Virus record (IMG/VR): IMGVR_UViG_3300021962_007571
Span: 1-64,000 of that record
Strand: one strand, 5' to 3'
DNA length: 64,000 bases
From: a virus
Part shown: positions 1-64,000 of the stretch, piece after piece
How positions within the stretch are numbered: the first letter of the stretch is position 1
How the letters are laid out: the number at the start of each line of letters is the position of its first letter
Program-made: the position numbers and the translations under genes
Notes under the pieces: model-generated
What the model saw: the letters and a program-made list of their open reading frames with translations, nothing else
The model's database searches: none
Told to the model about the DNA's origin: nothing

Positions 1-3000
1 TTCAATAGACATCATCTCCCTCATCAATAATTGGAAATTTCTATAAATACCGTCACTATTAATTGCCAACTTATCTACTTGTATTTTAGTAGTAACCTGA
101 CTTCCAACTTGAACTGAAGAATATTCGTATAATGATTTTGTGAATTTTAAAAATTCTCCTTCCATTATATCCATAATTTCTCTGTTAAACACTGAAAGAA
201 TTTCTTCATTAGAAGTATAGGCAGTTGCGTTACCTAATAAAAATGACTGTTGTTGTGTCTCACCTGTTAATATCTGTTTGAAGTATTGTTCAGGAGTTGG
301 TATATCAATTTTATTAGTATCAAAATATCCATAGTTAGGTAATGACCAAAAAGTTCTCACCGAACCGTTAAATACTGCAGGGTTAAACTTAACTGGTTGA
401 ATTAATTTATTATTGTTATTAAAACATTCACCGTTAATTTGATTAACACTACTTGTACCAAAAGAAGGTACCACATAACTTAAATTTTTAGAATCTTCGT
501 TAAGAACACAACTCCAAGGTTTAACTTGTAATATATCAGTGGCATCATTATCATCATAACCTTTATTTTTATCAATAACCGAATCAGAATTTAAAATTAA
601 CGTAAAACCGTTAGGTGATGATAGTTTTGATTGTATCACCGAATCAGTATAGGCACTAAACACATCATACCCTCTATAGAATGTTGAGAAGTCATTTATT
701 AATTGTGGATAGAATCCAATATTCATATTAGTTAGAGTATCAGACCCAACTAGTGTAGTATTTTGTAATGTAATTGCTTGGTTATTACCGTTAATAACTA
801 AATTATAAGTTTTAGCAGGATTATTAGTAATAGGGTCAAAATTATATGTAGATTGGAAATCAGTCAAAACATTGGATAATATGTCAGTACCAGTTTCAAC
901 CCAGGTTTTGTATCTATGCCAAATAGAACCGTATTTTAAAACCCAAGCGTATGGTATTCTATGAATTGCTCCAAATTTTTTAAATGTGGCAAAAATATAA
1001 TCTAAATCGGTTGTTGAGGTTCCATTATATGTTTTATACTTTTCTCTAAGGGTGGCTAAAGGTAAACTATTCAAGAATAAAAACGCAGAACTTTTAAATG
1101 GTGTTGTACTACCTGTTAAGAAGTCTTTAACTCCTTCTTGTATTGAATTAATAAAGTAAGGAGTGTTTAACATTGATGTTGTTTGATTTGCAGTTACGTT
1201 ACCACTATAATCAGTATATTTTAAATTACCTTCAGTAGGTAATTGTTTTTCATTAGTTCTTGTATTATAAAACGCCGCCAAACCTGCCGCAGGTTCTGGA
1301 GTTGCAACATTATAAAAGTTAAAATTAGTTATTGGTCTAATTTCTTTCTTACTACTAGCGGTATCAAAATTAGTTATCATTTTTTTATCACCGTTAACAA
1401 ATAATGTATTTGTAGTATTAAACACATCTAAATTACTTGATGCCCCTTTAGATAAATTACCCAAATACCAATCCGAAGAGTTATACGGGAAAGTGTCAAC
1501 AAATTGAAAAGTGTTTGTTTGAGTACTTTTTAAATAGGTTTTTAATTTTTCTATTTGTGTAGGTACAGGTTTAACTACTGTATTACCTGGTGTTATTAAT
1601 GATGTATCTGTTATCACAAAACTATTGTCAACCTCTTGTTGAATATATGGTGTTGCAAATTCACCTCTAATGAATTTTTGCCAACTTTCACCAATACCTC
1701 CACTAGATATGTGAGCCAAGAAAGGAACAATGTTATTTGAATTTAAACCATATTGTTTTAACTTACCAACTAAGTAAGGACTGTCATTCTCTAAAGAATT
1801 TTTAATATTTAAAAATTCAGACTCAGCAATTACATCCGCGATTTGATTTTCAGAACCTGGTTTAAAGTATCTTTGGTAACTAGATGACAATAATACTCTC
1901 TCATACATTTCGTATAAGAATTTAGCCTCTTGTTTGTTTCCAAATATATTATTACCAGTGGGGAAATCTAATGCGTATAATGAAACCCTATTAATATCTT
2001 GAGCAGTGTTTTGTAATGGACCGTAATCAGGTAAAGGGTTTTTTCTTTGGGTATACCCTTTTAAAAATTCTTCAACAAATTCAATCTCAGGCCAAACATC
2101 ATATAAAAAACCTTTAGTTTTTGATATTACTTTTGGGTCACCAGGATATGTTAATTCAAATTTTTCTCCTTTATCGTTATTGGTTTCAACAAAGTATTGA
2201 GGCCAAGGGTAAATAGGAATTAAATTACCGCTATCAGTTTGAGTCGAGTCTTTAGAATCGGTAGAAGGAGTTGACCTGTCATTTCCAAGAACCGCATTAA
2301 CTCTATTTTTATCTTCTCTAACCTCCCAAGCATTTTGATGGACATCATCCATTAATCTTAGGAATGCTTCAGCATTAGATAATAGAACCGCTAAAATATT
2401 TTTAATAGTCGGTTTAAAACCTAAACCACCATCTTTAGCCGCTAATCTACTTGATAATATATCCGCAAGTTTTTGTTGAATCTCTTGTGATTTGGTATTC
2501 AAATCATTTTGGGCCAACTGTATTAATTTACTAAATGACCCTTCACCTTCAAAGTAGAACCAATTATTTACGGTGTTACCATCCTTGTCAAAAGTGACAG
2601 AATTAAAAATAGGTTGTAATTTAGTTTTAAATTGTTCTAACTCAGTTGTTGTTGGTGTTTTATTAAATTGTAACACATATGATTTGTTATAATCAATAGA
2701 ATTTGGATTAACTGTCATTCCACTAATGGTTTCAGGTTTAATTGTAGACCAAACATCTATTTGTGAAACAGTTTCTTTTTTTCCAATAACGTACTTACCA
2801 TTTTCACCAAAAGTTTTATTCTCTTTTAATAAGTTATTGTATTTTGAAATTATTCTTAATAAATCACTTTGTGCAGTACCAACATTAGGATTATTAACAC
2901 CTCCTTGTCGTATTTCTTTTTTATATGTGTATATATTAGTACCACCCTTATCTGTTATAAAATAAGGCGCGGTAGTATCCATATATTTGTAAAACCAAGA

Positions 3001-4065
3001 CTCGCCTCTCCATAACAATATTTCTTGTTCGTACTTATTTAAAGTATCTCTGAAATTTTCAACATCAGTTAATGGCGTTAAATCCGCTTTAGTAAAAGTT
3101 TCTGAAATATAAGTTTCAAGTTTTTTTAATCTTTCCGTTAATTCGGTTAAAGTTATCTCAGGGAAATCAGAATCAATTAAACCTTTATTTTTATATTCAG
3201 AATAAACTTCTTTAATTTTTTGTCTTCCTTTTGAAGTTGGTATTGTCGTAACTCCTTGCGGTCCTGTCGGAGCTGGTGTTACACCTGTATTATTAGCGGG
3301 ACTAATATTGTAGTTAGTTCTATACATATACGGAAGTGCCTGTAAGTACTTCATAGGTATTTGTGTTAGAACATTGAATTTATAAGCGTAAAATTTAACT
3401 GTAATTTTAAAATTACCAGAACCTGTATCAAATGTTGCGTTAAAATTTCTTAATGCTAATTGATACTTAACGGCTTTACCAAGATATCCTTTAATGGTTA
3501 AAAAGAACATTGGGTAAGGATAATTGAAGAATACCGCGTATGGTGAATTCTCCCCCTTTTCAAACAAAGCACGTCCTCTAACGTCTTCCATTTGAATTGT
3601 AACTTCAGGGAATAGATTTAAATTAGTATCTATAGAGATTTGAGTAATACCCAAAAGTTCGGTATCAACATTATTTTTAACAGTTTGTGATAAGAATATT
3701 TCTCGATTCTTATCATCTTTCTCAAGGTTTTTTTGTATTTGATTTGTACCTTTACCATTGATGCTATCTAACCCTGTTAGTTCATCAAGATAATCATTAG
3801 TTAAAAATTCTTTATTTCCTGGCTTTAAGAAATTAACCGAAGCGATTGATACTTTTTCATTATTAAAGTATCCGTTAGGTCCCGCAGCTAATCTAGTTCT
3901 TGGAAATAGAGTACATTCCAAATTCGCATAATAAACTAAGTCTTCGTGTCTAAGAAGTCTTTCTTTAACATTACCTTGACCATCTATAGTTTTATTTGGG
4001 TCTACCAAAACTATATTTTGATAGTCAAATTCTACCAATATATTTTCATTATTGTTACCTACCAT
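1..4065 (-). CDS. Large baseplate-region virion protein, C-terminus cut by window edge
   Basis: An open frame of 1355 codons starts at the ATG at 4065 and runs without a stop off the left edge, so the C-terminus is missing. The start overlaps the stop of the gp53-like gene by 11 bases. The protein begins MVGNNNENILVEFDYQNIVL and is rich in Asn, Thr and Lys; I see no signal peptide, membrane segment or catalytic motif. It is the last of three co-directional genes after the tape measure, the usual place of baseplate wedge genes in T4-like phages. By position it could be a gp6/gp7-type wedge protein or a very large baseplate protein, but no family was recognised. The role is inferred from context only. 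Confidence 0.6.
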   Translation of the reverse strand, partial: MVGNNNENILVEFDYQNIVLVDPNKTIDGQGNVKERLLRHEDLVYYANLECTLFPRTRLAAGPNGYFNNEKVSIASVNFLKPGNKEFLTNDYLDELTGLDSINGKGTNQIQKNLEKDDKNREIFLSQTVKNNVDTELLGITQISIDTNLNLFPEVTIQMEDVRGRALFEKGENSPYAVFFNYPYPMFFLTIKGYLGKAVKYQLALRNFNATFDTGSGNFKITVKFYAYKFNVLTQIPMKYLQALPYMYRTNYNISPANNTGVTPAPTGPQGVTTIPTSKGRQKIKEVYSEYKNKGLIDSDFPEITLTELTERLKKLETYISETFTKADLTPLTDVENFRDTLNKYEQEILLWRGESWFYKYMDTTAPYFITDKGGTNIYTYKKEIRQGGVNNPNVGTAQSDLLRIISKYNNLLKENKTFGENGKYVIGKKETVSQIDVWSTIKPETISGMTVNPNSIDYNKSYVLQFNKTPTTTELEQFKTKLQPIFNSVTFDKDGNTVNNWFYFEGEGSFSKLIQLAQNDLNTKSQEIQQKLADILSSRLAAKDGGLGFKPTIKNILAVLLSNAEAFLRLMDDVHQNAWEVREDKNRVNAVLGNDRSTPSTDSKDSTQTDSGNLIPIYPWPQYFVETNNDKGEKFELTYPGDPKVISKTKGFLYDVWPEIEFVEEFLKGYTQRKNPLPDYGPLQNTAQDINRVSLYALDFPTGNNIFGNKQEAKFLYEMYERVLLSSSYQRYFKPGSENQIADVIAESEFLNIKNSLENDSPYLVGKLKQYGLNSNNIVPFLAHISSGGIGESWQKFIRGEFATPYIQQEVDNSFVITDTSLITPGNTVVKPVPTQIEKLKTYLKSTQTNTFQFVDTFPYNSSDWYLGNLSKGASSNLDVFNTTNTLFVNGDKKMITNFDTASSKKEIRPITNFNFYNVATPEPAAGLAAFYNTRTNEKQLPTEGNLKYTDYSGNVTANQTTSMLNTPYFINSIQEGVKDFLTGSTTPFKSSAFLFLNSLPLATLREKYKTYNGTSTTDLDYIFATFKKFGAIHRIPYAWVLKYGSIWHRYKTWVETGTDILSNVLTDFQSTYNFDPITNNPAKTYNLVINGNNQAITLQNTTLVGSDTLTNMNIGFYPQLINDFSTFYRGYDVFSAYTDSVIQSKLSSPNGFTLILNSDSVIDKNKGYDDNDATDILQVKPWSCVLNEDSKNLSYVVPSFGTSSVNQINGECFNNNNKLIQPVKFNPAVFNGSVRTFWSLPNYGYFDTNKIDIPTPEQYFKQILTGETQQQSFLLGNATAYTSNEEILSVFNREIMDIMEGEFLKFTKSLYEYSSVQVGSQVTTKIQVDKLAINSDGIYRNFQLLMREMMSIE

Positions 4066-4378
4066 AATAGAAGAAATAATTATTTAATGCGGCTTCATAA
4101 TCTTGGACTGATGCAATTAATGGAAATGGTATTGTTAATATTCCGTTATCAGGAATATTCCATTCTAAACCACCATACTGAGGATTAGCAAGCATTATTA
4201 CCCACCCAAAAAAAGGACTACCATAATATTCTTGACTTATTTTGTCCAATCTACTAACTCCCGTTTTATAAAAATATCTTTTATCGGTAGATTTTGAAGG
4301 TAACTTAACAAAAGGCACAACGGTCTGTTGACCGTTAATCAAAAAATTATAATATCTATCGAAATATAAATCAGCCAT
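4055..4378 (-). CDS. Baseplate wedge protein, gp53-like (LysM-like fold)
   Basis: This 107-residue protein has a LysM-like core around residues 40-90: a segment starting SRLDKISQEYYGSP, then an aromatic-rich helix (FFGWVIMLANPQ) and a closing strand (GILTIPFPL). That pattern is typical of gp53 wedge proteins and of small LysM-like tail proteins that join baseplate wedges. The start ATG overlaps the stop of the upstream 1646-residue gene by one base, and the stop overlaps the start of the next gene, so translation is probably coupled. It is shorter than T4 gp53 (about 196 residues). A peptidoglycan-binding LysM role is possible but less likely in this position. Confidence 0.55.
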   Translation of the reverse strand: MADLYFDRYYNFLINGQQTVVPFVKLPSKSTDKRYFYKTGVSRLDKISQEYYGSPFFGWVIMLANPQYGGLEWNIPDNGILTIPFPLIASVQDYEAALNNYFFYYGR

Positions 4379-7300
4379 TAGTTAAATTTATTTTTTCCGT
4401 TAAATGTTTTAACATCCGTATTTGAGTTACCATTCTTATACAAGTTTTGAATTTGTGTAGACTGTGTTTGGGTAGTTGCAACATAATTTGTAAATGTAAA
4501 CTTCCTAACTTTCTTGTCTTTAAATGGTGTCCAAGGTTTATATTTTTTAGTTTGAGGTGACTCATAAACAGTTGCTTTAAAATCACCGATTGATTTTATT
4601 TCAGCTTCGTGTTCAGTTTTATAGAAATTATTGATTCTATTACTAAACAGTTGGTTAAATTTAGAACCTAATGTTGGTCCTCCTGATTGTACATCAACAA
4701 TGTCAGGAGTTATTACCGCTCCGCTAAAGGATTGGTAAGTATTTTTATCTAATACAACTTTACTCATAGCGGTGTAGAATCTTTTTTCTGCATCCGCCCA
4801 AACTTCTGAATTAGTACCAAATCCATTAGGTTTTAAAAGTTTAATATCATCTAAATCAACTTTAGTCCCGACAAAACCCCCAGATTTAAAATCAGTATAA
4901 AAAGAATATAATAAATCAACGGCAGAATTGTAGTCAAATACTAATTCGTCATATGTATTAGTTTGTTGTGAACCCGCCTGTACTTCTGTAGTGGCACTTA
5001 AATTATACGCCATTACATTTTGGTCACTTTTAATGTAACCATCAGTCTTAGTGTCAATAACATCTAACTTTCTAAAAGTTTTAACCAAATTCTGTTGGTT
5101 AGTTGTAATCTCTTGATTAACTGAAGTTAGTGATGTTATCATAGTTTGTCTTGCCAAATTAACTTGGTTAACCATTTGAGATTTAACTTTTCTCATAACG
5201 GTATTACTAAACTTCTGATAATATAATTCTCTTATCACATCAAAACCACTATCGTTCTCACTATTAACACTATTAATATCATTAACTACTTTATCAAATA
5301 ACTCATTAATTCTTTTTTCAACATTTTCAGGTTTACCATAAATTTCTAAATCTTTAGGTGTTGTAAATTCTCGAGTTTTACCTTTAGAGTAATTTACCTC
5401 ACTACTAAATAATTGTAATACAGGTAAGTTAAAGTCTTTGATTATTTGTTCAGTTTTATTAACCGCAGAATCCATATAACTTTGACCCTGAGGAATAATA
5501 GAATCCATTATTTTCTCATAACTAGTAGAACCACTAGTTCCCGCATCAGATTCCACTTTATCTAAAATAGTTCCAATAGTGTCCCCACCTTCGTTTGGAA
5601 TACTATTTTGAAGGTTATTAATTCCGACAATAGGAGAATCATCAAGTATTGCCTTAACTAAAGCCTCATCTATTTTCTTATATGAATCATCAGTTGCATC
5701 CGCTCTGTCATCATACATTTCAGTATTACCATAATAGTTGAAAGACAATGCGTTTTGTAATTTATCAATTGGTTCTTTTAGTCCTTGTCCACCGACAAAG
5801 TTAAAGTTTAAACTAATTTTAGCAATCATTGGTTGAACACCGATACCTTCAGGGTTCATATCAAAGACTAATGGGTCATAAGAAATCTGTAATCCTGTTG
5901 GTATTATTTTGGTATGATAAAAATCTCCAACTCTTAAAACAAGTACAGGTGGTGCTCCAAAACTTGTATTAACCGAACTGTTATATTTTGGTTTACCATC
6001 AGTACCTATTACAGGTATTGTATCTCCAGGTCTCATACATTGTTGTAAGAAAGTTAATCTAGAGTTCAATCCTTCAGGAGTAATTGAATGGAATGTTGGG
6101 CTAAAATATTTAATTTGTTGTTTGATTGAATCGTAAAACATTGGGTTAGTTTGTTCAACCATTTCAAAATAATCACATTCAGATAATAAATTTCTTAATA
6201 TTTTTTTACTAATACCATCTTTAATTTTTTGAGTAGTTGTAATTGTAGGTGGAACTGGTGTTGCTCCAACAAAAGGAGCCCCATTCTCATTGTTAGGTTG
6301 GTTCGATGTAGTATTATTATTAGTGGTTATTGGGGTATTAGGTATTGAATCTACTGTTATATCTTCGATAACAACCCTTCTACAAGCCATTGCATTTGGA
6401 GAGTATATTTTATCGTACTGTGTTTTATTAGTATCAGAATCCGTACAAGTATAACCCGCATTTGGTCCGACAGGTTTTCCTGTTCCATCTTTTGTTATAA
6501 CAACCGCCTCTTCACCTAAGAAATTTTGTGTAACAATAAGTTTTTGATTATCTAGATAATTTGCTAAAACCCCACCATTAACTTTACGTAAGTATTTAAT
6601 AACCGAATCAACTCTTCTTTGTGATAATATTTTATTATAAGCTTTTGTGTTTGGTGCTGAAGCACTACCAGCTAAAACAATTTTTATTGTTGCGGTAGTA
6701 CCTTTACCATCTGTGGTTCTATTACTTTCAAATATTTTTTGAATTTGGTTAACCATTTCCTTATTCTTTTCAAAATTGCCTTGAATAACATTTTTAAAGA
6801 ATTGTTCTATTGATAGTTTGTTATCATTAGTCGCCGCATTATTTTGGTATCTTTGTAATGTTGATGGTGATGTGTATGTGTTATACGTTGCGTCATATGA
6901 AGTTGTTGAAACAGTATTTGTTGTGTTTGGGTCAGGAATATCATTATCAAAATAATACCCTATACCTTTATACGGGTTTAAATCGGGTTGTGGGGTAGTT
7001 ACTGACGAAGTAGTTTGAGCGGTAACCACTGGAAACTCATTAGTAATTTGTTTAAAATCTTCTTGAGTGACTCTTGGTTGGCTAATGATTTGTTGTAATT
7101 CAAATAGGTCACTTTTACTAAAAGTATTCCATCTTCTTGCTAATTCATAGATATCATATTTTAAACAACCCGCAAAAAATGAATCTATGATTCTATTCAT
7201 TTCTTGAGGAGCGATATTTTTTAATTGTTTATTTACAATTAAATTTAATACAGATGGATGGTCAACAATAATTGACCAACTTAAACTACCACTTCTTTTA

Positions 7301-9318
7301 GTATTTTGGTATGTATATATTGGCTCAGGTCTACCTAAGAAATTATTTTCAGAGAAATGTGGACTAACACTTTCATTGAAAGTAATGTTATATGGTGGGA
7401 ACCACATAATTCTACCTCCATTAGGTCCTTTCTCACATTCAGGTAATTCATCGTAAGTAAATCCAGGTCTATTTGAAGTTCTCCAAGCCAAATTCTCGAT
7501 TGAGAACATATACTTTTTAACTTTACCATCAACAATATTTGACGAGCCAGGATTTTTAAAAGGAGCAATGTTTAAGTTATAAGTGTTATCTAAAACAGAA
7601 TATGTAAATTTTCTATGATTACCGTCTGTTTTTTGTAAATCGTCAAAAGTTAAGTATGGAGTATCCTTAGTAAAAATTCTACAATATTCATTACCAACAA
7701 CAACACCGTTTGTATCGACATAAGAAACAACTTTTGAACCTTTAGTAATTTCTTTATAACCATCGTTAAAAACTTTACTTAATTGGTTAATTGCATTACC
7801 AACGTGTGATAATCTTTTACTACCTCTTGGTGTTGAGTCAACTAATCTTTGGGTATTACTTAATATACTATCTTCCGTAAACGTATAATCATTACTTAAA
7901 ATAGAATCTATTTTAGATTTAACTTCATTAAATGATGGTCCTTCACTTCCTTGGTCACCGCCAATTAACGCTCTATAACCAGCATTATTATATTTTGGAG
8001 AAGTCCAAACTAAACCGTCACCAACACCAAAACCATCAGTAAACGAACCACTATTAAATCCAATTTTTAAATTGTTAGCGGCATTGTTTTCAAATAGTTT
8101 TGACATATCTGTAGGTCCATAAACAATCGCTTGGGTATCTCTACCTAAACTATCGTAAGGAACCTCACCAAGTGGGGATGAAATATATGTAGGGTCTTGA
8201 ACTGATGAACCTACGTAGTAATTTGTAGGTACGTCAATGTTTGGTGCCACACCTAAAACATTAATAACACCTTGAGCTACGTCTTGTAATAAATTTCTTC
8301 TATAATTTGGTTTGTACTTATTATAATTTAAACTTCTAAATAACGCTGAAGATGTTCCTGAGCCAGTGTTTAATAGTAATCTTTCAGATGGGCTTTTAGT
8401 TCTAATAACTTTAGGACCCAAGTATTGTTGTATTGGACCTAAGATACTACTAACATTTAATGCGTTACCAATTTGACCTACAACGGCAGGGTATCTAGAG
8501 TTAAGTTCATCTTGAAAGTAATCACCAGGAATTGGAGATGTTGGACTATATGAACCTGAGATTCTTTGGATAAAATTACCATTAATATCATCAGGACCAT
8601 TAGTTATGGTTATCTTAGCAGTTGTATTTAAAAGATTAGTATTACCTCTTAATAAATCTGTGGCTTGTGCGAATATACCTTGGTTAATATTTGCGTTCTG
8701 ATTTTGTAGAGTATTAACCGTTACGGTAGACGCCCTATCTTTTAATAATTTTTTTAGACTACTAGCACCTAATTGAGTAATATATGAATCCTGAGATAAT
8801 GTACCGTCACTACCTTGTGGGTTTGAATCCATTAAAATTTGATACGGACTATAGGTTGACGGTATAAAACTTAGTGGGTCTGAGTATTGTATAAATGTAG
8901 GTACAGATTGTATGTTATTTATTGATACAAGTTGTATTGGGTTTTGGGAAGAATACTTGTTTTGAGTTGGTATTGTTAATTCAAAAGGTGCACTAAGTTG
9001 TGGTAACTTAGCATCCATAAAATCATAAGGACCTAAATTAGAAACAGTGTTTGATAATCCTCCAACGTTAATATTTTTATTATAACCACCATTAGGACCG
9101 TAGGCGTTTAATGGGTATAATAAATCGGCGAATGGGTCATCAGCAATTAAATTGTCATCAGAATTAAAAATACCCTCATCTCGTAATATTACTTCGTGAA
9201 CAATACTACTCTGTGATTGTGATACGTAACTACCAGGCACAGTGTATGGTGATAAATTTCTTGATAATAATTTATCTCTAAACCCTGCGGTTGATGGAAA
9301 TGTTAAAGTACTTGGCAT
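4378..9318 (-). CDS. Giant baseplate protein with internal OmpA-like domain
   Basis: A 1646-residue protein lying directly downstream of the tape measure gene. Most of it is Asn/Ser/Thr-rich structural sequence that I cannot place in a family. Around residues 845-985 it carries an OmpA C-terminal-like, peptidoglycan-binding type region: a strand ending IVLAGSASAP, then N-x-x-LSQRR-x-x-SVIKYL, matching the G-x-(A/T)-(D/S) and N-x-x-L-(S/G)-x-x-R-A pattern of that family. A Thr/Asn/Pro-rich linker follows. The rest includes aromatic-rich stretches (FSPTFHSITPEGLNSRLTFL) common in baseplate hub proteins. Inferred role: baseplate component that may touch peptidoglycan during infection. The OmpA match is by eye, and its metal-free binding residues were not checked. 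Confidence 0.6.
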   Translation of the reverse strand: MPSTLTFPSTAGFRDKLLSRNLSPYTVPGSYVSQSQSSIVHEVILRDEGIFNSDDNLIADDPFADLLYPLNAYGPNGGYNKNINVGGLSNTVSNLGPYDFMDAKLPQLSAPFELTIPTQNKYSSQNPIQLVSINNIQSVPTFIQYSDPLSFIPSTYSPYQILMDSNPQGSDGTLSQDSYITQLGASSLKKLLKDRASTVTVNTLQNQNANINQGIFAQATDLLRGNTNLLNTTAKITITNGPDDINGNFIQRISGSYSPTSPIPGDYFQDELNSRYPAVVGQIGNALNVSSILGPIQQYLGPKVIRTKSPSERLLLNTGSGTSSALFRSLNYNKYKPNYRRNLLQDVAQGVINVLGVAPNIDVPTNYYVGSSVQDPTYISSPLGEVPYDSLGRDTQAIVYGPTDMSKLFENNAANNLKIGFNSGSFTDGFGVGDGLVWTSPKYNNAGYRALIGGDQGSEGPSFNEVKSKIDSILSNDYTFTEDSILSNTQRLVDSTPRGSKRLSHVGNAINQLSKVFNDGYKEITKGSKVVSYVDTNGVVVGNEYCRIFTKDTPYLTFDDLQKTDGNHRKFTYSVLDNTYNLNIAPFKNPGSSNIVDGKVKKYMFSIENLAWRTSNRPGFTYDELPECEKGPNGGRIMWFPPYNITFNESVSPHFSENNFLGRPEPIYTYQNTKRSGSLSWSIIVDHPSVLNLIVNKQLKNIAPQEMNRIIDSFFAGCLKYDIYELARRWNTFSKSDLFELQQIISQPRVTQEDFKQITNEFPVVTAQTTSSVTTPQPDLNPYKGIGYYFDNDIPDPNTTNTVSTTSYDATYNTYTSPSTLQRYQNNAATNDNKLSIEQFFKNVIQGNFEKNKEMVNQIQKIFESNRTTDGKGTTATIKIVLAGSASAPNTKAYNKILSQRRVDSVIKYLRKVNGGVLANYLDNQKLIVTQNFLGEEAVVITKDGTGKPVGPNAGYTCTDSDTNKTQYDKIYSPNAMACRRVVIEDITVDSIPNTPITTNNNTTSNQPNNENGAPFVGATPVPPTITTTQKIKDGISKKILRNLLSECDYFEMVEQTNPMFYDSIKQQIKYFSPTFHSITPEGLNSRLTFLQQCMRPGDTIPVIGTDGKPKYNSSVNTSFGAPPVLVLRVGDFYHTKIIPTGLQISYDPLVFDMNPEGIGVQPMIAKISLNFNFVGGQGLKEPIDKLQNALSFNYYGNTEMYDDRADATDDSYKKIDEALVKAILDDSPIVGINNLQNSIPNEGGDTIGTILDKVESDAGTSGSTSYEKIMDSIIPQGQSYMDSAVNKTEQIIKDFNLPVLQLFSSEVNYSKGKTREFTTPKDLEIYGKPENVEKRINELFDKVVNDINSVNSENDSGFDVIRELYYQKFSNTVMRKVKSQMVNQVNLARQTMITSLTSVNQEITTNQQNLVKTFRKLDVIDTKTDGYIKSDQNVMAYNLSATTEVQAGSQQTNTYDELVFDYNSAVDLLYSFYTDFKSGGFVGTKVDLDDIKLLKPNGFGTNSEVWADAEKRFYTAMSKVVLDKNTYQSFSGAVITPDIVDVQSGGPTLGSKFNQLFSNRINNFYKTEHEAEIKSIGDFKATVYESPQTKKYKPWTPFKDKKVRKFTFTNYVATTQTQSTQIQNLYKNGNSNTDVKTFNGKNKFN

Positions 9319-9331
9319 TTATATTTTTACT

Positions 9332-9340
9332 AATAAATAG
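9332..9340 (-). promoter_or_regulatory. TATTTAT motif upstream of the giant baseplate gene
   Basis: CTATTTATT on the minus strand, 13 bases before the ATG at 9318. It is one of a set of identically oriented motifs before virion genes, proposed here as late promoter elements; function is inferred. Confidence 0.4.
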
Positions 9341-9355
9341 ATTTAACTTTATTTT

Positions 9356-11344
9356 TTATCTTCCCGCTCTAATCGCAACGCTAGGTCGAGAACCACCTCT
9401 TATAGTGTTTCTGTCTTTTTCAGCTTTAGCAACCATATCGGCAATTTTGTCAGACACATTACTTGTTCTAAGTGCATCTAACACACTATTTTGTAAATCT
9501 TTAGGATTTACATTTATATTAACTGTAAGTTCACTGTTTGTAGGTGTTTGTTGTTGTGCAGCAGTATTAGGTGGTACACTTGTAGGTTGTTGTGTTCCAG
9601 GTAACGATAACGAAGTTCCAGGTGTTAACCTTGTTGGAGGAGTTAATGGTGCTGGTGTGGTAAATGTTGGGTTATTTTGTTGTTGATTTGTTTGAGTATT
9701 AATTCCTGTGGCAGTTGTTAACGTACCAATTTGATTCATCATTCTATCATATTGTTCAGGTGTTAAAAATTCTTTAGGGGCTTCTATTAATTTTTGTAAT
9801 GTTTCACCCATCCCTGTTTTAAATTCCTTAGCAATATCCGCAAATCCTTGTTCACTAGTCTTAGTCCCCTCAAAAATCGACTTTAGGTTTGAAGTTAAGA
9901 CACTTTCATATTGTCTAACATTTTCTCTTAAAGCGTCATTAGTTAAAACCCCCTGTTCATTTCTTTCTAAACCAAGTGGTTTATTAAAACTTTCAACAAC
10001 TTTACTTTGTTTCTCTTCCGCAACTTTTAAAGTTCTATCAATAGCATTTGACGCAGCAATTTGTTGTGGTACAACACCTTTTCTCGCTTTTAAAGCGTTA
10101 TCCATATTCCTTAAGTGACCATTCGCAATTTTTTGTAAATCGATAGCACTTTTGGCGGGCTCATTCATTTTTTCAATGTCCTTTCTGTTAGACTCAGTTA
10201 AGTCACTAACCGCCTTTGTAACAGACCTTGTCATTTCATTACCCTGTTCGTCTTTAACTGTTTCATCAAAAGTAACAACATAAGTACCACCACTTAGTTG
10301 TGCCATATTAGCCAACATTTGTTTGTCTTTTTCGTTAGCAAAATCAGTAGGGAATCTAATCTCTTTTAATTTTCTATCTAAATCACCCGCATTCATTGCC
10401 ATTTTAGCTAATTCATCAGGCATAAGTCCCATAACTTTAGCTAATTCTCTCATCTGTCCTTGGGCACCAGGTAAAATAGACATTTTTTGATTTTTCTCAT
10501 CAAAATAAACTAATGATTTGGTTGCCTCAATAATAGACTCTTGTAATTTAGCAGGGTCGTTTCTCGCCATATCCATTAATTTATATGGGTCAAGTAAAGA
10601 TTGTACCTGTACTCCTAATCTTTGGAATGACGCAGCAGTGTCAATAGCGGCTTCAGGGTCAAATAATTTGTCCGCAAAGGCCAATGTTTTTGACATATCA
10701 ATTCTTAACCCAGCGGCTTGTGCAGCCATTTTAGCCATACCCTCAACACCATTTTCAAAATTATAAAGGGCTAATTTGTCAATACTCTTACTTAATTGAG
10801 TGTAAGTTGCAGACGCACTAACACCGACTTCTCTAGCGGTATTTAATACTTTAGTCATTTCACCACCTATGTTATACAGACCATAACCTGCGTCAACAAA
10901 TTTTCGGGTCATTTCTTCAGCAGTTTGTGATGAAGTCTTGGTTCCATCACTAACTAATTCACCTACGGCAAATAACTCAGCGTACGCATCTTTTGATAAA
11001 ATAACTTGGGTATCTAAAGCGGAAACAACACCTTTTTGGATGTCTAAAACATTCTGAATCCCCCCTCCAAGTTCTGTAACACTTGGAATAGCTCCTGCTA
11101 TCGCTTCTTTAATTGATTGGGATAAGTCTCTTGTACCACCAAAAGTAGTTGCTAAACGACCTACTTGGTCTTCCATTTTTTCAAATGTGGATAATACCGA
11201 CTCTAAACTAGTTTTTGATATTAATATATTTGAATTAAAAACACCTAAAACATCTACCGCTCCAGCAAGTGTTTCCCCTAACTTGAACGAGTCTTTGGTG
11301 GTTTTACCTGCGTCATCTGCAGGTGGTGTTTGTTGAAATAGCAT
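9356..11344 (-). CDS. Tail tape measure protein
   Basis: A 662-residue, Ala/Met/Lys-rich protein with long predicted helices and no Cys-rich or enzymatic motifs. Residues 1-420 are helical with repeated amphipathic segments (for example EGMAKMAAQAAGLRIDMSKT and LAKMAMNAGDLDRKLKEI). Residues from about 560 are a Thr/Pro/Gln-rich linker, followed by a short C-terminal helix pair ending SVAIRAGR. Its place after tube and chaperone genes and before the baseplate genes is the standard tape measure position. It is short for a myovirus tape measure, so the tail may be short or part of the ruler function may sit elsewhere. The 35-base gap to the chaperone frameshift ORF carries a TATTTAT motif. Confidence 0.65.
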   Translation of the reverse strand: MLFQQTPPADDAGKTTKDSFKLGETLAGAVDVLGVFNSNILISKTSLESVLSTFEKMEDQVGRLATTFGGTRDLSQSIKEAIAGAIPSVTELGGGIQNVLDIQKGVVSALDTQVILSKDAYAELFAVGELVSDGTKTSSQTAEEMTRKFVDAGYGLYNIGGEMTKVLNTAREVGVSASATYTQLSKSIDKLALYNFENGVEGMAKMAAQAAGLRIDMSKTLAFADKLFDPEAAIDTAASFQRLGVQVQSLLDPYKLMDMARNDPAKLQESIIEATKSLVYFDEKNQKMSILPGAQGQMRELAKVMGLMPDELAKMAMNAGDLDRKLKEIRFPTDFANEKDKQMLANMAQLSGGTYVVTFDETVKDEQGNEMTRSVTKAVSDLTESNRKDIEKMNEPAKSAIDLQKIANGHLRNMDNALKARKGVVPQQIAASNAIDRTLKVAEEKQSKVVESFNKPLGLERNEQGVLTNDALRENVRQYESVLTSNLKSIFEGTKTSEQGFADIAKEFKTGMGETLQKLIEAPKEFLTPEQYDRMMNQIGTLTTATGINTQTNQQQNNPTFTTPAPLTPPTRLTPGTSLSLPGTQQPTSVPPNTAAQQQTPTNSELTVNINVNPKDLQNSVLDALRTSNVSDKIADMVAKAEKDRNTIRGGSRPSVAIRAGR

Positions 11345-11363
11345 AGTGTTGTTTTATTTATTA

Positions 11364-11372
11364 TATAAATAC
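11364..11372 (-). promoter_or_regulatory. TATTTAT motif upstream of the tape measure gene
   Basis: GTATTTATA on the minus strand, 19 bases before the ATG at 11344, just after the frameshift ORF stop. It shares orientation with the motifs before tube, sheath and other virion genes. Candidate late promoter element, inferred. Confidence 0.4.
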
Positions 11373-11379
11373 CAACACA

Positions 11380-11538
11380 TTAGTTTTCATCAGGATTTTT
11401 TTCCTTAACTAGTTGGTCAATGATATATCTTCTTAGGTAGATTGGCATATTCATAAAATCTGTATAAGAAACATTTAAGTGTCTTGTACAGATAAAATAT
11501 TCCCAAGATTGTACTTCTCGGTAATTAGAAGAAAGGCC
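11380..11538 (-). CDS. Frameshift extension of the tail assembly chaperone (gpT/gp51-like)
   Basis: A 52-codon open frame in +1 relative to the chaperone gene, with no in-frame ATG near its beginning. A TAA in this frame lies shortly upstream of the overlap. It continues past the chaperone stop and ends at 11380. If the ribosome slips at the TTT-TTT-CGG site (11537-11545), it would add 52 residues after residue 247, giving a fusion of about 299 residues. The peptide is well folded in character, with a helix starting DFMNMPIYLRRYIIDQL that resembles the C-terminal helices of gpT-type tail chaperones. It lies immediately before the tape measure gene, where lambda G/GT and P2 E/E' frameshift pairs also lie. 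It is too short for standard gene calling. Confidence 0.55.
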   Translation of the reverse strand, partial: GLSSNYREVQSWEYFICTRHLNVSYTDFMNMPIYLRRYIIDQLVKEKNPDEN

Positions 11539-12280
11539 GAAAAAACTCCACCCCAAAGCTTACACCAATGGTGAGCTCTTTTCCTGACGGGGCGAATATT
11601 TTTTTTGTTAAGTCTAACGAAGGTTCATTTTCTTCAATAAATCTTCTTATATATTTTGCATCTGCGATTGGTAACGATTCTACTACTTGTACAATATGTC
11701 CCGAATCTCTATTCCCATCAACCTCAACAACCATTTTATTTAACTTCCAAGTTTGTTTTGGCGCAACTCTACCTGCAGGATATGATTCAGCCATTTTGTC
11801 TAATTCATTTAATTCACCGTAAGATAAAGGTTTTAGTTTAACACTTAAGTTAGATTTTGGTAATATTGTTGTAAATGTACCGTCTTCATTTGGTTGAACA
11901 TCCGTTTTTCTAATAAACAATTCTTCTAAACTAATTGTGGATTCAAACGGTTTACCAGTTTCAGGGTCATTTATAGTTAATGTGTATTCAGTGCCAAATG
12001 CGGTATTTCTTAAAAAAATTAATATCGCTTGAATGTCACCTTGTAGTAATTCATCAGGTCTAATATCAGGTTCGTAAATTTTACTTCTCAATAAAGACAT
12101 AATAATACCATCTTTAGGCATATCAGAACCTGCCAATAGTAAATTTTCGTCAGCGGCGGTTAAATAACCAACCTTAATTGATTTTTTCTTTGATTTGTAA
12201 AATAATCCACCTGAAGGTAATTTTACCACATCGTGTGGTAAACTAAAATTTTGTTGAGCGTATTGTTGTGTTGTATCCAT
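11525..12280 (-). CDS. Tail/baseplate assembly chaperone, T4 gp26-like
   Basis: This 251-residue protein resembles the T4 baseplate (gp26-type) chaperone family. An N-terminal LPSGGLFY motif is followed by a mixed region with LTAADENLLLAG, RPDELLQGDIQAILIFLR and AFGTEYTLTI, the order seen in that family and in related tail assembly chaperones. These proteins coat or guide the tape measure and hub during tail assembly and are absent from the mature virion. The gene sits between tube and tape measure. Its last codons read GAG TTT TTT CGG CCT TTC TTC TAA and overlap a +1 frame ORF, suggesting a programmed frameshift to a longer product. A transcription terminator lies just upstream, which would keep its expression below that of the tube gene. 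Confidence 0.65.
   Translation of the reverse strand: MDTTQQYAQQNFSLPHDVVKLPSGGLFYKSKKKSIKVGYLTAADENLLLAGSDMPKDGIIMSLLRSKIYEPDIRPDELLQGDIQAILIFLRNTAFGTEYTLTINDPETGKPFESTISLEELFIRKTDVQPNEDGTFTTILPKSNLSVKLKPLSYGELNELDKMAESYPAGRVAPKQTWKLNKMVVEVDGNRDSGHIVQVVESLPIADAKYIRRFIEENEPSLDLTKKIFAPSGKELTIGVSFGVEFFRPFF
11537..11545 (-). other. Candidate +1 ribosomal frameshift site
   Basis: The minus strand reads TTTTTTCGG, in frame as TTT TTT CGG. A tRNA-Phe on the second TTT can slide forward to TTC, which suits its GAA anticodon better, while the next codon, CGG, appears rare in this AT-rich genome. That is the usual logic of +1 slippage. Sliding joins the chaperone frame to the 52-codon downstream ORF. 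Not experimentally shown. Confidence 0.5.
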
Positions 12281-12283
12281 AAT

Positions 12284-12324
12284 AAAAAAATAACCGTAGA
12301 GAGTTTATAGAGTCCCTACGGTTA
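12284..12324 (-). terminator. Rho-independent terminator after the tail tube gene
   Basis: On the minus strand a 9-bp perfect stem, TAACCGTAG paired with CTACGGTTA, encloses a 16-base loop and is followed by a run of seven T. It lies between the tube stop (12358) and the chaperone start (12280), so it should attenuate readthrough from the abundant tube transcript into the chaperone gene. Confidence 0.75.
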
Positions 12325-12357
12325 AATATAATTAAAGTGTTTTTTTTATCAATAGTA

Positions 12358-12846
12358 TTAGTATACCAAGATACATCTGTCCATACGAAGTTGTGCGGTA
12401 ATTTGAGCGATACCATCATTAGAATAAGCTAACTCTCCAAAACTCACGTCAGTTAAGAAAGTACCTTCTAAAATCCATTTCTCAACAACTACTCCTGTTG
12501 GGTCTAACATTTCAAGGTCAACATTTTTCTTGTAACCTGCAGCATAACCCATACGACCTGTAACTGATTCTGCGTGTAGACGAACCCATTCCATAAGAGC
12601 CTGAGCAGCTGAAGGTCCAATAGGGTCTCTAAATTTAACACTAATTGGGTCCCAAGTAAATCTACCTGCAACATATGTTGACGTATTTAAGAATTGAATT
12701 TCAGTAGAATTAATTTTAATGTGTGGTCTAGAAGTTGATTCTACGAACCATTCGTTAATACCTAATGTAGATGGAAACCTAAGAATGAATCGGTTCATTC
12801 TTTTTGGTTCATACGGTATCGGCATTTTCATCAATAAATCAGCCAT
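12358..12846 (-). CDS. Tail tube protein, T4 gp19-like
   Basis: A 162-residue protein of the expected length for gp19-type tubes (T4: 163). It starts MADLLMKMPIPYEPKRMNRF and has the family pattern of an N-terminal FILRFPSTLG strand, a central FTWDPISVKFRDP region and a C-terminal GELAYSNDGIAQITAQLRMD strand. It forms the inner tube through which DNA and injected proteins pass. It is followed by a strong terminator and preceded by a 150-base AT-rich leader with a TATTTAT motif at 12884. The separation of tube from sheath by a HAD phosphatase gene is unusual, because gp18 and gp19 are normally adjacent. Confidence 0.85.
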   Translation of the reverse strand: MADLLMKMPIPYEPKRMNRFILRFPSTLGINEWFVESTSRPHIKINSTEIQFLNTSTYVAGRFTWDPISVKFRDPIGPSAAQALMEWVRLHAESVTGRMGYAAGYKKNVDLEMLDPTGVVVEKWILEGTFLTDVSFGELAYSNDGIAQITAQLRMDRCILVY

Positions 12847-12883
12847 AATATTTTCTTTTTAAATTTTTTTTTATTTTATATTA

Positions 12884-12892
12884 TATAAATAC
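12884..12892 (-). promoter_or_regulatory. TATTTAT motif upstream of the tail tube gene
   Basis: GTATTTATA on the minus strand, 37 bases before the tube ATG, in the 150-base non-coding stretch 12847-12996. That stretch is otherwise plain AT-rich sequence in which I see no gene. Candidate late promoter element. Confidence 0.45.
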
Positions 12893-12996
12893 TCCAAACT
12901 TCAAAATTCTTGTATTTACTTTTTGTTTTTTATTTTTTACTCTTATACTAGAATTACTTATAACTAGTTAATTATTATAAATTATTTAATTTCTTA

Positions 12997-13812
12997 TTAA
13001 TATTTAATTTTTTTGCCTCCAGATGTAGAATATGTTTGAATAATGTTATCTGGGTCACCCTCAAAATGTTTCTTAATCGCTTCTACATTTCTAACATCAT
13101 CATCTGAAAAACCTATTGTTGGTAAAAAGAAATTCTTCACGTTATTTTTAAGGTACGCCTTTTTGTTTAACTCGTGAGAAAGTCCTTTAATATAGTTCAT
13201 AAACTCTTTTAACGCTTTTACTTTCTCCTCTTCAGGATTTGCTTCCGCACCTGTTCCAAACGATACAGGATAAAATCTACATAAATCAAGATATGTCTTA
13301 ATTAAGTCCATATCATTTAAATCCTCTTCATCTGCAAAATTTCTGAATTTTTTTAAATTTTTAACAAGTTCTTTTTTGTCTATTCCGTTGAAACCTGAAA
13401 TAATATAGTTATAAACTCCTTCTTTTAAAGTGTTTGGGTTGTGACCCCTCGCAGTTATTATCGAAAAAATCGAACCGTTATTAATTGCCTCCACAAAATC
13501 ATCCCAAGCGGGACCTGTTTTAGCTAACATAGCATCAACTAAAAATGATTTATCACCTTCAGTTCTAAAATTTCTAAATGGATTTTCCGCAAAACCCACA
13601 ATAGTTTTACCATCATACTCAAACTCTTCTTTACCAATTTGAGTTCTATATTGTGCAAAATCCTCAGTGGTCATCCCAACTTCATCACCGTTACTATCCT
13701 TTAACATAATTCTAGTCGGCATTGTTACGATGTTATCGTCCCAATCAAAAGCATAGTACTTTAAATCTGGTGTTCCTTCTTGAGTAAATCCTTCGTTTAT
13801 TATTCTTTTCAT
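12997..13812 (-). CDS. HAD-superfamily phosphatase with capsid-targeting-like N-terminus
   Basis: A 271-residue protein with the HAD catalytic signature. Motif I is DWDDN at residues 23-27 (nucleophile Asp23, acid/base Asp25), motif II is the SIITARGHN segment near residue 118, and an acidic motif GFSDDDVRNV near residue 233 would bind Mg2+. The substrate is unknown; phosphatases of nucleotides, polynucleotide 3' ends or sugars all fit. The first residues, MKRIINEGFTQEG, look like a T4 capsid-targeting sequence with an I-x-E/G cleavage site, so the enzyme may be packaged. It lies between the sheath and tube genes and is co-directional with them. All key HAD residues appear intact. Confidence 0.7.
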   Translation of the reverse strand: MKRIINEGFTQEGTPDLKYYAFDWDDNIVTMPTRIMLKDSNGDEVGMTTEDFAQYRTQIGKEEFEYDGKTIVGFAENPFRNFRTEGDKSFLVDAMLAKTGPAWDDFVEAINNGSIFSIITARGHNPNTLKEGVYNYIISGFNGIDKKELVKNLKKFRNFADEEDLNDMDLIKTYLDLCRFYPVSFGTGAEANPEEEKVKALKEFMNYIKGLSHELNKKAYLKNNVKNFFLPTIGFSDDDVRNVEAIKKHFEGDPDNIIQTYSTSGGKKIKY

Positions 13813-13832
13813 ATTTTAATTTAAAGGCTAAA

Positions 13833-13852
13833 GGTGGGGATTACTCCCCACC
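13833..13852 (-). terminator. Terminator hairpin after the sheath gene
   Basis: A perfect 8-bp GC-rich stem, GGTGGGGA with TCCCCACC and a 4-base loop, lies 11 bases after the sheath stop. The T tract that follows on the minus strand is short (TTTAGCC), so termination may be partial and allow readthrough to the HAD gene. Confidence 0.6.
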
Positions 13853-13863
13853 ATTTATAAGTA

Positions 13864-16800
13864 TTAGATATTGTCAAATGACGCACCTGTTGGTGTAATC
13901 AAGAACTCAATATCGATGAATTCTAATGCTTTAGTTGGTTTGATATAAATCTTACCTACTAATTGGTTTTTATCTAAATCTTCAGTTGAAGACGAAACTG
14001 TTACACGGAAATCGTATAAACCTCTGTCTCTTCTGATTGCATCTAAGATAGGGTTAACTGAATCTAAGAAGTCTTGTCTTACTTTCTCGTCATTTTGTTC
14101 AAATAACAATCTTACTGCTACTGCTGAAATTAATTTACGAGCTTGTAACAATAATCTTCTTACGTTGATTCTGTCAAGTGCAGATTCTCTAACTTGTAAA
14201 GTTTTGTTACCCCAAATTACAGTTCCCACATCTGAGAAGGTTGCAATTGGGTTAATTCTACCAACATAAAGAGTATCTCTATCTTCTTGAGTCAGTTTAC
14301 GTCTCGCTTTGATTGCGTTTACTAAACCTCTTGTGTAACCCGCTGATGCGAACCAAGGGAATGCGATATTATCTGTTAACGCTAAGTTTCTTGTCACTTC
14401 AGCAGTTGCTGGAATGTAAATCTGAGTGTTATTAACAGTATCACGAGTTAATACCCAAGGGTAGTAAGTTGCGGTGTAGTTAGAGTCAATACCTGTTTGT
14501 TCCAAGTTATCAACCGCTTCAGTTGGGTAGATGAAATCTTCTTGGTTTGTAGTTGTAGGTACAAACATATTAAAGTCAGGTGTTGTACAAACGTATAACG
14601 AGTCTGCTCTATCATTTTCAACCATATCAACCGCCGCTTCAATTAAGTTACTATTGTTAACATAATCAATACCTGGTGTTACAAACACGTTGATGTTTAC
14701 CGCCTCAGGGTTAGAGAATGTTTTTTGACCTAATAGATATGCGTAGTAGTCAGTGTTTGCCCAATCATTTGAATCATCACCTACAGTTATTCTTGAGAAT
14801 AAACCATTACCTGTTGCATTTGTGTATCTATCGTCAGCACAAGCTCCTGCCAAGTAACCTGATTGACCTAACACGAATCTGTCTCCGTTTGTTCTATATT
14901 CTCTATAGATATCCCAACCATCGAAACCTCCAGCCACAAATAATGTGTATTTTCTAGAGTATAGTCTATAGTATGGACTATCTGTATTTGTAGGTTCGCT
15001 ACTGAATGGTGCCGAACCAACCGCAAATGCAGTTTGACCTGAAGTCGTATATCCATCAGGAATTGTTACTACAGTTGCTCCTGAATCCATATGGAAACCT
15101 TTAGTTATATATGGCCAACTTTGTAAAGCTGGTGAACACATAGTACCTAAATTTTGTTTACCAACATATTGGAAGAAATCTAAGTCATATCCAATTGATG
15201 TAGATAAACCTAAATAAGTACGTCTAACGTTATCTCCTGAAGAAACTGCAGGGTCATCATTACCTGTTGAATATCCAAATGGCGGGTTATAAACCACCTC
15301 GCCAGGGAAATCATATTTAGTTTTGTAGATTGGGAATGGAGAAGTAACACCATCGTATAATCTAAAGTTATATCCTTCATAACCACAAGGTAGTGAATCT
15401 ACAGGTGCATCTTCATTAATCTCAACCATTATAAATTTAGAGTTTAACGCAAATTCACCATCTTGGGAACCAATCTTTTTAGCTACGAAATTGTTTTGAC
15501 CTGGGTCCATAGAACAGTTTGTAAACTTTTCAAGTACTACAGGTGCATCATCAGTATCGTAAAAATCACGAACAATAACATCGAATGTTGAATTGTTAAA
15601 TGAAATATTTGCTATTGATATTTTTAATTGGTCGTTAGCACTGTTACCGTCAGCAATTGATATAAATTTAAATAATTTATAAACTTGACTACCTCTTAAT
15701 TCAGAAACTAACCAAGGAGATTCAGGTGTTTGGTATTTTTCAACATAAAATGCGATGTTATCCAATTCCTCACTTCTTGCAGAATTTAATGCTACTAAAG
15801 ATTGTCTTAAACCTCTAATGTAACCTTTTTTATAAGCCCAATTTAATAAACTTGAGAATCTTTCTTCTAAAAATAATGGAACCTCTGTTCTTGGTTTAGA
15901 GAAGTTACCTAATCCAAATACTTTAGATACATAAGTTGAGTCTGAACTTTGTAATGAAGTTTTGAACACATATGTTTTTCCATCATCATTAGTTACATTA
16001 ACCGCAAATGGTGCAAAAGGATTTTTAGTAACCGCACTATAACTACCACTGAAATCTAAAGTAACCGCACTTAATTGACTAACTTCATAATCAGGTCCTT
16101 TTTGAGTTGAATTATAATTAGATAAACCTCTAGAACGTAAAGTTGCAACTACTAAATTGTTGTAGTTACTATAAGAAGTACCTGTGTAGTAATATAACTT
16201 ACCGTGTACAGTTCCTGAGAAACAATCTGGGATTGTTGTAGTTGTTGTACTTACAGGAATTGTTGTAGTAGTTGTGTTACAAGGATTTTGAGTTGTACTT
16301 GTTGTTGTTATTGGTGCTGAAGTTGTTGTAGTAGTTGTTGTTTTTGGTAACAATGTTAAATCTGTTACAACAGTCCAAAAAGAATAACCTGAATAACTGT
16401 TTCCTGAATAGTTATTAAATAACGCGTAATACCAAGGGTCATTGTATGAAGATGTATAATCTGTCTGTGCAGAATCTACACTTGGTACACCAAATACGTT
16501 GTTAGTGTTTGCCGAGAAAACAGGGTTTAAGATATCATAATCATAACTTGGAATTGTACCCCAATAATTGATTGAAGACGCACTTAAACTTGGTTGTGCA
16601 AATATACCTAATAATTGGTCTTTAATGTCTTGAGACAATGAAGATGTTCCTCCATCAAATTGAGTATATTCATTTGTTAATATATTTTGTATTTCTTCAG
16701 GGAAATTAGTTAAGAAAGTTATTGAACCATCTTGGTTTGAACAACCAGTAAATGTAACATCGAAACTAACAGTCTGTGCAGTACAATTAATATCACAAGT

Positions 16801-17208
16801 GTTTGCGGTATAGTTTGGAGTTCCGCTACAAATTTCATCAAAATGAACCGTAGTTGGGTCAACGTTGGCAATTGTTTGAATTGACCAAGATGGACCCGCA
16901 TCATATCCTGATAAACCTAATACTCTTGTTACAAACAATTGATTTGATTGTTGAAGGTATGATTTTGCAATATACGATGCCTCGTATTTTGGAATTTGTG
17001 TGTTTATAAATTTCTCAGGGTTAGTTCCCCCAAAATAAGCTTGGAACTCGTCATAGTTCGTAATAAAGATAGGTTCAAATGCAGGACCTCTTAAAGTCTC
17101 ACCTACAATACCTAAAGTTGTTACCCCAACACTCTGAGCTACAAAGCTTAAGTCTCTTTCAGAAGTGTACACACCTGGTGACACGAATACTTTACTGTTT
17201 GTTGCCAT
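13864..17208 (-). CDS. Tail sheath protein, T4 gp18-like, with mucin-like insertion
   Basis: A 1114-residue protein, much longer than T4 gp18 (659). The N-terminus (VFVSPGVYTSERDLSFVAQS) and the C-terminal core (YVGRINPIATFSDVGTVIWGN, then the RRLLLQARKLI helix and a closing DLDKNQLVGKIYI region) are typical of contractile sheaths. The sheath contracts around the tube to drive penetration. Extra mass comes from large central insertions likely to form surface domains. One contains a Thr-rich stretch at about residues 286-327 with runs of five to seven Thr separated by Cys-containing links. The gene has its own leader with a TATTTAT motif and a hairpin terminator. The Thr runs could be glycosylated, which is inference. 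Confidence 0.9.
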   Translation of the reverse strand: MATNSKVFVSPGVYTSERDLSFVAQSVGVTTLGIVGETLRGPAFEPIFITNYDEFQAYFGGTNPEKFINTQIPKYEASYIAKSYLQQSNQLFVTRVLGLSGYDAGPSWSIQTIANVDPTTVHFDEICSGTPNYTANTCDINCTAQTVSFDVTFTGCSNQDGSITFLTNFPEEIQNILTNEYTQFDGGTSSLSQDIKDQLLGIFAQPSLSASSINYWGTIPSYDYDILNPVFSANTNNVFGVPSVDSAQTDYTSSYNDPWYYALFNNYSGNSYSGYSFWTVVTDLTLLPKTTTTTTTSAPITTTSTTQNPCNTTTTTIPVSTTTTTIPDCFSGTVHGKLYYYTGTSYSNYNNLVVATLRSRGLSNYNSTQKGPDYEVSQLSAVTLDFSGSYSAVTKNPFAPFAVNVTNDDGKTYVFKTSLQSSDSTYVSKVFGLGNFSKPRTEVPLFLEERFSSLLNWAYKKGYIRGLRQSLVALNSARSEELDNIAFYVEKYQTPESPWLVSELRGSQVYKLFKFISIADGNSANDQLKISIANISFNNSTFDVIVRDFYDTDDAPVVLEKFTNCSMDPGQNNFVAKKIGSQDGEFALNSKFIMVEINEDAPVDSLPCGYEGYNFRLYDGVTSPFPIYKTKYDFPGEVVYNPPFGYSTGNDDPAVSSGDNVRRTYLGLSTSIGYDLDFFQYVGKQNLGTMCSPALQSWPYITKGFHMDSGATVVTIPDGYTTSGQTAFAVGSAPFSSEPTNTDSPYYRLYSRKYTLFVAGGFDGWDIYREYRTNGDRFVLGQSGYLAGACADDRYTNATGNGLFSRITVGDDSNDWANTDYYAYLLGQKTFSNPEAVNINVFVTPGIDYVNNSNLIEAAVDMVENDRADSLYVCTTPDFNMFVPTTTNQEDFIYPTEAVDNLEQTGIDSNYTATYYPWVLTRDTVNNTQIYIPATAEVTRNLALTDNIAFPWFASAGYTRGLVNAIKARRKLTQEDRDTLYVGRINPIATFSDVGTVIWGNKTLQVRESALDRINVRRLLLQARKLISAVAVRLLFEQNDEKVRQDFLDSVNPILDAIRRDRGLYDFRVTVSSSTEDLDKNQLVGKIYIKPTKALEFIDIEFLITPTGASFDNI

Positions 17209-17241
17209 TATTTTTTAAATTTCTGTTCAGTTTTATTTATT

Positions 17242-17250
17242 CATAAATAT
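17242..17250 (-). promoter_or_regulatory. TATTTAT motif upstream of the sheath gene
   Basis: ATATTTATG on the minus strand, 33 bases before the sheath ATG, in the divergent region shared with the small plus-strand regulator gene. Candidate late promoter element. Confidence 0.45.
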
Positions 17251-17272
17251 TCGTTTTTAGATGAAAAAACTT

Positions 17273-17280
17273 TACTTTTG
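17273..17280 (+). promoter_or_regulatory. Host-like (Bacteroidota) -7 promoter box
   Basis: TACTTTTG matches the TAnnTTTG consensus of the Bacteroidota primary sigma factor. No clear TTTG -33 element is visible. It would start a transcript near 17286 reading into a hairpin and then the ribbon-helix-helix gene. Confidence 0.45.
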
Positions 17281-17298
17281 AAAACATATTTATATTCT

Positions 17299-17322
17299 GG
17301 CAGACTTTTTTCTGCCTTTTTT
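17299..17322 (+). terminator. Terminator-like hairpin in the leader of the RHH gene
   Basis: GGCAGA and TCTGCC form a perfect 6-bp stem with a 6-base loop, followed by six T. It sits between a TAnnTTTG box and the start codon at 17335, so it would end most transcripts after about 35 bases unless bypassed. It may be an attenuator. It has no T tract on the minus strand, so it does not serve the sheath operon. Confidence 0.6.
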
Positions 17323-17334
17323 CTACTTATTAAT

Positions 17335-17499
17335 ATGAAAGAGCCAATCAAAAAGATTAAAAATCTTAAAATTTCGGTGGAATCACACGATATCCTAAAA
17401 AGGTACTGTGATAAGAGAGGTATTAAAATTTATAAGTTTATTGAGAACTTAATAATCGAAACTTGTAAAGAAAAGAAGGATATCTACGGAGAAAGTTAA
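17335..17499 (+). CDS. Small ribbon-helix-helix-type DNA-binding protein
   Basis: A 54-residue protein. I chose the ATG at 17335 rather than an upstream start because the upstream segment lies in the terminator hairpin. Residues 8-14 (NLKISVE) can form the ribbon strand, and SHDILKRYCDKRGIKIYKFI plus the following residues form two helices, the pattern of Arc/MetJ/CopG-like repressors. Such proteins bind DNA as dimers. It is the only plus-strand gene inside the minus-strand tail block and has a host-like promoter, which suggests early expression and a regulatory role. The fold call is from the pattern only. Confidence 0.5.
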   Translation: MKEPIKKIKNLKISVESHDILKRYCDKRGIKIYKFIENLIIETCKEKKDIYGES

Positions 17500-18536
17500 A
17501 CTAAGGTAGCTTCAAACGTTATTGTTGATGTTTGATTTGTAAATTCTTTTTCAATTTCAAACTTAACAACATCATTTCCGTTTACTTGTATTTTAGTAGG
17601 ATTCCTACCATAGTATTCATTATCAATATAAACATCATAGTTTTTGACATTATTAGTTTTAATTAATGTTAAATCAACAGTATCGTAAAATCTTTGTACA
17701 ACTAATGAGTTCTCATCAACAAATTCTATAACCACAGGATAATTTTTTGGGTTCTCTAAAGCTGGTCTTTTTTTCTTTTTGTTACCACCTTCTTGAACTT
17801 CGTATATTTGGAATACCCTTTCAACACCAGGTTTAACTTCAAACTCATCTTCATCTATTAAAAATCCTAACATTGTAAAATCATAACTTTGGATATAATA
17901 TTTTCTTTTTTCAATATCCATTACAGATTCATCTGAAACATTATCCATAATAATTGGAATGTAATGACCTTTAATATTTGTGTAGGCTTGTCTTGAAGAA
18001 AATTTTTGTAATATAGTTTTATTTAACGAGTTCAATTCTCTCATTCTATTACAAATTATTTTTACAGAATACTTTATATCAACAGGAACAGGTTGAGGTA
18101 TTTTATATACGTCAACATTTATTCTATCTCCGTCAAAACTAGGAACTGACGCATAATAATATTGTCTTCTATTTGGTATTGTATAAAGTAGGGATGGATT
18201 AGAACCGTATTTTATTTCGGGGGCTCTAATAACACTAATGAATGGTGGGGATACGTTTTTATCTAAATCTTGGAAATTCCAAGTTTGAGTAAACTGAGCC
18301 CAATTTTGTGTTGTGATTATAATATCAATATTAGGAATAACTTTTCCTTCAGAAACTACTCTTAAATCGTTTTTAACAAAATCTAAAAATCCTCTATCTA
18401 AATCGGCGTGCAAAATAGACTTAGGTAAAAATGTACCGTTTTCATTTATCTTATCTAACAACTCAACTCTTCTTGGATATAAAGTTCTGTGAGGTGTTAA
18501 ACTAATATCTTTTTTTATTTTTTTAGGAAATCCCAT
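17496..18536 (-). CDS. Tail completion/sheath stabiliser-like protein (gp15-like)
   Basis: A 346-residue protein in the neck block, directly after the gp14-like and zinc-ribbon genes and before the sheath gene, which is the position of T4 gp15. The central part (about residues 75-245) has the feel of gp15: a strand VDIKYSVKIICNRMRELNSLN, then a helix, then YIPIIMDNVSDESVMDIEKR and YIQSYDFTMLGFLI. Gp15 caps the tail tube and locks the sheath to the neck. Residues after about 250 form an extra beta-rich domain (NYPVVIEFVDENSLVVQRFY) not found in T4. It overlaps the upstream gene by one base. Similarity is weak, and the context carries most of the call. Confidence 0.45.
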   Translation of the reverse strand: MGFPKKIKKDISLTPHRTLYPRRVELLDKINENGTFLPKSILHADLDRGFLDFVKNDLRVVSEGKVIPNIDIIITTQNWAQFTQTWNFQDLDKNVSPPFISVIRAPEIKYGSNPSLLYTIPNRRQYYYASVPSFDGDRINVDVYKIPQPVPVDIKYSVKIICNRMRELNSLNKTILQKFSSRQAYTNIKGHYIPIIMDNVSDESVMDIEKRKYYIQSYDFTMLGFLIDEDEFEVKPGVERVFQIYEVQEGGNKKKKRPALENPKNYPVVIEFVDENSLVVQRFYDTVDLTLIKTNNVKNYDVYIDNEYYGRNPTKIQVNGNDVVKFEIEKEFTNQTSTITFEATLV

Positions 18537-19081
18537 TACTTTCTTATTTCATTAATTACAAATAATTTATTTTTTTTGTTTATCATATCAACTTCTTTTG
18601 CAGTGTATACTGGCTTCTCATTTGATTTATAAACAAAACTATCGTATTTGTAAGGATTGTATGTGACTACATTATCGTTAGCCTCTTCAGGAATATTTTC
18701 ACAAGGGTATTGACAATAATCAACCAAAGTACCAATAACAAATGCGTGAACATTCTTACTTTTTTCACTTCTAACTTTATCTTTACCACCTTGTCTAACT
18801 CTAAACTCAACATCTGTTAATTTAACATAATCGGCGTGAAGAATAACTTTTGACTTATATGTGACTGAAAACGTATGTTTGTGTAAATTATAGTAAACCA
18901 TAACTCTTAATCCTTTAAAGTCCTCTTCAGAATTATTGTGACCACATTTATGACAAATATATGGGTCGTCCCCTCCTTCAGATAAATCCCAAGACCAACC
19001 ACACTCGTCACAAATTACTTCATTATTTGTGACAGTTTCCATTATTAAATTTTTTTGTCTTTCGCTAATTATTATTTTCAT
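18536..19081 (-). CDS. Zinc-ribbon virion-associated protein with capsid-targeting-like N-terminus
   Basis: A 181-residue protein. Residues 24-46 hold a zinc ribbon with two CxxC knuckles, CDECGW and CHKCGH. Residues 58-120 contain a compact domain with VMVYYNLHKHTFSV, KVILHADYVKL and the motif KNVHAFVIG, a pattern I associate with small conserved phage proteins of unknown function. The N-terminus MKIIISERQKNLIMETV resembles other short amphipathic termini in this genome that carry I-x-E sites. It lies between gp14-like and gp15-like genes with one-base overlaps, so it is co-translated with neck proteins. Function is not known; a packaged nucleic-acid-binding protein would fit. Confidence 0.55.
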   Translation of the reverse strand: MKIIISERQKNLIMETVTNNEVICDECGWSWDLSEGGDDPYICHKCGHNNSEEDFKGLRVMVYYNLHKHTFSVTYKSKVILHADYVKLTDVEFRVRQGGKDKVRSEKSKNVHAFVIGTLVDYCQYPCENIPEEANDNVVTYNPYKYDSFVYKSNEKPVYTAKEVDMINKKNKLFVINEIRK

Positions 19082-19596
19082 TATAAACCTCTAAATTCAT
19101 TTTCACTTACAGGTGTTGCAATAATTGTCCTATAAAATGGTTTATAACCACCGTAAGTATGTTTATTATCAGACACAACCCTACCATCATTAGCCACAAC
19201 ATAGTATCTAACTCTTGTCTCGGTTTCGTAGTATCCAATATAATCACCATATTCAATATCAATATCCAATTCTTCTAAATGAGATTGATATACAGATATT
19301 CTAACATTACCAGGTTCAAACTGTTCAATTTTAGAATTACCTAAGTTTTTATTCTCAGGTGCCATAACTTGAACGAAGGCTTTAAACTCAACAGGAGTTC
19401 TAAACTTAATACCGTCAGATACTGTTTCCCCATAAACATCGTCTGTTTTAGTTTTATATCTATCAACTCTATATAAAACTAATGTAAAGTTCATATCACC
19501 TTCTAACCACTCTCTACCCATCTCAACATCCAATGCGTAGTCTTCAGCTCCAAAGAACTTTCCTAATCTTGTAATTGGCACTTTATTTTGACTCAT
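19081..19596 (-). CDS. Neck protein, T4 gp14-like
   Basis: A 171-residue protein with features of gp14 neck proteins. It has LYRVDRYKTKTDDVYGE near residue 40, then KFRTPVEFKAFVQ, then NVRISVYQSHLEELDIDIEYGDYIGY (a helix-turn before a GD-containing strand), and finally a YKPFYRTIIATPV strand near the end. Gp14 joins gp13 to form the neck that plugs the portal and accepts the tail. It is shorter than T4 gp14 (256). It starts the minus-strand tail operon, with a TATTTAT motif four bases upstream. The gp13-like partner is encoded on the plus strand at 23129. Confidence 0.6.
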   Translation of the reverse strand: MSQNKVPITRLGKFFGAEDYALDVEMGREWLEGDMNFTLVLYRVDRYKTKTDDVYGETVSDGIKFRTPVEFKAFVQVMAPENKNLGNSKIEQFEPGNVRISVYQSHLEELDIDIEYGDYIGYYETETRVRYYVVANDGRVVSDNKHTYGGYKPFYRTIIATPVSENEFRGL

Positions 19597-19600
19597 ATTG

Positions 19601-19608
19601 ATAAATAT
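19601..19608 (-). promoter_or_regulatory. TATTTAT motif upstream of the neck gene
   Basis: ATATTTAT on the minus strand, only four bases before the ATG at 19596. If it is a promoter the transcript would be nearly leaderless, so a translation-related role is also possible. Confidence 0.3.
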
Positions 19609-19643
19609 CTAAAAATTTATTATCATTACATAAATAATGTACT

Positions 19644-21425
19644 TTGGAAAATAACAACCGAGAAATAAGTCAATTATTAGAACAAAAGGCACTCAATATT
19701 CTTGAGTCGTATTCTGGTGCAAACAATTATCTACTTAGATTAAAAAGACAACAAGAATTAAATAAAAAATTCTACCCAACAAGGGCTCAGTCAGAATACA
19801 TTGTTAATTTTCATAATGTTGTTCCAAAGATTGCAAAAAAATGGGTTGACTTAGACCCATACTTTGCTAAAAAAATTGCCGACGAAAAACTATACACTAA
19901 AATACCTGAACAAGTTTGGATTGAAAAGTTATTAGTTGAGAAAGATAAGTCCTACCATATTTGGGGTAAAATATTTGAGAATGAGGATTTACACGAATTT
20001 TGGTTACCAAAGGGTGCCGTAATTAAAACCCACAAGGTTGAGAAAGTTGAAATAGACTACTCCAAGTACGGTCACAGACCTCCACTACAACATCAAAAAG
20101 AAGCAATAGAAAAATTAGTAGGGTGTAAAAAGTTTATTTTGGCGGATGATATGGGGTTAGGTAAAACTACCTCAACAATTATTGCCGCATTAGAAACAGG
20201 TGCTAAGAAAATTTTAATTGTTTGTCCAGCATCTTTAAAAATAAATTGGATGAGGGAAATTCAAAATTATACAGATAGAAGTGTTTTTATATGTGATGGT
20301 AAAAACTATTCAACTGAACACGATTTTGTTATTGTAAATTATGATATCCTTAAAAATTTTCACAATAACGATAAAAAAGAAAGACACACTTCATTAATAT
20401 TACAATCAAACTTTGAATTAGTAATTTTAGATGAAGCTCACGCAGTTAGTAACTCTCAAGCACAAAGAACAAAATTAGTTAATGATTTTGCTAAAACAAT
20501 TGACAAAATTTGGTTGTTATCAGGAACACCTATGACTTCAAGACCAATGAATTATTATAATTTATTAAATCTAATTGATAGTCCTGTTGCCCAAAATTGG
20601 ATGGCTTACGCAATTAGATATTGTGAAGGGTATCAATTTAAAGTTGGTAATAGAAAAATTTGGAAAACAACAGGTGCGTCTAACCTTGAAGAACTTAGGG
20701 ATAGGACTTCAATGCAATTTTTAAGAAGATTAAAAGAAGATGTTTTAGATTTACCTGATAAAATTATTACACCTGTATATCTAAGATTACGTTCAAGACT
20801 GTATGAAGAATTGATGGGTGAGTATTATGATTGGTACGATAAAAAAGAAGAAGAGTCATCATCATTAACTTTACAGTTTTCAAAGTTAATGAAAGTACGT
20901 CAAATTATTGCTGAAGAAAAACTACAATCAACATTTGAATTAGCCGAAAACATTTTAGAACAAGGTAAGAAAGTTATTATTTTTACAAACTTTACAGACA
21001 CTTTAAAAAAGATTGTTGAGAAATTTGGTAAAGAGTGCGTGTATCTTGATGGTAGTTGTTCTCCCGCTCAGAGACAATATGCGGTAGACCAATTTCAAGA
21101 AAATGATAAAATAAGAATATTTGTTGGAAACCTAAAAGCTGCGGGAGTCGGATTAACCTTAACCGCGGCTGAGGCGGTTATTATGAATGACTTATCATTT
21201 GTACCTGCAGAACACAGTCAGGCTGAGGATAGAGCTTATAGATATGGTCAAAAATCAAATGTTTCAGTGTTTTATCCAATATTTGAAAACACTATTGAAG
21301 GAGCAATCTATGATATTCTCTCAAAGAAAAAACAGATTATCAGTGTTGTTATGGGGGATAATGTGAACTCAGACCCTGCGGATGTTGTAGAGGAAATTCT
21401 TAAGATGATACAAAACAGTAGATAA
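19644..21425 (+). CDS. SNF2-family DNA helicase/translocase
   Basis: A 593-residue SNF2-type ATPase. Domain 1 has Walker A in DDMGLGKT (about residues 169-176), motif Ia VCPASLKINW, the DEAH box (about residue 263) and motif III LLSGTPM. Domain 2 has a YLDGSCSPAQRQ segment, GVGLTLTAA and motif VI QAEDRAYRYGQ with the conserved RxxRxGQ. Such enzymes remodel forks or displace protein from DNA; relatives include T4 UvsW and SMARCAL1-like annealing helicases. Translation must begin at TTG (19644): an in-frame stop lies three codons upstream, and the nearby ATG is in another frame with a quick stop. The N-terminal 120 residues are phage-specific. Confidence 0.85.
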   Translation: MENNNREISQLLEQKALNILESYSGANNYLLRLKRQQELNKKFYPTRAQSEYIVNFHNVVPKIAKKWVDLDPYFAKKIADEKLYTKIPEQVWIEKLLVEKDKSYHIWGKIFENEDLHEFWLPKGAVIKTHKVEKVEIDYSKYGHRPPLQHQKEAIEKLVGCKKFILADDMGLGKTTSTIIAALETGAKKILIVCPASLKINWMREIQNYTDRSVFICDGKNYSTEHDFVIVNYDILKNFHNNDKKERHTSLILQSNFELVILDEAHAVSNSQAQRTKLVNDFAKTIDKIWLLSGTPMTSRPMNYYNLLNLIDSPVAQNWMAYAIRYCEGYQFKVGNRKIWKTTGASNLEELRDRTSMQFLRRLKEDVLDLPDKIITPVYLRLRSRLYEELMGEYYDWYDKKEEESSSLTLQFSKLMKVRQIIAEEKLQSTFELAENILEQGKKVIIFTNFTDTLKKIVEKFGKECVYLDGSCSPAQRQYAVDQFQENDKIRIFVGNLKAAGVGLTLTAAEAVIMNDLSFVPAEHSQAEDRAYRYGQKSNVSVFYPIFENTIEGAIYDILSKKKQIISVVMGDNVNSDPADVVEEILKMIQNSR

Positions 21426-21439
21426 TTTTACAATTCTTG

Positions 21440-21448
21440 TTATTTATT
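21440..21448 (+). promoter_or_regulatory. TATTTAT motif upstream of the SOD-fusion gene
   Basis: TTATTTATT on the plus strand, 22 bases before the ATG at 21471, in the 45-base gap after the helicase gene. Candidate late promoter element. Confidence 0.35.
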
Positions 21449-21470
21449 AGATATACAAAAGCCTTAAAAT

Positions 21471-23138
21471 ATGAAAAATCTGGTAAATAAGATTGAAACG
21501 TTAGAAGAGGAAGTTCAGAAAAATGAAAAGGACTTCGCAAAAAAATTCTTCATTAACGAAATGAAAAAAATAGGAATAGAAAGACTACCCTACTCATATA
21601 GTTCCCTTAAAAGATTTATTGACCCTGAAACTATGGATGTTCACTATAACAAACATTATAAAGGGTATGTCGAAAAATTAAATTTAGCCTTAGATAAGAA
21701 AAAATTTGGTGATTTAGATTTAGAACAAATTGTTAAAACTATTAGTAGATTTAATAAAACTGTTAGAGATAATGCGGGTGGTGCTTACAATCACGCTTTA
21801 TTTTGGAAAATGTTGTCACCAAAAACTCAAAAACCAAAAGGTATGATTTTAAAACGTGTTGAAAAAGAATACGGTACCTTTGGTAATTTTAAAAAGAAGT
21901 TTGAGGAAATTGCTAAAGAAAGATTTGGTTCTGGTTGGGTTTGGTTAGTAGTAACAAAAACTAATAATCTAAAAATAATGTCCACCCCAAATCAAGACAA
22001 TCCTTTGATGAACGATGTTAAAAATGGTGGATATCCAATATTAGGATTAGATTTATGGGAACACGCATATTATCTAAAATATCGTAATAAAAGAGACGAA
22101 TACATTAAAAACTTTTGGGATGCGGTTAATTGGGATTTTGTAGAAAAATTATACAAAATGAAAATTGAAACAAGAATTGATGAGGATATTGTGATGCAAC
22201 AACTTATGAACGCTTCCAATAAAGACATCATCACAGAACAAGAAGCTAAGTCTCAAAGTTGTTCTCACGGTGAAGAAATAAAATTTAAACAATTACTATT
22301 TCCCTCTTCAGATTTAAAACAAAAAACAACCCTCTATTCAAGATTCAAACAAGACTATGTTAGAGGATGGATGGATATACTTAAAAAATCGTATCCTGAA
22401 AATTGGAAAGAAAAAAATTCTTTATTTGTTGGTCACGAATCAGGTTTATACAATAAAGAAAACGTTAGGTCGTTACTAATGAACTTAACTTCATCTTATT
22501 CGGCATTCTGTATTATTCATAAGGATGTTAATCAATATTTAGTCCAAAATAATCAATCACCAATAGAATACACAAACGACCCAAAACACAATTTGTCTGA
22601 ATTAAGAAGATTTTTCTCAGTTTTAGATGGTATTCGTTCGATTATTTTTAATAGAGAAAATCAATCAAATACTTTAAAACAAATTGGAGGAGTTCTTAAA
22701 AAAACAGATTGTCTTGGTAAAAGAAATGAGGACGCCGCTTGTAAAATAATTAATCAAAATTTAGGTGATGGTTCTTGTAAGATAGAATCAGGTGCGGGAC
22801 ATTCAAATGATATGTTATCAGGTATTGACGCAACATTAAAATTAGAAGGTAATAATTTAACCGCTCAAATAAAACCTTACAAAACAATTGTGGTTTCTGA
22901 TAATTTTGTAGCAATACAAGGGTCCTCAAGTACTCAAGAATATAAAAAGGTTGATACTATCATTTTTGTTAATGTAAAATCACTATCTGTTAAAATATTC
23001 AAAACTAATAATATTAAAATTGAAAAGGGTAACTTTTTAATTCCAAAAGAAAATGAAATTATGTCTATTGTTGGAACAGGAGATATTGAACTAATTGATT
23101 GTAACAAATATTTATCAGAAAACGCAATATGGGAATAA
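21471..23138 (+). CDS. Mn-type superoxide dismutase fused to a nuclease-like C-terminal domain
   Basis: A 555-residue fusion. Residues about 38-225 form a full Fe/Mn superoxide dismutase. Metal ligands are all present: His in MDVHYNKHY, His in YNHALFW, Asp and His in LDLWEHAYYL. Gly-Gly before the second ligand and Gln in STPNQDNPLM are the Mn-type signature. Residues about 230-555 are unrelated to SODs. A segment near residues 420-470 reads GKRNEDAACKII then GIDATLKLEG and TAQIKPYK, matching the G-D-x(n)-Q-x-K pattern of Mrr-like PD-(D/E)xK nucleases. SODs convert superoxide to peroxide and oxygen. The stop overlaps the start of the gp13-like neck gene by 10 bases, so co-translation with a virion protein is likely. 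The nuclease reading is tentative. Confidence 0.75.
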   Translation: MKNLVNKIETLEEEVQKNEKDFAKKFFINEMKKIGIERLPYSYSSLKRFIDPETMDVHYNKHYKGYVEKLNLALDKKKFGDLDLEQIVKTISRFNKTVRDNAGGAYNHALFWKMLSPKTQKPKGMILKRVEKEYGTFGNFKKKFEEIAKERFGSGWVWLVVTKTNNLKIMSTPNQDNPLMNDVKNGGYPILGLDLWEHAYYLKYRNKRDEYIKNFWDAVNWDFVEKLYKMKIETRIDEDIVMQQLMNASNKDIITEQEAKSQSCSHGEEIKFKQLLFPSSDLKQKTTLYSRFKQDYVRGWMDILKKSYPENWKEKNSLFVGHESGLYNKENVRSLLMNLTSSYSAFCIIHKDVNQYLVQNNQSPIEYTNDPKHNLSELRRFFSVLDGIRSIIFNRENQSNTLKQIGGVLKKTDCLGKRNEDAACKIINQNLGDGSCKIESGAGHSNDMLSGIDATLKLEGNNLTAQIKPYKTIVVSDNFVAIQGSSSTQEYKKVDTIIFVNVKSLSVKIFKTNNIKIEKGNFLIPKENEIMSIVGTGDIELIDCNKYLSENAIWE

Positions 23139-24241
23139 TATCAGAACCACACAGGTCAAAATTATACACAAGAGTTAAACATCTTTTAGGTGCACCGATA
23201 AGAAGTGTCGAATTAGAAGATGAAATGTTAGACTCGTTATTAGAATTAGCAATTGGAGATTATTCACAATATATCCAAGATTGGTTAATTGAATCTCAAT
23301 GGTCGGCATTACAAAATTTAAATTTAGATGAACAATCTTTAGCCAGAGCTTTTGTAACTAGAAGTTTAGACTATGAAACACGTTATAGTTACGCATATTC
23401 TAAAATTGTTGGACTACAGGCTGGTGGTGATTGGGTGTTGAAAAAAGATTTTATTGAACTTAAAAAAGGTCAACAATTGTATGAAATACCTAAAGGTAGA
23501 GAAATCAATGAATTACTTTGGTTTACACCTGCTGAGTTAACAAATATTTTATTTGACCCTTGGTCTTTTGGGGCTATGGGTGGACCTGGACTTGGAGGTC
23601 CTGGCGGATACTCTCAATTAGGTTATAGTGGTTCTTATTTCTTAATGCCTGCGTTTGATATGTTGTTAAGAATGCAAGAAATTAACATACAGAGAAGAAT
23701 TATTTCTTCAGAATTAACATATAGAATCACCGCGTTACCTGATGGTAAAAAAATGGTTCATTTAATGAACACACCAGGAGGTAAATTTGATTTTGGTAAT
23801 TCAAATTTTTACAGTGGTAAAGTTTGGTATTGGTATTATGATGTTGATGGCCCAGATAGAGATAAGTGTTTGGCAGAAAATCCTGATATTATCAAACTAC
23901 CTTCAGATGTTCCTTTTGATGAAATAGCTTGGATTGATTTAAATAACCCCGCCCAACAATGGGTTAGAAGATGGTTTATCGCTCTTTGTAAAGAAACGTT
24001 AGGAAGAGTTAGAGGGAAGTATAGTGGTAACTTAAAAACACCTGATAGTGAATTAACTATGGATTATCAAAGTTTATTAACTGAAGGTAAAGATGAAAAA
24101 TCTAAGTTAGAAGAAGAACTTAAACTAAGGTTAGAGAGAATGAGACCTGAAAAAATGATGGAGAAAGAAGCTTTAACCGCAGAAAATTTAAATAAGGCAA
24201 TGAAATTTAGAGCAATGCCAAGACAAATATACGTAATTTAA
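23129..24241 (+). CDS. Neck protein, T4 gp13-like
   Basis: A 370-residue protein with the hallmark C-terminal region of gp13 neck proteins: WVRRWFIALCKETLGRVRGK, then a DSELTMDYQSLLTEGKDE loop and a charged helix with KLEEELKLRLERM. The N-terminus (HRSKLYTRVKHLLGAPIRSV, then DEMLDSLLELAIGDYSQYI) matches the helical start of this family. A Gly-rich loop near residues 150-170 (GAMGGPGLGGPGGYSQLGYS) is an insertion. Gp13 and gp14 complete the head and accept the tail. It overlaps the SOD-fusion gene by 10 bases. It is encoded on the opposite strand from the gp14-like gene, an unusual split. Confidence 0.72.
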   Translation: MGIISEPHRSKLYTRVKHLLGAPIRSVELEDEMLDSLLELAIGDYSQYIQDWLIESQWSALQNLNLDEQSLARAFVTRSLDYETRYSYAYSKIVGLQAGGDWVLKKDFIELKKGQQLYEIPKGREINELLWFTPAELTNILFDPWSFGAMGGPGLGGPGGYSQLGYSGSYFLMPAFDMLLRMQEINIQRRIISSELTYRITALPDGKKMVHLMNTPGGKFDFGNSNFYSGKVWYWYYDVDGPDRDKCLAENPDIIKLPSDVPFDEIAWIDLNNPAQQWVRRWFIALCKETLGRVRGKYSGNLKTPDSELTMDYQSLLTEGKDEKSKLEEELKLRLERMRPEKMMEKEALTAENLNKAMKFRAMPRQIYVI

Positions 24242-24245
24242 TTAT

Positions 24246-24581
24246 ATGGGAATAATACGAAATACACCTTCAGAAAGAATAGTACAAGGTAAATTGGTTG
24301 TATCATCAGAACAAGTTATAGTTTCTGATTCACAATTTAAAACAAGAGGTGAAGGTGTTGTAATTGTAAAAGGTATCGACAGTAGTAAAGTTATTTTAGA
24401 CCACACAACAACTGATAGAGTAGTGATTAAGGCATTAACTAAAGTATTAATAATACCTATGAATGGCAAAATTGACGATGAATATGATGAACTTTTATTA
24501 GATAAAGGTTCTTGTGTGGAATTTTCATATTGTATTGGAAATTGGTACATACTAAGTTCAGACGGATTAAAAATGAGTTAA
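24246..24581 (+). CDS. Small beta-rich protein, function unknown
   Basis: A 111-residue protein starting five bases after the gp13-like gene and ending just before a terminator, so it belongs to the same operon. It is rich in Val, Ile and Ser with alternating strands (GKLVVSSEQVIVSDSQF, GVVIVKGIDSSKVILDH, TDRVVIKALTKVLIIP), suggesting a beta-sandwich or beta-helix. There are no catalytic motifs. The composition fits a small structural or decoration protein. A weaker frame on the opposite strand was rejected because spacing and terminator both favour this one. Confidence 0.55.
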   Translation: MGIIRNTPSERIVQGKLVVSSEQVIVSDSQFKTRGEGVVIVKGIDSSKVILDHTTTDRVVIKALTKVLIIPMNGKIDDEYDELLLDKGSCVEFSYCIGNWYILSSDGLKMS

Positions 24582-24585
24582 AAAT

Positions 24586-24612
24586 AAAAGGGGGTTTTAG
24601 ACCCCCTTTTTT
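24586..24612. terminator. Bidirectional rho-independent terminator
   Basis: AAAAGGGGG pairs with CCCCCTTTT around a 7-base loop, with A and T tracts on both sides. It separates the converging plus-strand neck operon and minus-strand DNA polymerase gene; the polymerase stop codon lies in its T tract. Confidence 0.9.
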
Positions 24613-27325
24613 AATTTATATATTCTTCCCATCCTTCTTCCGCCAACTCATACATATAATCGGGACTTAATCCTCTTTTATCCCAATACTTTAATTCTTG
24701 TTCTGAGATATCCAAAACATCTTCTTGTAGTCTATCTTGACCTGATGGGTCAAATGGTTTCCCGTTAATCAATTCACATTGTTCTTTGGTAAACAATCCA
24801 CGTTTTTCAGGGTCTAAAACTAATAAGTTATCTCTAACCTCATCTTTAAACACAACTAATAAAGGTTCAATACGTTTATTAAACGTTGTAATAGCTCGTG
24901 GGACATTATACTCACCTGTTAAGTCAGGATTATCTTCTAACGCTTTACTGTCTAACATATAACAGTTTAATACTGTTTCTTCACCTTTCTTTTGTACGTC
25001 ACCGTGAGATGCTCTAATTCCGTTATTAACATAAAATATGACATCACCTAAGTTAATATTAAGTCCGTGTTTGATGGCTAATTCCATATGAGCCATTTTA
25101 CTCATAGACCCACCCGACTTTGTTTTTTGAGTACTTCTAATTCTATAATCTTCTAAAGACAATTTAACTTTAGCTCTTTGGGCAATTTGTTTTAATGGAA
25201 TCTTTTGGTCAAATATTTTCTGTAAGTATTCGTAATACCACTCAACAAATTCTTGACCTTTACCCTCTAACAATAGTTTAACTCCTTTATCCAAAAATGC
25301 CTCAATATATAAAGGTAGTTTTTTAGATTTAATAGTGTTACCCGTTAACTTAACTTTACCTTTGGCATCCATAACCGCATAGTTCTTACGAGCCAAGTTA
25401 ATACAAGAAGGCCAAGTACCATCAGTATCTAACGCCATTTCACCTCTCATAAATAAATCGTTGAACTCCGCAACGTCCGCGTCATCGCCAGTATATTCCT
25501 TACCCTCTTTAACTTTCCAATTTAAACCTTTACCGATATAACGTCTGTTTTCCCATCCTTCAGGTTTAGAGAAGTTCACACCGTCCGTATCCATTACAAG
25601 AGGGGTATATCCTCGTTTCATAAAGAACTTAATCATCATACGAAGATATTGTCTTCCTGTACAAGTAATCTGTTCACCCATATACATATCACCCCAAGCA
25701 AATACCTGTGGAGCTGATAACGCACCGAACATCGAGTTAATAAAAATCTTAATTGGTAACTGTTTACGGTCATAAGATAACGACTTCTTAGGGTCGGTTT
25801 TCTCATATTGACCCGCCAAGTTTTTATACAAGATACGAGTATCACGGAAGTACTTCAACATCGCTTTCATACCACCTGTAACGTCACATTCAGGAAATAC
25901 ATCGTGTACCAACTGAATAGAAGGGTATAGGGAACTAAAGTCAAGTTTCAATACGTTTCTTGAGTAACCTACTTTAAGTAGTCTTGATAAACCACCAACA
26001 AAGTCTGTTTTATCTTGTTTTTTAGGTATTGCTAACTTGAACTTATAAGACCAAGCTAACATTAACATTTTCCATAATGTTGCGGTACCCATAGTTGAAA
26101 CTCTTTCGTAGGTTGTCGGAATCATAGATGCCAACAAAAATGAACCCTGATTAAATTCATCATCGACAACAAGAGTTTCTTCCAAGTCATCGTCAAGATA
26201 TCTTTCAACTACATTATCACCTGTTACTTTAATGTAAGTACCAGGAAATCTAACATCTAAATTATCAAATTCAGGTTTGTCGGCTCTCTTATACTTACCG
26301 TTAGTAACGTTTAACCAATACTCTTCTTTTTTGGCATACATAGGACCAATCTCTAAATGGTCAATATATACACGGTCTTGAGCCTCAGCATCAATATATT
26401 GAGTAATGTATTTCAAACCTGCAGACTTAATACTTGAATTAATTGCCTGAGCTCTACGTACAGAGTGAATAATATCAATTACGTTGTAACCCCAAATTGA
26501 TACTTGATTGAATCGTTCTACTTCATTCGCAAGTTTCAACATACTCTCTTTTTGAGATATGGTTCTTGCAGGATTCAATGAACGGCAAACCTTTTTAATG
26601 TCTAAATTAAGTGCCTTACATCTTTCAAATATCCAAAACCAGTCGAAGTTAGCTGAATTGTAACCACCAATAATACTTGGTTTTATTTCGTCAATAATGT
26701 TAAAAAACTGAACTAACCCCTGTCTTTCTTGTTCTTCAGTTGCACATTCGATTACCTTTTGATAACCTTTGTTAGTTTTTATTCCAATCATAAAGATACG
26801 ACCGTCCTTAGGTTCAAGTGCGGTCGTCTCTAAGTCGAATACAAGTCGAGTAACATCATTGTACTCCTCATATCCTTTAAATAAACGTTTTTCTCTTTGT
26901 ATTAAGTATTGTTCTACAGGAGGTAGAATCATAATTAAATCTTTCGCCCTTTCACTCCAAGGGTCTAAACCACCATCTCTAAAGAATTGGATTAGAGTAC
27001 GGTAACCTTTTAAAGATTTAACCATATACTTAAGACCTTGTTCCATTCTATCATTACCTTTAGTTTCTAACTTTTCGATAACAATACCATATTTGGTCAT
27101 ATTTTCTTTTTGAGCGCCTTTAGAATTTTGATAAAAGTTTAAACCTTTCAAATCTCCAACCCACGCAAATGCAATAAAACTGTCTTTTTGGATTACTTTT
27201 CCCTGACCAGGGATTTCTTTAATTTTGTAAATTGAATCTGACACATAATCAAATTCGACCGCCACGATAAATTCTTCGGGGTCATTACCTTCAAGGAAGG
27301 ATTTAATTTCTTCTTGACTAATCAT
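24611..27325 (-). CDS. Family B DNA polymerase, T4 gp43-like
   Basis: A 904-residue replicative polymerase with proofreading. Exo I is FDLETTALEP near residue 164 and Exo II is GGYNSANFDWFW; an Exo III candidate with YNVIDII lies further on. Polymerase motif A is LDFSSLYPS near residue 460, motif B is KIFINSMFGAL near 528, and motif C is VMDTDGVNF near 578. Motif C has DTDG rather than the usual DTDS, while both metal-binding Asp residues remain. A KKLPLYIEAFLDKGVKLLL thumb region follows. Length matches T4 gp43 (898). It is monocistronic with a 90-base leader. It would replicate the phage genome together with other fork proteins that are not in this window. Confidence 0.95.
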   Translation of the reverse strand: MISQEEIKSFLEGNDPEEFIVAVEFDYVSDSIYKIKEIPGQGKVIQKDSFIAFAWVGDLKGLNFYQNSKGAQKENMTKYGIVIEKLETKGNDRMEQGLKYMVKSLKGYRTLIQFFRDGGLDPWSERAKDLIMILPPVEQYLIQREKRLFKGYEEYNDVTRLVFDLETTALEPKDGRIFMIGIKTNKGYQKVIECATEEQERQGLVQFFNIIDEIKPSIIGGYNSANFDWFWIFERCKALNLDIKKVCRSLNPARTISQKESMLKLANEVERFNQVSIWGYNVIDIIHSVRRAQAINSSIKSAGLKYITQYIDAEAQDRVYIDHLEIGPMYAKKEEYWLNVTNGKYKRADKPEFDNLDVRFPGTYIKVTGDNVVERYLDDDLEETLVVDDEFNQGSFLLASMIPTTYERVSTMGTATLWKMLMLAWSYKFKLAIPKKQDKTDFVGGLSRLLKVGYSRNVLKLDFSSLYPSIQLVHDVFPECDVTGGMKAMLKYFRDTRILYKNLAGQYEKTDPKKSLSYDRKQLPIKIFINSMFGALSAPQVFAWGDMYMGEQITCTGRQYLRMMIKFFMKRGYTPLVMDTDGVNFSKPEGWENRRYIGKGLNWKVKEGKEYTGDDADVAEFNDLFMRGEMALDTDGTWPSCINLARKNYAVMDAKGKVKLTGNTIKSKKLPLYIEAFLDKGVKLLLEGKGQEFVEWYYEYLQKIFDQKIPLKQIAQRAKVKLSLEDYRIRSTQKTKSGGSMSKMAHMELAIKHGLNINLGDVIFYVNNGIRASHGDVQKKGEETVLNCYMLDSKALEDNPDLTGEYNVPRAITTFNKRIEPLLVVFKDEVRDNLLVLDPEKRGLFTKEQCELINGKPFDPSGQDRLQEDVLDISEQELKYWDKRGLSPDYMYELAEEGWEEYIN

Positions 27326-27417
27326 TTATATATTTTTTAAAGTGGTTTATTAGCTGCCGTATATAACGACATTTACCTTACCTCAATAAATATAAAAATT
27401 TTAAAGATTTAAGTCAA

Positions 27418-27798
27418 TTAGCAACAAGGATTATCTGAAATAAAACTATCTTGGATATTGACAAACAATCGTTCTCTGATTGGGACGATTAGGTCTCCTT
27501 GGTCATTTTTTAACATAAACTGACCTTCGTATCTACCGACCTTATTGGTGTCTTTCTTTTTGAATTGGTAGTAAATATAATATTCTGTAGGAGTATTTGG
27601 GTCTACAAAAGTTTTTGAGACAAACCCTGCGGCTTTACCAGTTATCTTAGGGATACCTGTTTCAGTATCAATCATAGTGAAAATAATAGAAGAAGATTCT
27701 ATCAAATCCATAAATTTATGATAGTCACTTCTACCATCTTTAACTACTTGCATTTTAAGAATAGGTAGGGTTGCGTTCTTTTTAATAAAAAATTCCAT
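27418..27798 (-). CDS. Small virion protein, BppU-like N-terminal type
   Basis: About 126 residues from the ATG at 27798. An in-frame TTG one codon upstream is a less likely start. The pattern is like the immunoglobulin-type N-terminal domain of baseplate upper proteins: FFIKKNATLPILKM, then SSIIFTMIDTETGIPKI, then YYIYYQFKKKDTNKVGRYEG and a closing VPIRERLFVNIQDSF strand. It ends with NPCC. Such domains anchor receptor-binding proteins to the baseplate or tail. It is co-directional with the polymerase and fibre genes but is separated from both by gaps. No enzymatic motif is present. The assignment is moderate to low. Confidence 0.5.
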   Translation of the reverse strand: MEFFIKKNATLPILKMQVVKDGRSDYHKFMDLIESSSIIFTMIDTETGIPKITGKAAGFVSKTFVDPNTPTEYYIYYQFKKKDTNKVGRYEGQFMLKNDQGDLIVPIRERLFVNIQDSFISDNPCC

Positions 27799-27810
27799 CA
27801 AACTTTTTAT

Positions 27811-27819
27811 AATAAATAC
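27811..27819 (-). promoter_or_regulatory. TATTTAT motif upstream of the BppU-like gene
   Basis: GTATTTATT on the minus strand, 12 bases before the ATG at 27798. It is in the 65-base gap after the glycosyltransferase operon. Candidate late promoter element. Confidence 0.4.
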
Positions 27820-27863
27820 ATTGTAATTTAAAATAATGATATAACTATGCTTATTTTACTTCA

Positions 27864-28661
27864 TTACAACATAATATCAAAATATTCTCTCCAATCAGAT
27901 TTAATTAAATGAAATAAATCTTTTTGTTTAGAATAACAGATATCAAATATCTTCTCATCACTACCAATATATCCATCATTAATTGACTCTTCTATTGTAT
28001 TAACAACTAAGTCCAATAAATTATCTATTAAATGTGAAGGTAATAAAAATGCGGTTCCCTGTATATGTCTTATCTGTGATAAACTATGATATTCTTTATT
28101 TGGTATTGTAAAATCTTCATTGTGACTAAAAAATGTGATTTTGTTAGGGTCCAAAGATTTAACTTTTAATATGTTTGGCCATTTTTTGTTTTTATAAAGA
28201 TTAATATCATTTCTTAAACCTCCAGCATCTGCCCAAATAACAATATCATTATTAAAATAATTGTTGTCTATAGTGTCTTTAAGAAAAAAAACTTTGTTAA
28301 ACATTATTATGTTGTATAAAGGTTGACACATTTCGGGAACATCGGGGAAACTAACCTTAGATTTAAAATCTTCTGAAAACATTAGACCACTTAAAGAGTC
28401 GTAATATTTTTGATACATAGGTAACTCAGATAGAGGTTTCTCAATAAAGATAGTTTTTTCAAGATTAGGGTCAAACTCTTTTCTATATTTAGTTAATTCG
28501 TCAACAAATTTAGATTCTGTGTATACCACAATATTACAATCTAATGATAGTGTATTTCTCATCCACCAACCATAGGTGTGATAAGACATTCTAAAATTAT
28601 TCCAATTTTCTCTACCAATATCATATAGAGCCATTACTATAACAGGATTATTTATATCCAT
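27864..28661 (-). CDS. HtrL/YibB-type (WlaTC) glycosyltransferase-like protein
   Basis: About 265 residues from the ATG at 28661; a TTG two codons upstream is an alternative. The protein starts with VIVMALYDIGRENWNNF, followed by a region with NIVVYTESKF and an IWADAGGLRND segment near residue 145. This is the pattern of the HtrL/YibB family (Y-x-I-G-R start, W-x-D-x-G near the middle), which is linked to lipopolysaccharide or capsule sugar transfer. The aspartates in ADAG may bind a nucleotide-sugar metal. It is the last gene of a five-gene minus-strand glycosylation operon and overlaps the previous gene by about 10 bases. Target sugar and acceptor are unknown. Confidence 0.65.
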   Translation of the reverse strand: MDINNPVIVMALYDIGRENWNNFRMSYHTYGWWMRNTLSLDCNIVVYTESKFVDELTKYRKEFDPNLEKTIFIEKPLSELPMYQKYYDSLSGLMFSEDFKSKVSFPDVPEMCQPLYNIIMFNKVFFLKDTIDNNYFNNDIVIWADAGGLRNDINLYKNKKWPNILKVKSLDPNKITFFSHNEDFTIPNKEYHSLSQIRHIQGTAFLLPSHLIDNLLDLVVNTIEESINDGYIGSDEKIFDICYSKQKDLFHLIKSDWREYFDIML

Positions 28662-29407
28662 TCCCAATTAACTTTAATATTTTTATGTTGAATATCCACT
28701 TCGTTTACATCAAAATAATTTGAAGTGTTATCAGAGTTTATTAATGTACTTAATTTAAATCCGTACTTATTTAAAACTGTAGGGACAAATCCTTCAGAAT
28801 ATGCGTAATACCCGTTATTGTTAAGCTCAAGTAATTTTTTTAACGCCTTATTTGAAAATCTTGTTGTCGGGAAAAACGAACCAAACATTTCGTTAGTTTC
28901 TTCAGGTAGTACGTCTCCGTCACCAGGAAATCTATCAAACCAAAGACTTTTTGAGAAAGTTTTATTGTCAATAGTTGGCACATTTTGTTGTGAGATTACC
29001 CCGTCTTTTTTAAAACAAAAATATGACATAAAATCAGAATCATCTTTGTCTGTTCCTAAGAAAAACTCTTCCCAATTTTTTATTTTAATATCATCATCAA
29101 AAAACCAATAAAAATCGTAATTAGGATTTTTCACATAAAAGTATAACATCCTTAAATGAGCAAAAAACCAAATAATATTTCTATTACCATACGAGTTCCA
29201 ATAATGATTTTTACTAACATCTATGTTAAAATTAAGATTTTCTCTAATTTCTTTTTCGGTATATTTAAATCCGACATCAAATGAAGAATCATTTGTAATA
29301 TCTGACACCCAAATTAATCTTTTATCTTCTTTTGGAAAATTATTCCAATTATCAACATAACTTGGGTACATATTAGGTGTTGTACAAACACAATTTATAT
29401 TATTCAT
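28652..29407 (-). CDS. Glycosyltransferase-like protein with DDD motif
   Basis: A 251-residue protein with a GT-A-like layout: an N-terminal strand (MNNINCVCTTPNMYPSYVDN), a helix-rich segment (RNIIWFFAHLRMLYFYVKN) and a metal-binding FYWFFDDDIKIKNW motif near residue 100. Further on, FPTTRFSNKALKKLLELN and GYYAYSEGFVPTVL resemble the acceptor-side region of such enzymes. A specific CAZy family was not recognised. It overlaps its neighbours by 8 to 16 bases, consistent with coupled translation in the glycosylation operon. It probably transfers a sugar to a phage or host polymer; the acceptor is inferred only from context. Confidence 0.6.
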   Translation of the reverse strand: MNNINCVCTTPNMYPSYVDNWNNFPKEDKRLIWVSDITNDSSFDVGFKYTEKEIRENLNFNIDVSKNHYWNSYGNRNIIWFFAHLRMLYFYVKNPNYDFYWFFDDDIKIKNWEEFFLGTDKDDSDFMSYFCFKKDGVISQQNVPTIDNKTFSKSLWFDRFPGDGDVLPEETNEMFGSFFPTTRFSNKALKKLLELNNNGYYAYSEGFVPTVLNKYGFKLSTLINSDNTSNYFDVNEVDIQHKNIKVNWEWI

Positions 29408-30218
29408 ATTCTTTAGTTAAAATTTCATTCCATTCAGGAATTCTATTAAATTGATGTACTATATCGTACTTTAAATTTTCGTGAGTAAAAACTTCATTAC
29501 CGACTAACTGAGCAACTCCGCCATATCTACCTATAAATCCGTTTTTAAAACCCCAACTTTCAAAAAATTGTGTTGGTCCGCCTAAAGCACAATGTAACGT
29601 CCACCCTTCAGTAACTTCAAATATTCTTAAATTATCAATTTTATTTTCAAATATCATAATAATTAAAGCCGCTTGGTCTTTAATGTTGTGGTTATTTAAT
29701 CCGTTTTCACACATCAAAAACAGTTCATCGTACAATTTAATTAATGACTCTCTTTTACCTCCAATAACTCCTGAACAAATAATGTCTTGATTTAAACACT
29801 TACCAAAGTATTCGGGAAAAACCTTATTTATTACGTCAGTATTCCAAGGTTCCTGTATTAATTTTAACCCTTCAGAACCTACAAATACGTCATAGTTTAA
29901 ATCCATTTTAGTAAAAGGGTCTGATTGGAATACAACATCAAAAACGTCAGTGATTAAGAATAAATCTATATCACTAGTTTTTAAAAATTCTAATGTTTTA
30001 CCAAGTCTTTTATGATTAATATAATAGGTATCGTCAATACTAACAGGTATTGATATGATACCAATTTCTTCACACATTTTAATTTCTTCTTCAGTTGAGT
30101 TGGCACATAATAGGATAATATCACCATCCGAATATTTTTTAAAACTTTTTGACCATACTTTTATTTTATTAAAATTTAATTTAATATTATTTGATAATCC
30201 TAATAACGCTTTTTTCAT
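29400..30218 (-). CDS. Glycosyltransferase-like protein (PLOD-type GT domain)
   Basis: A 272-residue protein with an N-terminal nucleotide-sugar region (KALLGLSNNIKLNFNKIKVW), then DGDIILLCANS and a typical DIDLFLITDVFDVVFQSDPF motif near residue 85. The D-x-F-D motif with the following QSDP resembles GT domains like those of procollagen galactosyl/glucosyltransferases and related bacterial enzymes. A later ICSGVIGGKRESLIKLYDEL segment and a C-terminal IVHQFNRIPEWNE fit the same fold. It is the third gene of the minus-strand operon. A collagen-like phage protein is encoded just upstream at 32151, which makes that resemblance interesting but not proof of a substrate. Confidence 0.62.
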   Translation of the reverse strand: MKKALLGLSNNIKLNFNKIKVWSKSFKKYSDGDIILLCANSTEEEIKMCEEIGIISIPVSIDDTYYINHKRLGKTLEFLKTSDIDLFLITDVFDVVFQSDPFTKMDLNYDVFVGSEGLKLIQEPWNTDVINKVFPEYFGKCLNQDIICSGVIGGKRESLIKLYDELFLMCENGLNNHNIKDQAALIIMIFENKIDNLRIFEVTEGWTLHCALGGPTQFFESWGFKNGFIGRYGGVAQLVGNEVFTHENLKYDIVHQFNRIPEWNEILTKEYE

Positions 30219-30225
30219 ATGTTTT

Positions 30226-30795
30226 TTAACAATTATTTAAAGATAAATTTAATTCTTCATTAAAGTTTAAAATTGTCGGCCAAAGATACTCAACACAGTA
30301 ATTGGTTTGATTTATTATTTCAGTTTTAGACAAAGTTTCTTTTATTTTTTTATAATATTCTAAACTATTTTTTAATATTAATTTTTTAGATACTATACAT
30401 TGGGCAGAACTAATAAATTTTATTGGTTGGTTATATGAAATATTATTTCTATTTGCATATTCTATTGTCTTTTCTAATTCATTACCGTCTCGAATATAAG
30501 TACAACCTAAAGGATAAAATTCGGTTTTAAAATCAAAACCATTAACTTTTTCAATAAACGACGGGCAATGGTCAAAAGGATAATCTTGAGAGAAACAAAC
30601 ATAGTCAGGTAAGTTTTCATAATTATCTATCATATATGTTAGATACGCAATAGTGTCGAAACCAACATTAGGTAAATTATTTTCAAACTTACTATTATTT
30701 TCAGGATTTTTATTATAGACAATGTTAGGGTATTTTATATTACTTAACCATTCTAAATTTCTATTGTAATGACAAACAATTACTACCAAATCCAT
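30226..30795 (-). CDS. DUF3431-like glycosyltransferase-type protein
   Basis: A 189-residue protein matching the DUF3431 pattern. It has an N-terminal VVIVCHYNRNLEWL, then IVYNKNPE, then NVGFDTIAYLTYMIDNYENL and the signature LPDYVCFSQDYPFDHCPSF near residues 82-100. DUF3431 proteins are thought to be glycosyltransferase-like and often lie in polysaccharide clusters, but their chemistry is not established. It sits between the GT60-type gene (3-base gap) and the PLOD-like gene (7-base gap), clearly in one operon. Its role in sugar transfer is inferred from family and neighbours. Confidence 0.6.
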   Translation of the reverse strand: MDLVVIVCHYNRNLEWLSNIKYPNIVYNKNPENNSKFENNLPNVGFDTIAYLTYMIDNYENLPDYVCFSQDYPFDHCPSFIEKVNGFDFKTEFYPLGCTYIRDGNELEKTIEYANRNNISYNQPIKFISSAQCIVSKKLILKNSLEYYKKIKETLSKTEIINQTNYCVEYLWPTILNFNEELNLSLNNC

Positions 30796-30797
30796 TT

Positions 30798-32048
30798 TTA
30801 TAATTTTCCTTCAATTTTATCACACCATCCTTTAGATTCAGAATGAGGCCATACAACCCAATACGATGGTTTTTCTGCGGTTAAAAATTCTCTCCAAATT
30901 TTACAATAACCATCTTTATCATTCTTCAATCTATTGATTTCATTTTTATCGGCGTCTTTTCTATGTAAAGTTTCACCACCTTCTCTATGAAACGCAACCA
31001 CCCAAAAATCGTAATCCGTTTCAGATACTTGACTTAAACTAACATCAATACAATGTTTAAAAATTTGTGAAAAACTATTAATCCATTCTTCTTCATTTTC
31101 AAAATTATATGTGTTAGGAGGATATTTTTTATCTAAAGTTTCTTGTTGTACTGCCCTTTTACCAAATAAAATACCCGCATATTTTTCATAGTCACGTAAA
31201 GTTCTTTCAGTACCAAAACCAAAAATACCAAATTCTTCAGGGTCAAATACTTCACCATCCATACTAAATAATCTTCTATTTTTAGAATGTGAAAATTTAT
31301 TCTTCTCTCCCCAAGTTTTATCATCATCCCATTGTTTAGTTCTACCTTTACGAGTGTATTCGTGCCAACAAATAATTTTATGTGGGTGAAATAAATCATA
31401 TCCGTGAGTATAAGCTCTTGCGGCAATAGAAATTTCTTCACCGTGGAAATAAAATTCAGGGTCGTGTTGTACTTCTTTGGCAAACGAGCCTAAAGTAAAT
31501 GCGAAATGTGCGGAATAGAACCTACTCGGTACTGGTTCTTCTAAAGTATCCCAATTAGGGATTGTTTCAGGTAAAAAGAATATCGCGCCTTCAGGAATAA
31601 ATCTATCAAAAGACATTCTCCAAGGAACCATAACTCTACCATTTGGGTCGTTCTCTGGGTCAAAAGAAGATACATAACTTGTTAGTAAAGGTTTTTTATA
31701 ACCCTTTTCTTGTAGTTGTTTAATCATATTAATAGACATCTCATCCCAATCTTGTTGAAATCTCATATGAGAATCTATTTGTAAAGTATACTCTTCTCCA
31801 TCATATAACTGTTGAGTTAGATTTCTTGCCCAACAAACACCTTTAGACTCTTCATAAGGAATATTTAAAATTCTAAATCTATTATCATTTTCATACTCAG
31901 ACAAATCATCAAACTTATCATTAGGGTGAAATTGTCTTGCAATTGAAAAAATTAAGTTCTCAGGATTTTTAGCCTTACTAATGGCATCCTTAATAGTTGG
32001 TATTAGTTGGGGGTCTCGATAAGACGCAATTTGGATAAAAATTTTCAT
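30798..32048 (-). CDS. GT60-type glycosyltransferase (GlcNAc transferase family)
   Basis: A 416-residue protein that starts MKIFIQIASYRDPQLIPTI, the hallmark of the Skp1-hydroxyproline GlcNAc-transferase family (GT60). Typical family motifs follow: SKGVCWARNLTQQLYDGEEY near residue 70, then the metal-binding LQIDSHMRFQQDWD near 93, and HFAFTLGSFAKEVQHDPEFY with a GEE acid pair near 220. The C-terminal 110 residues (from FSQIFKHCIDVSL on) are an extra domain. Eukaryotic members add GlcNAc to hydroxyproline or Thr in proteins, so protein O-glycosylation is a reasonable inference. First gene of the glycosylation operon, directly after the fibre genes and a terminator. Confidence 0.8.
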   Translation of the reverse strand: MKIFIQIASYRDPQLIPTIKDAISKAKNPENLIFSIARQFHPNDKFDDLSEYENDNRFRILNIPYEESKGVCWARNLTQQLYDGEEYTLQIDSHMRFQQDWDEMSINMIKQLQEKGYKKPLLTSYVSSFDPENDPNGRVMVPWRMSFDRFIPEGAIFFLPETIPNWDTLEEPVPSRFYSAHFAFTLGSFAKEVQHDPEFYFHGEEISIAARAYTHGYDLFHPHKIICWHEYTRKGRTKQWDDDKTWGEKNKFSHSKNRRLFSMDGEVFDPEEFGIFGFGTERTLRDYEKYAGILFGKRAVQQETLDKKYPPNTYNFENEEEWINSFSQIFKHCIDVSLSQVSETDYDFWVVAFHREGGETLHRKDADKNEINRLKNDKDGYCKIWREFLTAEKPSYWVVWPHSESKGWCDKIEGKL

Positions 32049-32101
32049 ATCATTATTTTAGATACTAAAATATAATAAACAAAGAGTGAATATAAATAAA
32101 A

Positions 32102-32126
32102 AATCCCCCAAGTTAGTTGGGGGATT
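32102..32126 (-). terminator. Rho-independent terminator after the fibre operon
   Basis: AATCCCCCAA pairs perfectly with TTGGGGGATT around a 5-base loop, and the minus strand continues with a T tract. It lies between the collagen-like fibre gene and the GT60-type gene, so the two operons are separable. Confidence 0.85.
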
Positions 32127-32150
32127 GTCAAATATTGTGTGATGTTATTT

Positions 32151-33008
32151 TTAATATATTTTATTTAACACAAATATGTCAGAGTATATTGAATTTAAAG
32201 CACTATTACTACTAAATTCTACTGTAACATCTAACGTATTTGAAACCGTGGTATTAAATGTTGTGTTATTAACCGTATTAAAGGCAAAACCTTCAGGTGC
32301 CGCATTAGATTGCTTTGTGGTATGAAATACTCCAAGGGACACAATTTCTCCAACTCCAGCAACACCTGTGTTTCTAATTGTGAAATTTATTGAGAATTGC
32401 CATACGTCATTTACCGCACCATTCATATTTTGAAGTCCACTATCAGCTAAAACAACTGAACCTGCTTTAACTCGTATTCTAATATCGTCGCCATTTCTTG
32501 ATGATAACAAACCTCCAAAATCGGCTCTAAAACTATCTCCAATTTGGAATTGGTTAGGCCCTACAGTAAGGGTACCTACACCACCATTGATTATTGATGA
32601 TTCTACAGTTGTGGCACTTACCACAACACTGTTACCTGTTTGAGAAAATAAACCATATACCGTAGGGAATGGTGCTGGTGGAGCAGATGTTCCTGAAGAA
32701 CCGCTAGTACCACTAGTTCCATCAGTACCTGAAGTACCACTAGTTCCATCAGTACCTGAAGTACCACTAGTTCCATCAGTACCTGAAGTACCACTAATAC
32801 CATCTGTTCCAGAATTTCCTGAAGTCCCACTAGTACCATTATTACCTGAAATACCACTAGTACCTGAAGTCCCATTTTGAGTTACCGCAGAAAAAGGTAT
32901 TGACTCAGTTTGTCCTGAAGCTACAGTATTGTAGTTTACGATAACCATCAAAGAATCTGAATATCCTGTGGTCGCTTTTGGTAATAATGATATTGGTAAA
33001 TCCGCCAT
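32151..33008 (-). CDS. Collagen-like tail fibre protein
   Basis: A 285-residue protein in three parts. Residues 1-45 are an N-terminal anchor (MADLPISLLPKATTGYSDSL). Residues about 46-110 are a collagen-like G-x-y array of GTSGTSGTD-type units, with three perfect 27-base copies at 32707-32787. Residues about 115-285 are a beta-rich tip (VYGLFSQTGNSVVVSATTVE) ending NSIYSDIFVLNKIY. Collagen-like stalks form trimers, so this is probably a trimeric fibre or a fibre-linked decoration with a receptor-binding head. It shares the operon with two other fibre genes and precedes a terminator. The repeat units are in frame, so copy number can change without loss of the tip. Confidence 0.65.
   Translation of the reverse strand: MADLPISLLPKATTGYSDSLMVIVNYNTVASGQTESIPFSAVTQNGTSGTSGISGNNGTSGTSGNSGTDGISGTSGTDGTSGTSGTDGTSGTSGTDGTSGTSGSSGTSAPPAPFPTVYGLFSQTGNSVVVSATTVESSIINGGVGTLTVGPNQFQIGDSFRADFGGLLSSRNGDDIRIRVKAGSVVLADSGLQNMNGAVNDVWQFSINFTIRNTGVAGVGEIVSLGVFHTTKQSNAAPEGFAFNTVNNTTFNTTVSNTLDVTVEFSSNSALNSIYSDIFVLNKIY
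32691..32874 (-). repeat. Collagen-like tandem repeats (27-base unit)
   Basis: G-x-y coding repeats built from TSG and TDG triplets. Three consecutive 27-base copies at 32707, 32734 and 32761 look identical, flanked by degenerate copies. Recent slippage or unequal exchange is likely. Confidence 0.8.
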
Positions 33009-33016
33009 TGTATTTT

Positions 33017-33274
33017 TTATTTTTTATTTAATTCCATATAATATTGTAAACCTGACTTGTTATTAGGTACAATATTATCATCATTTAATTCGTTACTACC
33101 TAAATAAACAATCTCTTTTTCGATTGTGTAAAGGTCTAAGAATTTAGTTGTTTTTTTAATTTCTGTTTTAAAATCGGCAACTTTGATGTTGTCGTTTAAA
33201 TCAAGCGAAGTAACGTAATTTTGTATGTTACCCTCACCTTTTAGTTTTACTGTTATTTGTGTTTGATATCTCAT
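33017..33274 (-). CDS. Small protein between fibre genes, unknown
   Basis: An 85-residue protein with alternating strands and charged helices (TQITVKLKGEGNIQNYVTSL, then DFKTEIKKTTKFLDLYTI). It starts one base before the end of the 683-residue gene upstream and is 8 bases from the collagen-like gene, so it is in the fibre operon. There is no signal peptide or enzymatic motif. The position fits a fibre assembly chaperone or a small fibre component; neither can be shown from sequence. Confidence 0.5.
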   Translation of the reverse strand: MRYQTQITVKLKGEGNIQNYVTSLDLNDNIKVADFKTEIKKTTKFLDLYTIEKEIVYLGSNELNDDNIVPNNKSGLQYYMELNKK

Positions 33275-33275
33275 A

Positions 33276-35327
33276 TTAGTCCCACCATATGTAATCGTTT
33301 ATCATATCCCAACTGGTATATTCATTGTCTATTGTAATTTGTTTTACTTCATCATTAGAAATCATAGTTAATAGATATTGACCATCAATATTATTTTTTA
33401 CAACATATCTATCTTTAACTGCGTAAACATCGTTCCAATAATCATCTTCAATAAGAGTACTATTTAATAGTGCCCCGTTAAAATTGTATAGATTAACTCT
33501 TAAATTATCGGAGTTAGTAAGGTAAACATATAAGAAGTTATCTTTACCAATTCTTAAATCTCTTTCACCAAAATCTTCAGGTAAAGTAAATTGATTACTT
33601 ATTGAATCTTTAGTTAAAACTCTAGCGGTTGAATTTTGAGAATTATATAAAAGAATATTTGAATTTGTAGAATAGTATTCTTGAGTGTAATAATTAGTTG
33701 ATGTATTAATATCATTATACACTTCTGTTTGTGTATACCCTGTTACTTGGTTATTAACATAGTAACCATCCTCGTAATTAGTCATATAAAAAGTTCCATA
33801 ACTTGTTGAAATATTATACCAACTAGGTATTGGAAATCCTAATGAATCGACTAATTCACCGTTTAAGAATAATCTATGGTTAGCGTATGAGTCACCATCG
33901 GTAGTGTAACTATAATTAAAATAATCACCAAACCAATTAGTATTCCATCCGTTTATATCATTATAACTTACATTTGTTGATGTGATATTAACACCATTTT
34001 CAGTTATTGAGAAAACCGATGAATTAGTGTCACCTGTCGAACATATTGTATAAAAAGTCTTATTTCCCCAAGAATAAGGATAAAAAGTTTTATCATTTGA
34101 ACCGCTATTTTGGAAAGTATAGGTTGTAAGTTCGGTTTGATTTTCTAATCTATAAATAATATCTAAATAACTAACTTCATATCCACCACCTGTGTAATAA
34201 TTCCCCGTACCGTTATATAAGATAATAAAAATACCTCCAGAAGGAACATCGTCAGGATAAAATTTTGTTTCGTACTGAGTTGTTATATTAGTATAATTAT
34301 TACCTCTTACGTGGGTTGTTGATGAAACGTAATCAGTAACACCGTTATAATTATTAATTAAATAATCAATATTATCATCATCACTATTCCACATAGTAAT
34401 GTTAAATGATTTATCACCATACCATTGAAAATACCACTGATTGTATGTGTTTGGTATTATTAATAAATCAGACTTTACTGTAAGTGACGTGTCGTAAATT
34501 TTTAGAGAACTAAGTGTATTATTACTTATCAAATAAGATAATTCGTAAAAATAATTTGACGAATAATACGTACCATAATATCTTTGTTCAATAGTATAGT
34601 CCCAACTATTAATTAATTCGGTAGAACCATTATTATTGACTTTATATGAATATGCCGTGTTATTGTCATTATTATAAATTACGAAAAAGAATGAACCGTC
34701 TTGACAAGTTCCGTCCCAATCCCATTGAATATCTAAACTTTCATAATTTGAGTCAAATGTATATTGATAAACTGATTTACCGTTAAACCAATAAAATAAC
34801 CCTCCATCAGGGTCTTGGAAATAAACAATTCTACCATCTATTATACCAGAATTAGAGTCAAAGGTAGTTGCACTGAATTGTTCAACAACATTCCCATTAA
34901 CATCAATAAACAATGATAAACGTTCAGTATAACCATCATTACGAAAATCTAATAAACAACCACTTTCAGATAATGGATACCAGTTGTTGATATTCCAATA
35001 TGTCGTATCAACACCTAAATCTATAATTTCAGCGGTAAAGTCGTTAAAGTTTAAGAACCCTAAACTAAAAGTTGTTTGACCTGAAACATTACCTAATTGC
35101 ATATAATTTTGGTTTTGTCCGTAAGGCTCTGAAACTGTTAATGTATAAACATAATCGTATGTTGTTGATGAAATAGTATACTCACCATAAGGTAATTCAC
35201 TATAATAATTGAAAGGTATTGTCTTAATACCTAAGTCAATTGGTGTTCCACCTGTCATTGGTTGGAACGTAACATTTGCGGTCTGTCCCGATAAATTATT
35301 ACTTGTTATTCTAACTCCTATAGCCAT
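33276..35327 (-). CDS. Large beta-rich fibre protein, possibly propeller-like
   Basis: A 683-residue protein very rich in Asn, Tyr, Ser and Thr and poor in Lys. The N-terminal 90 residues form an Ig-like or carboxypeptidase-regulatory-like domain (TPIDLGIKTIPFNYYSELPY, then GEYTISSTTYDYVYTLTV). After that, many short strand repeats each hold an aromatic pair and a DG or NG turn (for example GGLFYWFNGKSVYQYTF and DGSFFFVIYNNDNNTAYSY), suggesting a beta-propeller of 40-60 residue blades. There are no catalytic residues. Propellers in phage fibres bind glycans. It lies between the mucin-like fibre and collagen-like fibre genes. The fold is inferred. Confidence 0.55.
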   Translation of the reverse strand: MAIGVRITSNNLSGQTANVTFQPMTGGTPIDLGIKTIPFNYYSELPYGEYTISSTTYDYVYTLTVSEPYGQNQNYMQLGNVSGQTTFSLGFLNFNDFTAEIIDLGVDTTYWNINNWYPLSESGCLLDFRNDGYTERLSLFIDVNGNVVEQFSATTFDSNSGIIDGRIVYFQDPDGGLFYWFNGKSVYQYTFDSNYESLDIQWDWDGTCQDGSFFFVIYNNDNNTAYSYKVNNNGSTELINSWDYTIEQRYYGTYYSSNYFYELSYLISNNTLSSLKIYDTSLTVKSDLLIIPNTYNQWYFQWYGDKSFNITMWNSDDDNIDYLINNYNGVTDYVSSTTHVRGNNYTNITTQYETKFYPDDVPSGGIFIILYNGTGNYYTGGGYEVSYLDIIYRLENQTELTTYTFQNSGSNDKTFYPYSWGNKTFYTICSTGDTNSSVFSITENGVNITSTNVSYNDINGWNTNWFGDYFNYSYTTDGDSYANHRLFLNGELVDSLGFPIPSWYNISTSYGTFYMTNYEDGYYVNNQVTGYTQTEVYNDINTSTNYYTQEYYSTNSNILLYNSQNSTARVLTKDSISNQFTLPEDFGERDLRIGKDNFLYVYLTNSDNLRVNLYNFNGALLNSTLIEDDYWNDVYAVKDRYVVKNNIDGQYLLTMISNDEVKQITIDNEYTSWDMINDYIWWD

Positions 35328-35341
35328 TTTATTTTTTTATT

Positions 35342-35350
35342 TATAAATAT
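35342..35350 (-). promoter_or_regulatory. TATTTAT motif upstream of the propeller-like fibre gene
   Basis: ATATTTATA on the minus strand, 14 bases before the ATG at 35327. A TATAAATA overlaps it, so this copy is partly palindromic. Candidate late promoter element. Confidence 0.4.
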
Positions 35351-35368
35351 CAATTGATATTATTTAGT

Positions 35369-38300
35369 TTATTGTATTAACCATTTATTTTTAAGATATA
35401 ACGTTAACGTTGATAATTCTGTTGGTGATAACGCCCTACTATAAGCTAAAACGTCAAATAAAAATCCGTTTAAATAGAACTGAGCAACTCCCGCGGGAGC
35501 CCCTGTGTAGGAAACACCTAAGAACATATATGTAATTAATGATGAAGTTAATGTCCCTACATTTGAAGAAAAAGTTAATGATTGTTGAACCCCATTAATA
35601 TAGAATTTAAGTCTATCAATATTTGTTAATCCTCCACCATCAAACACTAATGTTAATATACGAGCATCATTATTTACAATCCCACCGCTAGCAAAACCAT
35701 TAGCAATGGCCACATTATATGTACCTCCACTTTGTCTAATGTAAGACGCGTTTAATCCTGTATTACCATCTTCACCTCCTTGGATATATTGTTGTGTGGT
35801 GCCAGTATTTAATGTTTTAGCAACTAATACTAAAGTCTGACCTGATTTGGATGATAAATCAGTTAATGGGTTAACACTTAAACCGTCCGAGGTACCATTA
35901 AAGTAAACCCCACCTAAACCATTTTGTATATTACTCCACCATTCAGGTGCAGGTACAGGTCCTCCGCCAATAGGGTTTGCGTTATGTGCGGAAGACGATG
36001 AGTCAGTCCATTGAGTAAATGTACTTCCACTTGTTGGTACTGGATTAAAATATGATGATAAATCACCTTGATAATATATTTCTAGTGTAGGGTCAGATGG
36101 AGGTGGTGGAGGTACTGGAGTCGGAGTAGGGGTTGGAGTCGGAGTAGGGGTTGGAGTTGATGTAGGTGTTGGTGTTGGAGGTATTGGGGTAGGTGTTGGT
36201 ATTGGCGTTTCAGTAGATGTAGGTATTGGCGTTTCAGTAGATGTTGGTGTAGGTATTGGCGTTTCAGTAGATGTTGGTGTAGGTATTGGCGTTTCAGTAG
36301 ATGTAGGTATTGGCGTTTCAGTAGATGTAGGTATTGGCGTTTCAGTAGATGTTGGTGTAGGTATTGGCGTTTCAGTAGATGTAGGTATTGGCGTTTCAGT
36401 AGATGTTGGTGTAGGTGTTGGCCCTACTAATAACTCATACCAAATACAAACAGGTTCTCCCTCAATAAAATCAACAGGTGAAGGTTGGATTAATACTAAT
36501 GGGGACGTTCCAGGATTAATACCTCCGTTTATTAAACCACCGAATTCATTTGAGAATGAAAATGGGTTACCTTGATAAATTGCGGTATTTTCATTTTGAC
36601 TAAAATAGATTAAATAATTGTTTGTTAATAATTGTATATAATAATCATATAAATTATTCCCCTCATTATCTATAAAATTAAAATCAACTCCGTTTATATC
36701 AAAAGTATTTGGATTTAATATTCCTTGACCAGTCCCAAGATTTGAAAATTCAGGAAATATTATATTACCCTCTGTTGGGTAAAAATAAGGTAATGTTATT
36801 AAATTAAAACATCCGCCAGTTACTACTAAAAATTCAGGTATAAAATCATTGTTAGGTATTATTTCAGAACCTAATCCATCGTTTGGTATGTGATTGTCGT
36901 AGAAATCATTAAATGGAATATAACCTCCATTTAAATCATTATTAGGAATATACCCACCATTTAAATCGTTATTAGGAATATACCCACCATTTAAATCGTT
37001 ATTAGGAATATATTCTACATTTAAATCATTATCTAATATATTGTCACTATCAATATCATTATTTGGTATGATTAAATAATTGATATCGTTTGGAGGTGTA
37101 GAGTTACATTGTATGATTAGCTTATCACCATTTTCTTGTAAAACATAAAAACCATTTTCTTGTAATAAAAAACAATTTTCAATAGGAGTTGGTGTTGCAG
37201 TAGGTGTCGGAGTTGGTGTCGGAGTTGGTGTTATCGTAGGTGTAGGTGTCGGAGTTGGTGTTGGAGTTGGTATTATCGTAGTAGTAGTTGTAGTAAATGG
37301 ATTGGTAGTAGTAGTTGTAGTAAATGGATTGGTAGTAGTAGTTGTAGTAAATGGATTGGTAGTCGTAGTTGTGGTAAATGGATTGGTAGTCGTAGTTGTA
37401 GTAAATGGATTAGTGGTTGTAGTTGTGGTAAATGGATTAGTGGTTGTGGTCGTAATGATAACATCACAATCAGGACAATCAGGATTAAATAAATCAAAAG
37501 TATCTTTTAATAATAAGAAATTGTGTTTAACCTCATCGGCAGATAAAGGTTCAGTATACATTCTAAATTGCGTTATACCACCATCAAAAGAACCTGCAAA
37601 ATTTTGTTCAATTAATATGTGTGTTGTTAGCGCAGATAATGATGTACCACTTAATATATTATTAGGAAAACACTCAGGGTCTTGTTGATATGTTAGTCCT
37701 GTTAATGTTTCAGGACAACCTGTGAATGTTAAGTTATTATGTAATCCTTGTGTACCACCACCCCAAGATATATTGTAAGGAACACCAACCTGTCTTTCTT
37801 TTTCCGTATCAAGACCTCTTGGAATAATTTCTTCAATATTTTCAAAAATGTAAAATACTCGTCCATTAACATAAACTTTTATTCTACCTTGTCTATATTC
37901 TTTTTCAATTAACCATCTTTCATTAAGTTTAACCACCTCTATTTTTTCAGGAGGGGTAGAACCACTACTAGTTACTGGCGGCTCAATTAACTTAACTGAT
38001 TCATTAAGTAATGAAAACAAATAAGGGTTAGTTGATATTAAACCTAGACCCCCTTTATACCAAAGGTCACAAGTGTCTAACCAAGTATACCTTTCCCATA
38101 CCAAATCTAACTGTACCCAATGTTCTTGACTTAAAAACGCAGGATTTATTTGTGCACAAAAATCGTAAATTCCTTTAGGTGTACATAAATTCTCGACAGT
38201 ATATCCTGTTTGATAAGTTATTCCTGTCGTTGAACAAGTTCCTGTTGTAACACAATCACCAGTAAAACGTAAAATTCTAACACCTATTTGAGGGTTATGT

Positions 38301-39346
38301 GGGTCACCACAAAGTTTAAACGCCAAGGCATTTGACATTGAATCAAATAAAGGGTCTTTATCAGGTTCAATTTTTGTATCAATAGTTGCGGCACACCCAC
38401 AATTACAATTTAGACCGTGAGAAACTATTTCATTTGTTGGTTGGTATACTTCAATACAAGACGAATTAGTAACTCCTGTATCAGAACAAGCACAAGTTTT
38501 TAAACACGTTAAAGTTTCAGTAACTCTAGTGTAACCTGTATCAGATACAGGACTTCCACTTGCGTGGTGATAAAATTTATTTTCAGCTCTTGTACCTAAA
38601 TAAAAGAAAATATCTTTGTTATTGGGATAAAAGTTATTTAGTGTCGTTTGACCTATTGGTGGATTATATTCATCAACAAATCTTGGTTTTAATAACAACT
38701 CAACGGTCCAACCTTTATTAACCCTTTCAGGATATAAAGTGTAGTCATACCCAAATAACTTATAAAATCCTTGGTAAAACCCTCCGTATAACTCGTGATA
38801 AACTCCGACCTTAGGGTCTTGTTTTGAAACTATATTATATGATATGTCTAAAGGTAATCCTGAAAATCTAATATTTGGAGATTGGGTATATCCTGTAACT
38901 TGGTGTAATTTTAATCTTCTGTCAAAATATAATCGTTCAAACTTTAAAAAGTCTGAGAACAATCCCTCAGTTACCGTAATTGTTTGTCCTGTCATTTCAG
39001 ACACCAAACCATTATCAATACCCGTCAAACCAATATCACATATAGTTTTTGCGGTATAACAATTTAAATCAATATTATTAGGGTTATAATAATTTGATGA
39101 AACTAAGTTGTTATACTGATTATATTGGTTAAATGTCAAAACAAATAACTCACTATTATCAGGATTATTTAAATCAAAACTAAATGGTAACCTATTTCCG
39201 TCATTTTCGGCAATTAGGTTTGGGGAAAAGATTACCTCCTCCTTATAGTCCCTCTCATCGGATGCCAAAGAAAAATCTTGTATTTCCGACTTATTTAGGA
39301 GATACCACTTATTAAAATTATATTGGTTTATATTTTGATATGCCAT
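35369..39346 (-). CDS. Giant tail fibre protein with Thr/Pro mucin-like linkers and lectin-like ends
   Basis: A 1325-residue protein. Residues 1-620 are a beta-rich, Cys-containing region with LamG/concanavalin-like features (GWTVELLLKPRFVDEYNPP, later VYVNGRVFYIFENI and SFDGGITQFRMYTEPLSADE). Residues about 630-690 are six TTTTTTNPF units followed by PT repeats. Residues about 770-815 hold YIPNNDLNGG repeats. Residues about 975-1080 hold eight STETPIPT units and more PT repeats. Residues about 1090-1325 are a second LamG-like jelly roll (GGVYFNGTSDGLSVNP, then LKFYINGVQQSLTF and LNGFLFDVLAYSRALS). The layout is globular domain, mucin-like stalk, lectin-like tip. It opens the fibre operon, which leads toward the glycosyltransferase operon. 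Confidence 0.75.
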   Translation of the reverse strand: MAYQNINQYNFNKWYLLNKSEIQDFSLASDERDYKEEVIFSPNLIAENDGNRLPFSFDLNNPDNSELFVLTFNQYNQYNNLVSSNYYNPNNIDLNCYTAKTICDIGLTGIDNGLVSEMTGQTITVTEGLFSDFLKFERLYFDRRLKLHQVTGYTQSPNIRFSGLPLDISYNIVSKQDPKVGVYHELYGGFYQGFYKLFGYDYTLYPERVNKGWTVELLLKPRFVDEYNPPIGQTTLNNFYPNNKDIFFYLGTRAENKFYHHASGSPVSDTGYTRVTETLTCLKTCACSDTGVTNSSCIEVYQPTNEIVSHGLNCNCGCAATIDTKIEPDKDPLFDSMSNALAFKLCGDPHNPQIGVRILRFTGDCVTTGTCSTTGITYQTGYTVENLCTPKGIYDFCAQINPAFLSQEHWVQLDLVWERYTWLDTCDLWYKGGLGLISTNPYLFSLLNESVKLIEPPVTSSGSTPPEKIEVVKLNERWLIEKEYRQGRIKVYVNGRVFYIFENIEEIIPRGLDTEKERQVGVPYNISWGGGTQGLHNNLTFTGCPETLTGLTYQQDPECFPNNILSGTSLSALTTHILIEQNFAGSFDGGITQFRMYTEPLSADEVKHNFLLLKDTFDLFNPDCPDCDVIITTTTTNPFTTTTTTNPFTTTTTTNPFTTTTTTNPFTTTTTTNPFTTTTTTNPFTTTTTTIIPTPTPTPTPTPTITPTPTPTPTPTATPTPIENCFLLQENGFYVLQENGDKLIIQCNSTPPNDINYLIIPNNDIDSDNILDNDLNVEYIPNNDLNGGYIPNNDLNGGYIPNNDLNGGYIPFNDFYDNHIPNDGLGSEIIPNNDFIPEFLVVTGGCFNLITLPYFYPTEGNIIFPEFSNLGTGQGILNPNTFDINGVDFNFIDNEGNNLYDYYIQLLTNNYLIYFSQNENTAIYQGNPFSFSNEFGGLINGGINPGTSPLVLIQPSPVDFIEGEPVCIWYELLVGPTPTPTSTETPIPTSTETPIPTPTSTETPIPTSTETPIPTSTETPIPTPTSTETPIPTPTSTETPIPTSTETPIPTPTPIPPTPTPTSTPTPTPTPTPTPTPVPPPPPSDPTLEIYYQGDLSSYFNPVPTSGSTFTQWTDSSSSAHNANPIGGGPVPAPEWWSNIQNGLGGVYFNGTSDGLSVNPLTDLSSKSGQTLVLVAKTLNTGTTQQYIQGGEDGNTGLNASYIRQSGGTYNVAIANGFASGGIVNNDARILTLVFDGGGLTNIDRLKFYINGVQQSLTFSSNVGTLTSSLITYMFLGVSYTGAPAGVAQFYLNGFLFDVLAYSRALSPTELSTLTLYLKNKWLIQ
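36198..36420 (-). repeat. Tandem 24/30-base repeats encoding STETPIPT
   Basis: Eight copies of a unit with core GGCGTTTCAG (plus strand) alternate between 24- and 30-base spacing. All are multiples of three and encode STETPIPT with an optional extra PT. They are nearly identical, so length change by slippage is likely. Confidence 0.85.
36901..37040 (-). repeat. Tandem 30-base repeats encoding YIPNNDLNGG
   Basis: About four consecutive 30-base units; the inner copies are near identical and the outer copies degenerate. They encode a 10-residue Asn/Asp/Gly-rich repeat, IPNNDLNGGY, likely a beta-solenoid or flexible spacer. Confidence 0.8.
37277..37452 (-). repeat. Tandem 27-base repeats encoding TTTTTTNPF
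   Basis: Six copies of a 27-base unit (core AAATGGATT on the plus strand, at 37295, 37323, 37349, 37376, 37402 and 37430) encode six Thr, Asn, Pro, Phe. The copies differ only at wobble positions of Thr codons. Confidence 0.85.
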
Positions 39347-39354
39347 AATACATT

Positions 39355-39363
39355 GATAAATAC
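39355..39363 (-). promoter_or_regulatory. TATTTAT motif (minus) in divergent control region
   Basis: GTATTTATC on the minus strand, 8 bases before the giant fibre ATG at 39346. The 49-base region also has a plus-strand copy, each pointing at its own gene. Confidence 0.45.
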
Positions 39364-39373
39364 TTTGTTCGCA

Positions 39374-39382
39374 GTATTTATA
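39374..39382 (+). promoter_or_regulatory. TATTTAT motif (plus) in divergent control region
   Basis: GTATTTATA on the plus strand, 13 bases before the ATG at 39396. With the copy at 39355 it shows that motif orientation follows gene orientation. Confidence 0.45.
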
Positions 39383-39395
39383 TATAAAAACTAAA

Positions 39396-40253
39396 ATGGT
39401 AGAAACTAATAAAGAGTATTTTTTCAGTCCTTACTATTTTTTCATATCTGAAAAACACGATAAAATATCGTTATACTATTCTATTGCCGAAACTTTAACC
39501 GAATCAAGAAAAAATGACGATAAGTTAGATTTTGATAAAAAAGATTTGGATAAAGTAAAAAAAGGTGTGTCTAATATATTAAAAGACAAAAAAATCAAAA
39601 CTAAAAGTAACATTAAAAAATATTTTGATAAACTTAACAAGGGTAAAGAAGAAATCGAAGAATTGGTTGATTCTGACGGAACTCTTGTAAGTTCAAGAAT
39701 ACCCCCTCTTAATATGGGATTGGCACCTAAGAAGACTACCGACCAAACAGTAGTTATGGGTAGAATGACAAATAACCCCGTAACTAGAGGTTATAGAAAA
39801 TACTATGGTGAATCTGAAGAATCAGAAGATAATGTAGTTAATGAAGTTGATTACTCAGAAGCTTTTGGTTACGAAGAAACTAAAGATATGGATGGAGAAG
39901 AAACGTTCAAATATTTAGTTAAAAAAATGGGTATGGAACCTGATGAAGCTAAAGACAGAACTAAACAATTTGGAAAAGACCCATCAGGTAAAAGGACAAA
40001 AAACGCACCTAAACAAATTAGAAACAAAAAAGGATTTATCGATAGAATGACTTTATCTGAAATTGAAAGACAAAAGATGATGGACATTTTAGATGAAATT
40101 ATTTTGAATAAAAAAAGTGGTGATGGTGAGTTGGGAGAGAAAGACAGTAAAGTTTCCAAGATAATTAAAAAAAATATCGAGTCTTTAAAAAAGATGGCAG
40201 ATAAAGAAGGTCTTACCATAAATCAAATAATTAAAATGTTAAAAAGTGAATAA
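39396..40253 (+). CDS. Charged helical protein, unknown (possible head-associated)
   Basis: A 285-residue protein rich in Lys, Glu and Asp. The N-terminal 20 residues are aromatic (EYFFSPYYFFISEK), followed by a helix YYSIAETLTESRKNDDKL that includes an I-x-E. The middle has a low-complexity acidic part (GESEESEDNVVNEVDYSEAF). The C-terminal half is helical and ends LTINQIIKMLKSE. This composition is like scaffolding or internal head proteins rather than enzymes. It opens a plus-strand operon of five small proteins with tight or overlapping starts. No family was recognised. Confidence 0.5.
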   Translation: MVETNKEYFFSPYYFFISEKHDKISLYYSIAETLTESRKNDDKLDFDKKDLDKVKKGVSNILKDKKIKTKSNIKKYFDKLNKGKEEIEELVDSDGTLVSSRIPPLNMGLAPKKTTDQTVVMGRMTNNPVTRGYRKYYGESEESEDNVVNEVDYSEAFGYEETKDMDGEETFKYLVKKMGMEPDEAKDRTKQFGKDPSGKRTKNAPKQIRNKKGFIDRMTLSEIERQKMMDILDEIILNKKSGDGELGEKDSKVSKIIKKNIESLKKMADKEGLTINQIIKMLKSE

Positions 40254-40671
40254 TCAGTTATACGGAAAAAAATATGAAATTCCTGAAACTATTTTGAATC
40301 ACTTAAATAATCATTCAGGGGAAGAGACTATTGATAACCTTTTAAAGTCTCCTGAAAATGGTATTTCATATTCTTTACTTAAAAAAATAAAACATAGAAT
40401 GGAGAATGGTGAAAAACCTCAATTGGGTGGTGATACATTCTTAAATTGGATTAACAACACATTAACCTCAGATAGAAGCGGTGTAGAGATATCTAAACAA
40501 GCGAAGTCTGATGTATTGCCGAATTCTTATAATAAATCACCTAATGATGGAATTGATAGTTTAAAAAATATGAACCGACCATCAAAAAGTCATAGAAAAC
40601 ATATGACGGATGAACAAAGAATTACGGAAAATTTAAAAAGAATAAACGAATTAATTTCTAAAATAATATAA
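40246..40671 (+). CDS. Small helical protein, unknown
   Basis: A 141-residue protein. Translation appears to begin at the GTG at 40246, which overlaps the previous stop by 8 bases; no in-frame ATG lies nearby. It has helical segments (YEIPETILNHLNNHSGEE, SYSLLKKIKHRMENG) and a basic central part, ending in an amphipathic helix ITENLKRINELISKII. That C-terminal helix is similar in style to the short termini of other proteins in this genome. No domain was recognised; it may be a head-associated protein with its upstream neighbour. Confidence 0.5.
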   Translation: MNNQLYGKKYEIPETILNHLNNHSGEETIDNLLKSPENGISYSLLKKIKHRMENGEKPQLGGDTFLNWINNTLTSDRSGVEISKQAKSDVLPNSYNKSPNDGIDSLKNMNRPSKSHRKHMTDEQRITENLKRINELISKII

Positions 40672-40673
40672 CT

Positions 40674-40964
40674 ATGGCACAACAAGAACCAATAGATTTA
40701 GCACAAACAGAAAACAATACTCTATCTGCAGTTGCTGAACAAGAAAGAAAAAAATTATTCCCAAGAAACGACTACAACACATCGAATAAATACTCTTCAG
40801 TTAATCCTGACGCATTAGCAACAGGTGACGAATTGGGTAAAGGTACTGGTGGTGATTTAGACGTTTATAATACTATCGCAGGTAGTAGTGTGGATAATAT
40901 TGAAAGAAAAAATGAAATAAAAATCAACAAATTTAACGCAAGTAAAACATATCCTGATTTTTAA
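40674..40964 (+). CDS. Small soluble protein, unknown
   Basis: A 96-residue protein, hydrophilic and Asn/Asp-rich, with an N-terminal helix (NNTLSAVAEQERKKLFPRND) and a flexible rest. No motif was recognised. It starts two bases after the previous stop and overlaps the next start by one base (TAATG), so it belongs to the small-protein operon. Confidence 0.5.
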   Translation: MAQQEPIDLAQTENNTLSAVAEQERKKLFPRNDYNTSNKYSSVNPDALATGDELGKGTGGDLDVYNTIAGSSVDNIERKNEIKINKFNASKTYPDF

Positions 40965-41371
40965 TGAAATTAATTAACACCATAAAAACAATAATATCTG
41001 AAGCGGCTACTATCGAAGATATTACAGATTCTATCAAAAATAGAAAAATCTGTATTATATACTATGATGGTGATGAACCTGGTGGTAGAGGGTTGCGTCA
41101 GATTGAACCTGTTTGTCTTGGTGTTAGTAAAGCGGGAAATAAAGTTTTAAGAGCTTGGGATGACGAAGGTTCTTCACATACCGCGTATAAAGGAGAACAA
41201 CCATTACCTGGTTGGAGATTATTCCGACTTGATAAAATTTTATCTTTAAAACCTACAGGAGAAATTTACAATCAGCCAAGACCTGGTTATAATTTTACAG
41301 GAGATAAAACAATGGCAAGTGTTATTATCAACGCAAAATTTAATAATCCACCAGAACAAAACGTAGCATAA
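40964..41371 (+). CDS. WYL-like domain protein with capsid-targeting-like N-terminus
   Basis: A 135-residue protein. The N-terminus MKLINTIKTIISEAATIED closely resembles T4 internal-protein targeting sequences, with IISE followed by Ala as a prohead-protease-like site. Residues about 28-110 look like a WYL domain: RKICIIYYDGDE, then LRQIEPVCLGVSKAGNKVLR and WRLFRLDKILSLKPTGE, followed by PRPGYNFTGDK. WYL domains bind nucleic acids or other ligands and regulate defence and repair systems. There is no DNA-binding HTH domain here. A packaged, injected regulator is a plausible inference, but the WYL call is from pattern only. Confidence 0.5.
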   Translation: MKLINTIKTIISEAATIEDITDSIKNRKICIIYYDGDEPGGRGLRQIEPVCLGVSKAGNKVLRAWDDEGSSHTAYKGEQPLPGWRLFRLDKILSLKPTGEIYNQPRPGYNFTGDKTMASVIINAKFNNPPEQNVA

Positions 41372-41372
41372 T

Positions 41373-41945
41373 ATGAGTGATTTAATGTCTAAATTAGCAA
41401 TATCTAAAGCCATTATGGATAAACATAATGGGATTAACAGAGGAAGCGTTCCACAAGGAAACATACCGTCTATAAATCACCCCGAACTAAATGATTACTC
41501 CGCCCCTGAAGCCAAATATAACATACCTCAAGATATGTTACAGGAAACTCAACAGGTGAAACCTATGAATATGGAAATTCCATCTAAAGATAGAATTCTT
41601 AATTCTAAATTACCTGACGAGATTAAAAGATTAATGATTGAAAACCCAATCGAATCTAAAAACCCATTAATGGGTGGTGGTGGTTCAGTATTATCTGACG
41701 AGTTAGTTGAGAAAGCAACAAAACTTATGGGTAATTCAAAACCACAACAACAACCACAAAGACAATCTAAACCAATTACTGAAGACTCTAATTTAAGAAA
41801 AATGATGAAAGAAGTAGTTGAAGAGGTGTTAAAAGAAAATGGTCTAATAGTCGAATCGACTTCAAAAACCAATGATATTATGGTTATTAAAGTTGGTCAA
41901 CATTTATTTGAGGGTAAAATATCTAAGGTCAAAAAACTAAAATAA
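41373..41945 (+). CDS. Helical protein with targeting-like segment, unknown
   Basis: A 190-residue protein, largely disordered in the first 130 residues (Asn, Pro, Gln and Lys rich, with a Gly stretch GGGGSVLSDELVEKATKLM). Near residue 145 is an amphipathic helix NLRKMMKEVVEEVLKENG. A short beta-rich C-terminal part follows (NDIMVIKVGQHLFEGKISKV). The helix resembles the terminal motif shared by several proteins in this genome but is internal. Last gene of the small-protein operon, with a 51-base gap before the next glycosyltransferase gene. Confidence 0.5.
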   Translation: MSDLMSKLAISKAIMDKHNGINRGSVPQGNIPSINHPELNDYSAPEAKYNIPQDMLQETQQVKPMNMEIPSKDRILNSKLPDEIKRLMIENPIESKNPLMGGGGSVLSDELVEKATKLMGNSKPQQQPQRQSKPITEDSNLRKMMKEVVEEVLKENGLIVESTSKTNDIMVIKVGQHLFEGKISKVKKLK

Positions 41946-41996
41946 AACTTTCTTTCTTCGTATTTTTTTGTTATTCTTATATCAAACAATATTAGA

Positions 41997-43214
41997 ATGA
42001 CAAAAATTAATGTACTAGTCTTACCATCAGATAAAACGGGTGTTGGTAAATTTAGGTCTGTAGACCCTCACATCTTTTTACAAAAATTATATCCTGAAGA
42101 TTTTCACGTAGATATTGATTACGAGCCAAAATTAAATGACCCTAACTATTGGAAGAAATACCAAATAGTTCATTTCCATAGAAATATTGGTCAAAACTAC
42201 GAAGCGACTCCACAAATTTTAAAATGGTTAAAGAGTCAAGGTATCATCACAATTGGTGATATTGATGACTATTGGATGCCCACCCAAGAACATCCAATCT
42301 ATCATTTAATTCAACAACATAAACTAAATGAAAAGATTGTTAAAAATCTAAAAGAGGCGGAATACGTAACTACAACTACTAATCTATTTGCTAACGAAAT
42401 TAAAAAGATTAATAAAAATGTTGTGGTGTTCCCTAACGCAATTGACCCAAGTGAACCCCAATTTTGTGAACCAACATTAGAAAGTGATAGACTTAGAATT
42501 GGTTGGTTAGGAGGTTCTTCTCACTTACACGACTTAATGTTAATTGATGGTTCCTTAAGTAAACTTGGTTCAGATAGAAATAATACTCAATTTGTTCTTT
42601 GCGGATTTGACACTAGAGGAACGGTAACAGAAATTAATAAGAATACAGGAGAACAAACTCAGAGACCTATTAGACCTGAAGAAACTGTTTGGGTTAAATA
42701 CGAAAAAATTATGACAAGTAATTATTACGGAGTGTCTGATGATTATTTAAAATTCTTAAACAAATATAAAGAAGAGGTTTATCCTAATGAAATTGACCAA
42801 CCTTATTTGAGAGTTTGGACACGACCTGTTACATCTTACGCTAAAAATTATTCAAAATTTGATGTATCTTTGGCACCAATTAAAAATCACATTTTCAATA
42901 GAATGAAATCTCAACTTAAAGTTATTGAGGCAGGGTTTTATAAGAAAGCGTTAATCGCATCTGAAATTGGTCCATATACTATCGATTTAAAACACGCATA
43001 TAAAGATGGACAATATACTAAAGGTGGTAACGCATTTTTAGTTAGTGAAAATAGAAATCATAGTGATTGGTATAAAAACATTAAAAGATTAATGAATAAC
43101 CCTAATTTAGTTACAGATTTAGGGGAAAGTTTATACGAAACAGTTAAAGATACTTACGATTTAAATAATGTCACAAAAACAAGAGCTGAGTGGTACAAAT
43201 CCTTAATTAAATAA
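41997..43214 (+). CDS. GT-B fold glycosyltransferase (GT4-like)
   Basis: A 405-residue protein with two Rossmann-like halves. The first has NVLVLPSDKTGVGKFRSVDP and a HFHRNIGQNY segment, then IGDIDDYWMP. The second begins near residue 165 with RIGWLGGSSHLHDL, the usual start of the donor-binding half, and contains SKFDVSLAPIKNHIFNRMKS, then KVIEAGFYKKALIASEIGPY, matching the E-x7-E-like nucleotide-sugar region. It retains the GT4 layout, though the donor is unknown. It starts a run in which glycosylation genes alternate with DNA metabolism genes. Confidence 0.75.
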   Translation: MTKINVLVLPSDKTGVGKFRSVDPHIFLQKLYPEDFHVDIDYEPKLNDPNYWKKYQIVHFHRNIGQNYEATPQILKWLKSQGIITIGDIDDYWMPTQEHPIYHLIQQHKLNEKIVKNLKEAEYVTTTTNLFANEIKKINKNVVVFPNAIDPSEPQFCEPTLESDRLRIGWLGGSSHLHDLMLIDGSLSKLGSDRNNTQFVLCGFDTRGTVTEINKNTGEQTQRPIRPEETVWVKYEKIMTSNYYGVSDDYLKFLNKYKEEVYPNEIDQPYLRVWTRPVTSYAKNYSKFDVSLAPIKNHIFNRMKSQLKVIEAGFYKKALIASEIGPYTIDLKHAYKDGQYTKGGNAFLVSENRNHSDWYKNIKRLMNNPNLVTDLGESLYETVKDTYDLNNVTKTRAEWYKSLIK

Positions 43215-43215
43215 T

Positions 43216-43917
43216 ATGATAAAAATACCTATTACTAAAATTTTATTTTTAGACATTGAAACTGTTGGTGGTTGTAAAGATTATGAATCTTGTAAAACGA
43301 GTAACCCTAAAGTCGCTGAACAATTTATTAAATACATCGATTGGTTTCAAAAAAGATTTCCTGAAGATTCTCAATTATCTTTAGATGAGATATTCGCAAA
43401 GAGAACCGCACTTGTTCCTGAGTTTGCCAAAATTATTTGTGTTAGCGTAGCATTTGTTATGGATAACGGAGAAATAAAAAGACAAACATTTTCAGGTGAC
43501 AATGAACAAGAATTATTATCAGGAGTTCAAAAATTATTAGATAGATGTGGTAAATTAGATTTCCATCTATGCGGACATAATCTTAAGAATTTTGACATTC
43601 CTATGTTGGCAAAACGTATGATTATCAATGGATTATTACCACCGTCAATCTTACCTTCATACGACACTAAACCTTGGGAAATCAAAGCTATTGATACTAA
43701 AGAAATTTGGCAGTACGGAGCTTACACCGCCATAGGTTCATTAGATTTAATGTGTGCTTGTATGGATATTCCATCTCCAAAAGAAGGAGAAGTTACAGGG
43801 TCTAAAGTACACGACGCTTATTGGAATAAAAATATGTTAAATGAAATTTCAGAATACTGTGAAAGAGATGTTGACGTATTAATAGACGCAATTAAAAAAC
43901 TTAAAAATTTAAAATAA
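43216..43917 (+). CDS. DnaQ-like 3'-5' exonuclease (PolB-associated type)
   Basis: A 233-residue DEDD exonuclease. Exo I is FLDIETVGG (residues about 11-19), then KIICVSVAFV, Exo II GHNLKNFDIPMLAKRM near residue 118, and Exo III with YCERDVDVLIDAI near the end, the D-x3-D signature. It matches the predicted PolB-like 3'-5' exonuclease family found in Bacteroidota. It would degrade single-stranded DNA or RNA 3' ends, in repair or primer removal. It is distinct from the exonuclease domain of the DNA polymerase at 24611. It sits one base after the glycosyltransferase gene and one base before dut. Confidence 0.8.
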   Translation: MIKIPITKILFLDIETVGGCKDYESCKTSNPKVAEQFIKYIDWFQKRFPEDSQLSLDEIFAKRTALVPEFAKIICVSVAFVMDNGEIKRQTFSGDNEQELLSGVQKLLDRCGKLDFHLCGHNLKNFDIPMLAKRMIINGLLPPSILPSYDTKPWEIKAIDTKEIWQYGAYTAIGSLDLMCACMDIPSPKEGEVTGSKVHDAYWNKNMLNEISEYCERDVDVLIDAIKKLKNLK

Positions 43918-43918
43918 T

Positions 43919-44482
43919 ATGTTAGATATCCAAAATATTGAAGATATGTTCGGAGATGACGAACAAGAACTTAAAGAAATGTTAAAAGGAATGGGGGTTG
44001 ATTTAGATTCCCTTGAAAAAGAGTTTCAAGATTACAAACCAAAAAAAGAGTTAAGATATGAAACATTATCTTACGATACCGTTAAACCTAAATATAATTA
44101 CCCTTCTGACTCAGGTTTTGACCTTCATTCAACAGAAGAAATTATTGTTGAGGCGTTTGGTAGAGCTTTAGTCCCTACAGGTTTGAAGTTTAATATACCA
44201 ACAGGTACTGAAATACAAGTAAGACCTAAAAGTGGTTTGGCAATCAATCAAGGACTTACCGTGTTAAATACTCCAGGTACTGTAGATTCAGGATATAATG
44301 GAGAGGTTAAGGTTATCATATTTAACACGACAAAAGAACCATTTAAAATCACTAAAGGGATGAAAGTAGGACAAGCGGTATTGTGTCCCGTTATTAATGG
44401 TGAGTGGGTAGATTTAATTGAGGTTGACTCAGTTGAAAATAAAGATAGAGGAGAAAACGGATTTGGTTCCACAGGAATTTAA
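43919..44482 (+). CDS. dut: dUTP diphosphatase with acidic N-terminal extension
   Basis: A 187-residue trimeric-type dUTPase. All five motifs are present: SDSGFDLHS (I), VRPKSGLAI (II), NTPGTVDSGYNGEVKV (III), KGMKVGQAVLCP (IV) and DRGENGFGSTG (V). It hydrolyses dUTP to dUMP and pyrophosphate, keeping uracil out of phage DNA and feeding dTMP synthesis. The first 48 residues (DIQNIEDMFGDDEQELKEML and on) are an acidic helical extension not found in standard enzymes of about 150 residues; it may mediate binding to a replication protein. It lies between the exonuclease and a methyltransferase gene with short gaps. Confidence 0.92.
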   Translation: MLDIQNIEDMFGDDEQELKEMLKGMGVDLDSLEKEFQDYKPKKELRYETLSYDTVKPKYNYPSDSGFDLHSTEEIIVEAFGRALVPTGLKFNIPTGTEIQVRPKSGLAINQGLTVLNTPGTVDSGYNGEVKVIIFNTTKEPFKITKGMKVGQAVLCPVINGEWVDLIEVDSVENKDRGENGFGSTGI

Positions 44483-44484
44483 TT

Positions 44485-45045
44485 ATGGATAATTTAATAT
44501 ATACAATGAGACCTAAAGGTACTCATTTTGAAAAGGGATTTAGAGAGTTTTGTAACGAAATAAAACAAGTCATAGGGGAATCACCTGTTATTGTTGAGCT
44601 TGGTTCTTATATGGGAGAAAGTAGTTTAATATTTTCAGAAGAATTCCCAAACGCAAAAATTTACTGTATCGATACTTGGGAAGGCGGATTTGATAATTTA
44701 GATAGTTGTAGTAATCAAAATTATAACCAGGTTGAATCTCAATTTGACCTAAGACTAAAACTATCTAATAATATTACAAAAATAAAAAGTCTATCTACAA
44801 GTGAAAAAATTGAGTGTGATTTAGTCTATATTGACGCCTGTCATAAATATGAATGCGTTAAGGAAGATATACTACATTGGTTACCATTAACTAAAAAAGT
44901 TATTTCTGGTCACGATTATTATACTAATCAATCGTTTATTAATAGTCATCCTCATATTGCAGGTGTTAAAGTTGCCGTTGACGAGTTTTTGGGTTCTCCT
45001 GATAAAACATTTGTGGACGGGTCTTGGTTTAAAATTAAAAGTTAA
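44485..45045 (+). CDS. Class I SAM-dependent methyltransferase
   Basis: A 186-residue methyltransferase of the Methyltransf_24 type. Motif I is VIVELGSYMGESSLIF (residues about 36-50), motif II KIYCIDTWEGGFDN binds the ribose of SAM, and the CDLVYIDACHKYECVKEDI segment near residue 110 is the post-motif typical of this family. It ends with a VKVAVDEFLG segment. Members often methylate sugars or small molecules in polysaccharide clusters. Its neighbour downstream is a glycosyltransferase, so sugar O-methylation is a sensible inference; DNA methylation is less likely because no target-recognition region is present. Confidence 0.75.
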   Translation: MDNLIYTMRPKGTHFEKGFREFCNEIKQVIGESPVIVELGSYMGESSLIFSEEFPNAKIYCIDTWEGGFDNLDSCSNQNYNQVESQFDLRLKLSNNITKIKSLSTSEKIECDLVYIDACHKYECVKEDILHWLPLTKKVISGHDYYTNQSFINSHPHIAGVKVAVDEFLGSPDKTFVDGSWFKIKS

Positions 45046-45047
45046 AT

Positions 45048-45752
45048 ATGGTAACAGTACATATTATAACATATAATGAAGAAGTTATGATTGGTTTCTG
45101 CATTGAACATTACAGAAAAAAATTTCCAAATTGTATTATAAAGATTTATGACAATTATTCAACAGACAATACAGTCGCAATTGCTGAAGGTTATGGTTGT
45201 GAAATTTCAAATTACAATTCTTACGATAAATTTGATGAACAAACTTTGATTAAATTAAAAGACACGTGTTGGAAAAATTCTGAAACGGATTGGGTTGTTG
45301 TTTGTGACTGTGATGAACTAATTGATATAACCCAAGAAGAACTAGTTAATGAGCATAAAAACGGTACTACTTTGTTTAAATTCACAGGTTATAATATGGT
45401 AAACACTGGTGATACTATTAATTTAAATGAAATTTGTTACGGTTATGCCGATAATATATATGATAAAATATTATTATTTAATAAGTCAAAAATATCTGAA
45501 ATAAACTATAGGCCAGGTTGTCACACCGCAAAACCAAAAGGAATTATTAATTATAACGGTAACAATTATAATATGTTACATTATAAATTTTTAGGTGCGG
45601 AATATACCGTAAATAGATACAGATTGTTTGCAAATAGATTGTCAACCTTAAATATGAAAAAGAAATGGTCTATCCATTATACTGAACACGAATCAAATTT
45701 GTTAGAATTTTATAAACAAATACCGTCAAAAGATTTAAAAAAATTATTATAA
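45048..45752 (+). CDS. Family 2-like glycosyltransferase
   Basis: A 234-residue protein with GT2-like (Glyco_tranf_2_4) features: an N-terminal VTVHIITYNEEVMIGFCIEH strand-helix, then KIYDNYSTDNTVAIA and the metal-binding DWVVVCDCDELIDI motif near residue 85. A C-terminal helix carries RYRLFANRLSTLNM. It has a short acceptor region, so it could form a complex with a partner. It follows the methyltransferase gene by two bases. Confidence 0.72.
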   Translation: MVTVHIITYNEEVMIGFCIEHYRKKFPNCIIKIYDNYSTDNTVAIAEGYGCEISNYNSYDKFDEQTLIKLKDTCWKNSETDWVVVCDCDELIDITQEELVNEHKNGTTLFKFTGYNMVNTGDTINLNEICYGYADNIYDKILLFNKSKISEINYRPGCHTAKPKGIINYNGNNYNMLHYKFLGAEYTVNRYRLFANRLSTLNMKKKWSIHYTEHESNLLEFYKQIPSKDLKKLL

Positions 45753-45755
45753 TTT

Positions 45756-47264
45756 ATGTTAACAATTATATACTCGACGCATAAAGATGCGGAATACAAT
45801 AAAAAATTTAAAGAACATTTATTACATACCGTAGGTCTTAAAGATGTTCAAATATTAGAGTTTGTTAATCATAATGAATATTCTCTATCTGAAGTTTATA
45901 ACAGTGGAATAACCCAATCAATTCACAATATTATAGTTTGTTGTCATAATGATATTAAACTTGATAAAAATTGGGGTAAAAAATTATTATCCGAATTTTC
46001 AAATAATCCCGATTATGGTATAATTGGTAAAGCAGGTTCTTGTTATTTTCCTGAGTCAGGAATCTATTGGGAAAAAATGGGTCAAACAATGGTTGGACAA
46101 GTTTATCACCATCCACCAGGTCAAAAAAAATGGTTAAGCCGTTATTCGACAAAGATGCCCGATTTAATACCCGTAGTAACACTTGACGGACTATTCATAT
46201 CGTTTGATAAAAATAAAATCAAACATAACTTTGACGAATCTATTGGTAAATTCCACTTCTACGACCATCTATTCTGTGTTCCAAATTATTTGTCAGGAGT
46301 TAAGATTGGGGTTACAACTTCATTTGAAATAACTCACGAATCTGTAGGGCAACCAAATCAAGAGTTTTGGGATAGTAGAGAAAGATTTGTTGAGAAATGG
46401 GGAGATAAACTACCATTAGATTTAAAACCTAAGTCCCCATTAGTTGAAGAAATTAAAGAAAAAGAATTAAAAAATATTGGTAAGGTTGCGGTGATAATCC
46501 CAACCAAGGGTAAGGTTGATATGTTATTTAATTGTATTAATTCTTTTTATGAGCATTGTAACCCTAATAATTTTGAAGTGTTTATTGCCGATACAGGGTC
46601 AACTTTAGAAGAAAAAGAATGGATTAAAAATAATATTTTAACATTAGGGAATGTTAATTTAATAGAATATGATTATTATAATTTCGCTAAAATTAACAAT
46701 GATGTTGTTAAAAATCACATAGATAATAATTTTGATTTTTTATTATTCTGTAATAACGATATTAAATTATTAAATAATGTTATATATGAAATGTTGTCTA
46801 TCTTTAAACAAAAATCAAATGTAGGTACCGTAGGTGCTAGATTACATTACGAAGATAATACAATTCAACATAATGGAATTGTTCTATTTTTAGATAAAGA
46901 AAAACAAATACAGATTTCACATTTAGGTCTTAAAGGTTATTATAATTTTAATCGAGACACTACTGAAACAATTGGTAATACCGCAGCATTAATGATGATT
47001 AGAAAAAACATATTTACAAAGTGTGGTATGTTTAATGAAAATTATATTAATTGTTTTGAAGATGTGGAATTGAATTTTCAATGTATTTCTTATAACTTAA
47101 AAAACTACGTATCGGGTAAATCTGTCGCATATCATTATGAGTCTCAAACAAGAAATGATAATAGTAGTAAAATATCAGAATTACTTACTGACTATCGTGA
47201 AAGATTATTTCCATATATTACTCAAAATATAAAAAAATTACTTCCATATCTTAAAGGAGTTTAA
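45756..47264 (+). CDS. Two-domain GT2 glycosyltransferase
   Basis: A 502-residue protein built from two GT-A domains. Domain 1 (residues 1-225) starts LTIIYSTHKDAEYNKKF and has NIIVCCHNDIKLDKNWGK as its D-x-D-like motif near residue 65. Domain 2 (residues about 240-490) starts KVAVIIPTKGKVDMLFNCIN, has LLFCNNDIKLLNN, and ends with CFEDVELNFQCISYNL, the ED-x-E acid motif of processive and rhamnosyl-type GT2 enzymes. Two active sites suggest two linkages added in turn. It follows the previous GT gene by three bases. An 80-base gap after it holds only a TATTTAT motif at 47297. Confidence 0.78.
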   Translation: MLTIIYSTHKDAEYNKKFKEHLLHTVGLKDVQILEFVNHNEYSLSEVYNSGITQSIHNIIVCCHNDIKLDKNWGKKLLSEFSNNPDYGIIGKAGSCYFPESGIYWEKMGQTMVGQVYHHPPGQKKWLSRYSTKMPDLIPVVTLDGLFISFDKNKIKHNFDESIGKFHFYDHLFCVPNYLSGVKIGVTTSFEITHESVGQPNQEFWDSRERFVEKWGDKLPLDLKPKSPLVEEIKEKELKNIGKVAVIIPTKGKVDMLFNCINSFYEHCNPNNFEVFIADTGSTLEEKEWIKNNILTLGNVNLIEYDYYNFAKINNDVVKNHIDNNFDFLLFCNNDIKLLNNVIYEMLSIFKQKSNVGTVGARLHYEDNTIQHNGIVLFLDKEKQIQISHLGLKGYYNFNRDTTETIGNTAALMMIRKNIFTKCGMFNENYINCFEDVELNFQCISYNLKNYVSGKSVAYHYESQTRNDNSSKISELLTDYRERLFPYITQNIKKLLPYLKGV

Positions 47265-47296
47265 AATGAGAAATAAATTAACGAGTATTTAATCCT

Positions 47297-47305
47297 CTAT
47301 TTATA
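47297..47305 (+). promoter_or_regulatory. TATTTAT motif upstream of phoH
   Basis: CTATTTATA on the plus strand, 39 bases before the ATG at 47345, in an 80-base gap. Candidate promoter element of the phage class. Confidence 0.35.
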
Positions 47306-47344
47306 TCTCAATTAAAAACATTACAATTATATAAAAAAACAAAT

Positions 47345-48082
47345 ATGACTGAGAGAAGAAAAAAAGTAACGACTCAACCACAAAAAGAAAATGAGTATAA
47401 ACCGACACTATCTAAAAAAGAACTTATTTCACAAATAATAAAGAAAAAAACCAAAGAAAAGTTCTTATCTGAAAGTCAAAGAAAGTATTATGATATTTTA
47501 ACTAAAAATCAAATTACCATTTGTTCAGGACCTGCAGGTGTTGGTAAGAGTTATATCTCTATGAAAGCTGCGGTTGACTTATTATCCGACCCAACAACTC
47601 CTTACGAAAAAATTATTATTGTTAGACCCGCAGTTGAAGCGGAAGAAAAACTTGGTTCTTTACCAGGTAATGTTGAGGAGAAATTGGACCCTTACATTTT
47701 CCCATCTTACTATCTATTAAACAAGATAATCGGAAAAGAGACAAGAGAAAAATTAAAAGAGATTGAAGCTATTGAGGTGTTTGCCTTAGCTTATATGAGA
47801 GGTATGAACATTGACAATTCAATTTTAATTTTTGAAGAAGCTCAAAACTCAACACCAAGTCAAATGAAACTTTTATTAACCCGTATTGGGTTTAATTCTA
47901 AGTTTTTCTTATCGGGAGATTTAGAACAGTTTGATAGACATAAAGATAAAACACAAACAGGATTATGGGACGCTCTTAAGAAATTTCAAAATGTAGACGA
48001 TATTGGTACTTTTGAATTTAAACCTGAGGATGTAGTGAGAAACCCATTAATTAGTAGAATCTTAAAAAGATACGAAGAGTAA
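47345..48082 (+). CDS. phoH: PhoH-like ATPase
   Basis: A 245-residue P-loop protein of the PhoH family, common in large phages. Walker A is GPAGVGKS (about residues 61-68), followed by the family signature IIIVRPAVEAEEKLGSLPG and Walker B ILIFEEAQN near residue 163, then FFLSGDLEQFDRH. PhoH proteins bind ATP and some have RNA helicase activity; the phage role is uncertain and a phosphate-stress role is not supported here. The N-terminal 40 residues are a basic, disordered extension. It opens a new transcription unit after an 80-base gap. Confidence 0.88.
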   Translation: MTERRKKVTTQPQKENEYKPTLSKKELISQIIKKKTKEKFLSESQRKYYDILTKNQITICSGPAGVGKSYISMKAAVDLLSDPTTPYEKIIIVRPAVEAEEKLGSLPGNVEEKLDPYIFPSYYLLNKIIGKETREKLKEIEAIEVFALAYMRGMNIDNSILIFEEAQNSTPSQMKLLLTRIGFNSKFFLSGDLEQFDRHKDKTQTGLWDALKKFQNVDDIGTFEFKPEDVVRNPLISRILKRYEE

Positions 48083-48110
48083 TAATACTCTTATTAGAAA
48101 AAACAAATTT

Positions 48111-48713
48111 ATGAGAATTGGTATTGAAATAAATGGTGTATTGAGAAATACAATAGGTAAACTAGAGTTAGTTTATCAGAAATACCTTATTGACAAAACT
48201 GAGGGTATTGAAGAAGAAAATACATTTAAATATGAAATGATTTTACCCGTAACTAGTTTAAATTTAAGAGACCATTTTAAATTTGAAAACGATGAGGAGT
48301 TTTTTTCTTTCTTATATGAAGAATTTCCTATGGAAATATTTGGTCACGCAGGTTCGACAGAAACAATGACTTTTAACGACTTTAATGAATTTTACGTAGA
48401 TAATAGAACTGAACACGACATTGTTATTGTTTCAGATGAAATTGGTAAATCAAAACCAGCTTCATTATTTTTCTTATCTAAATTTGGATGTTTAACAGAA
48501 AAAGTAAAATTTTATAGTAATACTACAATAAATTCAATGTGGGATGAAATAGACATTTTACTTACGTCTAACCCTACCTTATTATTAGAACATCCGAAGA
48601 ATAAAATTGTTGTAAAATATGTTACAGAATATAACAAAGATATTGAAAGTGAATATGAAATTACAACACTTAAAGACTTAAATGATAAACTAAAACAAAT
48701 ATGGACACAATGA
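48111..48713 (+). CDS. Degenerate HAD-like protein
   Basis: A 200-residue protein with a HAD-like start, MRIGIEINGVLRNT, where the catalytic D-x-D of real enzymes (as in I-D-I-D-G-V-L) is replaced by E-x-N. A later segment DIVIVSDEIGKSKPASLFFL mimics motif III, and MWDEIDILLTSNPTLLLEHP mimics the metal-binding region. Loss of both Asp residues suggests a non-catalytic binding role or a changed chemistry. It lies between phoH and a small ORF. The family is not certain; it may be a nucleotidase remnant. No frameshift is seen, so the gene is probably functional in its present form. Confidence 0.5.
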   Translation: MRIGIEINGVLRNTIGKLELVYQKYLIDKTEGIEEENTFKYEMILPVTSLNLRDHFKFENDEEFFSFLYEEFPMEIFGHAGSTETMTFNDFNEFYVDNRTEHDIVIVSDEIGKSKPASLFFLSKFGCLTEKVKFYSNTTINSMWDEIDILLTSNPTLLLEHPKNKIVVKYVTEYNKDIESEYEITTLKDLNDKLKQIWTQ

Positions 48714-48982
48714 TGTTTAAAATAATGAATGAACACTATTTTTTAGATTTGGACGAAATAGATAATTTCATTCAGATTAAATCAAACCCAACTACGGGGG
48801 AAACAAGTGATAATCATATCAGTATTGTAAAATACGAAACAATTAAATTAATGTTAGAAGTATTAATGGATGGTAATGAAGAAGTTGATGAAGCCTTAGG
48901 ACAAAAGGGTTCAGGACTTTCAATACCATTTAAATTGGCCTTTAACACACTATTAAGTAAAAAACTATTAAAATCATTTTAA
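48710..48982 (+). CDS. Small acidic protein, unknown
   Basis: About 90 residues. Three in-frame ATGs occur at 48701, 48710 and 48713; I prefer 48710 because it forms an ATGA overlap with the upstream stop. The protein has a central helix (VKYETIKLMLEVLMDGNE) and a C-terminal hydrophobic helix (PFKLAFNTLLSKKLLKSF). No motif was recognised. It is coupled to the degenerate HAD gene and two bases before the next glycosyltransferase gene. Confidence 0.5.
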   Translation: MMFKIMNEHYFLDLDEIDNFIQIKSNPTTGETSDNHISIVKYETIKLMLEVLMDGNEEVDEALGQKGSGLSIPFKLAFNTLLSKKLLKSF

Positions 48983-48984
48983 TT

Positions 48985-50040
48985 ATGGAAGATAACAGAA
49001 TATTAAAACTAGAGAAATCAATCGAAAACTTAAAAGATAAAAAATGTCGAATTTATCTATTTGTACAGGATACAAAAGGTAACCCTAAAGCTGGTGTACG
49101 ATATATGTACCAAATGGGTATGTCATTAAAAAATCAAGGATTTAATCCTATTATGCTTCACGAAAAACCCGAATACATTGGTGTTAAAGAATGGTTGGGT
49201 GAGGAGTATATGGAATTACCTCATAAACCAATTGAAGGTCAAAATTTAGAGATTTCACCTGAAGACTTTATTGTCATCCCTGAAATTTTTGGTTTCATTA
49301 TGGAACAAATTAAAGATTTACCTTGTGCTAAAATTGTACTTTGTCAGGCTTATGACCATATGATGGAAACTTTACAACCAGGGTTTGGTTGGGCTAACTA
49401 TGGATTTTACAAGTGTATCACAACTTCAGAATTCCAAAAAGATTATATCTCAGGTGTTATGAAAAATGTGTCAATTGACATCTTAAAACCATACATCTCT
49501 GAAAGATTTGTTAAATCAGAATATCCTCAAAAACCTATTGTGGCAGTTCATTCAAGAGACCAAAGAAAAACATTAAACTTTATTAAAACTTTTTATCTTA
49601 AATTCCCTCAATATAGATGGATTACTTTTAGAGATATGAGAGGTTTAAGTGAAGAAGACTTCTCAAGTTTCTTAAAAGATTGTTTCTTAAGTGTTTGGAT
49701 AGACGACACCAGTGGTTTTGGAACTTTTCCATTAGAATCAATGACTTGTGGAGTTCCTGTTATTGGAACAATACCTTCTTTATTCCCTCATTGGATGAAT
49801 GAAGACAACGGATTATGGATTAGTGAGGAAACTAAATTAACTGATTATACCGCAGACTTTATTCAAAATTGGTTGGAGGATAACATTAAACCAGAATTAT
49901 ACGATAAAATTAACGAAACAGTCGCAACTTTATCTAATAAAACTGAATTTGAGACGACCTTAGTTTCTTTATTTAACAATTATTTAGAAACAAGAGAAAA
50001 ATCATTCACAGAACAATTAAATAAATTAAAATCAGAATAA
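48985..50040 (+). CDS. GT-B fold glycosyltransferase
   Basis: A 351-residue protein with two Rossmann-like halves. Residues 18-170 have CRIYLFVQDTKGNPKAGVRY and IVLCQAYDHMMETLQ. Residues 175-340 have VAVHSRDQRKTLNFIKTF, then the donor-binding signature SGFGTFPLESMTCGVPVIGT near residue 245 with the conserved E in PLESM. It is GT4-like, but the family cannot be fixed. It is probably part of the same pathway as the GT2-like gene directly downstream (1-base gap). Confidence 0.72.
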   Translation: MEDNRILKLEKSIENLKDKKCRIYLFVQDTKGNPKAGVRYMYQMGMSLKNQGFNPIMLHEKPEYIGVKEWLGEEYMELPHKPIEGQNLEISPEDFIVIPEIFGFIMEQIKDLPCAKIVLCQAYDHMMETLQPGFGWANYGFYKCITTSEFQKDYISGVMKNVSIDILKPYISERFVKSEYPQKPIVAVHSRDQRKTLNFIKTFYLKFPQYRWITFRDMRGLSEEDFSSFLKDCFLSVWIDDTSGFGTFPLESMTCGVPVIGTIPSLFPHWMNEDNGLWISEETKLTDYTADFIQNWLEDNIKPELYDKINETVATLSNKTEFETTLVSLFNNYLETREKSFTEQLNKLKSE

Positions 50041-50041
50041 T

Positions 50042-50845
50042 ATGGAAAACACATTTAACGTATCAGTAATATTACCAATTAAAACCGCAACGTCTAAAGA
50101 TTTTGAGGATTTATTTGCTAAAGCTATAACATCAATTAAAGAACAAAAAACTAAAGTTAACGAATTAGTAATTGTATATACAAACGAAGAACTTTTAACT
50201 AAAAAAATCAACGAGTTTGATTTTGGAGATTTAAATGTTAAAAAATTAGTTTGGGAACAAGAACCTAACTTCTCAAACCAAGTTAATTTTGGTGTTGAGA
50301 ACGCATCATCAGAATGGGTATCTTTCTTTGAATTTGATGACGAGTATTCAAACATTTGGTTTAAGAATGTAGAGAAATATTCTTCAATCTATAAAGATGT
50401 TAACGCATTCCTTCCTATCGTAGTTGATGTTGATGCTAAAGGTGGATTTGCTGGTTTTACAAACGAGGCAACATTCGCATCAAACTTCTCACAAGAAATG
50501 GGATTTTTAACTAACGAAACACTACACGATTTTCAAAACTTTCAAACTTCAGGTATGGTTATTAAAAAATCAACAATCACTGAATTTGGAGGACTTAAAT
50601 CTAATTTTAAATTAACTTTTGTGTACGAATTTTTATTAAGACTGACATTCAACTCTGTAAGAATAATGACAATACCTAAGATAGGTTATAAACACGTTAA
50701 TCTCAGAGAAGGTTCAATATTTTGGAACTACAAATACGGTTCAGATATCTTGTCCGAAAATGAGGTTAAATTTTGGATTGAATCTGCAAAGAAAGAGTAT
50801 TTTTTTAAAGACGAAAGACCATTAAACTATGAACCACAAATTTAA
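50042..50845 (+). CDS. GT2-like glycosyltransferase
   Basis: A 267-residue protein with the GT2 outline. It starts FNVSVILPIKTATSKDF, then ELVIVYTNEELLTKK, NQVNFGVENASSEWVSFFEF with DDEYSN as the metal-binding acid group near residue 98, and TSGMVIKKSTITEFGGL near residue 178 as the acceptor-side segment. The D-x-D here is EFDDE, a common variant. The stop overlaps the start of the late sigma factor gene by one base, so sugar transfer and late transcription genes are co-translated. Confidence 0.65.
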   Translation: MENTFNVSVILPIKTATSKDFEDLFAKAITSIKEQKTKVNELVIVYTNEELLTKKINEFDFGDLNVKKLVWEQEPNFSNQVNFGVENASSEWVSFFEFDDEYSNIWFKNVEKYSSIYKDVNAFLPIVVDVDAKGGFAGFTNEATFASNFSQEMGFLTNETLHDFQNFQTSGMVIKKSTITEFGGLKSNFKLTFVYEFLLRLTFNSVRIMTIPKIGYKHVNLREGSIFWNYKYGSDILSENEVKFWIESAKKEYFFKDERPLNYEPQI

Positions 50846-51600
50846 TGCTAAGCGAAGACACATTGTTAAGTGCGTCTACGGAAAATATTGATTCAAAAAA
50901 AAGAGGTAGGAAACAAAAACAAGCAAATTATTTTGATGTACAAGAAGAAGCTGCGGTTAGAATGTTTTTATTAGAACCATCTTGGGAAGAAAGAAACAAA
51001 ATCTATAATCAATATTTACGAGACCCTTTGGATAAAATGATATCGTCTATTATTAGACGATATAAATTATACAGAAAAGATATGGATTTTAAAGAAATCC
51101 ATACTGATACTCATTCTTTTTTGATGACTAAAATTGAAAAATTTAAACCGTCAAAAGAAAAGAAAGCATACTCTTACTTTGGTACTATTTGTAAGAACTA
51201 TTTAATGGGTCAAATTATTAAAGACCAAAAAGAGTTAAATAGAAAAATATCTTATGAAGATATATCAACATCAATCGAGGAAAATGTAAAATATTCATAC
51301 TCTCTTGAAAATGATTATATTGAAGCAACTACAATTATTGAGAAATTCATAGATGAACTAAGATTGTACATTGATACCGAATCTCTGTCGGACAATGAAA
51401 AAAAATTAGGATATGCTTTAATGGAACTCTTTGAAAATTATGAAACAATTTTTATGGGGGCCGACAACAATAAATTTAATAAGAATGTAATTTTACTATC
51501 GTTAAGAGAAATGACTAATCTATCTACTAAAGAGATTAGAAATTCAATGAAGAAGTATAAAAAACTATACGGTAGTATCTTAGGAAATATTTTAAAATAA
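50845..51600 (+). CDS. Late RNA polymerase sigma factor, T4 gp55-like
   Basis: A 251-residue protein with a reduced sigma70-type core. Residues about 45-150 include SWEERNKIYNQYLRDPLDKM, then FLMTKIEKFKPSKEKKAYSY and FGTICKNYLMGQIIKDQKEL, the region 2 pattern seen in gp55-like factors. A C-terminal segment STKEIRNSMKKYKKLYGSIL may contact DNA or the sliding clamp. Gp55 directs host RNA polymerase to short late promoters, with activation by the clamp and a co-activator. This protein is longer than T4 gp55 (185). It is the best candidate to recognise the TATTTAT motif found before virion genes. Confidence 0.68.
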   Translation: MLSEDTLLSASTENIDSKKRGRKQKQANYFDVQEEAAVRMFLLEPSWEERNKIYNQYLRDPLDKMISSIIRRYKLYRKDMDFKEIHTDTHSFLMTKIEKFKPSKEKKAYSYFGTICKNYLMGQIIKDQKELNRKISYEDISTSIEENVKYSYSLENDYIEATTIIEKFIDELRLYIDTESLSDNEKKLGYALMELFENYETIFMGADNNKFNKNVILLSLREMTNLSTKEIRNSMKKYKKLYGSILGNILK

Positions 51601-51608
51601 ACACTGAA

Positions 51609-51617
51609 GTATTTATA
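51609..51617 (+). promoter_or_regulatory. TATTTAT motif upstream of the baseplate operon
   Basis: GTATTTATA on the plus strand, three bases before the ATG at 51621, in a 20-base gap. If it is a promoter the transcript would start at or inside the gene. Confidence 0.3.
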
Positions 51618-51620
51618 GAT

Positions 51621-51989
51621 ATGAGTAGACCTAAGAAAAAAGAAGTAAAATTTACTAAAGATTCTGTATTGTCAATTTTACAGGAAGTATACAATGAGAT
51701 TGTTGAGCAGAGAAATACTGCTTTAAGAATCCAAAATAAAATGTTGGCGATGATGAAGGAACCTGAAGATATGACCCTTATTGGACCTGTTATCGAAAAA
51801 CAACAAAAAATAATCAACGACTGTGTTGAGAAAAAATTAACTTTATCTAAACTACAATCATCTATTTGGGAAAAAAGTCAAAACGAAAAATCCGATTTTA
51901 CTATCGATGATTTAAGTGATGATTTAATGGAAAGTTTAATAAATAAAGACGTTGAGAGGTCTGACGACTCTTATAAATTAGGTAAATAA
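51621..51989 (+). CDS. Small coiled-coil protein, unknown
   Basis: A 122-residue helical protein with a basic start (MSRPKKKEVKFTKDSV), a long helix (LSILQEVYNEIVEQRNTALR and on) and a second helix (IEKQQKIINDCVEKKLTLSK), then an acidic tail with DDLSDDLMESLINK. It lies directly after the gp55-like gene. T4 gp33, the late co-activator, is similar in size, but there is no convincing match. It is one base from the next gene, a large tail protein, so it could instead be a tail assembly factor. Confidence 0.45.
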   Translation: MSRPKKKEVKFTKDSVLSILQEVYNEIVEQRNTALRIQNKMLAMMKEPEDMTLIGPVIEKQQKIINDCVEKKLTLSKLQSSIWEKSQNEKSDFTIDDLSDDLMESLINKDVERSDDSYKLGK

Positions 51990-51990
51990 T

Positions 51991-53883
51991 ATGGGAGAAG
52001 CATCTGTAGATTTAAATAGTGCTTACGGTTCAGTTGAGCAAAAAATGAAGGCGAATAGAACCTATCTCGAAGTAAAACAGGATGCCCAAAAAATTAAAAA
52101 AGACCTAAAAGACAATTTAGAAAAAAATAAGGAGTCCGTCACTACTACAGTTGAGAAACTGAAAGAACAGAAAAAAAGATATCAGAGACAAGTTAAGACT
52201 CAGATGGACCAAATGTTAAGTATGGTTCAATTCAATAAAGGTTCAGGTAGCTCAACAATGAGATACATTAAAACAAAGTTTATTGAAGCGGCCGTTAGAA
52301 TTGGACCGAAAATCTCTGATATGTTAGAGAAAGAAAGTATTAAAAGTTTAGGTTGTTCTCAACAACAAGCTTTTACCGCAACAACAGTATATATCAAAGT
52401 TAAAAGTACTGATTTACAGAATCTATTAAAAAGAGACCCAAACGAAGATAGTGCGGCGGTTGCTTATGAAAAAACACCACCTGTTTTAGGAACTAAACCA
52501 TATAGTATGAATAGAGAAATGTGGGATAGACTACAAAATCTAAACGTGCCATCCCAATATAATGGAGGTTCAGGTCAAAAGTTATTTGATATAACTTATG
52601 TACAACAAGATAATAATAGTATCACAGGTGATTTCTATAAAATAGATTTAGTTAACAAACCTACAGGTAACACTGTTGGTAGTTTTTTAAGTGACTATTA
52701 CAAAGCAATTAATTTAGTAGATAACAATAATTTATTTGCACAACTAATGGACCAAATTAGTGGTGCGGTTTCATTTGACGCTAAATTAGGTTATGGGGAG
52801 TTAGATGAAAAAAATAAATTCATACTATTATTACAAAGAATTTTAGGACTTTGTTTTGATAATAGAAAAGAAATTGATGTTAGTGGTAATGCCAAAGTTG
52901 CGGAATTAGATGGTGTTGACGAAAGTTTTTTTGAGTTTACAGATATTGATTTAAGATATTTGGATGATTTAATATCTAACATACAGAATGGTGTTGTTGA
53001 ATTTGAAGATTGTGAAAATGTAAAATTTCCTGTAAACACTGCCGCGGTTATGGATAGTTTACTTAAATTTAATGATTTAACAAAGATTGAGGATATTGAA
53101 AAACAGGCAATGAGTTTGACTGACACTTTGATTGATGATGATAGATGGAAACTACCTAACTCTTTCGATATTAACTTATCAGTTGATTTAAGTTTTTTAA
53201 CTAACCTACCTAAAGCAATTATGATGGCGTTATTATCACCCAAGATAATTTTACCATTATTAATTATGTCAAAAGCAATCTCACAAAGTATTGCAGACAC
53301 CATAGAAAGTTTAGGTGATTTTATAAGAGCCTTTAAAAAGTATGTAATTAATGTTATGTCTAAAATTGGGGGATTATTTGTTGAAACTCTTTTTGATATT
53401 ATCAAAGAAGATATTAAAACATTAATTGGACAGATAATTTCAGATATTGCAAAAGAAAAAATATTAAAAAAATACGCAATAATCTTAAAATTAGTTGAGT
53501 TAATTTTAATTATTGCCAGATTTATAGAAGATTGGAGGAAATGTAAAAGTGTTGTTGATGAGATTTTAGCATTACTGAACTTAAGTGGTATTGGAAATGC
53601 AATTCCTTCATTCCTATTATCCGCTTCAGAATTATTAGACGGATTTTCAAATACAAGAGCGTCAATTAATGTTATTGAGGAGTTACAAAAAATAGGAATT
53701 CCAACGGGACCTATGCCTGATGGTAGTCCAAATTTATATTTACAAGCTAAAGTTGCGGAAATTAAAGGGGTTGAAAAAGAAAGAACTGAAAATGGTAAGG
53801 TACAAGTTTTTGTTAAACCATTACCTGTGAGTCCTGCTGGGGTAACACTACCCGCAGGTAATATATTTGGTAAAGCATTTTAA
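51991..53883 (+). CDS. Large baseplate/tail protein with hydrophobic helices
   Basis: A 630-residue protein. Residues 15-75 form a charged coiled coil (VKQDAQKIKKDLKDNLEKNK). The middle is mixed (for example PPVLGTKPYSMNREMWDRLQ). Residues about 410-510 have hydrophobic helices (LPKAIMMALLSPKIILPLLI and ILKLVELILIIARFIEDWRK) that are too regular for a soluble core alone and may be membrane-active. The C-terminus is Pro/Gly rich. It is co-transcribed with the gp5-like hub protein, so a baseplate role is likely. Hydrophobic helices in such proteins can insert into the host membrane during infection, which is inference. Confidence 0.5.
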   Translation: MGEASVDLNSAYGSVEQKMKANRTYLEVKQDAQKIKKDLKDNLEKNKESVTTTVEKLKEQKKRYQRQVKTQMDQMLSMVQFNKGSGSSTMRYIKTKFIEAAVRIGPKISDMLEKESIKSLGCSQQQAFTATTVYIKVKSTDLQNLLKRDPNEDSAAVAYEKTPPVLGTKPYSMNREMWDRLQNLNVPSQYNGGSGQKLFDITYVQQDNNSITGDFYKIDLVNKPTGNTVGSFLSDYYKAINLVDNNNLFAQLMDQISGAVSFDAKLGYGELDEKNKFILLLQRILGLCFDNRKEIDVSGNAKVAELDGVDESFFEFTDIDLRYLDDLISNIQNGVVEFEDCENVKFPVNTAAVMDSLLKFNDLTKIEDIEKQAMSLTDTLIDDDRWKLPNSFDINLSVDLSFLTNLPKAIMMALLSPKIILPLLIMSKAISQSIADTIESLGDFIRAFKKYVINVMSKIGGLFVETLFDIIKEDIKTLIGQIISDIAKEKILKKYAIILKLVELILIIARFIEDWRKCKSVVDEILALLNLSGIGNAIPSFLLSASELLDGFSNTRASINVIEELQKIGIPTGPMPDGSPNLYLQAKVAEIKGVEKERTENGKVQVFVKPLPVSPAGVTLPAGNIFGKAF

Positions 53884-53884
53884 T

Positions 53885-54082
53885 ATGGATGAAAGAGAAA
53901 AAGTTAACAATATAATTAAGAATTTAAACGAAAGTTCAAATTCAGAATTGGCATACGCTTTAGATTTCCTAAATTCAGATTTTGAACAAACTAAAACCGC
54001 AATTATTAAATTAACAAAACATATTGATACTGTTGAGTTAGTGTATAATAAAGTTTTAAAAGAATTAGAGAGTAGAAAATAA
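53885..54082 (+). CDS. Small helical protein, unknown
   Basis: About 65 residues from the ATG at 53885, just after the previous stop; an upstream in-frame start would overlap the previous gene and is less likely. It is helical throughout (MDEREKVNNIIKNLNESSNS, then EQTKTAIIKLTKHIDTVELV). No motif. Its stop overlaps the start of the gp5-like gene by one base (TAATG), so it may be an assembly factor for that hub protein. Confidence 0.5.
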   Translation: MDEREKVNNIIKNLNESSNSELAYALDFLNSDFEQTKTAIIKLTKHIDTVELVYNKVLKELESRK

Positions 54083-55668
54083 TGACAAGTAATTACGAAA
54101 ATAAAAGGTTATGGACAGGTCACGTTATTGATAATAATGACCCCCTTATGGTTAATAGGGTTAGGGTTCAATTTGACACTAGTAACAATGAGGCAATTTT
54201 AAAAGGTGTACCTGAATATATTGACAATAAAAAAACAATCGCTGATGATGGAAAAGATTTAAATCCTGAATTTAAATGGACTTCTATTGACCCGTTTGTT
54301 TTCTTACCATTAATACCTTTATTTGTTAAAGTTACTCCAAAGATAAAAGAATCTGTTAATTTAATATATCCTAACGTAGAAACTAACTATACGGAACAAT
54401 ATTACGTTCAAGGGACTTTAACATCACCATTAACTTTATATAAAGAAGATTATGAATCATCTAGAAGGTTTGCAACTAGAGATAGATTAAAACAACCTAG
54501 AAATCTTCAAAACGTTCCTGGTGTTAATAGAAATAACAGAACAAAATCTATACAAAAAAGATATACTCACCCACCAACTGAAGGTGCGTTTATGGAGGCC
54601 GAAGATGTTGGTCTACAAGGTAGGGGTACTTGCGATTTAATCATTAAAGATAATGATATAATTTTAAGAGCTGGTAAGACTACCACAATACCTAAAAATG
54701 CAAATACTAATGTTGACGTTAAATCAACAAGAAGTTTTATACAACTTTCAGATTTTAATTTCAGAATTAATGATTTGGGGACTTCTGAGACTGCAAGATT
54801 AGAACAAGATGTTTTATTTGTTAAGTCTTTAGTAGAATGGAATATTGTTAATCCCGATAATGCTGCAAATCCAAATCAATTTATTTTGGATGTTTATTTA
54901 TACAACCTACCGCAAAAAACAGGTTATACTACAAATAAGATATACAGAGATACACCTATTGACGCTGCTGACAAGAGCTTAGTTTATTATGTACAATACA
55001 CTAATCAAACAATGCAAAATGTAATTGATGTCATTAATAACTTTATTACCCAATGTAATGATGGTGTTATTAATTTACCTCCAAACGAAATAAAAGAAAT
55101 TAGTAATCAATTCCCACTGTTTTTTAGACCATCTCCATTAACATTAAAATGTTTAACAAGTGATAATGGTTCTCAACAATATAAAAACATTTCTGAAATT
55201 AATTCTAAAATTAAATTTAAATCAATCAAACAAGGTGACGGTTTAATTTTCTATAAAAATAAAACAGGACAACAATCAACTGTTAGAAAGGAAACTATTA
55301 AAAATTACGACACCGAGGGAACTTCAACAACGTATAACATATTAGGTGCGGATAAATTACTAATACTTTCACACGAATCTAAAATACCAAGTAAGGGTAA
55401 AATAATTTTAGATAGTACTACTATGAGAGGTATGGACCAAAAATTTTTGGTTGAGAAGGTTTTACCAAATACAGACCCTGTAGTTAGAGGTGAAGAACTT
55501 ATGAAGTTTTTAAACTTAGTTGTTAAATTTTTAGTGGCTCACGTTCACCCATTTCCAGGTGTACCTCCAGTACCTGTGGCTACTGATGGTACTCAAGCAA
55601 TTAAAATTCTTACCGAGATGCAAAACGCATCTAACACTATTCTTAATCAGAATATCAGAATTAACTAA
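54082..55668 (+). CDS. Baseplate hub protein, gp5-type OB-fold, no lysozyme
   Basis: A 528-residue protein. The N-terminus has an OB-fold start like gp5: NKRLWTGHVIDNNDPLMVNR with VRVQFD, then FKWTSIDPFVFLPLIPLF. The middle has GRGTCDLIIKDNDIILRAGK, a strand pair typical of hub/spike proteins. Residues about 420-510 have LGADKLLILSHES and a helix ending VVKFLVAHVHPFPGVPPVPV, a motif I associate with baseplate hubs of T4-like phages. T4 gp5 contains a lysozyme; none is visible here. The protein probably forms the central hub or spike that pierces the outer membrane. It ends before a TATTTAT motif. Confidence 0.6.
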   Translation: MTSNYENKRLWTGHVIDNNDPLMVNRVRVQFDTSNNEAILKGVPEYIDNKKTIADDGKDLNPEFKWTSIDPFVFLPLIPLFVKVTPKIKESVNLIYPNVETNYTEQYYVQGTLTSPLTLYKEDYESSRRFATRDRLKQPRNLQNVPGVNRNNRTKSIQKRYTHPPTEGAFMEAEDVGLQGRGTCDLIIKDNDIILRAGKTTTIPKNANTNVDVKSTRSFIQLSDFNFRINDLGTSETARLEQDVLFVKSLVEWNIVNPDNAANPNQFILDVYLYNLPQKTGYTTNKIYRDTPIDAADKSLVYYVQYTNQTMQNVIDVINNFITQCNDGVINLPPNEIKEISNQFPLFFRPSPLTLKCLTSDNGSQQYKNISEINSKIKFKSIKQGDGLIFYKNKTGQQSTVRKETIKNYDTEGTSTTYNILGADKLLILSHESKIPSKGKIILDSTTMRGMDQKFLVEKVLPNTDPVVRGEELMKFLNLVVKFLVAHVHPFPGVPPVPVATDGTQAIKILTEMQNASNTILNQNIRIN

Positions 55669-55675
55669 TTCTTTG

Positions 55676-55684
55676 ATATTTATT
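55676..55684 (+). promoter_or_regulatory. TATTTAT motif upstream of the 512-residue virion gene
   Basis: ATATTTATT on the plus strand, 14 bases before the ATG at 55699. Candidate late promoter element. Confidence 0.4.
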
Positions 55685-55698
55685 AGTAAAAAGAATAA

Positions 55699-57237
55699 AT
55701 GTCAACTCACAGGTCATATTTTAGCAAAAACAATACGATTATTAGTGATTCACTATCTAATACGGGTAGAAATCCTATAACTGATTTATATTTTGGGTCT
55801 GCGGTGGATACTATCGCCCCAAATGGATATACTAGATTTATATTTGATTTAGATTTATCACAACTATTTGAAAAAATCTTAAACGGAACAATTACTACCG
55901 AATGTGTTAATAATATGACACATACTTTAACTATGACTAACACAATTCGTTTTGACGAAGATTTGTTAAATAGTTATAATTCAGACCAAAGAAGAAGAGC
56001 AAGTTCTTTTGATTTACTTCTATTTAGAATTCCTGAGACTTGTTCACCTACAACAGGTACTACAACAACAACTACACAATCTTGTAATCCATTACCACAA
56101 ACTTGGGATGAGGGTGTTGGTTATGATTATAATAACACTAGAAAAGCCGTTAATACAAGTATTGGGACATCAGTTAGTAGTGCTCCATTAATTGACAATG
56201 AATATTCGACAAGACCATCTAATTGGTTCCAAACCGATAATTTAAATTTATGGTCTGAACCTGGTATGTATTCAAATACCAATACATCACCATTTGTTAA
56301 TTATAATGATTTACATATTGTTGATATTCAACATTTTGATAAAGGTAATGAAGACATTAATTTTGATATGAGTTCAGAAATTAATGGAATTATTGATGGT
56401 ACAATTACAGGTGTAACAGGATGGGGTATAGCGTATAGACCTGATTTTGAATTAATCACGGGATTAACATCTAACTATAGTGTGTCTTTCTTTACAAGAC
56501 ATACCCAAACTTTCTATGAACCTTATTTACTAACAACATATGATGATTTAGTTCAAGATGATAGAAATCTGTTTGTAGAAAAAACGATAAATAAACTTTA
56601 TTTATTTGCTTACGTTGATGGGGATTTAGTTAATTTAGATTCTAATCCATCGGTTTCAATCTTAGACCCTAATGGTGACCCTATTCCGTCATTGACTAAT
56701 CTACCTACCTGCCCAAGAACAAAAGGTGTGTACGAAGTTGTAATACCTCCTATGAGTGGTTATAACACTCCTTGTCAATTCACAGATGTATGGTCTAATG
56801 TAGTTTATAACGGTGTGACATTACCTAATGTAGAAAACGAATTTACTCTACAGACATATAAAAATAGAATGATAATAGGTCCACAATCTAAAGAACCTGA
56901 AGTATTTGGTTTTGATTTTTATGGTATTAAACAAGATGAGAAAATATTAAATACCGAATCAAGAAAAGTTGGTGTGTCAATTAAGAAGGCATACACAACA
57001 AAACACTTACTTCAAAATGTAGATGCTTATTATCGAGTTTATGTAAGAGAAGGAAATACAGAAGTCCAAGTTCAAGACTGGACTAAAATTAATAGAACTC
57101 CTAATGAATATTATTTTATTTTTGACACTGTCGATAAAATACCTAATGAATATTATATTGATATAAAAGTTAATACTAGTGGAGAAACTGACGTTTATAA
57201 AAGAACAATTAAATTTATGATAGTCAACAAAAAATAA
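55699..57237 (+). CDS. Virion protein with Thr-rich linker, unknown
   Basis: A 512-residue beta-rich protein. Residues 1-110 have NPITDLYFGSAVDTIAPNGY and TRFIFDLDLSQLFEKIL. Residues about 115-125 are a short Thr run (TTGTTTTTTQSCNPLPQ) ending in Cys-Asn-Pro, very like the Thr runs of the sheath insertion. The rest is beta-rich (ELITGLTSNYSVSFFTRHTQ, then LNVDAYY-like strands) and ends FIFDTVDKIPNEYYIDIKVN. A fibre or baseplate decoration is likely. It is co-directional with the hub gene but has its own TATTTAT motif. Confidence 0.5.
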   Translation: MSTHRSYFSKNNTIISDSLSNTGRNPITDLYFGSAVDTIAPNGYTRFIFDLDLSQLFEKILNGTITTECVNNMTHTLTMTNTIRFDEDLLNSYNSDQRRRASSFDLLLFRIPETCSPTTGTTTTTTQSCNPLPQTWDEGVGYDYNNTRKAVNTSIGTSVSSAPLIDNEYSTRPSNWFQTDNLNLWSEPGMYSNTNTSPFVNYNDLHIVDIQHFDKGNEDINFDMSSEINGIIDGTITGVTGWGIAYRPDFELITGLTSNYSVSFFTRHTQTFYEPYLLTTYDDLVQDDRNLFVEKTINKLYLFAYVDGDLVNLDSNPSVSILDPNGDPIPSLTNLPTCPRTKGVYEVVIPPMSGYNTPCQFTDVWSNVVYNGVTLPNVENEFTLQTYKNRMIIGPQSKEPEVFGFDFYGIKQDEKILNTESRKVGVSIKKAYTTKHLLQNVDAYYRVYVREGNTEVQVQDWTKINRTPNEYYFIFDTVDKIPNEYYIDIKVNTSGETDVYKRTIKFMIVNKK

Positions 57238-57251
57238 ACATAAAAAAAGAA

Positions 57252-57260
57252 ATATTTATA
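57252..57260 (+). promoter_or_regulatory. TATTTAT motif upstream of the duplicated-domain genes
   Basis: ATATTTATA on the plus strand, 10 bases before the ATG at 57271; it overlaps a TATAAATA. Candidate late promoter element. Confidence 0.4.
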
Positions 57261-57270
57261 AATAAAAATT

Positions 57271-57447
57271 ATGTCAATATCAGCAGGAACTTACGATTAC
57301 ACAGTTTGTACTATATGTAGTAGTGGAGATACTGAAACTGCAATCTCAGTTGAGGTACCTCATCCATCATATACTAATGATAAAGGTGAAACTGTAATAC
57401 AAACTCAAATGGTAACATTAGGAGGATTAAACGGATTAAATAACTAA
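57271..57447 (+). CDS. 58-residue protein, copy of the next gene's C-terminal domain
   Basis: A 58-residue open frame with an ATG and a TAA stop. It begins MSISAGTYDYTVCTICSSGD and ends LGGLNGLNN. Over its whole length it matches the last 58 residues of the following 207-residue protein, with very high identity also at the DNA level (long identical runs such as GTTGAGGTACCTCATCC). It has a Cys-x2-Cys pair. It is probably a free copy of a virion domain arising by recent duplication. The TATTTAT motif 10 bases upstream supports expression. Confidence 0.6.
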   Translation: MSISAGTYDYTVCTICSSGDTETAISVEVPHPSYTNDKGETVIQTQMVTLGGLNGLNN

Positions 57448-57455
57448 AAAATAAA

Positions 57456-58079
57456 ATGCCAAATTATAATATAAATCAATGCTTAACTAATACTCAGTAT
57501 GTTGTTTCTGCGAGTACATTAACTCTTGGAGAAACTATAGGGTTTTTTATTGGAGAAGAACCGTTATGTGGAGTAGTTGGGGATGTAACAAGTAATTCCC
57601 CAACCCCACTTTCTTTTTATAATGGAGATACTTTTTCAGATTGTTGTGAATGCTTGAGTGCAGTAACAGATTCTTTAAATTTTAGATTTATATCTTGTGA
57701 TACTTCTAGAGAAATTGATATAGAGGCAACTAATTTTTGTCGTGAATATGGAATACCGTTAACAGGTAAGTTTTATGAAATACAATACGGGTCTGAATCA
57801 CCATTTTGTGCAGTATTTACCGAATTAACTCCGACAGGTCAAACTAACTATTTTTACGTTGGCGGTCCTTTTAATGATTGTAAAAATTGCCAAACTGAAA
57901 TACCGACAATATCCGCAGGAACTTACGACTACACTGTTTGTGTGATATGTGACGATGGAAGTACTGAAACCGCAGTTACAGTTGAGGTACCTCATCCATC
58001 ATATACTAACGGTTATGGTCAAACTGTAATACAAACTCAAATGGTAACATTAGGAGGGTTTAATGGATTAAACAGTTAA
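57456..58079 (+). CDS. Cys-rich repeat virion protein, unknown
   Basis: A 207-residue protein in three parts. Residues about 15-70 and 75-145 are two related Cys-rich units, each with an F-x-x-G-x-x-x-x-C-x-V/A pattern and a closing F-x-DC-x-x-C (FSDCCECLSA and FNDCKNCQTE). Residues about 150-207 are a third domain that is also encoded alone just upstream (AGTYDYTVCVICDDGSTETA). The Cys pairs may bind metal or form disulphides outside the cell. A decoration or fibre-tip role is likely, but no family was recognised. Confidence 0.55.
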   Translation: MPNYNINQCLTNTQYVVSASTLTLGETIGFFIGEEPLCGVVGDVTSNSPTPLSFYNGDTFSDCCECLSAVTDSLNFRFISCDTSREIDIEATNFCREYGIPLTGKFYEIQYGSESPFCAVFTELTPTGQTNYFYVGGPFNDCKNCQTEIPTISAGTYDYTVCVICDDGSTETAVTVEVPHPSYTNGYGQTVIQTQMVTLGGFNGLNS

Positions 58080-58099
58080 AATAAAATACAAAATATAAA

Positions 58100-58591
58100 A
58101 TGAAAAAAGTTTTTAAATTAAAAGAGTCTGAATTAATAAAGATAATTGAGAAGGTTGTTAAAGAACAAACTGATGAAAGGTATATGTTCTTTAGTAACTT
58201 AGAACAAATTCAAAGACAAATGGGTTTGTTGTTAGATTTAAACCACGACCAAGTTAGTGAAATTTTAGAAAATGGTCACGATTGGGCTCAAGACCATATT
58301 GCCACCGCAAAAGAATCTATTGACCAAGTATTTGATTTCTTAATGAATGAAACTAAGAGTTTCCATAAAATGGGAGATGAATTAGGTACCGCACCAAAAG
58401 AAGACCAATTGGTTATGGGTGAAGGTAAGAAAAAAGCAGGTACTAAATTATGTAGTAGAGGTAAATCAGCCGCTAAATCTAAATTTAAAGTTTATCCTTC
58501 GGCTTATGCTAACGGATATGCGGTACAAGTCTGTAAAGGAAGTATGCCAGGATTAGATGGTAAAAAACGATGTTCACCACCTTATTGTTAA
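58100..58591 (+). CDS. Conserved phage protein with targeting-like N-terminus
   Basis: A 163-residue protein. The N-terminus is an amphipathic helix, KLKESELIKIIEKVVKEQTD, of the type shared by several proteins here. Residues 35-95 are helical (NLEQIQRQMGLLLDLNHDQV). The C-terminal 50 residues have KSKFKVYPSAYANGYAVQVC followed by a Cys-rich end (KRCSPPYC); this KVYPSAYAN block recurs in proteins of large phages and viruses, but its function is not known to me. A packaged head protein is a plausible inference from the N-terminus. It is followed by a terminator. Confidence 0.6.
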   Translation: MKKVFKLKESELIKIIEKVVKEQTDERYMFFSNLEQIQRQMGLLLDLNHDQVSEILENGHDWAQDHIATAKESIDQVFDFLMNETKSFHKMGDELGTAPKEDQLVMGEGKKKAGTKLCSRGKSAAKSKFKVYPSAYANGYAVQVCKGSMPGLDGKKRCSPPYC

Positions 58592-58597
58592 TAAAAT

Positions 58598-58627
58598 AAA
58601 AAACCCTCATTACTGAGGGTTTTTTTT
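58598..58627. terminator. Bidirectional rho-independent terminator
   Basis: ACCCTCA pairs with TGAGGGT around TTAC, extended by A and T tracts on both sides. It separates the converging small virion gene and FKBP gene; the FKBP stop codon lies in the T tract. Confidence 0.9.
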
Positions 58628-59054
58628 ATTCTTCAATACTTACAACTTCTAAGTCAAAAATCAATTTTTTACCTGCTAAAGGATGATTTCCATCGATTAC
58701 CACAGTTTCTTCTTTGATTTCAATAACCTTAACGTTAATTGGACCCATAGGACCCATACCTTGTAACATTTGGCCTTCTTGAATATCTTCAGGTACTTGA
58801 TTTCTTGGTATTTCAATAACCATTTCAGGTCTTGGTTCTCCGTAAGCTTCAGTATGTTCAAGTTCGATTGTTTTAGTTTCTCCTTCGGACATATCAATTA
58901 ATCCTTTTTCAAAACCAGCAATTAATTGACCTTCCCCTAATTTTACCGTTAAAGGTTCTCTACCTTCAACTAATGATGAATCAAACACTGAACCATCTTC
59001 CAATTTACCAGTGTAGTTCACACTAACGGTATCTCCGTTTTTAATTTTTTTCAT
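58626..59054 (-). CDS. FKBP-type peptidyl-prolyl isomerase, SlyD-like
   Basis: A 142-residue protein from the ATG at 59054, which begins MKKIKNGDTVSVNYTGKLED; an upstream in-frame ATG would add 21 residues with no FKBP character. The FKBP half has DGSVFDSSLVEGREPLTVKL and a LIAGFEKGLIDMSEGETKTI core. The insert-in-flap region (YGEPRPEMVIEIPRNQVPED and on) matches SlyD-type enzymes, which combine prolyl isomerase and chaperone activity. The metal-binding His/Cys tail of E. coli SlyD is absent. It may help fold Pro-rich fibre linkers. A phage-encoded copy is unusual. Confidence 0.9.
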   Translation of the reverse strand: MKKIKNGDTVSVNYTGKLEDGSVFDSSLVEGREPLTVKLGEGQLIAGFEKGLIDMSEGETKTIELEHTEAYGEPRPEMVIEIPRNQVPEDIQEGQMLQGMGPMGPINVKVIEIKEETVVIDGNHPLAGKKLIFDLEVVSIEE

Positions 59055-59126
59055 AATATTTGTTTTATATGATAAAATATAGGAAGAAAATATTTCGATA
59101 TCAATACCTAAAAACAAAAAAAAACC

Positions 59127-59157
59127 TTGTCTAATCTAAAAATTCTATATATATTTG
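59127..59157 (+). promoter_or_regulatory. Host-like promoter (TTG and TATATTTG)
   Basis: TATATTTG at 59150-59157 matches TAnnTTTG, with a TTG at 59127-59129, 20 bases upstream, as a possible -33 element. The ATG of the next gene is 24 bases downstream. Confidence 0.65.
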
Positions 59158-59181
59158 TATAATTAATTAACACACAAGAAA

Positions 59182-59598
59182 ATGTTTTTACTAACTAAAA
59201 AAAGTAGAATGAGATTTATGGTCAGACTACGTAGATTCTTTAAAAAACTATCGATTAAAATTGATGGTGGTGAATCTAAACTTGACGATATTCAAATTGA
59301 ATCAATTAATATCGTCAGAAAGATGATGATTAAGCCCGATGCTACTTTATTAATTGCCCCAATATCTTCAATATGTTATATTGAGTGGAAACATTATTTT
59401 ATTAGGTTTGGTGATTCGGCATTAACAATTACTAATGGTAAATTTTCATATTACATATGGTTACCATCAAGGTCTATAGAACAACTAAGGGAAAATTTTT
59501 ACCGCAATGTTGAGCTACGTAGAAAAAATATGGAAGTTAAATACGATAGGAGAACTTTAGAAAATATGAAATCAATCTCAGACGAGGTTAGAAAATAA
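59182..59598 (+). CDS. Small basic protein, unknown, with host-like promoter
   Basis: A 138-residue basic protein with a helix-rich start (KKSRMRFMVRLRRFFKKLSI), a beta-rich middle (SSICYIEWKHYFIRFGDSAL, then NGKFSYYIWLPSRSIEQLR) and a charged helical end. A second ATG at residue 10 or 13 could be the true start. It has a good host-like promoter, so it may be expressed early and act on the host. No family was recognised. A terminator follows in the plus direction, inside the end of the converging gene. Confidence 0.5.
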   Translation: MFLLTKKSRMRFMVRLRRFFKKLSIKIDGGESKLDDIQIESINIVRKMMIKPDATLLIAPISSICYIEWKHYFIRFGDSALTITNGKFSYYIWLPSRSIEQLRENFYRNVELRRKNMEVKYDRRTLENMKSISDEVRK

Positions 59599-60564
59599 TT
59601 ACTTATTCTTAATCACTTCAGTTATAACATCTTTTAAGAGTCTTGAGAAAGACTCTTTTTTTGTTTTATAACTAACCATTTTAGGTTTATTACCCGTACC
59701 TGATTTGTTATGTGTTTTTTCTACCCTTCTTTTTTGCTGACAAGCTGATTTTTTTTGAGAGTCACTCATTTTACCCGCAACTCCCGCGGCTCTACATTTT
59801 GGGTATCCTTTACTTGATGCGTCAGGTCTGCCACAGGGAGGATGTTTACCATCTTTATCTTTTCTACATATATTAACCCAAGGACCTTTAGGTTGTTTAC
59901 TACCTTTTGGTTTTTTCTTAGTACCAAACCAAACCCCTAAATCTTCAACAACTGTATTTTCGGTAATTTCAACCCACTCACTTACAGTATGTACATCGTG
60001 AACATCTCGTTCATAACTTCCGTTAGAATCTTTTTCCCAAACACCAATAACTGTTTTAATATTATTTTTCAATGTTTTCTGCTTACTTTTTTTATTTATT
60101 TTATGTTTTGAATGTTCTTTAAATGGACCCAATTCACTATCAGACCATTTTTTTAAACCTATTTCAATTGGGGCTGAGTAAGGTCCCGAAGTTACTGTAG
60201 AACTAATTTCGTTAATTTTTTTGTTTCTACCAGGTGTCGGATTAATAATATCTCCATCATCGTCATTTTGAATAGGATGATTTTTAGAATAATTAGAACT
60301 CTGTTTAGCTTTCTTTTCAATCTTTTTTATAACCTTTTTAGGTTCGTCCATAGTCCCATCATAACTATCCACCGCCAATAAAGGACTAAAATATTTTGAA
60401 ACGGGCTCATTAAAAGGGTTTAATTGACTTTTATCAAATATTTTTTTACCTAATCGTAATGGTGCAATATATGAACCCCTTCCCGCAGAATCTGAGGTAG
60501 CCTCATTTATTGGTTTTTTAAAGTACCAATTTCTAACATCTTCTTCAAGTCTATCTCTATACAT
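59599..60564 (-). CDS. Repeat-containing virion protein with Cys-rich basic C-terminal domain
   Basis: A 321-residue protein. The N-terminal half has two copies of a motif: residues about 25-55 with GSYIAPLRLGKKIFDKSQLN and residues about 128-155 with GPYSAPIEIGLKKWSDSELG, each ending PF-x-E. The C-terminal part (residues about 222-285) is Cys-rich and basic, with PWVNICRKDKDGKHPPCGR, then YPKCRAAGVAGKMSDSQKKS and CQQKRR, like a conserved phage domain (DUF5872-type pattern). The last residues SFSRLLKDVITEVIKNK form an amphipathic helix like the termini of other proteins here. A DNA-binding or head role is possible. Confidence 0.55.
   Translation of the reverse strand: MYRDRLEEDVRNWYFKKPINEATSDSAGRGSYIAPLRLGKKIFDKSQLNPFNEPVSKYFSPLLAVDSYDGTMDEPKKVIKKIEKKAKQSSNYSKNHPIQNDDDGDIINPTPGRNKKINEISSTVTSGPYSAPIEIGLKKWSDSELGPFKEHSKHKINKKSKQKTLKNNIKTVIGVWEKDSNGSYERDVHDVHTVSEWVEITENTVVEDLGVWFGTKKKPKGSKQPKGPWVNICRKDKDGKHPPCGRPDASSKGYPKCRAAGVAGKMSDSQKKSACQQKRRVEKTHNKSGTGNKPKMVSYKTKKESFSRLLKDVITEVIKNK
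59636..59662 (+). terminator. Rho-independent terminator inside the converging gene
   Basis: AAGAGTC pairs with GACTCTT around an 8-base loop, followed by a run of T. It lies 38 bases after the plus-strand stop at 59598 and within the 3' end of the minus-strand gene, so it serves two purposes as coding sequence and terminator. Confidence 0.7.
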
Positions 60565-60590
60565 TTATAAAAAAAATTTGTATTATTATC

Positions 60591-60599
60591 TATAAATAT
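60591..60599 (-). promoter_or_regulatory. TATTTAT motif upstream of the repeat-containing gene
   Basis: ATATTTATA on the minus strand, 26 bases before the ATG at 60564, in a 42-base divergent gap. The plus-strand gene at 60607 has no clear motif of its own. Confidence 0.4.
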
Positions 60600-60606
60600 T
60601 TGATTT

Positions 60607-60861
60607 ATGGAAAACACTCAAGAAAACTTAAAAGAACCTATGGGGTTTCTTTTTGACAGTATAGCATATTACAATATTGAAGACTTGGAAAAGTTTGTAA
60701 CTGATATGACACCTGACCAAGCTCTTTACTGTGTCATACAAGCCTCAAAATCGGCTTACTCTAAAAACATTTTTGAATTAGAGGAATCTGAAGTTTTATC
60801 TAAAGCAATTAGAAAATTATCAATACCTAATGTCATTGAAGATGCACCTGTTGAAGAATAG
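60607..60861 (+). CDS. Small acidic protein upstream of methylglyoxal synthase
   Basis: An 84-residue acidic protein with helices (AYYNIEDLEKFVTDMTPDQA, LYCVIQASKSAYSKNIFELE). No motif was recognised. Its 3' end overlaps the start of the methylglyoxal synthase gene by about 20 to 32 bases in another frame, so the two are translationally coupled and probably work together or share timing. Confidence 0.5.
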   Translation: MENTQENLKEPMGFLFDSIAYYNIEDLEKFVTDMTPDQALYCVIQASKSAYSKNIFELEESEVLSKAIRKLSIPNVIEDAPVEE

Positions 60862-61243
60862 AATTAAGATTGCGGTTATTGCCCACGATGGTAAAAAGGC
60901 TGATATGGTTTCATTTATTATGAAACGATTAGATTTTTTCACCTCTGAAAATGTTGAAGTTATTGCCACAGGTACTACAGGTAAACATTTGATTCACGCA
61001 GGGCTAAGTAAAGTCCATACTGTTTTAAGTGGTCCTATGGGTGGAGATGCTCAAATTGCGTCTATGATTACTGAGGGTAAGATTGATGCCGTAATATTTT
61101 TTATAGACCCTTTAGAAGTACACCCACACCAAGTAGACGTTAGTATGTTATTAAGAATTTGTAATGTCCACGACATTCCGCTAGCAACTAATTATAAAAC
61201 AGGTAAGATGGTTATTGATTGTTTGGAAAGTTTTCCAAAATAA
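60830..61243 (+). CDS. mgsA: Methylglyoxal synthase
   Basis: A 137-residue enzyme that converts dihydroxyacetone phosphate to methylglyoxal and phosphate. Family motifs are clear: IKIAVIAHDGKKADMVSFI, then VIATGTTGKHLI (phosphate-binding), LSGPMGGDAQIASMI with the catalytic Asp, and VIFFIDPLEVHPHQVDVSML with the conserved Asp, His and Asp, then IPLATNYKTG. The order and length match the bacterial enzyme (about 150). The start is either the ATG at 60830 or, in the same frame, at 60842; both overlap the previous gene. Methylglyoxal is toxic and diverts glycolysis when phosphate is short. Its presence in a phage suggests control of host carbon flux; the purpose is inferred. Confidence 0.93.
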   Translation: MSLKMHLLKNRIKIAVIAHDGKKADMVSFIMKRLDFFTSENVEVIATGTTGKHLIHAGLSKVHTVLSGPMGGDAQIASMITEGKIDAVIFFIDPLEVHPHQVDVSMLLRICNVHDIPLATNYKTGKMVIDCLESFPK

Positions 61244-61268
61244 ATAATTTTATTTAAAAAAAAAGTTG

Positions 61269-61276
61269 TATATTTG
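61269..61276 (+). promoter_or_regulatory. Host-like -7 promoter box before the lipoprotein gene
   Basis: TATATTTG matches TAnnTTTG and is followed by GTATTGTAATT, nearly the same as the small RNA promoter context at 63062. No clear -33 element is seen. The ATG is 24 bases downstream. Confidence 0.65.
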
Positions 61277-61299
61277 TATTGTAATTAAACGTAAACAAT

Positions 61300-61527
61300 A
61301 TGAAAAACTTAGTATTAGTAATCTTATCAGTAATCTTCTTATCTTCTTGCGCTACACAAATCCAACTTGCCGACGGACGAAAAGTTTCTAAAAGAGAACA
61401 CAAAAAAATGTTGGAGAAGGCTTGGAACGAAAGTTTTGGTAAAATGTCAGACCAAGAAAAAGACTTGATTTACAGTGTTCCTGTTATCGTAGACACTATG
61501 ACCGTGGTTCCAGATACTATTAAGTAG
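61300..61527 (+). CDS. Small lipoprotein
   Basis: A 75-residue protein with a classic lipoprotein signal: a charged start, a hydrophobic stretch LVLVILSVIFL and a lipobox LSSC with Cys at residue 17. The mature part has 59 residues, charged and helical (GRKVSKREHKKMLEKAWNES). There is no acidic Bacteroidota surface-export tag after the Cys (it reads CATQIQ), so it may stay on the periplasmic side. Phage lipoproteins often block superinfection, which is inference here. It has a host-like promoter, suggesting early or independent expression, and ends 8 bases into the converging gene. Confidence 0.75.
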   Translation: MKNLVLVILSVIFLSSCATQIQLADGRKVSKREHKKMLEKAWNESFGKMSDQEKDLIYSVPVIVDTMTVVPDTIK

Positions 61528-62992
61528 TTGGTTTTTGGAATATAATGTGTTGACCTGTTTTATACATTTTTCCATTATAACCAGCATCTTTTAATAAAGT
61601 GTAAGAACCATCAGTATTAGGAGTTTTACCAAAAAACCCACCATTAATAAATTTGTCAGTTGCAACTTTAACAGAATCGTTGTTAGTTGTATTAACAATA
61701 ATTGGTTTGATGACTATTGTAGACGTTTCAGTTTTTGGAATAACTTTAAGTTTATCCCCAGCAAACCATTCAGTATTTGTTGGGGTGTGTTTAAAGTATT
61801 TTAATACAATGTATGTTCCATCAGACTCTGGTTTTTTATTAATAATACCATTTTCAATATAGAAATTAGTGGTTTTTTCAGGATTTAACATTTCTAATTT
61901 TTTAACGTTACCTGTTAGTTTTGGTAAATTTTTATTTGAAGGACTGTCAACTTTAGTCGGTTGACCACTATCAACCCCTTTTTTCTTTAAATTACCACAA
62001 TTATCCAATTCCAATATTTTAATATCACCTGTAACACCTCTACCAATAGCGGGAGTACACTGATGAAATAAAACTGTATTACCTTTACTTATTCTAACTT
62101 CAGGTCTATCGGAGTGACAATCTGAAGGGGACAAACATTGTAAACTAATTACAATATCTTTACTTTCATTACCTATTATCGCCTTTGCTTTGGCATCATC
62201 CACAACTAATTTTCCACTTGTTCTATCACCACCAATTGGAGGATTTTTCTCTCCGTTATTTAAATTTGCCTTACCAATTGAAACTCCATTTAATTTAACA
62301 TCAAACAATGCAACATCACAATCGTGGTCCCCTCTACAACTAAATGGTCTACCATCAGTACCTATTGATGGTTGTGAAGATTTATCTTTTTTGTACATAA
62401 CCTCAACAGTTAGTCCTATAATACATTCCTCAGGTGGTTTAATAGCTAAAATTACTTTAACATATCTTTCTTTATCGTAATCAGGATTATTCTTATTACT
62501 TTGACCCTTAACATATTTAGTATTACCTAATATAAGTTCTGATGGTTCAAATATTGGCATTTCACTAATAACATTTTGAGATTTTAAACTTGAAAAATAT
62601 TGTTTTAAATAATTTTTCATAGTTTCGGCTCTTAATCTTGATAACTCTAAAGGTTTTAAAGATTTTTCTTCTGTAAAATCTTCGGACTTACCTGTTGACG
62701 GGTATTTTTCTCTATCATAATTTGTTACTTGAGATTCACTAGCGATAACTTTAACGTAAGTAATTCTACCTTTATTATTTCTTAAAAAATTTGCAGCTCC
62801 TTCTAAATCAGACTTTAATTTTTTTTCATCTTTCTTAGAAAACCCTGAATATTTCCCATCATCAAAAAATGATTGTCCTGACATAGTATATTCATTTTTA
62901 CCAGCAGGAGTTACTTGTTCAACAATATCATATAAAGATAATATTCCTATTCTCTCTTCTTCGGTTATTAATAATTTTCTTCTACAAGACAT
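61520..62992 (-). CDS. OmpA-like virion protein with targeting-like N-terminus
   Basis: A 490-residue protein. The N-terminus SCRRKLLITEEERIGILSLY DIVEQ (shown in parts) is an amphipathic helix with I-x-E sites. Residues about 35-130 have an OmpA-like layout: FFDDGKYSGFSKKDEKKLKS, then VKVIASESQ and SRLRAETMKNYLKQYF, matching the strand-helix-strand with L-x-x-x-R-A-x-x-x-x-x-Y-L. A later beta-rich region has paired Cys residues (SCRGDHDCDVALFDV, LQCLSPSDCHSDR). The C-terminal 110 residues hold repeated GY/GTY strands (SDGTYIVLKYFKHT, TDGSYTLLKDAGYN). There is no classical signal peptide, so this is more likely a virion part than a host membrane protein. It may bind peptidoglycan at the tail or head. 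Confidence 0.55.
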   Translation of the reverse strand: MSCRRKLLITEEERIGILSLYDIVEQVTPAGKNEYTMSGQSFFDDGKYSGFSKKDEKKLKSDLEGAANFLRNNKGRITYVKVIASESQVTNYDREKYPSTGKSEDFTEEKSLKPLELSRLRAETMKNYLKQYFSSLKSQNVISEMPIFEPSELILGNTKYVKGQSNKNNPDYDKERYVKVILAIKPPEECIIGLTVEVMYKKDKSSQPSIGTDGRPFSCRGDHDCDVALFDVKLNGVSIGKANLNNGEKNPPIGGDRTSGKLVVDDAKAKAIIGNESKDIVISLQCLSPSDCHSDRPEVRISKGNTVLFHQCTPAIGRGVTGDIKILELDNCGNLKKKGVDSGQPTKVDSPSNKNLPKLTGNVKKLEMLNPEKTTNFYIENGIINKKPESDGTYIVLKYFKHTPTNTEWFAGDKLKVIPKTETSTIVIKPIIVNTTNNDSVKVATDKFINGGFFGKTPNTDGSYTLLKDAGYNGKMYKTGQHIIFQKPTT

Positions 62993-63009
62993 TCAAATAA
63001 TATTTATTA

Positions 63010-63018
63010 TATAAATAG
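63010..63018 (-). promoter_or_regulatory. TATTTAT motif upstream of the OmpA-like gene
   Basis: CTATTTATA on the minus strand, 17 bases before the ATG at 62992. It lies in the gap shared with the small RNA promoter. Confidence 0.4.
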
Positions 63019-63037
63019 TTTAAATTTTTAAAATACT

Positions 63038-63069
63038 TTTGGCAGATTAAATAATCCGCCGTATATTTG
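63038..63069 (+). promoter_or_regulatory. Host-like promoter of the small RNA
   Basis: TTTG at 63038-63041 and TATATTTG at 63062-63069, 20 bases apart, fit the Bacteroidota -33/-7 pattern well. This is the best host-type promoter in the window. Transcription should begin near 63074. Confidence 0.75.
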
Positions 63070-63073
63070 TATT

Positions 63074-63186
63074 GTGATTGAGGGAAACGATTTAGATACA
63101 AATAAATCAATCATAGTTGTTGAGTCGAAAGAAGCTCAATTAGGACGGAGAAGGAACGATTTAGATACAACCCTCCGTCTTTTTTT
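63074..63186 (+). ncRNA. Putative small RNA of about 113 bases with a duplicated 16-base motif
   Basis: The segment is bounded by a strong host-like promoter and a terminator: GACGGAG (63144-63150) pairs with CTCCGTC (63173-63179), followed by seven T. A 16-base sequence AACGATTTAGATACAA occurs twice, at 63086-63101 and 63155-63170; the second copy forms most of the terminator loop. Between them a 6-bp hairpin (TTGAGT with GCTCAA, loop CGAAAGAA) spans 63120-63139. Both copies would be single-stranded, as expected for a base-pairing regulator or a protein-binding site. A 62-codon GTG frame across it has no RBS and runs through the terminator, so an RNA is preferred. The T tract overlaps the stop of the converging gene. 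Confidence 0.6.
63155..63170 (+). repeat. Second copy of the 16-base direct repeat
   Basis: AACGATTTAGATACAA, identical to 63086-63101, placed in the loop of the small RNA terminator. Confidence 0.85.
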
Positions 63187-63598
63187 ATACCCAAATAACT
63201 ATTTGGTCTTCACCAACTCTAAAAGGGTTTTCGTAGGATTCTCGGAATACTGTAACAATTAATAATTTCCACCCAACACCACCTTCATTAATGGCTTTGA
63301 TTGCAATCGCGATTTCTTTTTCAGGAGATTTAATTACAAAATAATCATTATTTTTAATGTCACCTATAGCGATTAATTCGGCAATTTTTTTACGACCAAG
63401 TTCAATAATATATTTAATTTCGGCGTTAGATATTTCTTTAGTATTATAATCTTCTATATCAGTTCTAGTTCTTCTATCATATGCGTGCGGACTTCTATCA
63501 AGTTCAAATGAATAGGTTACCTCAATCTTAGTGATTAAGCTACCTATCTTCTTCTCTAACAATAACTGTTCTCTGATTATTTGACGTAGTCTATTCAT
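63185..63598 (-). CDS. Small phage protein with targeting-like N-terminus, unknown
   Basis: A 137-residue protein. The N-terminus MNRLRQIIREQLLLEKKIGS is an amphipathic helix with an I-x-E, like other termini in this genome. The rest has an H-x-Y-x-R-R motif (SPHAYDRRTRTDIEDYN), a helix YIIELGRKKIAELIAIGD, then YFVIKSPEKEIAIAIKAINE and GWKLLIVTVFRESYENPF. This order (His and Arg pair, helix, three strands with an ending T-V) resembles small RNase-toxin-like folds and proteins seen in large phages, but I cannot name the family. It lies next to the capsid gene, separated by a terminator. Confidence 0.5.
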   Translation of the reverse strand: MNRLRQIIREQLLLEKKIGSLITKIEVTYSFELDRSPHAYDRRTRTDIEDYNTKEISNAEIKYIIELGRKKIAELIAIGDIKNNDYFVIKSPEKEIAIAIKAINEGGVGWKLLIVTVFRESYENPFRVGEDQIVIWV

Positions 63599-63603
63599 AT
63601 TAT

Positions 63604-63611
63604 ATAAATAC
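63604..63611 (-). promoter_or_regulatory. TATTTAT motif upstream of the small head-region gene
   Basis: GTATTTAT on the minus strand, five bases before the ATG at 63598 and just after the capsid terminator. Candidate late promoter element, very close to the start. Confidence 0.35.
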
Positions 63612-63623
63612 CTATAAAATAAA

Positions 63624-63651
63624 AAAAGGGGACTAATAATAGTCCCCTTTT
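63624..63651 (-). terminator. Rho-independent terminator after the capsid gene
   Basis: A perfect 12-bp stem, AAAAGGGGACTA with TAGTCCCCTTTT and a 4-base loop. On the minus strand the T tract follows (AAAAAAA on the plus strand at 63621-63627). It ends the capsid transcript 21 bases after its stop. Confidence 0.9.
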
Positions 63652-63671
63652 AGATATCATTAAGATATTGA

Positions 63672-64000
63672 TTATCTTAACTCGTTTAAGTCAAATGTTC
63701 TAACTCCATCAACTTGGATACGTCCGTAGAAACGGTTGTTAACCATTTTCTTAGCGTAACGTGTCATAATACCTTTGATAGGTGTAAAGTTGAATGGATT
63801 GTACATTGTAGGAGTTAATTGTAGAGGTACGTATGGAGCGTAGATGTAACCAGTGTCTAACAATGACGTTCCTTTGTGTCCCATTAACACAGTGTTTGGT
63901 GGGAAGTAAGGGTCACGGTAAACTTGGTATCTACCTGCTAATGTACCAACTCTTTCAATACCCATATTGTATTGGTCTTGCTCAGGAGCCGCGTTAGATA
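63672..64000 (-). CDS. Major capsid protein, T4 gp23-like, C-terminal part
   Basis: The frame is open to the right edge, so only the last 109 or so residues are here and the real start lies outside. The visible sequence has the gp23 C-terminal signature: VGTLAGRYQVYRDPYFPPNT, then VLMGHKGTSLLDTGYIYAPY, VPLQLTPTM and FTPIKGIMTRYAKKM. Gp23 forms the hexamers of the head shell after cleavage by the prohead protease. A strong terminator follows. Its presence fixes the T4-like identity of this genome and the link between the small targeting-type proteins and head assembly. Confidence 0.88.
   Translation of the reverse strand, partial: SNAAPEQDQYNMGIERVGTLAGRYQVYRDPYFPPNTVLMGHKGTSLLDTGYIYAPYVPLQLTPTMYNPFNFTPIKGIMTRYAKKMVNNRFYGRIQVDGVRTFDLNELR

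Follow-up and report, generated by a model that had tools for sequence, protein, structure and literature searches.

In bacteriophage T4, the prohead protease gp21 cleaves after the motif L/I-X-E, and the short capsid-targeting propeptides of the internal proteins are removed at such sites (PMC9026906). Foreign nucleases can also be packaged in T4 heads by means of a targeting peptide (PMC3012670, PMC9026906). A precedent for a virion-packaged superoxide dismutase (SOD) comes from chloroviruses, in which the Cu/Zn SOD A245R of PBCV-1 is a late, packaged protein presumed to reduce superoxide levels in the infected cell (PMC7019647). Here the analysis was directed at a gene joining a SOD to a nuclease-like module in the IMG/VR virus record IMGVR_UViG_3300021962_007571 (83.5 kb), of which positions 1 to 64,000 were analyzed as one stretch of 64,000 nucleotides, hereafter the window. 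No description of a SOD-nuclease fusion in a phage, or of its processing, was found in the literature searched, subscription papers lying outside its scope, in agreement with the first-pass annotation, which knew of none. A paper on the Far-T4 phages likewise gave no match to the terms sought. The family is present in databases as superoxide dismutase. For example, A0A6J5L953 (‘superoxide dismutase’, uncultured Caudovirales phage, 501 aa) belongs to the same family by the fold of its C-terminal module (E 3.3e-18), and the database description shown names the SOD only, leaving the second domain and the cut sites unmentioned.

The protein resembles T4 IPI, IPII, IPIII and Alt (PMC9026906, PMC3012670) in having a short N-terminal peptide, an L/I-X-E end to that peptide and a gp21-type protease, a likeness that rests on layout and not on sequence similarity. 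Each of the T4 proteins carries one effector, whereas the putative SOD-nuclease precursor combines two predicted enzyme domains and has further sites in between, and its packaging and ejection are proposed here from the genes alone. With PBCV-1 A245R it shares being a viral SOD, but A245R belongs to another SOD family and to a eukaryotic virus and has not been described as a cleaved precursor.

Gene neighborhood and upstream element

The gene and its immediate surroundings comprise the following features:

19644..21425, + strand: SNF2-type DNA helicase gene (PF00176, 2.2e-30; PHROG 62, 4.3e-110), the syntenic upstream neighbor
21441..21447, + strand: TATTTAT, a late-promoter-like element 24-30 nt ahead of the start codon
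21471..23138, + strand: gene for the proposed SOD-nuclease polyprotein (555 aa, ATG start, intact ORF)
23129..24241, + strand: neck or head-tail adaptor gene (PHROG 211 ‘head-tail adaptor Ad2’, 2.8e-11), a conserved neighbor

The gene order sheath ... helicase, SOD-nuclease, neck, small ORF, polB was found in almost all of about 60 non-redundant loci. The overlap with a gp13-like neck gene reported in the first-pass annotation was borne out, the two genes sharing 10 bp and the downstream one matching PHROG 211. The polyprotein and neck genes are adjacent in most relatives, with an intervening gene in a few (L026, L052, L119, L148, L149), and since other genes can intervene, the overlap alone is weak evidence for a link to the virion. 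The claim once based on it, that the protein is made with virion proteins, finds its support instead in the [LIV]xE motifs, in the genes for protease and capsid, and in the upstream element common to structural genes, all described below. In L026, L148 and L149 the intervening gene belongs to a different family of ~380 aa with an MK start and an ExQ-type N-terminus. The tail sheath protein of the same record (13864-17208, - strand) is very long (1114 aa) and has threonine-rich repeats within a large insertion.

TATTTAT lies in the 60 nt preceding the polyprotein gene in 60 of 62 relatives (reverse complement, 3/62), and within the same distance upstream of 24 of the 73 genes of the source record (reverse complement, 11/73), for example those at 13864-17208, 39396-40253 and 67441-68169. 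In this record it also stands ahead of the genes for prohead protease, scaffold, sheath and tube. The element is read as a candidate phage late promoter. The classical T4 late promoter TATAAATA showed no enrichment in the window, with 18 occurrences seen versus 17 expected.

SOD domain and nuclease-like module

Three regions of the protein could be delimited by family, fold and conservation:

21579..22148, + strand: Fe/Mn superoxide dismutase domain, residues 37-226 (PF00081/PF02777, PDB match, invariant ligands)
22263..22667, + strand: conserved helical region, residues 265-399 (invariant G325, Y327, R333-S334, C347, N354 and F393)
22668..23072, + strand: predicted PD-(D/E)xK-like nuclease core, residues 400-534 (E420, D453 and Q466-x-K468; model and fold matches)

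Both SOD families scored above threshold in Pfam, with Sod_Fe_N (PF00081) covering residues 37-116 (4.2e-21, 75.7 bits) and Sod_Fe_C (PF02777) residues 122-226 (3.2e-39, 133.5 bits), and the best match in a PDB sequence search was a bacterial SOD (E 1.8e-59, residues 38-228). The metal ligands H62, H108, D194 and H198 were invariant in 34 non-redundant homologues, confirming the earlier description of a complete SOD with all four ligands. Mn-type chains gave the top scores in the PDB and the sequence contains the Mn-type pattern NAGGxxNH...NQDNP, so that a manganese enzyme is a possibility, with the reservation that sequence cannot fix metal use with certainty. Compared with Fe/Mn superoxide dismutases at large, the phage protein has the full domain with its four ligands but carries phage-specific extensions at both ends, the cellular matches found being to the SOD part only. 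Free-standing SOD genes of two other jumbo phages, Pseudomonas phage MIJ3 and Vibrio phage 2.275.O, lie among non-structural genes, so that a link to the virion may be special to the SOD-nuclease family.

The C-terminal ~325 residues matched no Pfam or PHROG family, which agrees with the initial view of some 330 residues unrelated to SOD. Searches of this part against Pfam, PHROGs and PDB sequences returned nothing consistent, and no curated nuclease family in Pfam or PHROGs was matched consistently among 34 members. The G-I-D...Q-I-K pattern, on which the likeness to Mrr-type nucleases had been founded, proved to be real. E420, G443, D447, D453, Q466, K468 and Y491 were unchanged in 34/34 non-redundant homologues, and since D453, Q466, K468 and the upstream E420 are invariant in all of them, a chance match was ruled out. 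In an AlphaFold model of residues 229-555 (mean pLDDT 82), a long helix carries E420, D453 falls just ahead of one strand and Q466-x-K468 is in the next strand, a predicted placement that is the usual PD-(D/E)xK layout. A fold search with this model, the check proposed for the C-terminus at the outset, gave I-Ssp6803I as the best PDB fold match (E 3.6e-3, prob 0.99); Hjc (E 0.33, prob 0.57) was also returned, as were a number of phage PD-(D/E)xK proteins. Neither of the two outcomes that the first-pass annotation had set against a nuclease was obtained, since the predicted fold has nuclease relatives and Asp and Q-x-K are kept in the homologues. Support for a PD-(D/E)xK nuclease-like module is good, if not overwhelming, the fold matches being of moderate strength. 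The module shares with nucleases of the Hjc / Mrr / I-Ssp6803I type the glutamate on the first helix, the aspartate and Q-x-K on consecutive strands and the predicted fold; it differs from them in matching no curated family and in its extra conserved helical region, which includes an invariant cysteine and has C264 just ahead of it.

[LIV]xE motifs at the domain joints

The segments flanking the SOD, together with the capsid gene at the end of the window, are as follows:

21471..21560, + strand: phage-specific N-terminal helical peptide, residues 1-30, ending I28-N29-E30 ([LIV]xE here in 54/55 homologues)
22176..22184, + strand: linker site 1, I236-D237-E238 (consensus K-[LI]-N-E-S), proposed prohead protease cut
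22230..22238, + strand: linker site 2, I254-T255-E256 (consensus [LI]-[TS]-E-[GSA]), proposed prohead protease cut
63672..64000, - strand: C-terminal part of a gp23-type major capsid gene (PF07068, 1.4e-63), running on to 65504 of the record

Cellular SODs lack residues 1-30, their matches mostly starting near residue 36, and by analogy with the T4 internal proteins this segment is proposed to be a capsid-targeting propeptide. [LIV]xE stood directly ahead of the SOD in 54 of 55 non-redundant homologues (strict [LI]xE, 51/55), and two or more [LIV]xE sites were found in the SOD-nuclease linker of 52/55; composition shuffles within each segment (300 rounds) gave a mean of 12.8 (max 22) and a mean of 15.0 (max 23), respectively, a comparison that overstates significance because the homologues share kinship and a motif as short as [LI]xE holds little information. 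At linker site 1, E238 is invariant and [LIV]xE occurs in 55/55 with a free middle residue, and linker site 2 is present in 50/55. The motif is often followed by S, G, A or M. The linker is predicted to be disordered in the AlphaFold model (pLDDT <50, residues 235-261). Orthologues that have no SOD keep linker site 2 as V/I-L-S-E-S directly ahead of the module, and also retain an N-terminal helix-like peptide.

A protease of the required type is encoded on the record outside the window (S77 prohead protease, 67441-68169 of the record; PF03420, 1.5e-24), and a search of 19 further records, many being fragments, found such a gene in 11. The capsid propeptide ends in LINE, followed by A, and LINE is invariant in 13/13 related records, the source record included. 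Taken at the level of sequence, the [LIV]xE motifs at the domain joints correspond to the cleavage motif of the T4 prohead protease (gp21) and are proposed as cut sites. The SOD-nuclease protein is probably a precursor that is cut apart and not a lasting fusion enzyme; the picture of one fusion enzyme given in the first-pass annotation had missed this and probably does not describe the final product. It may also be that the uncut protein is packaged and acts whole.

That the product is instead an unpackaged, cytoplasmic two-domain enzyme made late from an auxiliary gene, its SOD protecting the lytic cell and its nuclease degrading DNA, is considered unlikely. The free-standing SODs of MIJ3 and 2.275.O do look like plain auxiliary enzymes, but a cytoplasmic enzyme would leave unexplained the [LIV]xE at every domain joint, the phage-specific N-terminal peptide with the same end motif, and the position and promoter-like element common to head and tail genes. 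Somewhat less probable still is a packaged protein whose C-terminal module serves as a head-completion or DNA-end-processing factor by the neck, and is not ejected, the SOD then being a passenger that may be absent. T4 has nuclease-type head-completion factors, and such a role would suit the near-constant place of the gene ahead of the neck gene and the persistence of the module where the SOD is missing. However, related modules occur in other proteins and at other loci of the same phages (L018, L042, L052, L119), the module stands alone in a 735-kb phage and looks like a mobile effector module, and cuts in the linker would free it from any tethering peptide. Equally doubtful is the view that common descent has preserved the [L/I]xE tripeptides as helix- or linker-forming sequence and that they are no protease sites at all. 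The motif is short, the homologues share ancestry, and the model gives low-confidence helix for residues 1-32 and for part of the linker; against this, the glutamate is constant and L/I/V fills the position two residues ahead of it in 50-55 of 55 homologues, depending on the site, while the middle residue varies freely with an entropy of 2.4-3.1 bits, and the motif, often followed by serine, alanine or glycine, recurs in unrelated neighbors and in the capsid propeptide.

Proposed packaging, cleavage and ejection

The preferred reading, to which a probability of roughly 0.6 is given, is that of a T4-type internal head polyprotein that is packaged, cut into a SOD and a nuclease-like protein, and ejected with the DNA. 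The N-terminal peptide of ~30 residues would target the precursor to the prohead core, where the prohead protease would cut after [L/I]-x-E at residue 30, just ahead of the SOD, and once or twice in the linker, at residues 238 and 256. The products inside the head would be a free manganese/iron SOD and a free PD-(D/E)xK nuclease-like protein, and both would exit with the DNA at infection, the SOD to clear superoxide around the incoming genome or in a stressed host and the nuclease-like protein to act on host or competitor DNA. We infer late expression, packaging, cleavage and ejection, as well as both activities and their targets, from the gene and its surroundings. The role raised in the first-pass annotation, detoxification of superoxide made by a host defence, is likewise conjectural. 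A difficulty for this reading is that a Mg-dependent nuclease packed together with the genome would have to be held in check, conceivably by its specificity, by inactivity in the head or by DNA modification.

What is new here is the conserved [L/I/V]-x-E at domain joints and, as proposed, a polyprotein version of the T4-type internal head proteins. If this reading is true, it would describe a phage packing an antioxidant enzyme and would carry the concept of T4 internal proteins beyond single proteins to a polyprotein that is cut apart. The combination of [L/I]xE at domain joints with an S77 protease in the genome would then offer a sequence rule for injected effectors in uncultured phages, and one could test whether phages are confronted with superoxide when they enter the cell, as seems to be the case for chloroviruses.

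Distribution and evolution

Relatives of the whole protein were found in 228 IMG/VR stretches and relatives of the C-terminal module in at least 582; the uncultured T4-like phages that carry the SOD-nuclease protein form a widespread group. An artefact or chimera of a single contig was ruled out by the 228 relatives and the synteny. In a collection of cellular genomes, matches were to the SOD part only (roughly residues 36-228), in a scan that used SOD-derived patterns and that a lone cellular nuclease module would escape; a bacterial origin of the whole fusion was rejected on these SOD-only matches.

About six non-redundant SOD-less orthologues occupy the same locus. In a tree of the module, the main SOD-less group was nested inside the fusions, the branches holding it there having moderate support (84-86/78-86), and this nesting suggests that the SOD was lost. 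Late gain of a SOD by a pre-existing module was set aside, as the tree places the SOD-less group within the fusions. In the contigs L097 (5308-6941) and L098, two overlapping frames encode the SOD part and the nuclease part separately, either through a frameshift or as a natural gene split. The 735-kb phage LR756501 (L232, 3743-4615) carries a free-standing, distant copy of the C-terminal module of 290 aa.

Related genes of similar build

An L5-gp82-like gene (18536-19081, - strand; Phage_L5_gp82, PF25735) lies near the helicase gene and its product has the N-terminus MKIIISERQ...LIME. Relatives of this gene are joined to a related nuclease-like module in L018 (2124-3629), L042 and L157, and in L007 (2248-3621) an HExxH-containing domain precedes the L5-gp82-like part. 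[LI]xE is often found at the domain joints of these relatives, and L5-gp82-like neighbors have short N-termini of the form MKxxxTExQ...LxE. Extra genes in the interval between the polyprotein and neck genes of L052 (7514-8605) and L119 (6808-7890) encode another divergent Q-x-K module, the L052 protein having a tag-like N-terminus that ends in LINE. The [LI]xE joints of the L5-gp82-like relatives, together with the module genes of L052 and L119, suggest a set of head-loaded effectors that would be cut apart.

A broader and more tentative proposal, held to be somewhat less probable than its converse, is one of modular delivery, in which virion polyproteins would combine swappable enzyme domains (SOD, nuclease-like modules, HExxH metallopeptidase-like and L5-gp82-like domains) through prohead-protease joints, one targeting peptide would load several effectors, and these would be freed for injection at maturation. 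Very short N-termini ending in [LI]xE were also seen in the proteins encoded at 12997-13812 (MKRIINE-G), 40964-41371 (...IISE-A), 59599-60564 (...PINE-A) and 63185-63598 (...LLLE-K), which are candidates for further head-loaded proteins.
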